From Chamaesiphon sp. 341R_metabat_111 (GTDB taxonomy: Bacteria > Cyanobacteriota > Cyanobacteriia > Cyanobacteriales > Chamaesiphonaceae): 42,834 nucleotides of DNA. The DNA lies in NCBI GenBank assembly GCA_025351825.1, contig JANXVE010000107.1:1-42834 (forward strand). Reading direction: 5' to 3'. Each line of letters opens with the position of its first letter. Within the stretch, counting starts at the first letter, position 1. Below are positions 1 through 42,834 of the stretch, in pieces. Made by a program: the position numbers and the translations under genes. The notes under the pieces are model-generated. The model saw nothing but the letters and a program-made list of their open reading frames with translations, searched no databases and was not told the DNA's origin.

Positions 1-88
1 CAAAATAGGACATCAACGAAGGCAAAAAGTATCCCAAAAGCTTTTTTGTGCTATCACGTAATTTTAGTGAAACTATCTAGATCTACTT

Positions 89-733
89 ATGACCCAAACC
101 GACACCAACAGCCCACTAGATATCATTTTCGTCCCTGCCCGCACCAATCTACCACTGGGCACGATCGTCCTGCTGCATGGCTGGGGTTCCAACAACCAAG
201 ATCTCGGCGATCTCGTCTCCTACTTCAAACTCCCCGAATATCAATTCCTGTTTCCCAACGGCATCTTCGACCACGAATATAGTGAGACTGGGAAAATGTG
301 GTACTCATTCACCGGAGCGGCTCAACTGAATAGTGGCAGCATCACCCAATTAGCCACCAGCCGCACAGTTTTGACCGACTGGATTAATTCCCTCCCAGAT
401 AGCACTGGCATTCCGCTCGATCGCACCTGGATTGCCGGATTCTCTCAAGGCGGCGCGATGACCCTAGAGATCGGGCTAGATTTACCTGTAGCGGGTCTAA
501 TGGTGCTGAGTGGTTATTTGCATAGCAATCGACCTAAACCAACCTCAAACATCCCACCAGTCCTAATCGTACATGGCACCCAAGATGATGTCGTGCCAGT
601 TGCAGCCGCTCGAAAAAGTCGGCAAGTATTGACTGAGTGGGGAATTGACGTAACGTACCAAGAATTTAATATGGGACACTCGATCGTCCCAGAAGTACTA
701 GATATCGTCAGGAACTTTGTGACTAAAGATTAA
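89..733 (+). CDS. Alpha/beta hydrolase of the phospholipase/carboxylesterase family
   Basis: A 214-residue serine esterase of the small carboxylesterase/phospholipase type, predicted to be cytosolic because no signal peptide or membrane segment is visible. The nucleophile elbow G-F-S-Q-G places Ser119, and the motif HGTQDDVVP at 162-170 supplies the acid (Asp166). His197 in NMGHS completes the triad. The oxyanion strand LLHGWGSN lies at 28-35. Length and motif order match the family. The substrate cannot be told from sequence; members hydrolyse short acyl esters or lysophospholipids. The ATG at 89 is chosen because the conserved core starts soon after it. It stands alone, with no close partner upstream in the window. 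Confidence 0.88.
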   Translation: MTQTDTNSPLDIIFVPARTNLPLGTIVLLHGWGSNNQDLGDLVSYFKLPEYQFLFPNGIFDHEYSETGKMWYSFTGAAQLNSGSITQLATSRTVLTDWINSLPDSTGIPLDRTWIAGFSQGGAMTLEIGLDLPVAGLMVLSGYLHSNRPKPTSNIPPVLIVHGTQDDVVPVAAARKSRQVLTEWGIDVTYQEFNMGHSIVPEVLDIVRNFVTKD

Positions 734-752
734 AATCATCAACAATTTTGTT

Positions 753-799
753 AATCTTAGCTCTATTCCTGGGTAATAATAACTAATAAGGCTAAGATT
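753..799. repeat. Inverted repeat in the esterase-DUF2555 gap
   Basis: The 9-bp arms AATCTTAGC (753-761) and GCTAAGATT (791-799) are perfect inverted copies separated by 29 bp. The repeat lies just after the esterase stop and could act as a weak terminator or a regulator site for the next gene. No T-run follows. The role is inference only. Confidence 0.4.
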
Positions 800-843
800 G
801 AATACGTCCAAATATCGATCCAAATTGAGAGGAGGTTTGACCT

Positions 844-1059
844 ATGACCACGATTCAGATGTCTCAACGGAATGCTATCCCCAATTTGACCACAGAGGAA
901 GTAGAAGAACTAGCACTGCGCCTAGAAAGTGATGACTATGGCAACCCTTTTGATGGCTTAAACGACTGGCATTTTTTGCGCGCGATCGCTTTTCAACGCC
1001 CCGATTTAGTCGAACCATATATTCATCTCCTCGATCTCGAAGCCTATGACGAAGCGTAA
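844..1059 (+). CDS. DUF2555-type small cyanobacterial protein
   Basis: A 71-residue acidic soluble protein. From memory of the family, the core (LESDDYGNPFDGLNDWHFLRA then LVEPYIHLLDLEAYDEA) closely matches the cyanobacteria-restricted DUF2555 family, whose members have the same length and end the same way. The biochemical function is unknown to me. The start is well supported: a strong ribosome binding site (GAGGAGG) lies 8 bases upstream of the ATG. A HIP1 octamer (982-989) lies inside the gene. It is a single-gene unit. Confidence 0.8.
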   Translation: MTTIQMSQRNAIPNLTTEEVEELALRLESDDYGNPFDGLNDWHFLRAIAFQRPDLVEPYIHLLDLEAYDEA

Positions 1060-1118
1060 TTTGGTGGATAGTGGATTGTAAATGGTAAACAACCAACAAA
1101 TTAACTCTAGGATCTGCT

Positions 1119-1139
1119 CCTCCCCTTTATAAGGGGAGG
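1119..1139. repeat. Palindrome CCTCCCCTT-TAT-AAGGGGAGG
   Basis: A perfect 9-bp stem with a 3-base loop, followed by TTGGGTGGGG. It lies in the 245-bp gap between the DUF2555 gene and coaBC. Related G-rich palindromes occur at 11476-11633 and 32826-32860, so it belongs to a dispersed family. It may serve as a terminator for the upstream gene, but there is no clear T-run. Confidence 0.6.
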
Positions 1140-1304
1140 TTGGGTGGGGTAAAAATCTACAGCAGTAATTTAGTAAATCTGTAGGTTGGGTTGAAGAATG
1201 TTGGCGGAGCCTTTCCGTCAGGAAACAACCAAACACGCTCAACTGTAATGTTTCTATGTATATAGACCGTCATCGATATAGATCGAAACAGACAAATCAA
1301 ATTC

Positions 1305-2489
1305 ATGCGAGTCTTAATTGGAATTGGTGGGGGAATTGCGGCGTATAAAGTCTGTGAGATCATCTCCAGCCTATTCAAAGCCGGAATCGAAGTCAAAGTC
1401 ATCCTCACCAGTGGCGGCGAAAAATTTATTACGCCCCTCACCGTCGCTACCCTCTCCAGACATCCAGCTTACACCGATCGAGACTTCTGGCAACCAATCC
1501 ATCATCGCCCCCTGCATATCGAACTGGGCGAATGGGCAGATTTAATCCTCATCGCACCACTGACAGCCAATACCCTGGCAAAATTAGCCTACGGATTGGC
1601 AGATAATCTATTAACCAACACAATCCTTGCGTCCACCTGTCCAGTGCTACTTGCCCCCGCGATGAATACTGAAATGTGGGAGCAGGCATCAGTCCGGCGC
1701 AATTGGCAGTTATTGTGTCAAGATTCGCGCTATCATGCGGCTGGCCCTGCGGCTGGATTACTCGCTTGCGATCGAGTCGGCATTGGTAGAATGTCTGAGC
1801 CAGAGGTAATCTTGCCCTACATTCACTCACTCCTACATACCCACGGTAAGCTCGACTTACTCGGTAGGCGAGTTCTAATTAGTGCTGGAGGGACACGGGA
1901 ATTTTTCGATCCGGTGCGATTTATTGGCAATCCTTCGACTGGCAAAATGGGACTAGCCCTAGCTCAAGCCGCTGTGCATCGGGGGGCGACTGTTACTCTA
2001 GTTCATAGTACTTTGCCAGACATCTCAATCGATCGCCGAATCGATAAAATAGCTGTAGTCAACAGCGAAGAGATGCAGACGCAGATGCTCGCACACTTTC
2101 CCGATGCAGATCTGATTATCATGACAGCGGCAGTTGCGGATGTGAAGCCAGCTAATTACAGTGTTCAGAAACTACCCAAAAAGCTGTTGCCAATCGAGTT
2201 GAAACTAGCTCCAGTAAATGATATAATTGCTGAGATGAGTAAGCGGAAACAACCTCATCAGCAATTAATTGGATTTGCCGCTCAGACTGGCGATATTATC
2301 ACTCCAGCATTAGAGAAGTTAGAGCGAAAACAACTAGATGCAATCGTGGCGAATCCAGTGGATCTAGTAGATTGTGGCTTTGGTAGCGATCGCAATCAAG
2401 CAATAATGCTCAAGAAAAATGGCGATCGCATTAACATATTGCCATGCTCTAAATTAGCGATGGCACATCAAATTTTAGACGGCATTTAG
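1305..2489 (+). CDS. coaBC: Bifunctional phosphopantothenoylcysteine decarboxylase / phosphopantothenate-cysteine ligase
   Basis: A 394-residue enzyme catalysing two consecutive steps of coenzyme A synthesis: ligation of cysteine to 4'-phosphopantothenate (CoaB), then decarboxylation to 4'-phosphopantetheine (CoaC). The N-terminal flavoprotein half shows [10 protein letters not shown] at 6-15, the catalytic His71 ([11 protein letters not shown]), the APAMN.EMW clamp and the flap Cys in [12 protein letters not shown]. The C-terminal half begins near residue 187 with [15 protein letters not shown] and GNPSTGKMG, followed by AAVADVKP and [10 protein letters not shown]. Full length for the family, with both active centres intact. 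A HIP1 octamer (GCGATCGC) occurs twice near the 3' end. No operon partner is visible. Confidence 0.96.
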
Positions 2490-2547
2490 TAGAGCTTTTT
2501 ACCACATTTCAAGCACCTAAAAAATAGATAGTATTCAGTAAAAGGCT

Positions 2548-3042
2548 ATGCCAGATCCATCACTCCAAACAATATTTGACAGACTATCTAGAGATCTAGC
2601 TAGAGATAGCTTGATTCAAACCACCACTGATGAACTCAGAAAGACACTTAATGCCGATCGATTGGTTTTATACTACTTCTATTATGAGTGGGCGGGACGA
2701 GTCACTTTTGAATCATTGAGCGATCCCAAATTTTCAATTCTGGGTATGAGTGGCCCCGATGAATGTTTCAATGGTGAATATGCAAAACTTTATGAAGATG
2801 GAAGGGTGAGAGCTATTACCGATATCGAATCGGAACCAATTCAACCCTGTCATCGCGATCTACTTAGGGAAATGCACGTAAAAGCCAACTTAGTCGTACC
2901 CGTACTGATCGATCGAGGCTTGTGGGGATTATTGGTAGCTCATCAGTGTCAATCTATCTACCCGTGGAGTTCCGCCGAAATTAACGCGATGCAAACAGGT
3001 GCTACCAGATTAGCAATGAGCGAAAGTATTAAGAACAGCTAG
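2548..3042 (+). CDS. Stand-alone DXCF-type cyanobacteriochrome GAF protein
   Basis: A 164-residue protein that is almost entirely one bilin-binding GAF domain. Two cysteines mark it as a DXCF-type cyanobacteriochrome. Cys73 lies in the D-E-C-F motif (71-74). Cys101 is followed by His102 in QPCHRDLL, the canonical phycocyanobilin/phycoviolobilin attachment site. The spacing of 28 residues equals that of the two chromophore cysteines of TePixJ (Cys494 and Cys522, from memory). KANLVVPVL and GLWGLLVAHQC are typical GAF strands. There is no kinase, GGDEF, HAMP or methyl-accepting output domain: only about 10 residues precede the GAF and a few follow it. If functional it should be a blue-sensing photoreceptor signalling through a partner protein. 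The partner is not evident here. A non-photoactive bilin carrier is the alternative. Confidence 0.85.
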   Translation: MPDPSLQTIFDRLSRDLARDSLIQTTTDELRKTLNADRLVLYYFYYEWAGRVTFESLSDPKFSILGMSGPDECFNGEYAKLYEDGRVRAITDIESEPIQPCHRDLLREMHVKANLVVPVLIDRGLWGLLVAHQCQSIYPWSSAEINAMQTGATRLAMSESIKNS

Positions 3043-3104
3043 GAGGTTTTGTGAGAGCCTTTCACTGTCGAGCGGATGTTTTACCTGACTTTAAATCAGA
3101 CATC

Positions 3105-3317
3105 TCAAACATGTTCGGCGAGATCTCTGATTAGTAACAGCCTCGAATTGAGATAGATATCTAGATCCTGAGCTTCTTGGGCATTCAGAATCATCCGATC
3201 TGTGACTTTCTGAATGATTACCTGGGATAGATCTAGATCGGGCAGTGAAAGTAGCATCGAATAGCTAATTTCTGACACTGCCTTCCAAAATGACCGGAGC
3301 AAAGAGGGATTCATCAT
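3105..3317 (-). CDS. Small conserved-looking hypothetical protein
   Basis: A 70-residue protein on the opposite strand, convergent with the cyanobacteriochrome gene. It is rich in Leu, Ser and Asp, with pattern LLSLPDLDLSQVIIQKV and a C-terminal SRLLLIRDLAEH. It looks like short alpha-helical cyanobacterial proteins of similar length that I have seen annotated only as hypothetical. No catalytic motif or membrane segment is visible. An AGGAGA lies about 17 bases before the ATG, which is a little far, so the exact start is uncertain (two ATGs are adjacent). Function unknown. Confidence 0.6.
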   Translation of the reverse strand: MMNPSLLRSFWKAVSEISYSMLLSLPDLDLSQVIIQKVTDRMILNAQEAQDLDIYLNSRLLLIRDLAEHV

Positions 3318-3494
3318 AGTATCTTGATAATGGTTCTCCTAAGAAAACTTAATCTTTTCTTTATATTACCCGCTTTTTTCGTAAATGAACAGCAACTAGA
3401 GGATAGTCTTCAAGTTGCTGAACCGTTGATGGCTAAGAGTTTTGAGTATAAATACTGAGATTGTCGGTTGAACCTCGATCGTCCTCCAAGCGAA

Positions 3495-4454
3495 TTACTT
3501 CTGATACGCTGTCATCCGCTCTTTGATAAATCGGATATACAGGTGACGGAAGGTAGATTTGACTACCCGTGGTAGGGCAAAATCGATCGGCATCAAAGCT
3601 TCAGGTAGTTTCCAATCGCTACAGCTCAGATCCACCGGACGCAGCAGGGGAAACTCGATCGATTCCAATTCGGGTGCTAATCCCAATCGTTTCGCGGCGG
3701 CTGCTGTGGGGACTAAGTGCTCCTCTACATTCAAAACTGCCAGCATCGCCACATCCAGTGCAAATACATCCGCAGCGGCACCCAGCACGCCGAGCAAGCG
3801 GGGTTCGCCACCACTGGGGCCATTTCCCTCATGGCCGATGATGCCATCGATGATGGTTAAATTTGGGCTAATTGCGCGGGCGGTTTCCACCAGCATTTCG
3901 CCAAAGCGTTCGGCACTTTTGCCAGCTTCCATGTGCCACCATGCTTTCATCTTGCCAGGGACGCAACCGAAGAGATTTTTCACGCCCAGAGTCATGGTGA
4001 GCTGCATGTGGGATTTGACTTTGGGGAGATTGATCACTACATCAGCTTCGATCGCTTCTTTACTCAGCAACAGGTGGTTAAACTCAGTACTGGCTGTCTC
4101 GTAGCGTTTACCATGAAATTCGACGACAGGTAAGCCCAGCTCCGCCATCATCGGCAAGTAACCATTGGATTTCGCCACGCCCATCGCGCTACCAAAAGCT
4201 GGACTATCACCGAAAAACGGCTTACCACCAGCTTCAATTACCAGTTCGGCGACACACCTAACCAATTCCTGGCGAGTCACGCATTCCTTCGTCGGACGGG
4301 CACCAGTCAACAGGTTGGGCTTGAGGAGGACTCGATCTCCTGGCTTGACAAAGGCTCTAATCCCGCCAAGCGGGGCGAGGACTGATTCGATCGATTCTCG
4401 GAGTGCGGCGGTTTCGTAAGACGTAGCGCGAATTAGACTAACAATTGGGGACAT
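3495..4454 (-). CDS. DUF362 domain-containing protein
   Basis: A 319-residue DUF362 protein. Family hallmarks are VKPGDRVLLKPNLL near the N-terminus, GDSPAFGS, VVINLPKVKSHMQLTMTLGVKNLFGC in the centre and IIDGIIGHEGNGPSGG. Many DUF362 proteins carry extra 2[4Fe-4S] ferredoxin cysteines at the C-terminus. This one does not, so it is the short form. The molecular function of the family is unresolved; metal or iron-sulfur handling has been suggested for relatives. Oddly, the start codon directly abuts a C-rich tandem repeat on the coding strand, leaving no Shine-Dalgarno. It is transcribed away from the kinase gene at 4765. Confidence 0.88.
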   Translation of the reverse strand: MSPIVSLIRATSYETAALRESIESVLAPLGGIRAFVKPGDRVLLKPNLLTGARPTKECVTRQELVRCVAELVIEAGGKPFFGDSPAFGSAMGVAKSNGYLPMMAELGLPVVEFHGKRYETASTEFNHLLLSKEAIEADVVINLPKVKSHMQLTMTLGVKNLFGCVPGKMKAWWHMEAGKSAERFGEMLVETARAISPNLTIIDGIIGHEGNGPSGGEPRLLGVLGAAADVFALDVAMLAVLNVEEHLVPTAAAAKRLGLAPELESIEFPLLRPVDLSCSDWKLPEALMPIDFALPRVVKSTFRHLYIRFIKERMTAYQK

Positions 4455-4488
4455 GGGGGACTGGGGGACTGGGGGACTAGGGGACTGG
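4455..4488. repeat. Tandem GGGGGACT repeat (STRR-like)
   Basis: Four near-perfect copies of an 8-base unit GGGGGACT read on the plus strand. The repeat touches the start codon of the DUF362 gene (ATG at 4454-4452 on the minus strand). The same unit reappears at 28590-28642. Confidence 0.85.
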
Positions 4489-4500
4489 AAGATAACTTAA

Positions 4501-4547
4501 CTATCAACTATCAACTATCAATTATCAACTACCAGCTATCAACTACC
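4501..4547. repeat. Heptamer repeat TATCAAC (STRR)
   Basis: Six to seven imperfect copies of the heptamer TATCAAC/TATCAAT in tandem. With the previous repeat it occupies the first third of the 310-bp gap 4455-4764. The rest (4548-4764) holds no supported gene; a TTG-initiated 61-codon frame there looks spurious. Heptamer repeats of this kind are known in cyanobacteria as short tandemly repeated repetitive (STRR) sequences. Confidence 0.85.
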
Positions 4548-4764
4548 CCAAGTAAATAATAGTGAAGCTATTGGCTTGAAAAGCCGATCCGGTAGCTATT
4601 TAGTTAGTTTTTTCTGTAATATGGGAATCGATGAACCCCAGATCTCCTTGTCTCGATCTAATAATATCCTCGACATGACGATCTCCGACAAACCATGCCG
4701 CAGCCAGTGGGGAACGAAAAGTGCGATCTTTGTCGAGCACCTTTTTCAGAAAGAAGGATAAATA

Positions 4765-6669
4765 GTGAGCAATCAAGAATCAGTTTTAACCGAATTACTG
4801 CGACAAATGCCGCAATTGCGATCGCATTTGTACTTTAAGTCTTCCCTGACAGCACTGTCTCATGCCATGGAAGATCGGGTGCTGGCAGGAACGGATCGCC
4901 CTCTACTGATTGCTAGTTTTCAGCAAGAGAAGTTTTATCGCCAGGAAGCCCACCGTTATCGACGATTGGGCGAGATTAGCGACCAAGTATATGTGGTCGC
5001 GGCACCCGATACCAAATTCAGTGAGCTGGTGGAAGAGTATGAGCTGGTACCATTTGAGCCTGATGATGCACTGGGAAGTGAGTGGCATCTGATCGCCATC
5101 GGTGCTCAGTCGGCGGCTTGTCTGGTGTGTCGGGAAAAAGTTGGCACCCAATCAGAGGTTTCTGTGCTGCCGGAAATCGACCCGTCGCGGCGGTTTGAAG
5201 GGATCTGGACATTCGATCGACAAGTGACTATTGCCGCTGCTCATATTTTGCTCGATCGAATTCAGGGTTATCGACCAGAACTAGCCGCTAAAATCGCCCA
5301 GGCGAAGCAAGAATACCTGGTCGCGGTTCCAGGTATCCCCAATGACCATTCCGCTAGTGCTGATGCCTTTGTGCAGCGGCTGGTGACATATCTCCAGGCG
5401 CGGCAATATAAGTTGCTCAAGGCGTATAAATCGATCGAGGAAAAGGAAGAACGGGAGCGGTTGGTCAATTCAATTACAGGCGCGATTCGACGTTCGCTCA
5501 ATTCAGCAGATATTCTCCATGTAGCGGCATTAGAGCTAGGTAAAGCGACCAAAGTTAGTCGGTGCGTGATTTATCAGTATCGCCCAGACGAGCGTACCAC
5601 AACGATCGCCCATGAATATCTAGTCGATCGACAAGCCACTTCCCTGATTGGCAAATCCTGGAGTCTGGCTGAAAATCCCATTTTCAAATCAGTGATTAAA
5701 ACCCACGAATCAACCGCCCTTGCCGAAGTAAATATCACCAAAACTTGGCAGCGCACCCTTGATAAACACGGGATTACCGACTGGCTCATCGTGCCAGTGC
5801 TGCATCAAGATCGGATCCTGGGACTGATCGAACTACACCAACATCAATCTTCGCCCTTACCCTGGTCGGATGATACGATTAGCTTAGTTGAAGCGATCGC
5901 GACCCAGATCGGTAGCACCCTAATTCAAGCCGAATCTTATACCAACTTAGAATACCTCAACGAACAACTAGAGGCACTCGATCGCACCCGTGCCAATCTA
6001 GTCGCCATTACCGGACACGAACTCAGGACACCCCTCTCCACGATCCAAGTCTGCCTCGAAAGTCTGGCGACAGAACCAGACATGTCCCCCGAACTGCGCC
6101 AAGTCATGCTCAATACCGCCCTCGGCGATGCCGAACGGATGCGGAAACTCGTTCAAGACTTTCTCACCCTCTCCCAGCTTGAAAGTGGCCGGATCCAGTG
6201 GCACCCCGAACCCCTCTCCCTCGAAGAATGTATCGATCTGGCTCTGAGCGGCTTAAATAGTCGTCGTTACGATCGAGATCTACCCAAAATAGTCGTCAAT
6301 ATCCCCGCAGATCTCCCCTTTGTACGAGCCGATGGAGAATGGCTAGTCGAAGTCTTAACCAAACTCCTCGATAATGCCTGTAAATTCACCACTGGTCAAG
6401 ACCGGATCGGGATTGAAGCCTACAATGTCGAATCCATGCTCGAAGTAGTCGTCGCCGATACCGGACGCGGCATCGCCCCCGAATTATTACAGATGGTCTT
6501 TGAACGCTTCTATCAAGCCGAAGGTTCCCTGCGCCGCACTGCTGGTGGTACTGGCTTGGGACTCGCCATCTGTCGCCAAATCGTCAACGGTTGGGGCGGC
6601 GAAATCTGGGCAGAATCGGCGGGGAAGGATAGTGGGAGTAGGTTTCACTTTACGGTGCCAGCGATTTAG
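4765..6669 (+). CDS. DICT-GAF sensor histidine kinase
   Basis: A 634-residue hybrid of sensor and transmitter modules without membrane segments, so likely cytosolic. Order: a DICT-type sensory domain at about 10-175 (ALSHAMEDRVL near its start), a short helical linker, a GAF domain at about 240-395 (SVITxVxxYQYRPDE-like region, VPVLHQDRILGLIELHQH), a HisKA helix pair with the phospho-acceptor His418 in ITGHELRTPL, and an HATPase_c domain with N box LLDNACKF, G1 DTGRGI, F box FERFY and G2 GGTGLGLAI. All catalytic boxes are intact. DICT domains are known next to GGDEF, HD and histidine kinase modules, mostly in light-linked proteins. The gene starts with GTG at 4765, preceded by AGAAGGATAAATA. 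No response regulator is adjacent. Confidence 0.93.
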   Translation: MSNQESVLTELLRQMPQLRSHLYFKSSLTALSHAMEDRVLAGTDRPLLIASFQQEKFYRQEAHRYRRLGEISDQVYVVAAPDTKFSELVEEYELVPFEPDDALGSEWHLIAIGAQSAACLVCREKVGTQSEVSVLPEIDPSRRFEGIWTFDRQVTIAAAHILLDRIQGYRPELAAKIAQAKQEYLVAVPGIPNDHSASADAFVQRLVTYLQARQYKLLKAYKSIEEKEERERLVNSITGAIRRSLNSADILHVAALELGKATKVSRCVIYQYRPDERTTTIAHEYLVDRQATSLIGKSWSLAENPIFKSVIKTHESTALAEVNITKTWQRTLDKHGITDWLIVPVLHQDRILGLIELHQHQSSPLPWSDDTISLVEAIATQIGSTLIQAESYTNLEYLNEQLEALDRTRANLVAITGHELRTPLSTIQVCLESLATEPDMSPELRQVMLNTALGDAERMRKLVQDFLTLSQLESGRIQWHPEPLSLEECIDLALSGLNSRRYDRDLPKIVVNIPADLPFVRADGEWLVEVLTKLLDNACKFTTGQDRIGIEAYNVESMLEVVVADTGRGIAPELLQMVFERFYQAEGSLRRTAGGTGLGLAICRQIVNGWGGEIWAESAGKDSGSRFHFTVPAI

Positions 6670-6670
6670 G

Positions 6671-6823
6671 CGAGGGGACGAGGAGCGTGGGGGCATGGGG
6701 GTACGGGAGCATGGGAGCATGGGGGTACGACTTAGAATTTTTTATCCACATCTTCCACACTCCGACGCTCCCGTGCTCCCGCGCTCCCAAACCCACACCC
6801 GTACCATACTTCCCACACCCCTA
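6671..6823. repeat. Paired G-rich and C-rich minisatellite
   Basis: A G-rich arm (about 6671-6728, units such as GGGAGCAT and GGGGGTACG) is followed by a C-rich arm (about 6749-6823, units such as GCTCCC and CACACCC). The two arms are partial reverse complements and could form a long imperfect hairpin. A similar pair sits at 8672-8815, on the other side of the PP2C gene, and another at 28936-29040. Confidence 0.75.
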
Positions 6824-6865
6824 CTTCTAGGGTAAACTACATAACTAACCCCGATTTCGTACAAC

Positions 6866-8680
6866 ATGACCACCGCGCAAGCATTGATGCCTCGCTATCT
6901 CTGGGCAGCAGAGCCGCAGGCAACTTGGATTCCCCCCGACAGATTGGTTGAAGATCGATACCATGTAATTGCGCCGCAGTTGTGGCGGGACACCAAGCCT
7001 CAAGAACCGCCCGAATTATTATCCCCTCTGCCCAGACAGGCTTTAGCTTACGCTCATCTCTATCAGTACAAGCTCCATTTACCTCAGCTTCACGGTTTTT
7101 GCTCACTCAAAAGATCGGGTGAAACGATCGAGATTCCCCTACTAGATAATATTCCGATCGATCGTGAGGGCAAATTACTGCCCAGTCTCGTCGAAGCATG
7201 GGAGGCAGCCACACCCCTGCATCAAGCATATTGGCTGTGGCAAATCATCGATCTCTGGGCACCCCTAGCGGGAACTGGCGTGTTGTCGAGCTTAGTCCTG
7301 ATGGAAAACTTGCGCGTCGATGGCTGGTGTCTGCGGTTGTGTGAATTAATCCCCGACTATCCATCTGGAAATAACAAAGTCACTCTGTCTAGACTCGGTA
7401 CATTGTGGCTCCAGACCCTTCCCTCTGCCGCTCCAGAGATCGTCGAGCGGTTGGGTGTAATCTTTAGTAAAATGCAAGAAGAGAAGGCATCACTGCGCGA
7501 TGTCGCGGGGGCACTAAATCGAATCATTCTCGAACAAACTTCTCAATTACCACTGATGTGGCGGATTGCGGGTGGTACCGATCCTGGTGCATTGCAGCAA
7601 CACAATGAAGACTCTTATTACCCAACCCCCCTCGAACTACCACACGATCCGACAGGTGGAAAAATTGCGATCGTTTGCGATGGAGTCGCCGGACACGAAG
7701 GCGGTGAAGTCGCCAGTCAAATGGCGGTGCAACTGCTCAAAATTCAAACCCAATCACTGTTTGCCGACCTGATGAAAAGTCAGCAGATTGTCTCACCCGA
7801 ACAAATCTGTAATACAATTTCAGCGATCGTCCGAGTAGTAAATAATACCATTACCGCCGAAAACCAAAGCCAGGAACGGGAAGATCTCCGCCGGATGGGG
7901 ACGACAATGGTAATGGCAATCCAAGTCAACCAGCGGATGCGAAACATCAAGCGGGTGAGTATTTCCCACGAAATCTACATCGCCCACGTCGGCGATAGTC
8001 GCGCCTATTGGATCACCCCCCAACGCTGTCAACTACTGACCATCGATGATGATATCGCCACTCGTGAAGTCAAGCAAGGTCGCGATGTGCCCTGGCATAG
8101 TGCCCGTCGTGCCGATGCAACTGCCCTCACCCAAGCCCTCGGCATGAAATCGGGAGAGCTAATCAAACCCACCGTCCAGAGGTTTCTAGCGATCGAAGAT
8201 GGTATCTTATTAATCTGTTCCGATGGTTTGAGCGATCGAAATTTGGTCGAAAGTTCGTGGCAAGATTACGCAGGTCGCATCCTGAATACCAATCTGCCTC
8301 TCGCCGAAGCCGTCGAGTCATGGCTGGAATTGGCACACGGCAAGAATGGCGATGATAATATCTCTCTGGTGCTGATGTCCTGTCAGGTATCCCAATCGAC
8401 TGGCAACAATAGTCAATTGGTCAAAGTTGGTCTACCTGAAGGAGTTTTCGCTCATCTTCCCCCACTACCAAAATTTGGACTCAATCGCATTATTAATCTC
8501 GGCTTGTTCTTAACCACAGGGGCGGGATTACTCGCTGCTGTCACAATTATTATTGCTTTTCTCCATCCAGATTGGCTCGAAAACTGGCGAAAACAACTAT
8601 CACCCCGTTCCCCGCAGGTAGAATTAAGGACTACCCCAAGTAAGTTATCGGCGTTGCTGAAGTTGGGATGGGGGGAGTGA
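6866..8680 (+). CDS. PP2C-family Ser/Thr protein phosphatase with C-terminal membrane segment
   Basis: A 604-residue protein. Residues 1 to about 230 form a domain I do not recognise. A PP2C catalytic domain follows at about 235-490. Its metal-binding motifs are visible: N-E-D at 247-249, VCDGVAGHEGG with Asp272, GDSRAYW, CSDGLSD and GDDNISLVL. A hydrophobic stretch near 540-560 (NLGLFLTTGAGLLAAVTIII) predicts one transmembrane helix close to the C-terminus, anchoring the enzyme with the phosphatase domain in the cytoplasm. It should dephosphorylate Ser/Thr-phosphorylated proteins in a manganese- or magnesium-dependent way. It lies between a histidine kinase and a PPP phosphatase, but gaps of about 200 bp filled with repeats argue against one operon. 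Confidence 0.9.
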   Translation: MTTAQALMPRYLWAAEPQATWIPPDRLVEDRYHVIAPQLWRDTKPQEPPELLSPLPRQALAYAHLYQYKLHLPQLHGFCSLKRSGETIEIPLLDNIPIDREGKLLPSLVEAWEAATPLHQAYWLWQIIDLWAPLAGTGVLSSLVLMENLRVDGWCLRLCELIPDYPSGNNKVTLSRLGTLWLQTLPSAAPEIVERLGVIFSKMQEEKASLRDVAGALNRIILEQTSQLPLMWRIAGGTDPGALQQHNEDSYYPTPLELPHDPTGGKIAIVCDGVAGHEGGEVASQMAVQLLKIQTQSLFADLMKSQQIVSPEQICNTISAIVRVVNNTITAENQSQEREDLRRMGTTMVMAIQVNQRMRNIKRVSISHEIYIAHVGDSRAYWITPQRCQLLTIDDDIATREVKQGRDVPWHSARRADATALTQALGMKSGELIKPTVQRFLAIEDGILLICSDGLSDRNLVESSWQDYAGRILNTNLPLAEAVESWLELAHGKNGDDNISLVLMSCQVSQSTGNNSQLVKVGLPEGVFAHLPPLPKFGLNRIINLGLFLTTGAGLLAAVTIIIAFLHPDWLENWRKQLSPRSPQVELRTTPSKLSALLKLGWGE

Positions 8681-8815
8681 GCATGGGGGCATGGGGGCAT
8701 GGGAGGATGGGGAAGTGTGCGGGGATGGGGAAGTGTGGGAGGAAAAATTCAGGACGCTTGCGTCCTTATTACTCCCCACACCCCCCACACTCCCCACACT
8801 CCCAACTCCCAACTC
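8672..8815. repeat. Paired G-rich and C-rich minisatellite
   Basis: A G-rich arm (8672-8742, units GGGGGCAT and GGGGAAGTGTG) is followed by a short palindrome GGACGCTTGCGTCC (8753-8766) and a C-rich arm (about 8777-8813, units ACTCCCCAC and CCAACTC). It resembles 6671-6823 and 28936-29040 in layout and unit sequence. Confidence 0.75.
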
Positions 8816-8937
8816 TTAAAAAACTAAAATCAAAATGGAGCTATTGCCGATCGAAGTGTGCATAATAACAATACCGATTCCCAACTCCACGACTGAGACA
8901 TATCCATCTCCGATCTGAATGACCCCACAACTGCTCT

Positions 8938-9696
8938 ATGTTTAATTTATTTCAAAAAAAGCACAGCACCAAGCCCCGACAATTTGCTATCGGTGATGTT
9001 CACGGTCATTTTGATGGCTTATGCGAACTAGTTGACTTTTTTAAACCAGCCCCAGAAGATCGGGTGTATTTTCTGGGAGATGTGATCGATCGTGGCCCCA
9101 AGAGTGCTCAGGTAGTAAAGTGGATTCGGGAACACAATTACCCCTGTCTGATGGGCAATCATGAAGTGATGCTCCTCACCTCGTTTAATAACGGTGATAT
9201 TGATGAGGTTTCCTTGAGTCACTGGCTGCCCTCCGGTGGTAATACGACGCTTCAAAGCTATGGCGATGCCGGAATCCCTCAAGGCGATCTCGATTGGTTT
9301 GCCAGCCTACCATCTTATATCGATCTTGGTGACACCTTTTTAGTTCACGCCGGAGTCGATCCCTTTCGCGCTCTCGACAAGCAAGACAACGACCAATTTT
9401 GCTGGATTCGTGAAAAGTTTCTCGGCAATCAATTTCCCTATTTCCCCGATAAAATCATTATTACCGGACACACGATCACGTTTACATTACCAGGTGTGCG
9501 TCCAGGCGAAGTCGCCCAAGGGCCAGGTTGGCTAAACATTGAAACTGGAGCCTATCACCAAAGAAGTGGCTGGATGACTGCGCTAGATATCACCAATGCG
9601 ATCGTTTATCAAGTTAATGTATTTTCAGGTAAAAAACGCAAGCAACCACTCGATAAAATTGTCAGAACAGTAGAGCCAACAAGAGTTAAGTTCTAA
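8938..9696 (+). CDS. PPP-type metallophosphoesterase (Ser/Thr phosphatase-like)
   Basis: A 252-residue calcineurin-like phosphoesterase of the PPP class. The three signature motifs are clear: GDVHGHFDG (Asp20, His22), FLGDVIDRGP (Asp48, Asp51, Arg52) and MGNHE (Asn74, His75, Glu76). The later metal ligands are VHAGVD and ITGHT. Bacterial members act either on phosphoproteins or on diadenosine polyphosphates; the sequence cannot decide between them. Length fits the bacterial family. It follows the PP2C gene in the same direction, but a repeat-filled gap of 257 bp separates them. Confidence 0.9.
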   Translation: MFNLFQKKHSTKPRQFAIGDVHGHFDGLCELVDFFKPAPEDRVYFLGDVIDRGPKSAQVVKWIREHNYPCLMGNHEVMLLTSFNNGDIDEVSLSHWLPSGGNTTLQSYGDAGIPQGDLDWFASLPSYIDLGDTFLVHAGVDPFRALDKQDNDQFCWIREKFLGNQFPYFPDKIIITGHTITFTLPGVRPGEVAQGPGWLNIETGAYHQRSGWMTALDITNAIVYQVNVFSGKKRKQPLDKIVRTVEPTRVKF

Positions 9697-9825
9697 ATTA
9701 GAAATGGGTAAATTAGAACACTCATCCATGATGAATTAACGTCATGTCGATCGATTAAAGTCACGCAAAGTAATCGGATCGAATAGTTTAAAGTCTTTCA
9801 AAAATAAATCTTCTCCAGATTATCT

Positions 9826-10188
9826 ATGCTCGATCATCTTTCTCTCTACGTTAGGGACTTGTCCCGCAGCCTAAATTTCTACGATGCTAGCTTGGGTGCG
9901 TTAGGGATTCAAAGATCCTTTGCCACAGCAGAAATAGCTGCCTATGGAGGGATGTTTTTCTGGCTGTATGGTGGCAATTCAGATCCCAATCCACCGCCTC
10001 AACGTCAACATTATGCCTTCAGTGCCAAAGATCGTGCGGCGGTAGATGCCTTTCATGCGGCTGCACTCGCAGCAGGCGGCACAGATAATGGCGCACCAGG
10101 AGTCCGCGCTAAATACGCACCTAACTACTATGCTGCCTATGTCATCGATCCCGACGGCTATAAATTAGAAGCTGTTTGCTATGCATAG
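9826..10188 (+). CDS. VOC (glyoxalase/bleomycin-resistance fold) family protein
   Basis: A 120-residue protein of the vicinal oxygen chelate superfamily. Likely metal ligands are His4 (LDHLSLYV), His62 (QHYAFSA) and Glu115 (YKLEAV). The paired beta-alpha-beta-beta-beta modules, the opening RDLSRSLNFYD and the ending VIDPDGYKLEAV are typical. Small VOC proteins of this class are usually annotated only at family level; lactoylglutathione lyase activity is not implied. It is flanked by the PPP phosphatase and a convergent NurA gene. Confidence 0.88.
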   Translation: MLDHLSLYVRDLSRSLNFYDASLGALGIQRSFATAEIAAYGGMFFWLYGGNSDPNPPPQRQHYAFSAKDRAAVDAFHAAALAAGGTDNGAPGVRAKYAPNYYAAYVIDPDGYKLEAVCYA

Positions 10189-10233
10189 ATGTAGCTCGAT
10201 CTGCTAATGTTGCGATTAAAGCAGCTCTAAATC

Positions 10234-11460
10234 CTAAGCCACGCTGCCTCGTTTTCTGGTTTCCTTATAGGATGTGCCGACATTTTTGATCCCAGTTTTG
10301 ATTAATTCGCGTTCGAGTAATGCAAAAAAGCTCGATCGATCTGCGCCTCTGACTACTGCTTGGTTGTGTGATTCTGCTAGAGCAACAGGATAGCCATAGC
10401 CCTTATTGACTTGAGAAATAATCATGCTCAGAGTTACCCCAGCCACAGCTTCATCCCGAGCTACCCAAGCGGGAACTTCAATCCGAGCGATTTCGGTACC
10501 GACATTGAGATAGCAGAAATAGGTTTTGTGAGCCTCATCGTAATAATCTAAAATTTTGGCAGTACTCTTCCACCAGCAGCTTCGTTGCCCTGGGGCTAGC
10601 TGGGTATTCCACAACGTTGTATCCCGCAAGCCTTCAAACTGCTGACAGGGGAGTTTCGTGGCATCGCCACAGTGAAGCGGGCAATCGGGGACATCGTGGG
10701 GACAAGTCACCAGTCGCAGCAGGTTGAGGTTGTCGATACTCCGCGAAGCACTAAGATAACCGACGATCGGAATCCCCGCTAGCCGCAACTCTTCCCATGC
10801 GGCTAAAATCGGTGTGAGAATCCGCTCCCGTGCCTCTACGGGCAATTGTTCTAGGAACCAATAGACGAGGGAACCATCCACCATCGCTAAGGTGGGTACA
10901 CGGGGTTTGGCGGGGCTTGAAACTCCCTGAATATCATCAAACCCAAATGGTGGATTGACCCAGTTACAGCCCAATTCTGCTAGAACTGTGGCTTCAGATA
11001 CGGCTCGACGATAGCCCAACCATTCTTCGGTGCTAATTCCCCACTGACGAGAAATATATAAATCTTCTTGCTGATAAAAAACTTCAGGAATACTGTCTAG
11101 CAACGGGTGCAAATTCTGCCCATAGTGAATCATTACCCTCCCAACATTGATCAGATAGCAATAGGCAATTTCGTGATGACTGGGGGCAATTTGGGAGCCA
11201 TCTGTGGCAAGGACAGTCTGCTGTGCTGGTGGTGCGGCGATGTCGATGCGGGTATCGAGGGATTCGATCGGGATCGATGTATTGAAAAATAGCCGATTGC
11301 CCCACTGCTGCTGGATTCGATCGATCTCTACTTGTCGCTGAACTGCTTGCTGGAGTGACGAGATTGCTAGCTGTAACCGCTGCTGATTCGCCGCAGTCTC
11401 TCGGACTAAATGTTGGCCGATTCCAGGCAGTTGTTTGGCAACCTTATTGATATCTAGCAT
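10234..11460 (-). CDS. NurA-domain DNA repair nuclease-like protein
   Basis: A 408-residue protein with a NurA-type nuclease domain. The conserved metal-binding aspartates occur in TVLATDGSQ (Asp87) and LAMVDGSLV (Asp195). A basic, helical stretch at 20-55 precedes the domain. A cysteine-rich insertion (pattern C-P-H-D-V-P-D-C-P-L-H-C-G then PC) near 265-285 could bind metal. NurA is the 5'-3' nuclease partner of the HerA helicase in archaea; cyanobacterial homologues are common but less studied. No herA gene is nearby. The start codon sits 14 bp from a large inverted repeat (11476-11633) and has no Shine-Dalgarno. Confidence 0.85.
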   Translation of the reverse strand: MLDINKVAKQLPGIGQHLVRETAANQQRLQLAISSLQQAVQRQVEIDRIQQQWGNRLFFNTSIPIESLDTRIDIAAPPAQQTVLATDGSQIAPSHHEIAYCYLINVGRVMIHYGQNLHPLLDSIPEVFYQQEDLYISRQWGISTEEWLGYRRAVSEATVLAELGCNWVNPPFGFDDIQGVSSPAKPRVPTLAMVDGSLVYWFLEQLPVEARERILTPILAAWEELRLAGIPIVGYLSASRSIDNLNLLRLVTCPHDVPDCPLHCGDATKLPCQQFEGLRDTTLWNTQLAPGQRSCWWKSTAKILDYYDEAHKTYFCYLNVGTEIARIEVPAWVARDEAVAGVTLSMIISQVNKGYGYPVALAESHNQAVVRGADRSSFFALLERELIKTGIKNVGTSYKETRKRGSVA

Positions 11461-11475
11461 GGGAAAGGCTGGGGT

Positions 11476-11633
11476 AAATCCCCTCCTGGGAGGGGTGCCC
11501 GTAGGGCGGGGTGGGTGGATTCACGCAACAACTCAAACCTTGAAAATAGTAATCAGCTCTATGATAACTTCTGGTTTGGCGGCGGAGATTTACCCACCCC
11601 GCCCTTTGGGCACCCCTCCCAAGAGGGGATTTT
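11476..11633. mobile_element. MITE-like element with about 42-bp inverted arms
   Basis: Arms at about 11476-11516 and 11592-11633 are near-perfect inverted copies. Each contains its own smaller hairpin (CCCCTCCTGGGAGGGG on the left; GGGCACCCC and CCTCCCAAGAGGGG on the right). Inner arms CAAACC (11533-11538) and GGTTTG (11573-11578) extend the symmetry. There is no coding sequence. It fills half of the 326-bp gap 11461-11786. The remaining part (11634-11786) contains a small palindromic stretch around CGTTCGCGTAAGCGTAACG and no gene. Confidence 0.75.
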
Positions 11634-11786
11634 AATAGCACAATGGCTGGCAATAGCTGAAATACGTTCGCGTAAGCGTAACGTATAGCGGTGGTCGAGA
11701 ATAACTTAAATATAAGCAATTTCGCGATCGAACCGTCAGCAATTACCAGCCACTACTTATTAGTACACTAGCTTTAGAACTACAAT

Positions 11787-12119
11787 CTACCAACCTTTCT
11801 CAGCTTGAGCTAGAACATAGGTAGCAACATCTTCGATTTGAGCGGCAGAAAGTCTACCACCGAAAGCAGGCATTGCATTTTTACCGTTGGTAACTTGGGT
11901 AGTAATGGCAGCAATCGAATTCATGCCATACTCAGTTAGAGCTGCTTTTTTGAGATTCTTATTGGCCATGATCACATTGTTGCCGCCTGCATGACAAGCA
12001 GCGCAGTTAGCACCGAAGATTTTAGCTCCGCCAGCAGCATCGCCAGCTAATGCAGGAGTACTGAAGGTAATGGTAAACAATGCGATCGCTACTGTAAAGA
12101 TCGAGATTAGCTTTTTCAA
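11787..12119 (-). CDS. petJ: Cytochrome c6
   Basis: A 110-residue precursor of cytochrome c6, the soluble lumenal haem protein that carries electrons from cytochrome b6f to photosystem I. A signal peptide (hydrophobic 4-20, PALA cleavage site) leads to a mature protein of about 85 residues. The haem motif is C-A-A-C-H at 39-43, and Met83 (NAMPAF) is the distal ligand. The C-terminal [13 protein letters not shown] is typical. The start codon is TTG (12119-12117) with GAGGAAA upstream; no ATG exists in the signal peptide region. It lies downstream of psbV in the same direction, 226 bp away with a terminator between. Confidence 0.96.
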
Positions 12120-12260
12120 GACGGTTTTCCTCTATAAGACGTAAATTAAGGCACAAGATTTGCTGTTAATAATATTTTACCCAGAATCTTGGTTGGTGAG
12201 CAACAAAACTGCTGGCTGGGTCGAAACCTTTAATAGTTTCGATCGTGAGCCAAATTTTAA

Positions 12261-12299
12261 ACGCGCTTTTTAGTTGGGCAATCCTCCCAAAAAGCGCGT
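12261..12299 (-). terminator. Hairpin terminator after psbV
   Basis: Perfect 11-bp arms ACGCGCTTTTT (12261-12271) and AAAAAGCGCGT (12289-12299), extended inside by GGG/CCC. On the minus strand the stem is followed by a T-rich stretch (TTAAAATTTG). It sits 47 bp after the psbV stop and would separate psbV from petJ transcription. Confidence 0.75.
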
Positions 12300-12345
12300 C
12301 TACTGTTAGGTGATTGAGAATTCCCAAACATTCAGTAGCTAGTCA

Positions 12346-12837
12346 CTACCTAACAGTCTTACCACCACCCCATTGCTCGCCCAAGATTTTGGGTTGCATC
12401 AGGATATGTCCAGCAATTGCATACATATTATCCTCCGACAGGTTCTTCATTTCAGTGAAGATATCCGCACTGTCCATGCTAGGGTGCAACTCAGCAATTG
12501 GAGTTTCGCCATCGTAGGTAGTTGGATGATGCATGTAGTCTACCAGCGCGATGATGTTGTCGCGTGAAGGCGTTGCACCAGATAGATCTACCGGACTTAA
12601 ACCGACGTTGAAGTCAGTTTTGGTGACTCCACCAGCATGACATTGGGCGCAAGTTGAGGCAAATAGGGTTCTACCTTGATTGACTTGCTTGAGATTGAGG
12701 GTGGCAGTTTCACCCTGTGGATTTAATTTGACTGTGCGCGTTGCCGCATCGAGTTCGATCGCGTTAGCACTAGTAACTAAGGTCTGGAATGCAAACAATA
12801 TGGTTGCCACAGCCAGCAACAAGAATCGCTTGAACAT
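12346..12837 (-). CDS. psbV: Photosystem II extrinsic cytochrome c550
   Basis: A 163-residue precursor of cytochrome c550, a lumenal subunit that stabilises the manganese-calcium cluster of photosystem II. The signal peptide ends at SANA (residue 26), giving a mature chain of 137 residues. The haem is bound by C-A-Q-C-H at 63-67; the second axial ligand is His118 (AELHPS), which is His92 in mature numbering as in the known structure. RDNIIALVDYM and KILGEQWGGGK are family signatures. The extreme C-terminus (KTVR) departs from the usual aromatic ending. A Shine-Dalgarno AGAGGGAG precedes the ATG. psbV and petJ are neighbours in some other cyanobacteria as well. Confidence 0.97.
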   Translation of the reverse strand: MFKRFLLLAVATILFAFQTLVTSANAIELDAATRTVKLNPQGETATLNLKQVNQGRTLFASTCAQCHAGGVTKTDFNVGLSPVDLSGATPSRDNIIALVDYMHHPTTYDGETPIAELHPSMDSADIFTEMKNLSEDNMYAIAGHILMQPKILGEQWGGGKTVR

Positions 12838-13020
12838 GGTTCTCCCTCTAAAGATAATTTTAATAAATGATAACTACACAATTTGGCTTGACCATTTTGC
12901 TACAGCTTGGGATGATTCCACAACTATCTTATGCTGTCACTATCATCTCATTATCCAGCCCTAGATGCTTGGATTTCTCCTCATAAAGTAAAGAAAAATT
13001 TACAATTGGATTCGATCTAG

Positions 13021-13139
13021 GCTTTAGCTGTTGGGCTTTAGGCTTTAGGGCTTATTCAAGAATATATTTTCTGACCTAATGCAGTAATCTGAACCCAAAG
13101 CCTAAAGCCTAAAGCCTAAAGCCTAAAGCCTAAAGCCTA
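13021..13139. repeat. Inverted pair of heptamer repeats (GGCTTTA / TAAAGCC)
   Basis: Copies of GGCTTTAG at 13021-13049 are followed by six to seven copies of CCTAAAG at about 13094-13139, so the two blocks are reverse complements and could pair. The block runs into the stop codon of accD (TAG at 13139-13137 on the minus strand). The 299-bp gap 12838-13136 holds the psbV upstream region and this repeat, with no gene seen. Confidence 0.85.
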
Positions 13140-14006
13140 CCTCTGATGCAATCTCACCAACTGAGCCACTGTCCGCTTGAGCTGTGTGCGCGGGACGATT
13201 TTGTCTACAAAACCCTTCTGAAGTGAGTATTCCGAGGTTTGGAAGTCGTCGGGGAGTTTTTCGCGGAGGGTTTGTTCGATCACTCGTCTCCCTGCGAATC
13301 CGATGGTGGCTTTGGGTTCGGCGAGGATGATGTCACCTAGCATCGCGAAACTGGCGATGACACCGCCTGTGGTGGGATTGGTGAGAATGGGTAAATAGAG
13401 TAATTTAGCTTCACGGTGTCGTTCCAGCGCGGCGGAGATTTTGGCCATTTGCATCAGACTGAGCATCCCTTCCTGCATTCTGGCACCACCTGAGGCGCAA
13501 ACGATCGCTACAGGCATCCGATGTTTGGTGGCATATTCGATCGCGCGGGTGAGCTTTTCCCCGACGACAGAACCCATGCTGCCGCCCATAAACTGAAAAT
13601 CCATTACGCCCAAAGCCAGAGGCGATCCTTCAATTTTGCCTGTACCTGTCAGGACTGCATCGATTAACCCTGTCTTAGCTTGAGTATCGCGAATTCTGTC
13701 GCTATAGGCTTTGATATCTTTGAACTTGAGCGGATCCATCGGCTGGAGATGTTCGTCGAGTGGACTCCAGGTATCGGCATCGATCAGTTGCTCAATCCGC
13801 TCGTGACAAGACACACGCTTGTGATGACCACATTCTAGACACACCATCTGATTGGCGATGATATCTTTAGAGTAGGCGATCGCATTACAGTTTTGACATT
13901 TTGTCCACAGCCCATCGGCAATCTCCCGCTCCTGCTGTTGCTGGATGCTGGGGCTAGATTTGGGACGATCGGCAAACCAATCAAAGAGGGAGCTGATTTG
14001 GGGCAT
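13137..14006 (-). CDS. accD: Acetyl-CoA carboxylase carboxyltransferase beta subunit
   Basis: A 289-residue subunit of acetyl-CoA carboxylase. Together with AccA it transfers the carboxyl group from carboxybiotin to acetyl-CoA, giving malonyl-CoA for fatty acid synthesis. The N-terminal zinc ribbon is intact (Cys37, Cys40, Cys56, Cys59). The crotonase-fold core shows [30 protein letters not shown] and [12 protein letters not shown]. Full length for the family. Its TAG stop codon is formed by the edge of a heptamer repeat. It is divergent from the kinase gene at 14265. No accA, accB or accC is close. Confidence 0.97.
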
Positions 14007-14264
14007 ATGGTGGTTAGTCCTAGACTGTTTTCTTGACTGGAAAGAGCGATCGACAACTAATCGATTTTGTCAGTCAGAGATATTATTATCTCGTGTTTGG
14101 GGCAGATTTTCTAGCCTGTTTTAAGTAGCACCATCCACTATTCACTATCCACTGAAACACCAGTAACCATGTTTCGATCCAAAAAGTGAGATTATTCATA
14201 GTCTAGTCAATTTTATCGATAGCATTGCGATAAGATTTAATTGCCACACCACTCTGTCGAAGCT

Positions 14265-15887
14265 ATGAGCTATTGTCTCAATCCTAATTGTCATCGACCA
14301 CAGAACGATCGAGTGGTGAAAATTTGCAAGACTTGTGGTAGCCAATTGCTGCTCAAAGATCGCTATCGATCGATCGGTTTTCTCGATAGTGGTGGCATGA
14401 GTCGGAATTTTTTGGCAATTGATACTGACATGCCTGAGGAAAAACGCTGTGTGATCAAGCAGTTTTTTCCAGCACCTCAAGTTCTCGACGATCCTGAAGC
14501 TTTTCAGAAATCGATCGAGCTGTTTCAACGGGAAGGAGCACAACTAGACAGACTGGGCAATGACTCTCACCAAATCCCCCAACTGTATGCTTATCTGGAA
14601 CAAGAACGCAGATTTTATCTGATTCAAGAATTTATTGATGGACAAAACTTACTCAAGGAATTGGATGAGTATGGTGCCTATTCAGAAGCCAAAGCAATTA
14701 AGTTATTAGATGACCTTTTACCGATCTTAAAATTTGTTCACGATCGCGGCGTAATTCATCGCGATATCAAGCCCGAAAATATCATGCGGCGCAAGAACGG
14801 TGAATTAGTATTAATTGATTTTGGCATGTCCAAACATCTCAATAGTACTGTGATGTCACGGGGGACAACTGGGGGGACAATGGGCTACGCGCCACCCGAA
14901 CAGATTCGGGCGGGTGTTGCTTATCCAGCCAGTGATATCTATGCTCTGGGGGCTACCTGTATCCATTTACTGACGAATGTTACCCCCGATCGACTGTACG
15001 ATTTCATGGCAAATAAATGGACGTGGCGACAAGAATTGGCCACTCAAGAACGACCGATTGGCGATCGATTAGCCAGTGCAATCGATCGAATGCTAATGAA
15101 TGAAGTCCAGGATCGTCATCAATCGATCGCTTGTATCATTGCAGCATTAGCAGCACCACCTGTGAATAATTGGCGGCTCAAAGCAATGGTTAGTGCAGCG
15201 ATATTAGCTACAACCACAACTGGATTGGCAGCCTATACAAATCGGGAACAGATTGAATGTCAATTCGGTGGTTACAATCAACTTTGTCTTCAACCAGTTG
15301 CCCGATTGGAACTACAATCACCGCAGAAGATTGGGAATGTCCTCTACTATCCTTACCTGTCAGCAAAAGATAGTCAGGGTAAATCAGCAGAGATTAACAT
15401 GGCAGTATTGAGCGATCGATATGAATGGCAATTAGGATCGGATAACCAGGTTAAGCTCAAAGGAAAAACTCAGTCAGTACCAATTTCGATTCTCAAACAA
15501 GAATTGGAAAAACAAGGCATCTTTAAAATCATGAACAATCCCAATCGGATTATTGCACTGGGTACTGCTTCTTGTGAAGGAGCTGGCCCAGCAGAAGAGG
15601 CAAGAGCAATGAATCGAGCTAAAACAATTCAATCCCAACTTATCAAACAATTGTTCCAAGTCAAGGAGTATCCGATTTTAAATTTAGGTCAATTTAATCG
15701 TGATAGCTGTAAATTAACTACCAGCGGAACCTCATTTCAACGCAGTCTAGTTATTGTGGGAATGCGAAATGAAACTGAAGGACTAGAAGTAAAAGCAGCA
15801 CTATATCAACGGCTAGGGAAAACAATTAAAGGTCTAAACCTCAATGATTATTCTCAAGGCAGCCTAGAAAAATTTGCTTTGAAATAG
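14265..15887 (+). CDS. Zinc-ribbon Ser/Thr protein kinase with C-terminal membrane segment
   Basis: A 540-residue protein. Starting at the ATG at 14265, four cysteines (4, 9, 21, 24) form a short zinc-ribbon-like motif. An upstream TTG at 14241 would add eight residues that look unrelated. The PknB-type kinase domain spans about 32-290: glycine loop LDSGGMSRNF, Lys in CVIKQFF, HRDIKPEN with Asp167 and DFG with Asp185, then GTTGGTMGYAPPEQ in the activation segment. A membrane helix (MVSAAILATTTTGLAAY) follows. The C-terminal region of about 200 residues contains a stretch (ALGTASCEGAGPAEEARAMNR) faintly like OmpA-type peptidoglycan-binding folds; this is a guess. Such 4-Cys kinases are typical of cyanobacteria. 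Substrates unknown. Confidence 0.9.
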   Translation: MSYCLNPNCHRPQNDRVVKICKTCGSQLLLKDRYRSIGFLDSGGMSRNFLAIDTDMPEEKRCVIKQFFPAPQVLDDPEAFQKSIELFQREGAQLDRLGNDSHQIPQLYAYLEQERRFYLIQEFIDGQNLLKELDEYGAYSEAKAIKLLDDLLPILKFVHDRGVIHRDIKPENIMRRKNGELVLIDFGMSKHLNSTVMSRGTTGGTMGYAPPEQIRAGVAYPASDIYALGATCIHLLTNVTPDRLYDFMANKWTWRQELATQERPIGDRLASAIDRMLMNEVQDRHQSIACIIAALAAPPVNNWRLKAMVSAAILATTTTGLAAYTNREQIECQFGGYNQLCLQPVARLELQSPQKIGNVLYYPYLSAKDSQGKSAEINMAVLSDRYEWQLGSDNQVKLKGKTQSVPISILKQELEKQGIFKIMNNPNRIIALGTASCEGAGPAEEARAMNRAKTIQSQLIKQLFQVKEYPILNLGQFNRDSCKLTTSGTSFQRSLVIVGMRNETEGLEVKAALYQRLGKTIKGLNLNDYSQGSLEKFALK

Positions 15888-15893
15888 CAATCT

Positions 15894-16009
15894 AGGCTTT
15901 AGGCTTTAGGGATTAGGCTTTAGGGATTAGTGGATGGTGAATTCAGTCTCCCATGCTCCCGCGCTCCCGTCTCCCCGTCCCCCAGTCTCCCAACTCCCAA
16001 CTCCCAAAC
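15894..16009. repeat. Heptamer repeats followed by a C-rich minisatellite
   Basis: GGCTTTAG/GGGATTAG units (15894-15929) are followed by C-rich units (15948-16009: GCTCCC, GTCTCCC, AACTCCC). The C-rich part runs right up to the ATG of the next gene at 16010, so that gene has no Shine-Dalgarno. Confidence 0.8.
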
Positions 16010-17158
16010 ATGCACAACCAATTCCCCGCTTTAGCAAATAAATCTTACTTCAACTACGGCGGACAGGGGCCATTGCCTCAAGCAGCCTTGGACGCGATCC
16101 TTGGGTCATATCAGCAGATTCAGTCCAAAGGGCCATTTGGACTCAAAACTAGTAAATTGGTGATTCAGGAGTCAAATTTGACCCGTCAGGCGATCGCTTT
16201 AGAGCTGGGTGCAGCGGCGGGATCGATCGCGTTGACTGAAAATGTCACGGCTGGTTGTAATATTGCGCTGTGGGGAATAAATTGGCAACCAGGCGATCGA
16301 ATTCTGGTATCTGATTGTGAGCATCCAGGTGTGATTGCCAGCATCAAAGAAATCTGTCGCCGCTTTCAAGTATCGATCGACTTTTTCCCATTGTTAGCTA
16401 CTTTAAATAGTGGCGATCCAATTGAAGTAATTACGACACATTTACAACCGCAAACTCGATTGGTTGTGCTCAGTCATGTCCTGTGGAATACCGGACAAGT
16501 ATTGCCATTAGCTGAGATTGCTGCGGCTATTCATGGATATTCGCAGGCAACCGAGCGGATTTATACTTTAGTAGATGCGGCTCAATCAGTAGGTTTATTG
16601 CCACTAAATTTAGATAAATTAGGCATCGATTTTTATGCATTTACCGGACACAAATGGTGGTGTGGACCTGAAGGTGTGGGCGGGTTGTATATTCGCCCCG
16701 ATGTCATTGAAGATTTAGATCCGACATTTATTGGCTGGCGAAGTCTGGATTATAGCCAGCCAGAATTGCCATTAATTAATGATGCCCGTCGCTATGAAGT
16801 TGCGACATCTGCCTATCCTTTGTATGCTGGATTACGAGCATCGATCGAACTCCATCAAGCATGGGGCAGTTCGATCGACAGAGCGACCAAAATCATCAGT
16901 TTAGCGACTTATCTGTGGCAGAATTTGCAACAAGTGCCAGGGATTAAATGCCTAGATCGGACAGCTCCACAATCGGGTTTAGTCTCTTTTCAAGTTGAAT
17001 CGATAAATCATGGTAAGTTAGTGCAATCATTAGAAGATAAGGATTTTTATCTGCGAACAATTGTCGATCCAGACTGTATTCGAGCATGTACTCATTACTT
17101 TACCAGCACTGCTGAAATTGATGAGTTAATCCAATGCCTGAGTAAGCTGATAAAATAG
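16010..17158 (+). CDS. Aminotransferase class V-fold PLP enzyme (cystine C-S lyase-like)
   Basis: A 382-residue pyridoxal-phosphate enzyme of the class V (NifS-like) fold. The opening FNYGGQGPLP, the DCEHPGV substrate loop, LVDAAQSVGLLPL and the lysine motif TGHKWWCGPEGVGG (internal aldimine lysine in HKWW) are visible. The pattern resembles the cyst(e)ine C-S lyase C-DES of Synechocystis, which releases persulfide from cystine. Assignment to that activity rather than to an epimerase-like relative is inference. The ATG at 16010 is chosen because the 19 residues encoded by the open frame upstream are pure repeat. The glycosyltransferase gene follows 21 bp downstream, so the two may be co-transcribed. 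Confidence 0.85.
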   Translation: MHNQFPALANKSYFNYGGQGPLPQAALDAILGSYQQIQSKGPFGLKTSKLVIQESNLTRQAIALELGAAAGSIALTENVTAGCNIALWGINWQPGDRILVSDCEHPGVIASIKEICRRFQVSIDFFPLLATLNSGDPIEVITTHLQPQTRLVVLSHVLWNTGQVLPLAEIAAAIHGYSQATERIYTLVDAAQSVGLLPLNLDKLGIDFYAFTGHKWWCGPEGVGGLYIRPDVIEDLDPTFIGWRSLDYSQPELPLINDARRYEVATSAYPLYAGLRASIELHQAWGSSIDRATKIISLATYLWQNLQQVPGIKCLDRTAPQSGLVSFQVESINHGKLVQSLEDKDFYLRTIVDPDCIRACTHYFTSTAEIDELIQCLSKLIK

Positions 17159-17179
17159 AGCCTAAATATCCTCACACTC

Positions 17180-18259
17180 ATGTTAACTCCGACGATTTAT
17201 ATTGCAATTACCGACCACGGCTTCGGACATGCCGCGCGAACAGCTTCGATCGCCGGACACCTCCAAAAGCTTTTACCATCAGTGAAATTAATCATCGTGA
17301 CTACTGCACCTAGATGGTTATTAGAATGCTATATCGATGGTGATTTTGTTTATCGTCAACGGGGATTTGATGTGGGCGTAGTTCAGGCTGATAGTCTGAA
17401 AATGGATCTAGATGCGACATTGGCAAAATGGCAAAATATTATTACTAGAAAGGACGAAATTATTGCGGAGGAAGTAGCTTTTTGTAGAGAGAATAATGTC
17501 AGACTAGTATTTGCTGATGCACCACCACTAGCAACTGCAATTGCCAAAAAACTCGGTGTACCCTGCTGGATGTCGAGTAATTTTGGCTGGGACTTTATTT
17601 ACCAAGATTGGGGTACTAAATTCCAAGATATCACTAGCTGGATTGGTGATTGCTATGGACAGTGCGATCGGTTATTTCGGACACCATTACATGAATCAAT
17701 GGATCGATTTCCCGTAATTGAAGATGTGGGCTTAACTGGTGGCGATCCTAAATATTCACTAATCGAACTGAAGGTGAAGTTCAAGCTAATCCAACCCAAA
17801 GAACGGACAATTCTCCTCACATTTGGTGGCTTGAGTCTAGATGCTATTCCTTATCAAAATGTCAGCCAGTTTCCAGAGTATCAATTTATCACCCTCGATC
17901 GACACGCACCAGATTTACCCAATCTAGTTAAGGTTTTAGACAAGGCTTATCGTCCGGTTGATTTTATGCCATTGTGCGATCGAGTCGTGTCCAAACCAGG
18001 CTACTCAACCTATGCCGAAGCTCTGAAATTGCAAGTACCAATTGTTTCCCTCACTCGTGCTGGCTTTGCCGAATCAGAAATTATTCTCAATGGGATGCAA
18101 GACTATGGCTATCATCAGGTGATTAGCCCCGACCAATTTTTTAGCACTAGTTGGGACTTCTTGAACGAGTCATTGCAACCGCCTAGAGTCGATCGTCAGT
18201 TAAAGATTGATGGCAATCATTCAATTGCTAGTTCGATCGTTGAGTATCTGTCTCTCTAG
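17180..18259 (+). CDS. GT-B glycosyltransferase-like protein
   Basis: A 359-residue protein with the layout of a GT-B glycosyltransferase of the MurG/UDP-glycosyltransferase type. The N-terminal nucleotide-fold entry ITDHGFGHAARTASIAG is conserved in a group also related to the N-terminal half of L-arabinokinase. A second Rossmann-like domain begins near TILLTFGGLSLD (about 213-224), and the donor-binding region contains DRVVSKPGYSTYAEAL, comparable to the SKPGxxTxxE motif of that group. No membrane segments. Donor and acceptor are unknown. It starts 21 bp after the PLP enzyme and may share its transcript. Confidence 0.75.
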   Translation: MLTPTIYIAITDHGFGHAARTASIAGHLQKLLPSVKLIIVTTAPRWLLECYIDGDFVYRQRGFDVGVVQADSLKMDLDATLAKWQNIITRKDEIIAEEVAFCRENNVRLVFADAPPLATAIAKKLGVPCWMSSNFGWDFIYQDWGTKFQDITSWIGDCYGQCDRLFRTPLHESMDRFPVIEDVGLTGGDPKYSLIELKVKFKLIQPKERTILLTFGGLSLDAIPYQNVSQFPEYQFITLDRHAPDLPNLVKVLDKAYRPVDFMPLCDRVVSKPGYSTYAEALKLQVPIVSLTRAGFAESEIILNGMQDYGYHQVISPDQFFSTSWDFLNESLQPPRVDRQLKIDGNHSIASSIVEYLSL

Positions 18260-18297
18260 TATATTTCTTTTGGAAATGCACCGCAGAAGAGTTAATT

Positions 18298-18494
18298 CTC
18301 CTCGCGTCAGCCGGAGGCAGCAATTCCAAATTCAAACTTGTTCAGACAATTCGTAGGGACAGGTTTATGCTAATTTGACTCGATCTGCATCAATAAGTAT
18401 CAAACAAACCTGCCCAACCTCACCAGAAATGATCGATTATTTATCGAGAATTGGTAAAACATCTTAAATTTGGAATTGCTTCAGCGGGAGGAGT
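18298..18494. mobile_element. Palindromic non-coding element
   Basis: Outer arms contain a perfect 13-bp inverted match GCAATTCCAAATT (18320-18332) with AATTTGGAATTGC (18467-18479); both arms continue with CTCCTC-like sequence on the outside. Inner arms GGGACAGGTTT (18356-18366) and AAACCTGCCC (18404-18413) are nearly complementary. There is no open frame of note. The layout is that of a MITE or a REP-like insertion and occupies most of the gap between the convergent glycosyltransferase and phosphatase genes. Confidence 0.6.
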
Positions 18495-18508
18495 ATCAAA
18501 TTTTGATT

Positions 18509-19147
18509 CTAAGTTCCAGGTAAAGCGCGTAATCGATCGGTCAAATGCGATCGATCGGCCAGTACCTTTAGGAGTGGGCCATGTTTACCAAACTCGACAA
18601 TGCTGATACTCGCCACAGGCATCCCCAGGCGGTAGCGAAATCGGCCCGCATCGATACCTAGCAAGCTGCATAAGAGGATCCGAATTGTTGCTTTGTGGGA
18701 AACCAGCAAAACATTTCCGGTCGCGTGGTGCTGGCTAATTTCCTCGACTACGGCGAGGGCGCGAGCTGCAATTGTCATCGCGGATTCGCCGTCTGTGGGT
18801 GAGTTCCAGCCAGGATCTGCCAGCCACCGCAGATAATCATCATGATATTTCTCGTCAACTGTCGCCACATCATTACCCTCCCACTTGCCGTAGTTGATTT
18901 CTCGCAACCCCTCACGGATTTGCAGTTCCAGCTTAACCGCATTAGCTAAAGGCTCTGCTGTCAGGATGGCTCGTTCCATCGGGCTGCAATAAATGGCTTC
19001 CCAAGGAGTGCTGGCATAAGCTGTGGCAAATACCTCAGCCATTTCTTCCCCGTCGGCTGTCAAGCCTGGATCGATCGATCCACAAAATAGATTACCGCGA
19101 CTAGACGCAGTTTGGCCGTGGCGCAAAAAGTAGAGATTTAGAGTCAT
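18509..19147 (-). CDS. Histidine phosphatase family protein (phosphoglycerate mutase-like)
   Basis: A 212-residue member of the histidine phosphatase superfamily, branch 1. The phospho-acceptor motif is L-R-H-G-Q-T with His10, the second catalytic histidine is His151 (VSHKATI), and Glu83 (REINYG) is the likely general acid. YCSPMERA.TA is also typical. Size suits the small cofactor-dependent phosphatases (GpmB/CobC-like), whose substrates include sugar phosphates and cobalamin intermediates; the sequence does not decide. The start codon lies at the edge of a 107-bp tandem duplication (19144-19357), so its promoter region is duplicated. Confidence 0.88.
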   Translation of the reverse strand: MTLNLYFLRHGQTASSRGNLFCGSIDPGLTADGEEMAEVFATAYASTPWEAIYCSPMERAILTAEPLANAVKLELQIREGLREINYGKWEGNDVATVDEKYHDDYLRWLADPGWNSPTDGESAMTIAARALAVVEEISQHHATGNVLLVSHKATIRILLCSLLGIDAGRFRYRLGMPVASISIVEFGKHGPLLKVLADRSHLTDRLRALPGT

Positions 19148-19357
19148 AGCCAGTTAAGTGTGCCTATCGGCATCAGGATTTGCAAGATTTAAGGATGAAC
19201 AGGATGAGGGTGTTGGTGTGGATCGGATCCTCTGACCATTTTCGCATTAGTCATAGTTAGTTAAATGTGCCTATCGGCATCAGGATTTGCAAGATTTAAG
19301 GATGAACAGGATGAGGGTGTTGGTGTGGATCGGATCCTGTAGTTATCTTCGCATCAT
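19144..19357. repeat. Tandem duplication, period 107 bp
   Basis: Two head-to-tail copies (19144-19250 and 19251-19357). A 72-bp core is identical by eye (19160-19231 and 19267-19338). The first copy begins inside the start codon region of the histidine phosphatase gene. The core includes AGGATTTGCAAGATTTAAGG and TGAACAGGATG. Confidence 0.92.
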
Positions 19358-19413
19358 TCAAGTCATCTCGATGCCGACCGAGATTTGAGAATTTTCGACA
19401 CCCACTGATACAT

Positions 19414-19437
19414 TCATCCTGTTCAGCCTCAAATCCT
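19414..19437. repeat. Shortened inverted copy of the duplicated core
   Basis: TCATCCTGTTCA (19414-19425) and CAAATCCT (19430-19437) are the reverse complement of the two ends of the duplicated core motif, with about 13 bases missing between them. This gives three related copies within 300 bp. Confidence 0.6.
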
Positions 19438-19479
19438 CTAACTCCCGATCGAAACTCTGCTAATATTAGAATCATAGAG

Positions 19480-19556
19480 ACGTTAAAAGATTAGCGTGTC
19501 TACATGCTTCTTGGAATAATAAATTGCCAGGAGTGGGTCAAACCCCACTTTTTTTG
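19480..19556 (+). ncRNA. Candidate small RNA ahead of rimP
   Basis: A possible -10 box TAGAAT (19467-19472) is followed about 60 bases later by a hairpin AGTGGG-TCAAAC-CCCACT (about 19532-19549) and a run of seven T. That is the layout of a short terminated transcript or an attenuated leader. The rest of the 581-bp gap 19148-19728 holds repeats and no supported gene. No known RNA family is recognised. Evidence is weak. Confidence 0.3.
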
Positions 19557-19728
19557 TTGTTTACTCCTGTCCACGAGCACGATCTAGGTTCCGGCGATGT
19601 CCTCAACATCCGCGCAGTTGCATTTCGCTGGAAACCAATCGAGACGAGATTACAACTAGTTGCTACCTATCAGCGACTACCGATCTTCAACCACTACCCA
19701 TACTAGCCACTAGTTCTCTGCTACATCT

Positions 19729-20199
19729 ATGGCTCATCCCCTCATCCCCCAAATTACCGACATTGCCAATCCAATCGCCGCAGAATTGGGGCTAGAAGTA
19801 GTCGCAGTCGCCTTTCATACTCACGAACGTCCACCCTCACTGCGGATCGATATCCGCAACTCTACCGCAGATACTGGCTTACAAGACTGCGAACGCATGA
19901 GCCGCGCCCTAGAAGCTGCCCTAGATGCCACAGAGGCGATTCCCTTTGAATACGCACTAGAAGTTTCTAGTCCTGGTACGAGTCGAGAATTGACTACCGA
20001 TCGAGAGTTTAATGCATTTAGTGGCTTTGCAGTCCAAGTAACTGCCAAAGATTCCACCGATGGCAAACCTCAATGGCAAGGAAATCTCGTTCGTCGGGAT
20101 GAAACCACCATCTATCTGAACAAAAAAGGACGAATGATCGAAATTTCTAGAGAGCTGGTCGAGAAAGTTTCACTAGATGATTTAGATGCTGTCAGTTAA
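19729..20199 (+). CDS. rimP: Ribosome maturation factor RimP
   Basis: A 156-residue protein needed for maturation of the 30S ribosomal subunit. The N-terminal domain contains LGLEVVAVAFHTHERPPSLRI and CERMSRALEAALDA, and the family hallmark YALEVSSPGTSRELTTDREF follows at about 84-103. The C-terminal SH3-like domain is short but present (EISRELVEKVSLDDLDA). Length fits. It is the first gene of a rimP-nusA pair, with a 109-bp gap. In many bacteria these precede ylxR and infB; here they do not. Confidence 0.95.
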   Translation: MAHPLIPQITDIANPIAAELGLEVVAVAFHTHERPPSLRIDIRNSTADTGLQDCERMSRALEAALDATEAIPFEYALEVSSPGTSRELTTDREFNAFSGFAVQVTAKDSTDGKPQWQGNLVRRDETTIYLNKKGRMIEISRELVEKVSLDDLDAVS

Positions 20200-20308
20200 G
20201 AATTGATAACTCGATTTACCATTTTAATATTTTATTGTCTCTCCTCTCCGGTTAGTGAGCGTCCTGCACTGAGCGGAATCGAAGTGAGCCGAACTACCCC
20301 CCACATAT

Positions 20309-21586
20309 ATGGCAAAAGCTAAACAACCGAAAAGTAACGTCAGTCTGCCTCAATTGAGAGTGATGATTGATGAAATCAGTAAAGATCGTAACTTACCTAG
20401 TTCTGCCGTCCAGACAGCACTGCGAGAGGCCCTGCTCAAAGGATACGAACGCTATCGCAGATCTCAGCATTTAGACCAAATGCAGTTTGAAGAAGATCAT
20501 TTTGACAACTTCGATGTGTTTCTTAATCTCGATGAAGAAGCTTTTCAAGTTGTGGCGACTAAAACGATCGTCGAAGAAGTCACCGATGAAGATCGGGAGA
20601 TTTCATTAGCAGAAGTCAGAAATATTCTCCAGCAGGATGACTCCGAAGATTCCACTCAAATTGGTGATTCTGTCGTCTTAGATGTGACCCCCGAACGCGA
20701 AGATTTCGGTCGGATGGCAGCGATTCAAGCCAAACAAGTGCTTGCCCAAAAACTCCGCGATCAACAACGCAAAATTATTCAAGAAGAGTTCGAGCAATTT
20801 GAAGGTACAGCCTTAAACGGTAAAGTCCTCAGATTTGAACGTCAGTCCGTAATACTATCGGTAAATAGTAGCTTTGGACAGCCAGATGTCGAAGCAGAAC
20901 TACCCCAAAAAGAACAGCTTCCCAACGACAACTACCGAATTGGTCGCACCTTTAAAGTCTTCCTCAAAAAAGTTCGTGAAGGCTCCCAACGTGGCCCTCA
21001 ACTGCTAGTTTCTCGTGCCACCGCCGGATTAGTCGTCGAGCTGTTTGCCAACGAAGTCCCCGAAATCGAAGAAGAACTAGTCCGCATCGTCGCAGTCGCT
21101 CGTGAAGCCACCCCAACCTCCCGTCACGTCGGCCCCCGCACCAAAATCGCTGTAGATACCTTAGAGGGCGATGTAGACCCCGTAGGCGCGTGTATCGGCG
21201 CGCGTGGTGCCCGAATTCAAGTAGTAGTCGGTGAATTGCAAGGCGAGAAAATCGACGTAATTCGATGGTCGCCAGATCCGGCGACATATATCTCCAATGC
21301 TCTCAGTCCAGCCCGAATTGATGAAGTTCGACTAGTCAATCCCGAAGGTCGTCAGGCACACGTATTGGTACCTGTAGATCAGTTGAGTCTAGCCATCGGC
21401 AAGGAAGGTCAAAATGTCCGTCTAGCTGCCCGATTAACTGGTTGGAAAATCGACATCAAGGATGTTGATAAATACGATCCCGTTGCAGCAATGGCAGAAG
21501 TCGAATCTCAACGTCGTGACTCCGAATATCAGTCACATTATCAGCCCGATTATCAAGATGCTGGATACACTGGAGACAACTACTAG
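20309..21586 (+). CDS. nusA: Transcription termination/antitermination factor NusA
   Basis: A 425-residue NusA. The N-terminal RNA polymerase-binding domain spans about 1-140 (VQTALREALLKGYERYR, QVVATKTIVEEV). An S1 domain follows at about 155-225 (LNGKVLRFERQSVILSV), then two KH domains at about 250-385 (SRATAGLVVELFANEVPEI, DPVGACIGARGARIQVV, LAIGKEGQNVRLAARLTGW). The acidic AR repeats of enterobacterial NusA are absent, as usual in cyanobacteria. The C-terminal tail is rich in Tyr, Asp and Gln. The gene ends 2 bases before a heptamer repeat; no ylxR or infB follows on this strand. Confidence 0.97.
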   Translation: MAKAKQPKSNVSLPQLRVMIDEISKDRNLPSSAVQTALREALLKGYERYRRSQHLDQMQFEEDHFDNFDVFLNLDEEAFQVVATKTIVEEVTDEDREISLAEVRNILQQDDSEDSTQIGDSVVLDVTPEREDFGRMAAIQAKQVLAQKLRDQQRKIIQEEFEQFEGTALNGKVLRFERQSVILSVNSSFGQPDVEAELPQKEQLPNDNYRIGRTFKVFLKKVREGSQRGPQLLVSRATAGLVVELFANEVPEIEEELVRIVAVAREATPTSRHVGPRTKIAVDTLEGDVDPVGACIGARGARIQVVVGELQGEKIDVIRWSPDPATYISNALSPARIDEVRLVNPEGRQAHVLVPVDQLSLAIGKEGQNVRLAARLTGWKIDIKDVDKYDPVAAMAEVESQRRDSEYQSHYQPDYQDAGYTGDNY

Positions 21587-21588
21587 TT

Positions 21589-21658
21589 AGTCGATAGTCG
21601 ATAGTCGATAGTCGATCGTTATTAATTAGCCATAATTGTAGGGTGGGCACTGCCCACC
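21589..21658. repeat. AGTCGAT heptamer repeat and GGTGGGCA palindrome after nusA
   Basis: About four tandem AGTCGAT units (21589-21616) are followed by a perfect palindrome GGTGGGCA-C-TGCCCACC (21642-21658). The palindrome could end nusA transcription, but no T-run follows it. Confidence 0.8.
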
Positions 21659-21705
21659 AGCTAGGCTATGGAAGGTTCTGGTGTTTCTTTTACATTTGTG
21701 TTGAT

Positions 21706-21873
21706 ATGAATCACAATATCTCGATCGCAACATCTAGTGCAACACAATTCTTAGCCGCAGGGACAGATTATCAGCAAGTCAAAGCGGATGCCCAGAAAGC
21801 AGGAGAACCGTTTTTAATTGATTGGATGCCCGTTTTGACGGCAGATGTTCAGTTTTACTGGGTCAAGTTTTAG
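21706..21873 (+). CDS. Short hypothetical protein, uncertain
   Basis: A 55-residue open frame from the ATG at 21706. An upstream GTG at 21643 lies inside a palindrome and is unlikely to be used. The predicted protein has a helical middle (GTDYQQVKADAQKAGEP) and an aromatic end (DVQFYWVKF). I recognise no family. It lies 49 bp before a Uma2 gene in the same direction, where small accessory genes are common, but it could equally be a remnant or a chance frame. Confidence 0.35.
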   Translation: MNHNISIATSSATQFLAAGTDYQQVKADAQKAGEPFLIDWMPVLTADVQFYWVKF

Positions 21874-21922
21874 CGGTTAAAATAAAACTAATTCTGACTT
21901 AATTTGCAGTTAGCGACAGGTT

Positions 21923-22726
21923 ATGACTACACTACTTGCTCAGTCTCAGCAGATACCGCTTTCCATCACTTGGGAAAAGCTCCCCGCCGATTTTGTATTA
22001 CCCGACGAACCAGTGGAAAGTAACTTGCAACCCCTTCTGGCTGCTGCTCTGCGCGAATCTCTGGAGCTAGCTGGCTTAATCCTCGAATCTGTCATCATTG
22101 CCACCAATTTTGGCATCTGCGCTACTGTCGATCGAAAAACTGTCGTCAAAGCTCCTGATTGGGTATATATCCCTGCTGTGGATCCATTTCCCAATGGCGA
22201 AACTCGCCGCAGCTACACTCCTCGTGCAGAGGGAGACTTGCCCACTATTGTGATGGAGTTTATCTCAGCCACTGAGGGGGGCGAATATTCAGTAAATCCT
22301 CACTATCCCTATGGCAAATGGTACTTTTACGAGCAGATTTTAAAAGTCCCCACCTATGTAATTTTTCATCCTCAACTTCAAGTATTGGAAGTCTATCATC
22401 TGTTGGATGAGAAGTATCAATTAGCTGCTCCCGATGAGAATCAACGCTTTTGGATTGAATCCTTAGGCTTATTTTTGGGAACTTGGATTGGGGCGAAAGC
22501 TGATTACCAAGGTTGTTGGCTGCGATGGTGGAATCCATCGGGAGATTTGGTGCTCTGGGGTGGGGAATTGCTAGAACTGGAACGCCAGCAGGTGGCAGAA
22601 GAACGCCAACGAGCACAAGAGGAACGCCAGCGGGCGGAGCAAGCAGAAGAAAAAAATCTGCGGTTGGCAGAACGGCTCAGAACGATGGGAGTAGATCCAG
22701 ATGCAATGCGATCTATACTCTCCTAA
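21923..22726 (+). CDS. Uma2-family endonuclease-like protein with C-terminal coiled coil
   Basis: A 267-residue protein of the Uma2 (DUF820) family, which has a PD-(D/E)xK restriction-endonuclease fold and is strongly expanded in cyanobacteria. Visible landmarks are KAPDWVYIP with the conserved Asp, TIVMEFIS with the conserved Glu, and GKWYFYEQILKVPTYVIF. After about residue 220 an Arg/Glu/Gln-rich repeat (ELERQQVAEERQRAQEER and onward) predicts a coiled coil of about 30 residues, ending in LRTMGVDPDAMR. Biological role is unknown; genes of this family are often tied to mobile or accessory regions. It sits where ylxR-infB would be expected after nusA. Confidence 0.85.
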   Translation: MTTLLAQSQQIPLSITWEKLPADFVLPDEPVESNLQPLLAAALRESLELAGLILESVIIATNFGICATVDRKTVVKAPDWVYIPAVDPFPNGETRRSYTPRAEGDLPTIVMEFISATEGGEYSVNPHYPYGKWYFYEQILKVPTYVIFHPQLQVLEVYHLLDEKYQLAAPDENQRFWIESLGLFLGTWIGAKADYQGCWLRWWNPSGDLVLWGGELLELERQQVAEERQRAQEERQRAEQAEEKNLRLAERLRTMGVDPDAMRSILS

Positions 22727-22931
22727 CGCTGCGAGAGTGTGGATTGCTCTGACTGCGCCAGTGAATATCGCCAGCAGTTCTCGATCTCCACAAGAATTAT
22801 TACAGCTCTGACCCGATCGTCTCGATCGACTTAAAATAGCAAGTGATGGCAATTGGCAACTAGCAGCCATCAACAGTCCCCAACCCGCAAGTTGGGTTCA
22901 TAGCTATACAATCAATTTATATTTAATCTCG

Positions 22932-24416
22932 ATGGGAAAACCAACAGGCTTTATCGAATACCTGCGCGAAGTCGAAGGCGAAATTTCACCAGTAGATCGC
23001 ATCCAGAACTGGGATGAGTTTCACCTGCCTCTGCCCGACCAAACTCTCCGCAATCAAGGAGCTAGGTGTATGGATTGCGGTACCCCATTTTGCCATACGG
23101 GCAGCATGGTTGCAGGCATGGCGAGTGGCTGTCCGATCGGCAACCTAATTCCTGAATGGAACGATCTGGTGTATCGTGGACTCTGGCGCGAAGCCCTGGA
23201 TAGACTACATAAAACTAATAATTTTCCTGAATTCACGGGTAGAGTTTGCCCTGCACCCTGCGAGGGATCTTGCGTCTTGGGCATCCACAAGTCCGCTGTG
23301 ACGATCAAAAGCATCGAACACTCGATCGTCGATAAAGGCTGGGAAGAGGGCTGGATCGTCCCCCAACCACCCGCAAAACGCACGGGTAAGAAAATTGCGA
23401 TCGTGGGATCTGGCCCTGCTGGACTTTGTGCCGCAGCCCAACTAAATCAGGCTGGACACTGGGTGACAGTATTGGAGCGCGCCGATAGACCAGGTGGACT
23501 GCTGATGTACGGCATTCCCAACATGAAGCTAGAAAAGGAACAAGTCGTCCTCCGCCGGATCGAATTGCTCAAAGCTGAAGGGATTACCTTCACCTGCAAT
23601 GTCGAAGTTGGCAAGGATCTCTCCACCGCCGATCTGTTGAAAGATTACGATGCCGTCGTCCTCTGCACTGGCGCAACGAAACCACGGGATTTATCGATCG
23701 AAGGTCGCGATCTTCACGGCATCCACTTCGCAATGGATTTTCTCACCGCCAATACCCAAGCCGTCCTAGATGGCAAAGAAAACGCTAAATTCATCTCCGC
23801 CGCAGGTAAAGATGTCATCATCATCGGTGGTGGTGATACGGGTACAGATTGTGTCGGCACCTCGATCCGTCACAGTTGCAATAGTGTCGAGCAACTGGAA
23901 ATCATGCCCACACCACCACTCAAACGCGCTGCCGATAATCCTTGGCCCGAATGGCCGAAAGTCTACAAAATGGACTATGGGCAAGAAGAAGCTGCTGCTA
24001 AATTTGGAGCCGATCCTCGCGCCTACCTGACTACTGCGACTAAATTTGAGGGTGATGAAGATGGCAATGTTACTGCTGTTCATACGGTGCAAGTTCAGTG
24101 GGAACGCAACGAACAGGGACAATTTGCCCTCAAGCATGTGCCTGGAACTGAAAAGGTCAATCCGGCGCAGTTGGTACTACTCGCAATGGGCTTCCTTGGC
24201 CCCGAACAGCCGTTATTGACCGCTCTCGGCATTGAGTGCAATCATCGCAGCAACATTCAAGCCGAACACGAGCAGTACACCACTAATATTCCTGGGGTCT
24301 TTGCCGCTGGCGATTGTCGTCGCGGTCAAAGTCTGGTGGTCTGGGCAGTCAATGAAGGTCGCGGTGTTGCCCGTGAGTGCGATCTATTTTTGATGGGGAG
24401 TACCGATCTGCCATAG
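22932..24416 (+). CDS. gltD: Glutamate synthase small (beta) subunit
   Basis: A 494-residue GltD-type subunit. It passes electrons from NADPH through FAD and iron-sulfur clusters to the large subunit, which makes glutamate from glutamine and 2-oxoglutarate. Cluster cysteines occur in [10 protein letters not shown] (46, 49, 54), GCPIG and [10 protein letters not shown] (106, 110, 114). FAD binds at [12 protein letters not shown] (about 157-168) and NADPH at [11 protein letters not shown] near 300. The C-terminal [18 protein letters not shown] is complete. No gltB is adjacent. An NtcA-type GTA-N8-TAC site is not evident in the 205-bp upstream gap. Confidence 0.96.
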
Positions 24417-24420
24417 ATAT

Positions 24421-24520
24421 TGGTGCTATCAAAAACCCGACTTTCTAGAAAAGCGGCTCGCGCTCGTCGGGTTTCCCGACGGTTTAGCGAGACAAGACAG
24501 TCGGGTTTTTGATAGCACTA
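24421..24520. mobile_element. Nested palindromic element / terminator after gltD
   Basis: Outer arms of 22 bp (24421-24442 and 24499-24520) match at 21 of 22 positions (core GCTATCAAAAACCCGACT). Inside is a second perfect hairpin CGTCGGG-TTT-CCCGACG (24465-24481). The element begins 4 bp after the gltD stop, so it may act as a terminator. Its AAACCCGACTTT core recurs at 40456-40488. Confidence 0.75.
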
Positions 24521-24561
24521 AAGATTAGAGATCGATAAATCAATACATTGAGGTAAATATC

Positions 24562-24768
24562 ATGGAATCACTGCAAACTGTTTATAGTAATCTCGAACAG
24601 ATCGATCGAGTCGATCCAACGACTAGTGCTATCTACCGTCAATCAGCACAGGAAGTATTAGCCGATCCTGAAATTAGTTTAGAATGGCGCAAAGCCATAT
24701 CCGACAGGCTCAACCGAGTCAACCACGAACTAACTGTTCATGCTCATGTTGATGATGACAGCTATTAA
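24562..24768 (+). CDS. Small hypothetical protein
   Basis: A 68-residue, acidic and probably helical protein from an ATG preceded by TTGAGGTAAATATC, a plausible ribosome binding site. The pattern YRQSAQEVLADPEISLEWRKAISDRLNRVNHELTV looks like a folded small protein rather than a chance frame. No membrane segment or metal motif. I do not recognise the family. Its stop codon abuts a TTGATAG heptamer repeat. It lies between gltD and the inverted ylxR gene. Confidence 0.6.
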   Translation: MESLQTVYSNLEQIDRVDPTTSAIYRQSAQEVLADPEISLEWRKAISDRLNRVNHELTVHAHVDDDSY

Positions 24769-24797
24769 TTGATAGTTGATAGTTGATAGTTGATAGC
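24767..24797. repeat. Heptamer repeat TGATAGT
   Basis: About four tandem units of TTGATAG start at the stop codon of the small protein gene at 24562. The same unit appears at 32756-32784. Confidence 0.8.
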
Positions 24798-24837
24798 TAG
24801 GGTTTTAGAATGGGGATTTAGATCTCTTGTTTTTTAA

Positions 24838-24868
24838 GCCCAAAGCCTAAAGCCTAAAGCCCAAAGCC
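24838..24868. repeat. Heptamer repeat CCTAAAG overlapping the ylxR 3' end
   Basis: Four copies of CCTAAAG/CCCAAAG. Read on the minus strand they encode the last residues A-L-G-F-R-L and the TAG stop of ylxR. The same unit lies at 13094-13139. Confidence 0.85.
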
Positions 24869-25101
24869 TGATAAATTTCTTGAGAAACTTGAGATTTCAG
24901 AGATTTGCCCAAGCGGTTTTTTTTCTGTGCTAATTGTAAACATTCAGTAGTTGGACAGAGATAAACCGAACGTCCTTGGCGGAAAGTATCGTCAGAATCG
25001 ATCTCAATTCGATCGGACGGGTGGCATTTTACCACCCGCCAAAATTCACTTCTGAGTGCAACCTTTCGACAACTTACACACCGACGAAAATCTTTAGTCA
25101 T
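24847..25101 (-). CDS. ylxR: YlxR family (DUF448) RNA-binding protein
   Basis: An 84-residue YlxR protein. The core is unmistakable for the cyanobacterial form: FRRCVSCRKVALRSEFWRVV with the Cys pair 8 and 11, GRSVYLCPTTECLQLA, and KKNRLGKSLK. YlxR is a small nucleic-acid-binding or regulatory protein usually encoded between nusA and infB. Here it is on the opposite strand about 3.3 kb downstream of nusA, with Uma2 and gltD between. The ATG at 25101 is preferred over an upstream TTG at 25122 because GAGGGAAAC lies directly before it. The final six residues and stop codon are encoded by a heptamer repeat. Confidence 0.88.
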   Translation of the reverse strand: MTKDFRRCVSCRKVALRSEFWRVVKCHPSDRIEIDSDDTFRQGRSVYLCPTTECLQLAQKKNRLGKSLKSQVSQEIYQALGFRL

Positions 25102-25235
25102 GTTTCCCTCATTAGCAGCCAAATATTTTAACTCTATTCCACTATCTTAGGCGACTTCAGATGGCTTAGTAACGGTGTATCGTCATGATAGAGACAATGC
25201 TCATCCTACGACTATTCACTATTCACTATTAACTA

Positions 25236-27461
25236 ATGAACCCAGTTGTCCTCACATTAATTGAAGTCCTAGTTGTGATTGGTGGATCGCGATTAGTTGG
25301 TTGGCTATTTAGATCGATCGGTCAACCTTTAGTAATTGGTGAAATTGTTGCAGGCATTGCTTTGGGGCCTTCATTATTAGGCTGGCTGGCTCCAGATTTA
25401 GCTGGGGTATTATTCCCCCAATCGGCAATTCCATTTTTGAATGTATTGTCGCAGATTGGCTTGATATTTTTCATGTTTTTAATTGGGTTAGAATTAGATC
25501 CCAAATATTTACGGGGCAATCTCAAGACAGCAATTGTGACATCTGGCGTAAGTATTTTAGTGCCGTTTTCCTTGGCTGGAATCCTATCATTATTAATTTA
25601 TCCAGTTCTCTCTAATGACAGTGTTTCGTTTACGGCATTTGCCTTATTCTTAGGTGCCGCGATGTCGATTACGGCATTTCCAGTCCTGGCTAGAATCATA
25701 ACTGAAAATAATCTCCAGAATACTCGACTGGGTACTTTGGCACTGACTTGTGCGGCTGTAGATGATGTGACGGCGTGGTGTTTATTAGCTCTGGCGATCG
25801 CAGTTACCAGAACTAACAGTATGATTGCTGCTGTGCCGATAATTATCTATTCTGTGCTCTACATTGTGGCAATGTTGACCGTGGGCAGGTGGCTACTAAA
25901 GATTTTATCTACTTATTACGATCGGACTGGGAAGCTGTCACAGTTGATGCTGGCGGGGATTTATATGGGAGTAGTATTATCGGCTCTGATTACAGAAGCG
26001 ATCGGGATTCACTTGATTTTCGGAGCATTTTTGCTCGGTGCGGCGATGCCAAAGAATCCGAGATTAGTACGAGAAATTGCTCAGAAGACGGAAGATTTTG
26101 TGTTGATATTTCTGTTACCAGTTTTCTTTGCTTATAGTGGACTCAAGACTCAAGTTGGTTTATTAAATAGTCCCGAACTCTGGTTATTGTGTGCGGCAAT
26201 TTTAGGGGTGGCAATTGTCGGTAAATATGTCGGTACTTACTATGCGGCAAGAAGTTGTCAGATCGGCAAACAGGAAGCCTCTGCACTCGGCTGGTTGATG
26301 AATACGCGGGGATTGACGGAATTAATCGTCTTGAATATTGGGTTGGAACTGGGAGTAATTTCACCGATTCTATTTACGATGTTGGTGATTATGGCGTTGG
26401 TGACTACGTTTATGACTTCACCACTATTGGAATGGACATATCCCAAAAAATCAATCCGGCTTCATAGTCAGCCAGATCCGATTCAAGGTTTTGAAAATGC
26501 ACCAGATGGCATTAATTTAGCTCTACAGTCTGCAACTGAAACAGTCCAAATACCTGTGTCAATTGATTATCGAATTTTAGTGCCAGTTGCCAATCCCAAT
26601 ACCCAAACAGGACTGCTGCAACTAGCGGCATCGATCGCTCAAAACGATCGCCAATCAGCTATTATCAATCCATTGAGCCTCATTGAACTGGAAAAAGATT
26701 ATCTGTTTCAAAGTACACCCTTTGAGGCAAATCGGCTGATCGATCGCAGATTGCAACAGTTAAATACTCTAATTAGTACCCTCGAACCGATCGAATCGAG
26801 AGCAATATTTCAACCGATCGTTCAAATCGGCTATGATGTAGCTCAGAAAACTGCGGTGATTGCTGCACTCGATCGAGCTAATTTAGTCTTATTGGGTTGG
26901 CATCGTCCAACTTTTAGAAACAATCGATTGGGTGGTAGAGTTGCCCAAATGCTCGGGAATACTCCCGCTGATATGGCAGTATTCATCGATGCCAATGATG
27001 ATAGCTCAATTAGTAGCTCATACCAGACTTTACTAGTGCCATATACTACTGCCAACGAGCACGACGATCTAGCAGTTGAAATCGCGATTAGGATGCTCTC
27101 AAACGATCGAGATCGACGACTGAAATTAGTTCGAGTAATTTCACCCGAGACTAGGAATGGCGAACTCAGTGCCGAACTCGATCGTCTCCTCGAAAGTTTG
27201 CCAGCAGAAATGAGAGCCAGAATTACGATTTCGACGATCGAAGCAGTCGATCCAATTCCAAAAATTGAAGAGATTTCGCGTCAGGTAGATCTGACAATTA
27301 CCGGAATCGGGAGTGACTGGGGGCAACGAAAACCGATCCTTGACAGCTATACAGATCGAATCGCCATTCAGTGTGTTTCCTCGCTACTCATTGCCCGTCG
27401 CTACAGTCAATTTAGCTCTCATCTAAGTTTTGTACTTGAAGATAATCATCGTCGCCAATGA
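25236..27461 (+). CDS. CPA2-family cation:proton antiporter with C-terminal USP-like domain
   Basis: A 741-residue transporter. About 12 hydrophobic segments lie within residues 1-400, typical of the monovalent cation:proton antiporter 2 family. The exchange motif is AAVDDVTAW with Asp176-Asp177, the arrangement found in Na+/H+ exchangers such as NapA, rather than the Asp-Gln type of Kef channels. NTRGLTELIVLNIGLELGV is also diagnostic. Residues of about 445-725 form a soluble region resembling two tandem universal-stress-protein-like folds (YRILVPVANPN, VLLGWHRP, YQTLLVPY). It should extrude Na+ or K+ in exchange for protons at the plasma or thylakoid membrane. Its last codons overlap the next gene by 4 bp. 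Confidence 0.92.
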   Translation: MNPVVLTLIEVLVVIGGSRLVGWLFRSIGQPLVIGEIVAGIALGPSLLGWLAPDLAGVLFPQSAIPFLNVLSQIGLIFFMFLIGLELDPKYLRGNLKTAIVTSGVSILVPFSLAGILSLLIYPVLSNDSVSFTAFALFLGAAMSITAFPVLARIITENNLQNTRLGTLALTCAAVDDVTAWCLLALAIAVTRTNSMIAAVPIIIYSVLYIVAMLTVGRWLLKILSTYYDRTGKLSQLMLAGIYMGVVLSALITEAIGIHLIFGAFLLGAAMPKNPRLVREIAQKTEDFVLIFLLPVFFAYSGLKTQVGLLNSPELWLLCAAILGVAIVGKYVGTYYAARSCQIGKQEASALGWLMNTRGLTELIVLNIGLELGVISPILFTMLVIMALVTTFMTSPLLEWTYPKKSIRLHSQPDPIQGFENAPDGINLALQSATETVQIPVSIDYRILVPVANPNTQTGLLQLAASIAQNDRQSAIINPLSLIELEKDYLFQSTPFEANRLIDRRLQQLNTLISTLEPIESRAIFQPIVQIGYDVAQKTAVIAALDRANLVLLGWHRPTFRNNRLGGRVAQMLGNTPADMAVFIDANDDSSISSSYQTLLVPYTTANEHDDLAVEIAIRMLSNDRDRRLKLVRVISPETRNGELSAELDRLLESLPAEMRARITISTIEAVDPIPKIEEISRQVDLTITGIGSDWGQRKPILDSYTDRIAIQCVSSLLIARRYSQFSSHLSFVLEDNHRRQ

Positions 27462-28048
27462 AAAAATTTTCACTTAAATCGATTGGGCTATATAGTCTAG
27501 CAATTGGTGGCGCAATTGCTTTTTTTCACTTTGTAACTAGCTATGGAGAGGCTAATGTCAAAGCACCAATTTCTGTTAGTGGTAGTTATCTGATTTCAGG
27601 TCAAAACTTGCCTGGTTGTCTTCACAACAAAGCACTTTTATTTAAAATCCAGCAGTCGGGTATTTATCTCAATGCCAATCTCATCGCGATTGATGAATCA
27701 AAGGGTGTAAATGTGCCTGGGAGGATCGATTCTCCAAGGGGAGAGGCTGCGCTAACGGAAAAAGCGATTACAACAGATATTCGTCCAACATTTTCTGGCA
27801 AGTTAAATACTTCTAATCCACCAAATAAATTAGATTTAACAGGACTAATACCAGCTAAAATTTGTCCGTTACCATCACAACTACGAGTGACTGGTTTGAT
27901 TGCAGCGGCTGATGCGCCAATCTACGATCGAACACCACAATTGCAGGGAAAACTCTGGCTCACTAGTCAAGATCTCATTCCAGCACTGCCAGTTGACTTT
28001 ACTGGTGCGATCCAGATGAAAACACCTTCATCAACTCAATCCCACTAA
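27458..28048 (+). CDS. Exported or membrane-anchored hypothetical protein coupled to the antiporter
   Basis: A 196-residue protein of unknown family. Its ATG overlaps the antiporter stop (ATGA), so translation is coupled. Residues 8-28 are hydrophobic (SIGLYSLAIGGAIAFFHFV), giving a signal anchor or uncleaved signal. The rest is predicted beta-rich and periplasmic or lumenal, with paired Cys in GQNLPGCLHNKAL and AKICPLPSQL that could form a disulfide. No lipobox is present. A role in modulating the antiporter is inferred only from the gene overlap. Confidence 0.75.
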   Translation: MKKFSLKSIGLYSLAIGGAIAFFHFVTSYGEANVKAPISVSGSYLISGQNLPGCLHNKALLFKIQQSGIYLNANLIAIDESKGVNVPGRIDSPRGEAALTEKAITTDIRPTFSGKLNTSNPPNKLDLTGLIPAKICPLPSQLRVTGLIAAADAPIYDRTPQLQGKLWLTSQDLIPALPVDFTGAIQMKTPSSTQSH

Positions 28049-28057
28049 TTAAAATAG

Positions 28058-28555
28058 TTACTTGCCAACTACTTTGCTCGCCACATTCATCTGAGGATCG
28101 ATTAAGACAATTTGACGACGATTTGGGGCGACTTTATAGCTGTTTTCTTCCATCACACTTCTTTGAGTTTGTGGATCGAAAGAACGACTGAAGTTGCTAT
28201 TGATTTTCTCAGTGCGGATCTTGGCATCTTGCACTTCTGTTTTGAGATGTTGTAATTTACCCTGCTGCGCCCAGTTGTAGCCGATCGAGTTTACCAAAGT
28301 AACGATCCCAAATACGGACAAAGCTGAATAAGTTATTAATTTCACCCCTGCCTCCAATCCCTGACGACGGTGGACATGAACGGGATTGACTTTAGCTCTC
28401 GATCGTTTTCGTGGGGACGATCCCGTTCTATTTTGACTGAGAGGATCGCCATGAAGCGGTTCTGACTGCTGTGATGCCGACGATCTACGCCGCTGAATCG
28501 AATATTCTGGTGGCTCGAAAGAATGTTGTGCGTTCATGAAATTTAGTACACCCAT
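28058..28555 (-). CDS. Single-pass membrane protein with short coiled coil (unknown)
   Basis: A 165-residue protein. The first 80 residues are polar, basic and probably disordered (RRRSSASQQ, SPRKRSRAKVNPVHVHRR). One membrane helix lies at about 76-92 (SALSVFGIVTLVNSIGY), followed by a short helical coil (KLQHLKTEVQDAKIRTEKIN) and a conserved-looking tail (PNRRQIVLIDP). The topology resembles small division proteins of the FtsB/FtsL/DivIC type, but I see no sequence match, so this is only an analogy. A -10 box (28570-28575) lies very close to the ATG at 28555; the ATG at 28537 may be the real start. The gene is convergent with the antiporter-coupled gene. Confidence 0.75.
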   Translation of the reverse strand: MGVLNFMNAQHSFEPPEYSIQRRRSSASQQSEPLHGDPLSQNRTGSSPRKRSRAKVNPVHVHRRQGLEAGVKLITYSALSVFGIVTLVNSIGYNWAQQGKLQHLKTEVQDAKIRTEKINSNFSRSFDPQTQRSVMEENSYKVAPNRRQIVLIDPQMNVASKVVGK

Positions 28556-28569
28556 TTGGAATTTTACCC

Positions 28570-28575
28570 ATTATA
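28570..28575 (-). promoter_or_regulatory. Candidate -10 box TATAAT
   Basis: A perfect TATAAT on the minus strand, 15 bases upstream of the ATG at 28555 and 33 bases upstream of the ATG at 28537. This spacing favours the second ATG as translation start. No convincing -35 element is seen because the upstream side is repeat. Confidence 0.45.
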
Positions 28576-28589
28576 CAACGTTGGAGTAC

Positions 28590-28642
28590 GGGTGGTGGGG
28601 ATGGGGGACTGGGGGACTGGGAGACTGGGGGACGGGGAGACA
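28590..28642. repeat. Tandem GGGGGACT repeat
   Basis: Several units of GGGGGACT/GGGAGACT, the same as at 4455-4488. It lies between the membrane protein gene and the psaM terminator. Confidence 0.8.
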
Positions 28643-28680
28643 TAAAAAAATCTGGGACGTAATTAAAACTACGTCCCAGA
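28643..28680 (-). terminator. Rho-independent terminator after psaM
   Basis: Perfect 11-bp arms TCTGGGACGTA (28651-28661) and TACGTCCCAGA (28670-28680). On the minus strand the stem is followed directly by seven T. It lies 66 bp after the psaM stop codon, in the right orientation. Confidence 0.88.
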
Positions 28681-28745
28681 CTGGCGGATAGATAAAAAAG
28701 AGGATGCTTAAGCAACTGTGAATAGGGTTGCTTCAGCTACCTAAT

Positions 28746-28835
28746 CTATTTGCTCAATTCAGTTGATAGGCGTAGTGCCAAAAAACCAGGAATGAGCGCG
28801 ACTACCAACGCGACGAATACTTGAGTATCAGACAT
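28746..28835 (-). CDS. psaM: Photosystem I subunit XII (PsaM)
   Basis: A 29-residue single-helix subunit of photosystem I. The translation begins M-S-D-T-Q-V-F-V-A-L-V-V-A-L-I-P and ends L-R-L-S-T-E-L-S-K, which matches PsaM of other cyanobacteria (about 31 residues) almost position for position. The helix lies at residues 6-22 in the thylakoid membrane. A strong ribosome binding site (GGAGGAA) sits 7 bases before the ATG. A T-run terminator follows 66 bp after the stop. It is a single-gene unit, transcribed away from the subtilase gene. Confidence 0.93.
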   Translation of the reverse strand: MSDTQVFVALVVALIPGFLALRLSTELSK

Positions 28836-28935
28836 GAGAGATTCCTCCAAACACAGGGATTTTACCTGTTCACAGTTTGCGATAATTTTGGCTAGGACTG
28901 GGGATACTGTAACAAAATGTAGAGAGCGTACGGAG

Positions 28936-29040
28936 GCATTGGGGCATGGGAGTATGAGGGCGTGGGGGTACGGGAGTAAAACTCAGGATGCTCATATCTC
29001 CCGCGCTCCCGCGCCCCCACACTCCCACACCCCCCACACT
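28936..29040. repeat. Paired G-rich and C-rich minisatellite
   Basis: A G-rich arm (28936-28977, GGGGCATGGGAG, GGGGGTACGGGAG) is followed by a C-rich arm (29000-29040, CTCCCGCGCTCCCGCG, CACACTCCC). The arms are partly complementary. It matches the layout of 6671-6823 and 8672-8815. Confidence 0.75.
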
Positions 29041-29087
29041 CACTATGATTAACTAGTAAATAGCAAATTCAACCGGAGAAGGGCTGA

Positions 29088-30698
29088 TTGAATAAATACT
29101 GGCAACGGATCGCGATCGGGGTGTCAATTGGGAGTATAGTTGCGCCTAGTTTGGCATTACCAACGGCAAATTCGGTTGGGAGTGCGGGGATTGACGCATT
29201 GAGATTGCACCAGCAGCCATACAATCTTACAGGTAAAAAAATTGCGATCGGGCAGGTGGAAGTCGGTCGTCCAGGGCTGTTTGGTTGGGATAAGGCGGCT
29301 CAAAACCTGAAATTCAATCCCGAACAAGTTTTCTATCAAAACGGTGCTGCTAAAGCCAATGAGCAGGTGGAACAGCACGCGATGATGGTGGCAGCGGTGA
29401 TGATTAGTCGCGACAAACGATTTCCTGGAGTCGCTCCTGATGCCCGACTATATTCTAGTGCGATGGGAAAAGTAGATCGAACTGGACAGCCAGAAGAATG
29501 CCTCTCAATCCAACATATTGCCCAACAGAATGGTGGAGACATCCGCGCCATCAATCTGAGCTTTGGGGAGCCATTAGAGCGGGATCCACGTCCGAATGCC
29601 AAATTGGATGGCAATGCCTTATTTACTCAATGTCTGGATTGGTCGGCGCGGGTGCATAATGTCACCTATGCCGTTGCCGGAAACCAGGGCAAGGGTGGGA
29701 TTTCGATTCCGACGGACAACTACAACGGGATTAATGTTGCTTATTCAAACCTGCGAGAGGGCACTTACAGCAAGTTAGATTTTTCTAATCTGAGTGAAAT
29801 ACCGATTGGGACTGCCAAAAGAATTGAGGATCGGGAAGTAAATGTCGGCAATCGCAGATCGATCGGCTTAGTAGCCCCAGGTGGTAATCTTCAACTATAT
29901 AATTTGGCTGGGAAAGCTGTGCCAGCTAATGGCACTAGTTTTGCCGCGCCCCATGTAACGGGCACGGTAGCTCTATTGCAAGAATTCGGAGATCGACAAT
30001 TGCGGACTAAAAATCAGATGCCTGTGAATGTGCGCCCGCGTTGGACGCTCGATACCCGCCGTCATGAAGTGATGAAAGCAGTGCTACTCAATTCTGCTGA
30101 CAAAATCAAAGACACAGGAGATGGATTGCGATTGGGGATGACGCGGACAGTGTTAGCCAAAAATAATCGGGATTGGACGGAATCTATTTCTGCGCGAGAT
30201 CCTCAGATTCCGCTGGATTATCAGTTGGGGGCGGGTCAATTACATGCGTTCCGTGCCTATCAACAGTTTAGTCCTGGCGAGTATCATCCTACGAGTCCAG
30301 TGCCATCGATCGGGTGGGACTACAATACGATCGCGACCGGAGTATACCGAGATTATATCCTCGATCGACCCCTCGCCGAAAATAGCTGGGTATCGATCTC
30401 CCTCACTTGGGATCGACTAGTCGAGTTGCAAGATCTCAACCATAATCAGCAGTACGATGTCGGTGAAAAGTTTCGAGATCGAGGTCTTAATCAAATTAAT
30501 CTCTACTTAATGCCTGCCGAGGAAGATCGGATCGATCGAAGTTTATGGTCGTCCACTAGCTCTGTAGATAGCGTTCAGCATATATTTCATCAAGTTCGCG
30601 ATCCAGGCAAATACAAAATTCGCGTCTATTTTCGCAAAGCTATCCACTTACCCACTCAAAATTACGCTCTGGCTTGGTGGACAGTTTCCGGAAAATAG
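29088..30698 (+). CDS. S8 family (subtilisin-like) serine peptidase, Glu at the Asp site
   Basis: A 536-residue secreted or periplasmic subtilase. The signal peptide is clear (hydrophobic 8-22, SLALPTA). The peptidase domain spans about 45-400. Catalytic His97 (VEQHAMMVAAVM), oxyanion Asn199 (VAGNQG) and Ser284 (NGTSFAAPHVTG) are present. At the place of the catalytic Asp, where DTG or DSG is expected, the sequence reads IGQVEVG with Glu59. The His motif also lacks the usual HGTH form. Residues after about 400 form a beta-rich C-terminal domain with an Asp-rich stretch (LNHNQQYDVGEKFRDRG) that could bind calcium. It starts with TTG at 29088 behind GGAGAAGG. Confidence 0.85.
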   Translation: MNKYWQRIAIGVSIGSIVAPSLALPTANSVGSAGIDALRLHQQPYNLTGKKIAIGQVEVGRPGLFGWDKAAQNLKFNPEQVFYQNGAAKANEQVEQHAMMVAAVMISRDKRFPGVAPDARLYSSAMGKVDRTGQPEECLSIQHIAQQNGGDIRAINLSFGEPLERDPRPNAKLDGNALFTQCLDWSARVHNVTYAVAGNQGKGGISIPTDNYNGINVAYSNLREGTYSKLDFSNLSEIPIGTAKRIEDREVNVGNRRSIGLVAPGGNLQLYNLAGKAVPANGTSFAAPHVTGTVALLQEFGDRQLRTKNQMPVNVRPRWTLDTRRHEVMKAVLLNSADKIKDTGDGLRLGMTRTVLAKNNRDWTESISARDPQIPLDYQLGAGQLHAFRAYQQFSPGEYHPTSPVPSIGWDYNTIATGVYRDYILDRPLAENSWVSISLTWDRLVELQDLNHNQQYDVGEKFRDRGLNQINLYLMPAEEDRIDRSLWSSTSSVDSVQHIFHQVRDPGKYKIRVYFRKAIHLPTQNYALAWWTVSGK

Positions 30699-30814
30699 AG
30701 AAATGAGACTGTAGAAGAAATATGGTGCAAAATAATTTTTGACAATGTGGTATTAAACAGCAAAAACTGGGGATTTTAGATATATAGAGAGAATTAGCAT
30801 TGCTAAAGCCACTT

Positions 30815-31207
30815 ATGACATTATTACCAGATCTTTCCCAAGCACCGACACACCATCGCGATCTCGATGCCCTATCTAGGTTGGAAACATTTTTGTACCT
30901 CACGCCCGTCGTAGGACTATTGCCTTCAATGTGGGCAATCTATCGGTGTCAGCGGAACAAACGACAATTAGCGGTGTGTCGATTATCCGTGCTGCTTGCA
31001 TTTACCTGGTTGAGTATCTATCTAGGTTTAAATGTCGGCGCAGATTTATCAGGAGCATCAGCGGTGGGATTTAGATTATTATTCCTAAATAGTTTAGCTA
31101 CCTCTGGATACTTTATGGTCAGCGTATGGTTAATGGTGCTACTCTGGCAAAGGAAATCTTTGAGGTTGCCTGGATTTAGTGTTCTAGCAGAGCGTACGAT
31201 TCAGTAG
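30815..31207 (+). CDS. Small multi-pass membrane protein (unknown)
   Basis: A 130-residue membrane protein from the ATG at 30815; a TTG five codons upstream is possible. Three hydrophobic segments are visible: around FLYLTPVVGLLPSMWAIY, VLLAFTWLSIYLGLNVG and SGYFMVSVWLMVLLW. A basic loop (RCQRNKRQLAVCR) lies between the first two. I do not recognise the family with certainty. It precedes the LCP gene by about 100 bp in the same direction, so a link to cell-envelope assembly is possible but unproved. Confidence 0.7.
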   Translation: MTLLPDLSQAPTHHRDLDALSRLETFLYLTPVVGLLPSMWAIYRCQRNKRQLAVCRLSVLLAFTWLSIYLGLNVGADLSGASAVGFRLLFLNSLATSGYFMVSVWLMVLLWQRKSLRLPGFSVLAERTIQ

Positions 31208-31306
31208 TTGCGTGACACAAAATATTTAGTGTCTATTTATACATGCCAGAGATTTAAGCCAAGCCATAAACGCAATCATTCAAATCCCCAATCCCTAATT
31301 TAAAAC

Positions 31307-32755
31307 GTGAGTAAAGTGGACGCGAGAAAAGCCAACCAGCACCATCGTAAATCGAATAGCCCTAATCCCCCTATGGTACGTCGTCAGTCAACAAAAAAAC
31401 GCAAGGGTATTCCACTTTGGGTCTGGCTCGGTTGGGGGAGTGTAGGGACTGTTTCGGCTGCTGCGGTGGCTTTAGTGCTTCTTTCGTTTGATTCGGCACC
31501 ACTTCAGCAGCGAGTACTTTCAGCCGCAGATGCAGCCTTCTTCAATCAAAATGGTAAAGATGCATTCTCCCGCAGTGTCCTTCAAGTACCTGAAGTTTCC
31601 AAGCCTGTAAATATTCTGTTATTGGGTATTAAAACCAATCTTTCTGATGTCAAAACTAGTGATGGTAGCAGTCGAAAAAAGACTGGTTATGATGCTGAGG
31701 TTGATTCACTAGATGGTTTATCAGATACAATGATGCTGTTGCGATTCGATCCTCAAACCAAGCGAACGATCGTCTTAGGTATTCCGCGTGATACTAAGAT
31801 CGAACGCAGCGAGCATGGGATTGAAAAAATTAATGCTGTAGACCATGAAAGTGGTCCTGCTGCTGCTGCAAAAGAAGTTAGTAAGGTGTTAGGTGGTGTA
31901 GCGATCGATCGATACATTCGCGTCAATAATATGGGTGTAGCCAAACTTGTCGATGAGTTGGGCGGAGTCACTGTCACTGTGCCCAAAGATATCAAGTATC
32001 AGGATGATTCGCAGCATTTTTATGTCAATCTTAAGGCTGGAAAACAACACCTCGACGGACTAAAATTGCTCGGCTTATTGCGCTACCGTCACGACGCAAA
32101 TGGTGATATCGGAAGGATGCAACGCCAGCAAATGGTCTTCAAAGCATTGCTAGAACAGTCACTCAATCCGATGACGATGGCGAGGATGCCGCAACTATTT
32201 GCAGTACTAAAATCCCACATCGATACCAATCTTACCGTCGAAGAGTTTATCGCGCTGGGTGGATTTTCGATGCAAAATGGCAAGTCCAAAATGCAAATGT
32301 TAATGATGCCAGGTGACTACAATGGTGATGGTAAACATGGTGTGAGCTATTGGCTGCCTGATGAAGCTGGTATCCAAAATATGATGGCACGTTATTTCGA
32401 TCGCGGTACAATTTCACCCAGTGAGACTAAGGTAGAAAAACTCAAAATTAATATTCAAGATACTAGTCATTTTCCAGATGCAACTACCCGATTAATCAAG
32501 CGATTAAATAAAGCAGGTTATCAAAATGTTCATCTCGACAATCCACCTAAAATCAAGGAAGATCTAACTACGAGTCAATTCATTGCTCAGAAAGGCAATC
32601 CTGAAGTTGCAGAAGGTTTATCGCAATTGTTAGGATTTGGAGAAGTCAAAGTCGAGAACTCTGGTAATCTCTATTCAGATGTCACCATCAAACTCGGTCG
32701 TGATTGGCTGCAAAAAGAAGAATCCTATAAATCTGCCAGTCCAAAAAGTAAGTAG
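31307..32755 (+). CDS. LytR/CpsA/Psr (LCP) family protein
   Basis: A 482-residue LCP protein. LCP enzymes transfer undecaprenyl-linked glycopolymers onto peptidoglycan or other acceptors outside the cytoplasmic membrane. A basic N-terminus of about 34 residues precedes one membrane helix (about 36-62). The LCP domain at about 98-280 shows VNILLLGI, DGLSDTMMLLRFDP, GIPRDTKI with the key Arg, GGVTVTVPKDIKY and LRYRHD..GDIGRMQRQQ. A LytR_C-type domain follows at about 378-470 (INIQDTSHFPDATTRLIKRL). The start is GTG at 31307; ATG at 31373 is an alternative that would shorten the basic tail by 22 residues. Confidence 0.92.
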   Translation: MSKVDARKANQHHRKSNSPNPPMVRRQSTKKRKGIPLWVWLGWGSVGTVSAAAVALVLLSFDSAPLQQRVLSAADAAFFNQNGKDAFSRSVLQVPEVSKPVNILLLGIKTNLSDVKTSDGSSRKKTGYDAEVDSLDGLSDTMMLLRFDPQTKRTIVLGIPRDTKIERSEHGIEKINAVDHESGPAAAAKEVSKVLGGVAIDRYIRVNNMGVAKLVDELGGVTVTVPKDIKYQDDSQHFYVNLKAGKQHLDGLKLLGLLRYRHDANGDIGRMQRQQMVFKALLEQSLNPMTMARMPQLFAVLKSHIDTNLTVEEFIALGGFSMQNGKSKMQMLMMPGDYNGDGKHGVSYWLPDEAGIQNMMARYFDRGTISPSETKVEKLKINIQDTSHFPDATTRLIKRLNKAGYQNVHLDNPPKIKEDLTTSQFIAQKGNPEVAEGLSQLLGFGEVKVENSGNLYSDVTIKLGRDWLQKEESYKSASPKSK

Positions 32756-32784
32756 TTAATTGATAGTTGATAATTGATAATTAA
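32756..32784. repeat. Heptamer repeat TTGATAG / TTGATAA
   Basis: Four imperfect units starting at the LCP stop codon. Same unit as 24767-24797. Confidence 0.7.
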
Positions 32785-32825
32785 TGAGAAGCAGGGATCT
32801 AAATCCCCCACCTTTAGGTGGACTG

Positions 32826-32860
32826 TTTTTAGGGTGGGGTTGAAATCCCCACCCTAAAAA
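32826..32860. terminator. Perfect 14-bp hairpin between the LCP gene and bioA
   Basis: Arms TTTTTAGGGTGGGG (32826-32839) and CCCCACCCTAAAAA (32847-32860) with loop TTGAAAT. A/T runs on both outer edges make it a possible bidirectional terminator. A shorter CCACCTTTAGGTGG palindrome lies just upstream. It may be another copy of the dispersed G-rich palindrome family. Confidence 0.65.
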
Positions 32861-32894
32861 CCCAATTCTCAATTCTCAATTCATTTAAATTTCT

Positions 32895-34187
32895 ATGCAT
32901 CCGAATCTCTGGTATCCGTATACTCAGGCAAAAACGGCACCAGATCCGATCGAGGTGAAATCAGCACAGGGATTATGGTTAGAATTAGCCGATGGGCGCA
33001 AGATTGCTGACTGTATCTCTAGTTGGTGGGTAAATCTGCATGGACATGCTCATCCCCAGATTGTGGAGGCTATCGCACGTCAAGCAGCTCAGTTAGAACA
33101 CGTGATCTTTGCCGGATTTACCCACGCGCCAGCTCAAGAGCTAGCCAGTAAATTGGTGGCGAGATTGCCAGAGAATTTGACGCGAGTATTCTACTCAGAT
33201 AATGGCTCTACAGCGGTAGAAGTGGCCCTGAAGATGGCTTATCAGCACTGGGTCAATATTGGGACACCCCGTGGGCGGTTTATGTCCTTTGAGGGAGCCT
33301 ATCATGGGGATATGTTCGGGACGATGGCGGTGGGGACTCGATCGATCTTTTCAGATGTATTCAAAGATTTATTATTTGAGGTTGATTTTTGTCCCTATCC
33401 CGATACTTATGAGGGGGATTTACAGGTACTCGAACGAGAAGCTAATTGTCTCAAGTTAATTAGACAAAATTTGTTACTTCATCCTAATGATTACGCAGGG
33501 ATAATTATCGAGCCACTAGTTCAAGGTGTCGCGGGGATGCGGATCTGTAGACCTGAGTTCTTGCAGCAGTTGCGCGAACTAGCAATTGAGTTTGACACAT
33601 TCCTAATTTTCGATGAAGTCATGACTGGATTTGGTCGAACTGGAGCAGACTTTGCTTGTAACAAAGCACAGGTACAGCCAGATTTAATTTGCCTATCAAA
33701 AGGAATTACTGGTGGATTTTTACCACTAGCCGTGACCATCGCTACCGATCGGATTTATGATAGCTTTTATAGTGACGATCCGACCAAAACCCTCTATCAC
33801 GGACACAGTTATACTGCTAACCCCCTTGGCTGCGCTGCGGCTCTGGCATCTTTGGATCTATTGAGCAAAAATGAGCCAGTCTATACCAACATGGAAATTT
33901 GGCATCGCCAGCATCTAGCAACATTAGCCGCTAAATATCCCCAACTATCTAGATTCAGAGTAATGGGGACAATTTCGGCATTCGATGTGAACAATAGCGA
34001 AAAAAGTGGGTACCTTAATAATGTGGGAAGAGAAATCAGACACCATGCGATCGCGCATGGTGTCTTACTTCGTCCGCTTGGCAATGTACTTTATTTGATG
34101 CCACCCTACTGTATTACAAAAAATGAATTAGACTGGGTATATCAGCAAATCGACCGAGTTTTGGAAGATGTGATAGATCGATCGTAG
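32895..34187 (+). CDS. bioA: Adenosylmethionine-8-amino-7-oxononanoate aminotransferase
   Basis: A 430-residue class III aminotransferase that makes 7,8-diaminononanoate in biotin synthesis, with S-adenosylmethionine as amino donor. BioA features are the N-terminal LWYPYTQ, ISSWWVNLHGHAHP at 41-54, DNGSTAVEVALKMA, the PLP-contacting FDEVMTGFGRTG with Asp240, and the Schiff-base Lys269 in LSKGITGG. YHGHSYTANPL is also typical. Full length. Other bio genes (bioD, bioF, bioB) are not in the window. mysA follows 93 bp downstream on the same strand, but no functional link between biotin and mycosporine synthesis is known to me. Confidence 0.95.
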   Translation: MHPNLWYPYTQAKTAPDPIEVKSAQGLWLELADGRKIADCISSWWVNLHGHAHPQIVEAIARQAAQLEHVIFAGFTHAPAQELASKLVARLPENLTRVFYSDNGSTAVEVALKMAYQHWVNIGTPRGRFMSFEGAYHGDMFGTMAVGTRSIFSDVFKDLLFEVDFCPYPDTYEGDLQVLEREANCLKLIRQNLLLHPNDYAGIIIEPLVQGVAGMRICRPEFLQQLRELAIEFDTFLIFDEVMTGFGRTGADFACNKAQVQPDLICLSKGITGGFLPLAVTIATDRIYDSFYSDDPTKTLYHGHSYTANPLGCAAALASLDLLSKNEPVYTNMEIWHRQHLATLAAKYPQLSRFRVMGTISAFDVNNSEKSGYLNNVGREIRHHAIAHGVLLRPLGNVLYLMPPYCITKNELDWVYQQIDRVLEDVIDRS

Positions 34188-34280
34188 CTAGTAAAGATCG
34201 ATTGAACGTCTAAAATCGTGTTGAATAAAAATGAGAAATACGTTAACTTATGTATCTAAACATCACCGTGTAAGAATCTC

Positions 34281-35519
34281 ATGAGCGATATTCAAGCGAC
34301 TTTTACATCTACCGACCGCGCCTTCCATGTAGAAGGATATGAGAAAATTGAGTTCAGTCTGCTCTACGTAAATGGAGCTTTCAAGTTAGAGAACCCTGAA
34401 ATTGCCGATAGTTACCGCCAATTTGGACGCTGTTTGATGGTGGTAGACAAGACAGTGTATGGTCTGTATGGCGAACAGATTCAAGCCTATTTTATACACC
34501 ACGCGATCGACTTATCCGTATTCCAAGTTTCGATCAAAGAGCCTGACAAGACTTTGACGACTTTTGAGAGTGTCATCGACGCATTTGTTGATTTTGGGCT
34601 GGTTCGCAAGGAACCTGTGCTAGTTGTTGGCGGTGGATTGACAACCGATGTGGCTGGCTTTGCTTGCTCGACGTACCGCCGCAAGACTAACTACATTCGG
34701 GTACCGACTAGCTTGATTGGGCTAATCGATGCGAGTGTAGCGATTAAAGTTGCCGTCAATCACGGCAAGCTCAAGAATCGTCTCGGTGCTTATCATGCTT
34801 CCCAGAAGGTGATTCTAGACTTTTCATTCTTGAAAACCCTGCCGATCGATCAAATTCGCAACGGCATGGCAGAATTGATCAAGATTGCGGTAGTTGGCAA
34901 CAAAGAAATCTTTGAAATGCTAGAGAATCACGGCGAAGCACTACTAAAAAGCCACTTTGGTTATTTAGATGGCACTGTCGAACTCCAAGAAGTAGCTCAC
35001 AAGCTGACTTACAATGCGATTCAGTCGATGTTGGCACTAGAAGTACCCAACCTCCACGAGCTAGAACTCGATCGAGTAATTGCCTATGGACACACCTGGA
35101 GTCCAACTCTAGAGCTAACTCCAGAGATTCCGATGTTCCACGGACATAGCGTGGCGATCGATATGGCATTCTCAGCTACTATCGCCCAACAGCGCGGTTA
35201 CATCACCGTAATCGATCGAGATCGGATTCTCGGCTTGATGAGCCGGTTAGGATTGGCGATCGATAGCCCCTATCTGACCCCAGAACTGCTGTGGAAAGCA
35301 ACAACCTCGATCGCCCGTACCCGCGATGGACTACAGCGTGCAGCGGCTCCTTGCCCAATTGGAGACTGTTTCTTCATGAACGATCTGACTCGCACCGAAT
35401 TGGATGCAGTCCTCGCAGTTCATCATGAAGTTTGCCACAACTACCCTCGCAATGGTAACGGCGAGAATATGTATGTAGTTCTCGACCAAATGGCAACTCC
35501 CGAACCAGCAGGAGTATAA
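34281..35519 (+). CDS. mysA: 2-demethyl-4-deoxygadusol synthase (mycosporine pathway)
   Basis: A 412-residue sugar phosphate cyclase of the dehydroquinate synthase superfamily. It should convert sedoheptulose 7-phosphate into demethyl-4-deoxygadusol, the first committed step towards mycosporine-like sunscreens. The NAD site is [13 protein letters not shown] at about 115-127, and [14 protein letters not shown] and [15 protein letters not shown] follow. Predicted zinc ligands are Glu198 (GMAELIK), His271 (YGHTWSP) and His287 (MFHGHSV). The sequence, as remembered, runs closely parallel to the Anabaena variabilis Ava_3858 enzyme, including [26 protein letters not shown] and PIGDC. Two bases separate it from mysB, which supports this choice over the related valiolone synthase. 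Confidence 0.93.
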
Positions 35520-35521
35520 GG

Positions 35522-36325
35522 ATGCGACCTGTAACACCTGTCGGAATTCTGGCAGCTAAACTCGAAAGTCTCGTCCACCAATTGGCACAAATCGAGAGTC
35601 CCAATCCAACTTTCAAAGCTGAACTCCAGCAAGCTTATGAGTTGGCAAACGGACTCGATCCATATCTGGATCTCTGCACTACGCCAGAATCTCCAGCCCT
35701 AGCCGCACTCGTCAAACGCACCCAAACAGAAGATTGGACACAACGATTCTCCGACGGTGCGACGGTGAAGCCGTTGGAGCAGGAAATGCTCTCTGGGCAT
35801 GTGGAGGGGCAATTTCTCCAATTCCTGATCCACCTGACGAAGGCAAAACGAATCCTGGAAATCGGCATGTTCACGGGTTATTCAGCTTTAGCGATGGCTG
35901 AAGCCTTACCTGATGATGGTGTCGTAGTTGCTTGCGAAGTGGATGCTTATGCATCTGCGTTTGCCCAGAAGTGTTTCGACGCATCGACGGCTGGGAGTAA
36001 GATCTCGGTGCGAGTTGCGCCTGCACTGGAGACAATGCAGCAATTAGCGACGGCGGGTGAAGCATTCGATTTAGTCTTTATCGATGCGGATAAGGGTGGG
36101 TATTTAGCCTATCTAGATCTGCTGCTGACTAGCACTCTGCTTGCACCTGGGGGTTCGATCTGTGTGGACAATACGTTGATGCAGGGACAGCCTTATTTGC
36201 CAGGAGTAAGTACGGAACATGGAGATGCGATCGCTAAATTCAATCGTGCAGTCTGTGAAGATCCGCGTGTGGAGCAGGTTTTGTTACCATTACGGGATGG
36301 GATTACGCTGATTCGGCGGGTTTAG
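35522..36325 (+). CDS. mysB: O-methyltransferase making 4-deoxygadusol
   Basis: A 267-residue SAM-dependent O-methyltransferase of the caffeoyl-CoA O-methyltransferase-like fold. It methylates the product of MysA to 4-deoxygadusol. The SAM site is ILEIGMFTGYSALAMAEALP at about 111-130, with VACEVD next; the metal and catalytic region is VFIDADKGGY (Asp188, Asp190), then CVDNTL. The N-terminal helical part and the ending LLPLRDGITLIRR match the known cyanobacterial partner (Ava_3857). The gap to mysA is 2 bp (TAAGGATG), so the pair is translationally coupled. The expected third gene, an ATP-grasp ligase (mysC), does not follow. Confidence 0.93.
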   Translation: MRPVTPVGILAAKLESLVHQLAQIESPNPTFKAELQQAYELANGLDPYLDLCTTPESPALAALVKRTQTEDWTQRFSDGATVKPLEQEMLSGHVEGQFLQFLIHLTKAKRILEIGMFTGYSALAMAEALPDDGVVVACEVDAYASAFAQKCFDASTAGSKISVRVAPALETMQQLATAGEAFDLVFIDADKGGYLAYLDLLLTSTLLAPGGSICVDNTLMQGQPYLPGVSTEHGDAIAKFNRAVCEDPRVEQVLLPLRDGITLIRRV

Positions 36326-36370
36326 GCTATCTTAGATCTTGCACGGCGTAAGATTATTAGCGGTAAGTAT

Positions 36371-36493
36371 AGATCCGAGGATACCCATTAAGCGGCGTTT
36401 TTATGCGGGGGTTCCCACCGCATAAAAAAACGGTAAGACAGGGCACCCCTACAAGTTATCTGTAGGGGTGCCCTTAATGGGTACCCTGGATCT
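36371..36493. mobile_element. MITE-like element downstream of mysB
   Basis: Terminal inverted repeats of about 21 bp (36371-36392 and 36473-36493), identical apart from one extra base and one mismatch, with core TACCCATTAAG. Inside are two further hairpins: TTTTTATGCGG with CCGCATAAAAA, and GGGCACCCCTACA (36441-36453) with TGTAGGGGTGCCC (36461-36473). No open frame. It sits 46 bp after the mysB stop, exactly where mysC would be expected. Confidence 0.8.
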
Positions 36494-36544
36494 GCGCCGA
36501 TCGATAACCATTGTTAAACTGGTGTAAAATATGAATACGTCAGT

Positions 36545-37594
36545 TTACGATGCCTGTTGTAATGATGCCATATCGATCACAAAGCGATATTTAACATCGC
36601 TTTTTACCAATCGATCGTAGGCTCGATCGATCTCCTGAATTTGGATTAGTTCGATATCCGCAGTGATGTTATGCTTGCCACAAAAGTCTAGCATTTCTTG
36701 AGTTTCTTTGATGCCACCAATCAGGGAGCCGCTGAGGCTCCGCCGACCATAGATGAGGCTGCCTACATTGAGCGAAAGCGGTTCTGGTGGTACGCCAACC
36801 TGGGTTAGGTTGCCATCGAGTTTTAATAATAATAGATAAGCATTGATGTCGTGTGGTGCAGACACGGTATCGAGGATGAAATTGAAGCTGTTGAGCTGTT
36901 TTTTCATCTCATCGGCATTCTTGGAATTGACGACTTCATCTGCTCCTAGCCGCAACGCATCTTCCACTTTATTCGATGAGGTAGTGAACACCACGACATG
37001 CGCGCCCATCGCCTTCGCCAATTTTACTCCGACGTGACCCAATCCACCGAGTCCAACGACCCCAACCTTCTGACCTGGACTTACATTGTGATGGTGCAAG
37101 GGTGAATAGGTGGTGATGCCAGCGCAGAGCAGGGGAGCGGTGGCGGCGAGATCCAAGTTCGGGGGAATCTGCAATCCAAATGCTTCATCTACCACGATCC
37201 GTTCCGAGTAGCCGCCAAAGGTGATCCCGCCGAGATGTTTGTCTGGAGAGTTGTATGTAAATGTGGTGTCTGGGCAGAATTGTTCTAAGTCTCGCTCACA
37301 GTTGGCACAAGTACGGCAGGAATCGACCATGCAACCGACTCCAGCGGTGTCACCTTCCTTAAATTTTGTGACCTGCTCTCCCACCTTCGTTACCCGTCCC
37401 ACGATTTCGTGTCCGGGTACGCAAGGATAGGTTGTCCCACCCCATTCACCACGGACTGTATGCAAATCCGAGTGACACACGCCACAGTAGAGGATTTCGA
37501 TCTCAATATCGTGCTTGCCGACATCCCGACGTTGCAGGTTAAATGGTGCGAGTGGAGTCGTGGCGGTTTGAGCTGCGTAGGCACTAGTTTTCAT
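36545..37594 (-). CDS. Zinc-dependent NAD(P) alcohol dehydrogenase (CAD/YahK type)
   Basis: A 349-residue medium-chain alcohol dehydrogenase of the cinnamyl-alcohol dehydrogenase group, which reduces a broad range of aldehydes. The catalytic zinc is held by Cys40 (CGVCHSD), His62-Glu63 (PGHEIVG) and a Cys in PLLCAGITTYSPL. The structural zinc is held by Cys93, Cys96, Cys99 and Cys107. The nucleotide fold is VVGLGGLGHVGVKLAKA at about 183-199; the FTTSS that follows favours NADPH. It is convergent with mysB, separated by the MITE-like element, and is not an obvious part of the mycosporine pathway. Confidence 0.94.
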   Translation of the reverse strand: MKTSAYAAQTATTPLAPFNLQRRDVGKHDIEIEILYCGVCHSDLHTVRGEWGGTTYPCVPGHEIVGRVTKVGEQVTKFKEGDTAGVGCMVDSCRTCANCERDLEQFCPDTTFTYNSPDKHLGGITFGGYSERIVVDEAFGLQIPPNLDLAATAPLLCAGITTYSPLHHHNVSPGQKVGVVGLGGLGHVGVKLAKAMGAHVVVFTTSSNKVEDALRLGADEVVNSKNADEMKKQLNSFNFILDTVSAPHDINAYLLLLKLDGNLTQVGVPPEPLSLNVGSLIYGRRSLSGSLIGGIKETQEMLDFCGKHNITADIELIQIQEIDRAYDRLVKSDVKYRFVIDMASLQQAS

Positions 37595-37798
37595 TGATTA
37601 CTTCCCAGATTATTTGTTAGATAATAAATTCAAAGCTTTATCCGGCGATCTACTAGAATAAGCTACAGCTTCAATGCCTCAGCTCCTAAAAATTTTGCGA
37701 ATTGCAAGTAAGACTTTGTTCACTTTTTCAACCCGTTTCACTTCTAATTTAATGGATGCCGAATTCCTATAGTAATTCTTAGATGTATTAAATTTAAA

Positions 37799-37835
37799 AT
37801 GAGTACCGATTCCCACAATAGGAATCAGTACTCAT
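37799..37835 (-). terminator. Hairpin terminator after the DUF1269 gene
   Basis: 15-bp arms (37799-37813 and 37821-37835) with one mismatch, 7-base loop CACAATA. On the minus strand TTTTAAATTTAA follows the stem. It starts 18 bp after the stop of the DUF1269 gene. Confidence 0.7.
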
Positions 37836-37852
37836 CTAAATCAGAATTGCTA

Positions 37853-38353
37853 CTACATGGCTGGCAATGCTTCGCGTTTGGTTAGTGCAGCTTGCAGTTT
37901 TGCTTCATCTTCTTTTGATAGTGAAGTCCGTAAAACCTTGCCCTCAAACTTGCTCAAATTCTCTAATACTCGATCGGGTGTAGATTTCCGGATCAGCACG
38001 AAGATCGCTGAAGTTCCTGGTTCGATCGTGCTGCCAAGATCGCGCATGAAATCATCATTGATGCCAATATCACTCAGCGCGCCTGAAAGTGCCCCAGCCG
38101 CAGCACCAACTAGTGTAAAAATTGGATTTAAGAACAGTACACTCAATAAAACACCCCAGTAACCACCACTCAATGCGCCAGTAGCTACCAATTCTTGAGC
38201 TTGCTTAATTTTTACTTTACCTTCTTGATTTCTGACGACGATCGCAGCATCTTCTAGATCGATTAAGTACTCCGACTGGAGCCTTCTGAGTTCGCTCATC
38301 ACCTCATCTGCTTTGAATTCATCCTTGAAGCCGACAACAATTAGATCGCTCAT
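37853..38353 (-). CDS. DUF1269 domain-containing membrane protein
   Basis: A 166-residue DUF1269 protein. It begins MSDLIVVGFKDEFKADEV and contains the family core of a glycine/alanine-rich hydrophobic middle (GALSGGYWGVLLSVLFLNP, LVGAAAGALSGAL at about 77-108), followed by a soluble part with GINDDFMRDLG and SAIFVLIR. The family is linked to membrane association of unknown function. The ATG at 38353 is chosen because AGGATAAGCAC lies directly upstream; an upstream ATG at 38398 is possible but lacks a good site. The DUF1816 gene lies upstream on the same strand, 89 bp away. Confidence 0.88.
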   Translation of the reverse strand: MSDLIVVGFKDEFKADEVMSELRRLQSEYLIDLEDAAIVVRNQEGKVKIKQAQELVATGALSGGYWGVLLSVLFLNPIFTLVGAAAGALSGALSDIGINDDFMRDLGSTIEPGTSAIFVLIRKSTPDRVLENLSKFEGKVLRTSLSKEDEAKLQAALTKREALPAM

Positions 38354-38442
38354 GTGCTTATCCTTTGAATAAATTTGGTTGACAGGTTGTATCTTCATTT
38401 ATAGCAATCACTGCTCCCAAATAAATCAGTCAAAAGGTAGAT

Positions 38443-38682
38443 TTATCGATCGCCACCAATTGTCAAAGTCGATGGTTTACAGCGTTTGATATAGGTTTGA
38501 ATATCTTGAGCCAATTCACTCTCCAAATCTTCGACATAACCTGGTATCGCTGTATTTGCCTCATTGATACTGGCAAAAGGACCAAAATAATAAGTACATT
38601 GAGGCTGAGTTGTCAAAATTTCGATCCACCAAGCCTGCCCTAAGAAATTGAGAATATCAGTCCAGATATCAGTAATATTCAT
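38443..38682 (-). CDS. DUF1816 domain-containing protein
   Basis: A 79-residue protein of the cyanobacterial DUF1816 family, recognised by WWIEILTTQPQCTYYFGPF, then the spacing to PGYVEDLESELAQDI. Members are short, soluble and often located near stress or light-related genes; the similarity of this fold to phycobilisome linker-type (CpcD-like) modules has been noted but is not shown here. No strong ribosome binding site is visible. It probably shares a transcript with the DUF1269 gene downstream. Confidence 0.85.
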   Translation of the reverse strand: MNITDIWTDILNFLGQAWWIEILTTQPQCTYYFGPFASINEANTAIPGYVEDLESELAQDIQTYIKRCKPSTLTIGGDR

Positions 38683-38910
38683 AGTAAAACTTTAGTTTTC
38701 ATCCAATTATACACAGCTATTAGTGATTTATCTATCTACCTTTAGGTAGATCTCGCGGTGATATTCACTCATCAAAAAGGAAGAGATTTTTCAGCCACTA
38801 AATCCTCCAAATGCCAGATTGACAAGTAATCTAATTCCGAAGAAAATTGAGTGACACCAAAGCTTTGAACTTAGTGAAGCTGCTAACCTTTCTACACCAC
38901 CAAAATAATT

Positions 38911-40383
38911 ATGTCTGACCCTAATGGCGTGATGATGCAGTACTTCCACTGGTACTGTCCTGAAGATGGTAGCCTCTGGAATGAGGTTGCCGAAAAAGCT
39001 TCAGATTTAGCAAAAGCTGGAATTACCTCGCTCTGGCTGCCACCTGCGTACAAAGGAACGGGCGGTGGGATGGATGTAGGCTACGGAGTTTATGATTTGT
39101 TCGATTTGGGTGAGTTCGACCAAAAAGGCTCGGTACGGACGAAATATGGCACCAAAGATGAATATATTCGTGCGATTAAAACCGCTCAAACAGCGGGGAT
39201 TCGGATTTATGCTGATGTGGTGTTCAATCACAAGCTGGGTGCAGATCTAGAGGAAGAAGTAGAAGCAACTCCCTTCAATACAGATAATCGCACTGAAACA
39301 GTCGGTGAGTATCAAAATATTAAAGCTTGGACGCACTTCACTTTTCCTGGACGTGGGGGCAAATATTCCAAGTTGGAATGGCACTGGTGGCATTTTGATG
39401 CGATCGATTATAATGCCTTTAATGAAGGTGAATCTGCCGTATATTTACTCAAAGGCAAATCTTTCGATGAGAATGTTGACCTAGAGAAAGGTAATTTTGA
39501 TTATCTAATGGGCTGCGATCTGGACATGGAAAATCCCGAAGTAGTCGGAGAACTAAACCATTGGGGCGAATGGTGTTATGACACTACTAATATTGATGGC
39601 TTCCGGTTTGATGCTGTCAAACATGTATCCGCAGAATTTTTTCAAAAGTGGATCGAACATGTTCGCAAACATGCCCAGCGCGATCTGTTTGCCGTCGGTG
39701 AATATTGGTCGTATGAAGTAGATGCACTCCATAGTTTTATTGAAACAACTGATGGCAAAGTCAGTTTGTTTGATGCCCCATTGCATTACAATTTTCACGT
39801 TGCCAGTCAAGCGGGAGAGAGTTACGATCTAACTAAGATCTTTGACAATACTCTAGTTCAGCAGCAACCAGCACTGGCTGTCACCCTCGTTGAAAATCAT
39901 GATTCTCAACCGCTCCAATCGCTAGAATCGATCGTCGAAGCTTGGTTCAAACCTCTAGCTTATGCCCTAATTCTCCTCAGAGAAGCTGGATACCCCTGTA
40001 TCTTTTATGGTGACTATTATGGCGCACACTATAAGGACAACAAAGACGGAACAGATTACGAAATTTGGATGGAATCTCATCAATTCTTAATCGACAAATT
40101 CCTCCATGCTCGTAAAACTTTTGCTTATGGCGAACAACAGGATTATTTCGATCATCCAAATACAATCGGCTGGACGAGACTAGGCGATGCGGAACATCCT
40201 GGCGGTATGGCAGTGGTATTGACAAATGGTGCAGATGGCAGTAAGTGGATGAACATCGGACAGCCAAATTGCACCTATATCGATGTTACCAAACATGTGC
40301 AGGAACCAATCACAACTAATGATGATGGCTGGGCAGATTTCCGCTGCAATGGCGGCTCGGTTTCCGTCTGGATTAAATCTTGA
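38911..40383 (+). CDS. Cytoplasmic-type alpha-amylase (GH13)
   Basis: A 490-residue glycoside hydrolase family 13 enzyme cleaving alpha-1,4 bonds of glycogen or maltodextrins. No signal peptide, so it acts in the cytoplasm. The four conserved regions are present: DVVFNHK, GFRFDAVKH with nucleophile Asp234, VGEYWS with acid/base Glu264, and VENHDSQ with Asp331. MQYFHWYCPEDGSLW at the N-terminus and GYGVYDLFDLGEFDQKG resemble the bacterial intracellular (AmyA/liquefying, GH13_5) group. A C-terminal beta domain (about 395-490) is complete. No other glycogen genes are near. Confidence 0.93.
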   Translation: MSDPNGVMMQYFHWYCPEDGSLWNEVAEKASDLAKAGITSLWLPPAYKGTGGGMDVGYGVYDLFDLGEFDQKGSVRTKYGTKDEYIRAIKTAQTAGIRIYADVVFNHKLGADLEEEVEATPFNTDNRTETVGEYQNIKAWTHFTFPGRGGKYSKLEWHWWHFDAIDYNAFNEGESAVYLLKGKSFDENVDLEKGNFDYLMGCDLDMENPEVVGELNHWGEWCYDTTNIDGFRFDAVKHVSAEFFQKWIEHVRKHAQRDLFAVGEYWSYEVDALHSFIETTDGKVSLFDAPLHYNFHVASQAGESYDLTKIFDNTLVQQQPALAVTLVENHDSQPLQSLESIVEAWFKPLAYALILLREAGYPCIFYGDYYGAHYKDNKDGTDYEIWMESHQFLIDKFLHARKTFAYGEQQDYFDHPNTIGWTRLGDAEHPGGMAVVLTNGADGSKWMNIGQPNCTYIDVTKHVQEPITTNDDGWADFRCNGGSVSVWIKS

Positions 40384-40455
40384 AAATTAATGATGCTGTG
40401 CGATTTAGAGTATGGCAACCTCTAAGGCATTAAAAAAATAAGACTAGTGCTAGCT

Positions 40456-40488
40456 ACAAACCCGACTTTTCCAAAAAGTCGGGTTTGT
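40456..40488. terminator. Perfect 15-bp hairpin after the amylase gene
   Basis: Arms ACAAACCCGACTTTT (40456-40470) and AAAAGTCGGGTTTGT (40474-40488), loop CCA. It begins 73 bp after the amylase stop and 42 bp before the next ATG. The AAACCCGACTTTT core is shared with the element at 24421-24520, so it is a dispersed repeat that may double as terminator. Confidence 0.7.
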
Positions 40489-40529
40489 GTCTGGTTTGTG
40501 CCCTCACCAACATTACCTCACTCTTTCCT

Positions 40530-41153
40530 ATGAAAAAGAATCCCACAAACAATGATTTTTCAGATCGGCAGCTAGATCGAATTGATTCAATGATTGATGA
40601 AAATATCGAAGAACGATCGATCGCCAATGAACAGCTACCAGAGCAAGTACTTAAAAATGTCGAAACGATCGATCGACATCAAGAGCGTCATATCCAAAAC
40701 ACCAAACAAGATCGCCGGATTCTGAATAAAATTGCCTCTATTTTTGGTCGTCCTCAATTCCTGTATTTCCAAATAGTATTTTTTGCAGTTTGGATTGGCT
40801 GTAGCAACTTGGCAGAACGAAATATCATTGCCAAAAACTTCCCACTGTTCGATCTGCATCTGCATGGACTAAAAATTGCTTCACTGCTGATTTCCACTGA
40901 AGTACTAATCGATCAGACTCATCAAGAGAAGCTAAGTAAAGAACAATCAAATTTAATGTTACAATTAAATCTCCTCTCAGAGCAAAAGATCGCCAAATTA
41001 ATATCATTGGTAGAAGAACTCCGTACCGATCTACCCAATGTCAAAAATCGTGCCGATCTAGAAGCTGAAATCATGCAACAGGCGATCGATCCTCAAGCAA
41101 TTTTGGAGGTTATTCAACACAATGCAGCACAATCTTCCAGCTCACCCGCTTAA
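40530..41153 (+). CDS. DUF1003 domain-containing membrane protein, copy 1
   Basis: A 207-residue protein from the ATG at 40530; a TTG at 40485 lies inside a hairpin and is rejected. A polar N-terminus (LPEQVLKNVETIDRHQERH) precedes two membrane segments of DUF1003 type (about 85-105 and 118-137), then a long helix (LMLQLNLLSEQKIAKLISLVEELR) with a conserved tail AIDPQAILEVIQHN. The usual polar motif after the second helix is altered (EVLIDQTHQ instead of the GVLIYQTRQ seen in copy 2). Function of the family is unknown. Copy 2 starts 11 bp after its stop. Confidence 0.85.
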   Translation: MKKNPTNNDFSDRQLDRIDSMIDENIEERSIANEQLPEQVLKNVETIDRHQERHIQNTKQDRRILNKIASIFGRPQFLYFQIVFFAVWIGCSNLAERNIIAKNFPLFDLHLHGLKIASLLISTEVLIDQTHQEKLSKEQSNLMLQLNLLSEQKIAKLISLVEELRTDLPNVKNRADLEAEIMQQAIDPQAILEVIQHNAAQSSSSPA

Positions 41154-41164
41154 AGTTAAACTCA

Positions 41165-41734
41165 ATGGAACAAGCAATTGTCGATTCTCTTTCAGATGTC
41201 ACTGAAGTGCTACCCGAGCAAGTCATCAAAAATATTGAGGCGATTGCCACTCATCAAGATCGCTATCGCCAAAATGCGCCAGCTCATCAGCGAGGTTTAG
41301 ACAAAATTACGGCTGTTTTTAGTCGATCGGAATTTCTTTATTTCCTGATTGGATTTTTTACTATCTGGTGGTTTTGTAGCTACTTATCGACTCAACATAT
41401 TTTACCAGTCGATTTCCCCCTATTCAATCTGCGGGAAGAAGGATTGGAGGTAGCTGGTTTATTGATTTCTACGGGAGTGTTGATCTATCAAACTCGTCAA
41501 GAACAAGCAAGTGAAGAGCGATCTCATTTGATGCTCCAGCTCAATCTAATTACAGAGCAAAAGATCGCCAAACTAATCTCATTAGTAGAAGAACTCCGTA
41601 CCGATCTACCCAATGTCAGAAATCGTGCCGATCTGGAGGCTCAAATCATGCAGCAAGCGATCGATCCGCAAGCAATCCTCGAAGTGATCCAATACAATTC
41701 CGAACAATCACCCATCTCATCTACTGAGAATTAA
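41165..41734 (+). CDS. DUF1003 domain-containing membrane protein, copy 2
   Basis: A 189-residue paralogue of the preceding gene, 11 bp downstream. The order is the same: LPEQVIKNIEAIATHQDRY, first membrane segment YFLIGFFTIWWFCSYL, FPLFNLREEGLEVAGLLIS in the second, then YQTRQEQASEERSHLMLQLN and the soluble helix. The last 48 residues differ from copy 1 at only a few positions, whereas the membrane part is much more divergent. The lipid kinase gene starts 5 bp after the stop, so copy 1, copy 2 and the kinase form a likely operon. Confidence 0.87.
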   Translation: MEQAIVDSLSDVTEVLPEQVIKNIEAIATHQDRYRQNAPAHQRGLDKITAVFSRSEFLYFLIGFFTIWWFCSYLSTQHILPVDFPLFNLREEGLEVAGLLISTGVLIYQTRQEQASEERSHLMLQLNLITEQKIAKLISLVEELRTDLPNVRNRADLEAQIMQQAIDPQAILEVIQYNSEQSPISSTEN

Positions 41735-41739
41735 ACTAG

Positions 41740-42699
41740 ATGAAACATCAAACTTGTCTGATCTTTAATCCCGTTGCTGGACAAGGCAACGCGGAGCAAG
41801 ATCTTGAAGAAATAAAATCTTTACTCAGCGCAGAAATAGATCTAGAGATAATAATCACTACGGCTGAATGTGAACCCGGACAACTGGCAAAAGATGCCAT
41901 CACCAGAGGTGCAAAATCAATTATTGCCTCTGGTGGCGATGGCACACTTTCCGCTGTAGCTGCCGCTCTGATGAGTACCAACATCCCTCTGGGCGTAATT
42001 TCACGGGGCACCGCCAATGCCTTTGCCAACGCCTTGGATCTGCCGACAACCATCCCTGAAGCTTGTGAATCGATCGTGGCAGGGTATACTCAAGTAGTAG
42101 ATATGGCGGTGTGCAATGGTTTGCCGATGGTGCTACTAGCCGGAATTGGCTTTGAAGCCGAAACAGTAGATTTGGCAGATCGGGATGCCAAAAATCGGCT
42201 GGGGATGCTGGCTTATGTCCTGGCTGGACTCAAGCAAGTGGGCAATCTCAAGCAGTTTGAGGTGGAGATCGAGCTAGAAGACAAAATTATTGCCGTCTCA
42301 GCCGCTGCGATCACGATCGCCAATGCCGCTCCAGCTACCTCAATTTTGGCCCAAGGGTCGGCGGGAGTGGTATTTGATGATGGAATGCTCGATTTGACGA
42401 TCGTGGCTCCGACAACGCCACTGATCGCGATCGCAACAGCTTTCGATCTGCTCAGTTCAACCCTACGCGGCACGGCATCCCAGCGGGAAGAAGTCGGCTT
42501 CTTGCGATCGCACAAATTCAAAATCACCACTACACCACCCCAAAAAGTGGTGCTAGATGGCGAAATCATCGGCATGACTCCGATCGAGATTGAGTGTATC
42601 CCAGGTGGTTTAACCGTATTTGCACCCCTAACGGAGGAAATACAACCATTAGAAAAACTAGAAGGATTACCCAATCTGAAAATTGAGCTGAAAACTTAA
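41740..42699 (+). CDS. YegS/BmrU-type lipid (diacylglycerol) kinase family protein
   Basis: A 319-residue member of the diacylglycerol kinase catalytic family. The ATP-binding motif is SGGDGTL at 64-70, preceded by NPVAGQG (10-16) and followed by GVISRGTANAFANAL, which matches the substrate-site loop. DDGMLDLTIV and VVLDGEII are typical of the C-terminal beta domain. The lipid substrate cannot be read from sequence; relatives phosphorylate diacylglycerol or phosphatidylglycerol. It is the last gene of the DUF1003 cluster and ends directly at a small inverted-repeat element. Confidence 0.92.
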   Translation: MKHQTCLIFNPVAGQGNAEQDLEEIKSLLSAEIDLEIIITTAECEPGQLAKDAITRGAKSIIASGGDGTLSAVAAALMSTNIPLGVISRGTANAFANALDLPTTIPEACESIVAGYTQVVDMAVCNGLPMVLLAGIGFEAETVDLADRDAKNRLGMLAYVLAGLKQVGNLKQFEVEIELEDKIIAVSAAAITIANAAPATSILAQGSAGVVFDDGMLDLTIVAPTTPLIAIATAFDLLSSTLRGTASQREEVGFLRSHKFKITTTPPQKVVLDGEIIGMTPIEIECIPGGLTVFAPLTEEIQPLEKLEGLPNLKIELKT

Positions 42700-42834
42700 T
42701 AGACCTCTTGCGCGAATGTCAAATCATAGTGTTTTAGTTGTTAGTTACTAGTTGTTAGTTGTTGGCAATACGACTTTTAGATTTTAATTAACTGGTCAAA
42801 GTATGAGCAATTCTGGATTCACGCAAGAGGTCTA
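42700..42834. mobile_element. MITE-like element with 18-bp terminal inverted repeats
   Basis: The ends TAGACCTCTTGCGCGAAT (42700-42717) and ATTCACGCAAGAGGTCTA (42817-42834) are inverted copies with one mismatch. The interior (about 100 bp) is AT-rich, contains TAGTTGT heptamers (42738-42766) and has no open frame. Left-end sequence of the AGACCTCTTGC type is familiar from insertion sequence ends in cyanobacteria, so this is probably a non-autonomous derivative. The element starts at the base after the lipid kinase stop and ends exactly at the window edge. Confidence 0.8.

What the first reader, a model, noticed from the sequence alone, without database searches (positions are those of the whole stretch)
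34281..36325. mysA-mysB operon without mysC, mysD or mysE
Seen: two tightly coupled genes for 4-deoxygadusol synthesis, followed by a MITE-like element and a convergent dehydrogenase. Known: cyanobacterial clusters usually continue with an ATP-grasp ligase that adds glycine, then a ligase or NRPS-like enzyme. Inferred: either the later genes are elsewhere in the genome, or this strain makes 4-deoxygadusol itself (a strong antioxidant and UV absorber), or a small element insertion split the cluster.
Basis: partly seen in the sequence, partly recalled or inferred. Interest (0 to 1): 0.6.

Follow-up and report, generated by a model that had tools for sequence, protein, structure and literature searches.

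The report
Sunscreen gene cluster split at repeat
These are the first two genes of an ordinary cyanobacterial sunscreen pathway; the two genes that seemed to be missing are present on another piece of the same draft genome, and the break between the two halves lies in a repeated DNA element.

Summary
The two genes are real and exactly where stated: mysA (34281-35519) and mysB (35522-36325). That mysC and mysD are missing is true only of this contig. The window's own draft genome (202 contigs, same genus as Chamaesiphon) holds one mysC (92% identical to that of the nearest relative) and one mysD (90%), side by side on contig C111, and no second mysAB was found. C111 begins inside the same family of palindromic repeat that follows mysB here. 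The nearest relative (L002) has mysA-mysB-[short copy of the element]-mysC-mysD unbroken; four of the five other mysA-bearing genomes of the genus keep mysC downstream of mysB. So the ancestral cluster was mysABCD, and the halves part at the element: by recombination between copies, or by an assembly fault. Reads would decide. The MysD specificity residues (F-S) predict porphyra-334, already reported from Chamaesiphon; 4-deoxygadusol as end product is not supported. Separated mys genes are already in print. An apparent absence of aroB from this assembly is most likely a missing block of the draft. Ordinary pathway, mildly interesting break, low interest.

The parts
34281..35519 (+). mysA, 2-demethyl-4-deoxygadusol synthase (sugar phosphate cyclase of the DHQ synthase superfamily), 412 aa
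   Evidence: ORF; 5tpr_A E 7.1e-188 over residues 1-401; AroB model 181 bits, cut-off 305; 77 homologues of 62-96% identity, one of 25% dropped; 62 of those 77 have mysC close downstream
35522..36325 (+). mysB, SAM-dependent O-methyltransferase, 267 aa
   Evidence: PF01596 E 1.6e-51; 94% to L002; a member beside mysA in 71 of 79 stretches, two of which are the window itself
36328..36537 (.). dispersed palindromic (MITE-like) element with imperfect inverted arms of about 65 bases and two inner hairpins (36398-36428, 36440-36474); the place where the mys cluster breaks
   Evidence: a shorter copy at the same place in L002, about 4821-4940
36545..37594 (-). zinc-type alcohol dehydrogenase, convergent with mysAB; matched in 9 of 9 genomes of the genus (this one included) and not beside mysAB in the eight stretches read from the others; bystander
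32895..34187 (+). bioA upstream of mysA (bystander; reduced to a C-terminal remnant in L002)
   Evidence: TIGR00508 539 bits, cut-off 405

Best explanation
A complete, ordinary mysABCD pathway of a Chamaesiphon-type cyanobacterium, seen in two pieces. Shown: mysA-mysB on this contig; one mysC-mysD pair on contig C111; both halves bordered by copies of one dispersed palindromic element; and the nearest relative with the halves joined across a short copy of that element. Inferred from the known pathway: MysA cyclises sedoheptulose 7-phosphate, MysB methylates the product to 4-deoxygadusol, MysC adds glycine, MysD adds a second amino acid. Inferred from published specificity rules: MysD (F-S pair) prefers threonine, so the product is porphyra-334 (334 nm) and not 4-deoxygadusol. 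Inferred, less sure (about 0.55-0.6): the halves were parted by exchange between two copies of the element (mysB-element-mysC with C108 block-element-dehydrogenase); the alternative is an assembly break or misjoin at the same repeat.
For: mysC C111:255-1643 (92%, residues 1-463 of 463, E 1.8e-300); mysD C111:1792-2820 (90%, residues 1-343 of 344, E 4.5e-210); no second mysAB. C111 begins in the element family (at least bases 1-155) and mysC starts at 255. C111's first 139 bases equal the end of C108 and the start of C109, so the contig stops at an exact repeat. L002: mysA-mysB-element-mysC-mysD. Genus: 6 of 9 genomes have mysA; of the five besides this one, four show mysC downstream (L002, L012, L076, L175) and in the fifth the contig ends inside mysB (L021). 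Wider: mysC within 3.5 kb downstream in 62 of 77 loci (6 too short to tell, 2 with mysC upstream on the other strand, 7 without). MysD specificity pair F-S, with Nostoc KVJ20 reading L-A as published (PMC11983340 sections 6 and 7). Porphyra-334 in three Chamaesiphon species (PMC5928177, passages). For a real exchange: in G002 the C108 gene block lies next to the dehydrogenase in matching orientation, one gene between (L161); the window's element shares at most 51 identical bases with the 65 own-genome loci compared, some of them overlapping, which is short for a misjoin.
Against: The exchange is not proven: no reads, a draft genome. C108 could continue into C109 instead of C111; C109 and C111 share 141 leading bases while C108 ends after 139 of them, so C108 is not a clean graph neighbour. 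In G004 the genes of C108 do not adjoin the dehydrogenase on that side (L166). I saw no copy of this element beside the dehydrogenase in relatives; the repeats there (L167, L168) are of another kind. The gene after mysD also differs between C111 and L002 by eye, so more than one change has taken place. The product is predicted from two residues only, and enzyme activity is untested.
Confidence: 0.87

Rival explanations
1. The split is only an assembly artefact: the chromosome reads mysB-element-mysC-mysD, and the assembler joined mysB to the wrong flank (the dehydrogenase) at the repeat. The pathway conclusion is unchanged.
For: C111 stops inside an exact 139-base repeat shared with two other contig ends; the nearest relative has the joined order; the family is dispersed.
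Against: The window runs through its element without a break, and that copy shares at most 51 identical bases with the copies compared, 19 with C111 and 35 with the end of C108; a misjoin would need a short word. An exact search for 99 bases of the C111 repeat found C108, C109, C111 and an internal place in C14, not C201.
Confidence: 0.4
2. 4-deoxygadusol is the end product: MysA and MysB act alone as an antioxidant pathway.
For: No mysC or mysD match on the window contig (searches list none on C201).
Against: Open mysC and mysD in the same genome, contiguous with mysAB in the nearest relative.
Confidence: 0.03
3. mysC and mysD on C111 come from a contaminating organism, so the strain has only mysAB.
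For: The assembly is scored 1.97% contaminated. C111's mysC and mysD are a little less like L002 (92%, 90%) than the window's mysA and mysB are (96%, 94%).
Against: The C111 repeat belongs to the family dispersed over many other contigs of the same assembly; only one mysA and one mysC are present, as one organism would give.
Confidence: 0.03

Closest known systems
Cyanobacterial mysABCD clusters (Nostoc punctiforme type; MysD, a D-Ala-D-Ala-ligase-like enzyme)
   Same: The same four enzymes; mysA-mysB adjacent, mysC followed by mysD; the whole order kept in the nearest relative
   Different: mysAB and mysCD lie on different contigs, each bordered by a palindromic repeat
Non-clustered mys genes in Brazilian cyanobacteria (PMC9918943; passages and section 5 seen)
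   Same: mys genes present but separated in the genome
   Different: There low-identity genes are scattered, with spaces over 15 kb, and correlate with no detectable product; here two tight pairs of high identity
Porphyra-334-forming MysD of Chamaesiphon minutus and C. polymorphus (PMC11983340; passages and sections 6 and 7 seen)
   Same: Same genus, serine at the second specificity position
   Different: Phenylalanine instead of methionine at the first (the F-S pattern, tested there in Nostoc enzymes)

Membership tests
MysA / 2-demethyl-4-deoxygadusol synthase | Full-length similarity to the solved cyanobacterial enzyme, far above that to DHQ synthases | tested here: met
   5tpr_A E 7.1e-188 against 7.9e-32 for the best ordinary DHQ synthase; identity of 5tpr recalled
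MysA / 2-demethyl-4-deoxygadusol synthase | Metal-site and glycine-loop motifs of the superfamily kept | tested here: met
   Motifs starting at residues 116, 196, 268 and 285, aligned to 5tpr; their role is recalled
MysA / 2-demethyl-4-deoxygadusol synthase | Turns sedoheptulose 7-phosphate into 2-demethyl-4-deoxygadusol | not testable with these tools
   Needs an enzyme assay
MysB / O-methyltransferase | Methyltransf_3 protein encoded directly after mysA | tested here: met
   PF01596 E 1.6e-51; 2-nt gap
mysABCD gene cluster | mysC and mysD present in the genome | tested here: met
mysABCD gene cluster | All four genes co-linear | tested here: inconclusive
   Two contigs, one of them broken at a repeat; co-linear in L002
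mysE-type cluster | NRPS-like MysE present | tested here: inconclusive
   20 matches, 27-53% per piece, best protein (C120) 36-43%; four MysE candidates share 54-84% (domains checked for one)
MITE | Short, no ORF of 60 aa or more, inverted ends, dispersed copies | tested here: met
MITE | Target-site duplication and a parent transposase | not tested
   No call made for it

The most novel reading that the evidence does not exclude
In this assembly, scored 99.58% complete, MysA is the only protein of the 3-dehydroquinate synthase superfamily that the AroB model finds below E 0.1; a MysA query likewise shows MysA but no AroB in two other mysA-bearing assemblies of the genus (G003, G008). Read boldly, MysA could here stand in for AroB and feed the shikimate pathway, which would reopen the old link between that pathway and these sunscreens. 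The conserved neighbour of aroB was not found either, so a missing block of the draft is far likelier.
Probability: 0.02. Interest if true: 0.7.

Novelty: new member of a known kind. Interest (0 to 1): 0.15.

Why it matters
Mostly as a caution: half a cluster on one contig of a draft genome is not half a pathway. One paper reports 'MysC not found' in a metagenome-assembled lineage (PMC10438808, passage), the kind of statement that a check across contig ends would firm up. If the split is physical, this strain and its near relative form a natural pair for asking whether co-linear mys genes are needed for sunscreen production, as PMC9918943 suggested from ten strains.

Tried and rejected
4-deoxygadusol end product: rejected, mysC and mysD found. 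Second full cluster: not found. Loss of aroB: the AroB model rings in 14 of 14 control genomes (over its cut-off in 9) but in this genome gives only MysA and two pieces on C197 at E 0.14 and 0.27. In five of the six genus genomes where aroB was read, a nitrilase-like gene (my label, no domain search made) and a gene of 1127-1270 aa flank it; in the sixth (L174) they do not. The nitrilase-like query from G004 (93-96% identical in the four relatives compared with it) found nothing here at E 1e-20 (no positive control was run, and the tool warns that an empty answer alone shows nothing); the large protein gave 36 partial matches, none over 42% identical. So the block is missing from the draft, or deleted; MysA as replacement was set aside. 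The idea that the dehydrogenase carries the same element in relatives was dropped: the repeats in L167 and L168 are of another kind. Rfam gave no match over 34000-37000 up to E 1. Promoter and terminator scans were not above the shuffles (1 found against 3.6, 2 against 1.9). MysE stayed inconclusive. A paper search for cyanobacterial MITE recombination listed 2 papers, neither to the point by title and start of abstract.

Full report
Observation. The first aligns over its first 401 residues with PDB chain 5tpr_A at E 7.1e-188, against 5.7e-78 for 4p53 and 7.9e-32 for the best ordinary DHQ synthase, and falls short of the curated cut-off of the AroB model (181 of 305 bits). The second is a Methyltransf_3 protein. 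They are mysA and mysB. The window is given as contig C201, bases 1-42834, of a 4.06-Mb genome in 202 contigs, scored 99.58% complete and 1.97% contaminated.

The missing genes. With mysC and mysD of the nearest relative (L002, Chamaesiphon sp. CAN_BIN19, MysA 96% identical) as queries, the window's own genome gives one mysC, C111:255-1643, 92% identical over all 463 residues, and one full mysD, C111:1792-2820, 90% (four further matches at E 6.7e-6 or worse). Both are open frames, with a weak ATP-grasp and a clear D-Ala-D-Ala-ligase domain. No second mysAB was found. For MysE the search gave 20 matches of 27-53% per piece, 36-43% for the best protein, where four MysE candidates from other genomes share 54-84%; this is inconclusive, and MysE is not needed beside MysD.

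Where the cluster breaks. C111 begins in a palindromic repeat and reaches the mysC start codon at base 255. The window has a member of the same repeat family directly after mysB, with imperfect inverted arms at 36328-36392 and 36473-36537. The family is dispersed: 99 aligned pieces (3 of them the window's own) from 40 of 151 candidates scored with the window copy, and 65 (one its own) from 40 of 148 with the C111 copy. In L002 a short copy stands between mysB and mysC, with mysD following. C111's first 139 bases are identical to the end of C108 and to the start of C109; C109 and C111 share 141; a fourth exact copy of 99 of these bases is internal to C14. So the contig ends at an exact repeat. 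The window's own copy shares at most 51 identical bases with the 65 own-genome loci compared (some overlapping), 19 with C111 and 35 with the end of C108.

Real split or artefact. In the relative G002 the gene block of C108 lies beside the dehydrogenase in the orientation that an exchange [mysB-element-mysC] x [C108-element-dehydrogenase] would need, with one gene between (L161). In G004 it does not (L166). None of the eight dehydrogenase stretches read from relatives showed mysA or mysB. The gene after mysD differs between C111 and L002 by eye. I put a physical exchange at about 0.55-0.6 and an assembly misjoin at about 0.4; either way the pathway is complete.

How usual is the arrangement. 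Of 78 loci found with MysA, one at 25% identity (L079) was dropped. Of the other 77, 62 have mysC within 3.5 kb downstream, 6 end too soon, 2 carry mysC upstream on the other strand and 7 have none in the DNA held; 6 of those 7 also show no mysB there. In the genus 6 of 9 genomes have mysA: this one; four with mysC downstream (L002, L012, L076, L175; in the one of L076 mysA itself lies in pieces on two contigs, one with a stop inside); and one whose contig ends in mysB (L021).

Product. Two omega-loop residues largely decide MysD specificity (PMC11983340, passages and sections 6 and 7 seen): enzymes with L-A made more shinorine, those with F-S and M-S more porphyra-334. In my alignment Nostoc KVJ20 reads L-A as published, L175 reads M-S, and C111 reads F-S. 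[quoted passage not shown] The prediction is porphyra-334.

Literature. PMC9918943 (passages and section 5) reports co-linear and separated mys genes and found constitutive product only with co-linear ones, so separated mys genes as such are in print. Five paper searches were run; by titles and starts of abstracts none describes this locus, which is a statement about those listings only.

A side lead. The AroB model finds only MysA in this genome, plus two pieces at E 0.14 and 0.27, and a MysA query, which picks up AroB in other genomes, finds none in G003 or G008 either. In five of six genus genomes read, aroB sits between a nitrilase-like gene and a large gene; no match to the first (without a positive control) and no close match to the second was found here. 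A block missing from the draft is the plain reading; MysA as a stand-in is kept only as the novel case at 0.02.

Noticed in passing
G000 whole genome; L169, L170, L171, L172, L173 for the conserved aroB neighbourhood: No aroB found in this assembly of 99.58% scored completeness, nor its conserved nitrilase-like neighbour; G003 and G008 also show MysA without AroB. Probably a missing block of the draft.
   Followed up: partly
L053 188-4792: A mysA-mysB-mysC cluster (a mysD-like frame follows) on a contig labelled Patulibacter, 70-83% G+C per kb, with MysA 70% identical to the window's: possible transfer from cyanobacteria with adapted base composition.
   Followed up: partly
L061, L064, L065, L067, L075: Five Calothrix-type loci carry a MysA homologue (62-65%) with no mysB or mysC in the DNA held, each beside the same convergent gene of 311-312 aa. 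What an orphan MysA does there is open.
   Followed up: no
L002 2404-2676; window 32895-34187: bioA, intact in the window, is reduced to a C-terminal remnant in the nearest relative.
   Followed up: no
window 36328-36537; L119 1-155; L130 1480-1740; L177 1-154: By eye the repeat family is modular: different inner hairpins joined by short AAGACA-type links, in varying number between similar ends.
   Followed up: partly
L052, L056: Rhizonema/Scytonema loci with two mysC-like genes on the opposite strand about 5-8 kb upstream of the mysA start.
   Followed up: no
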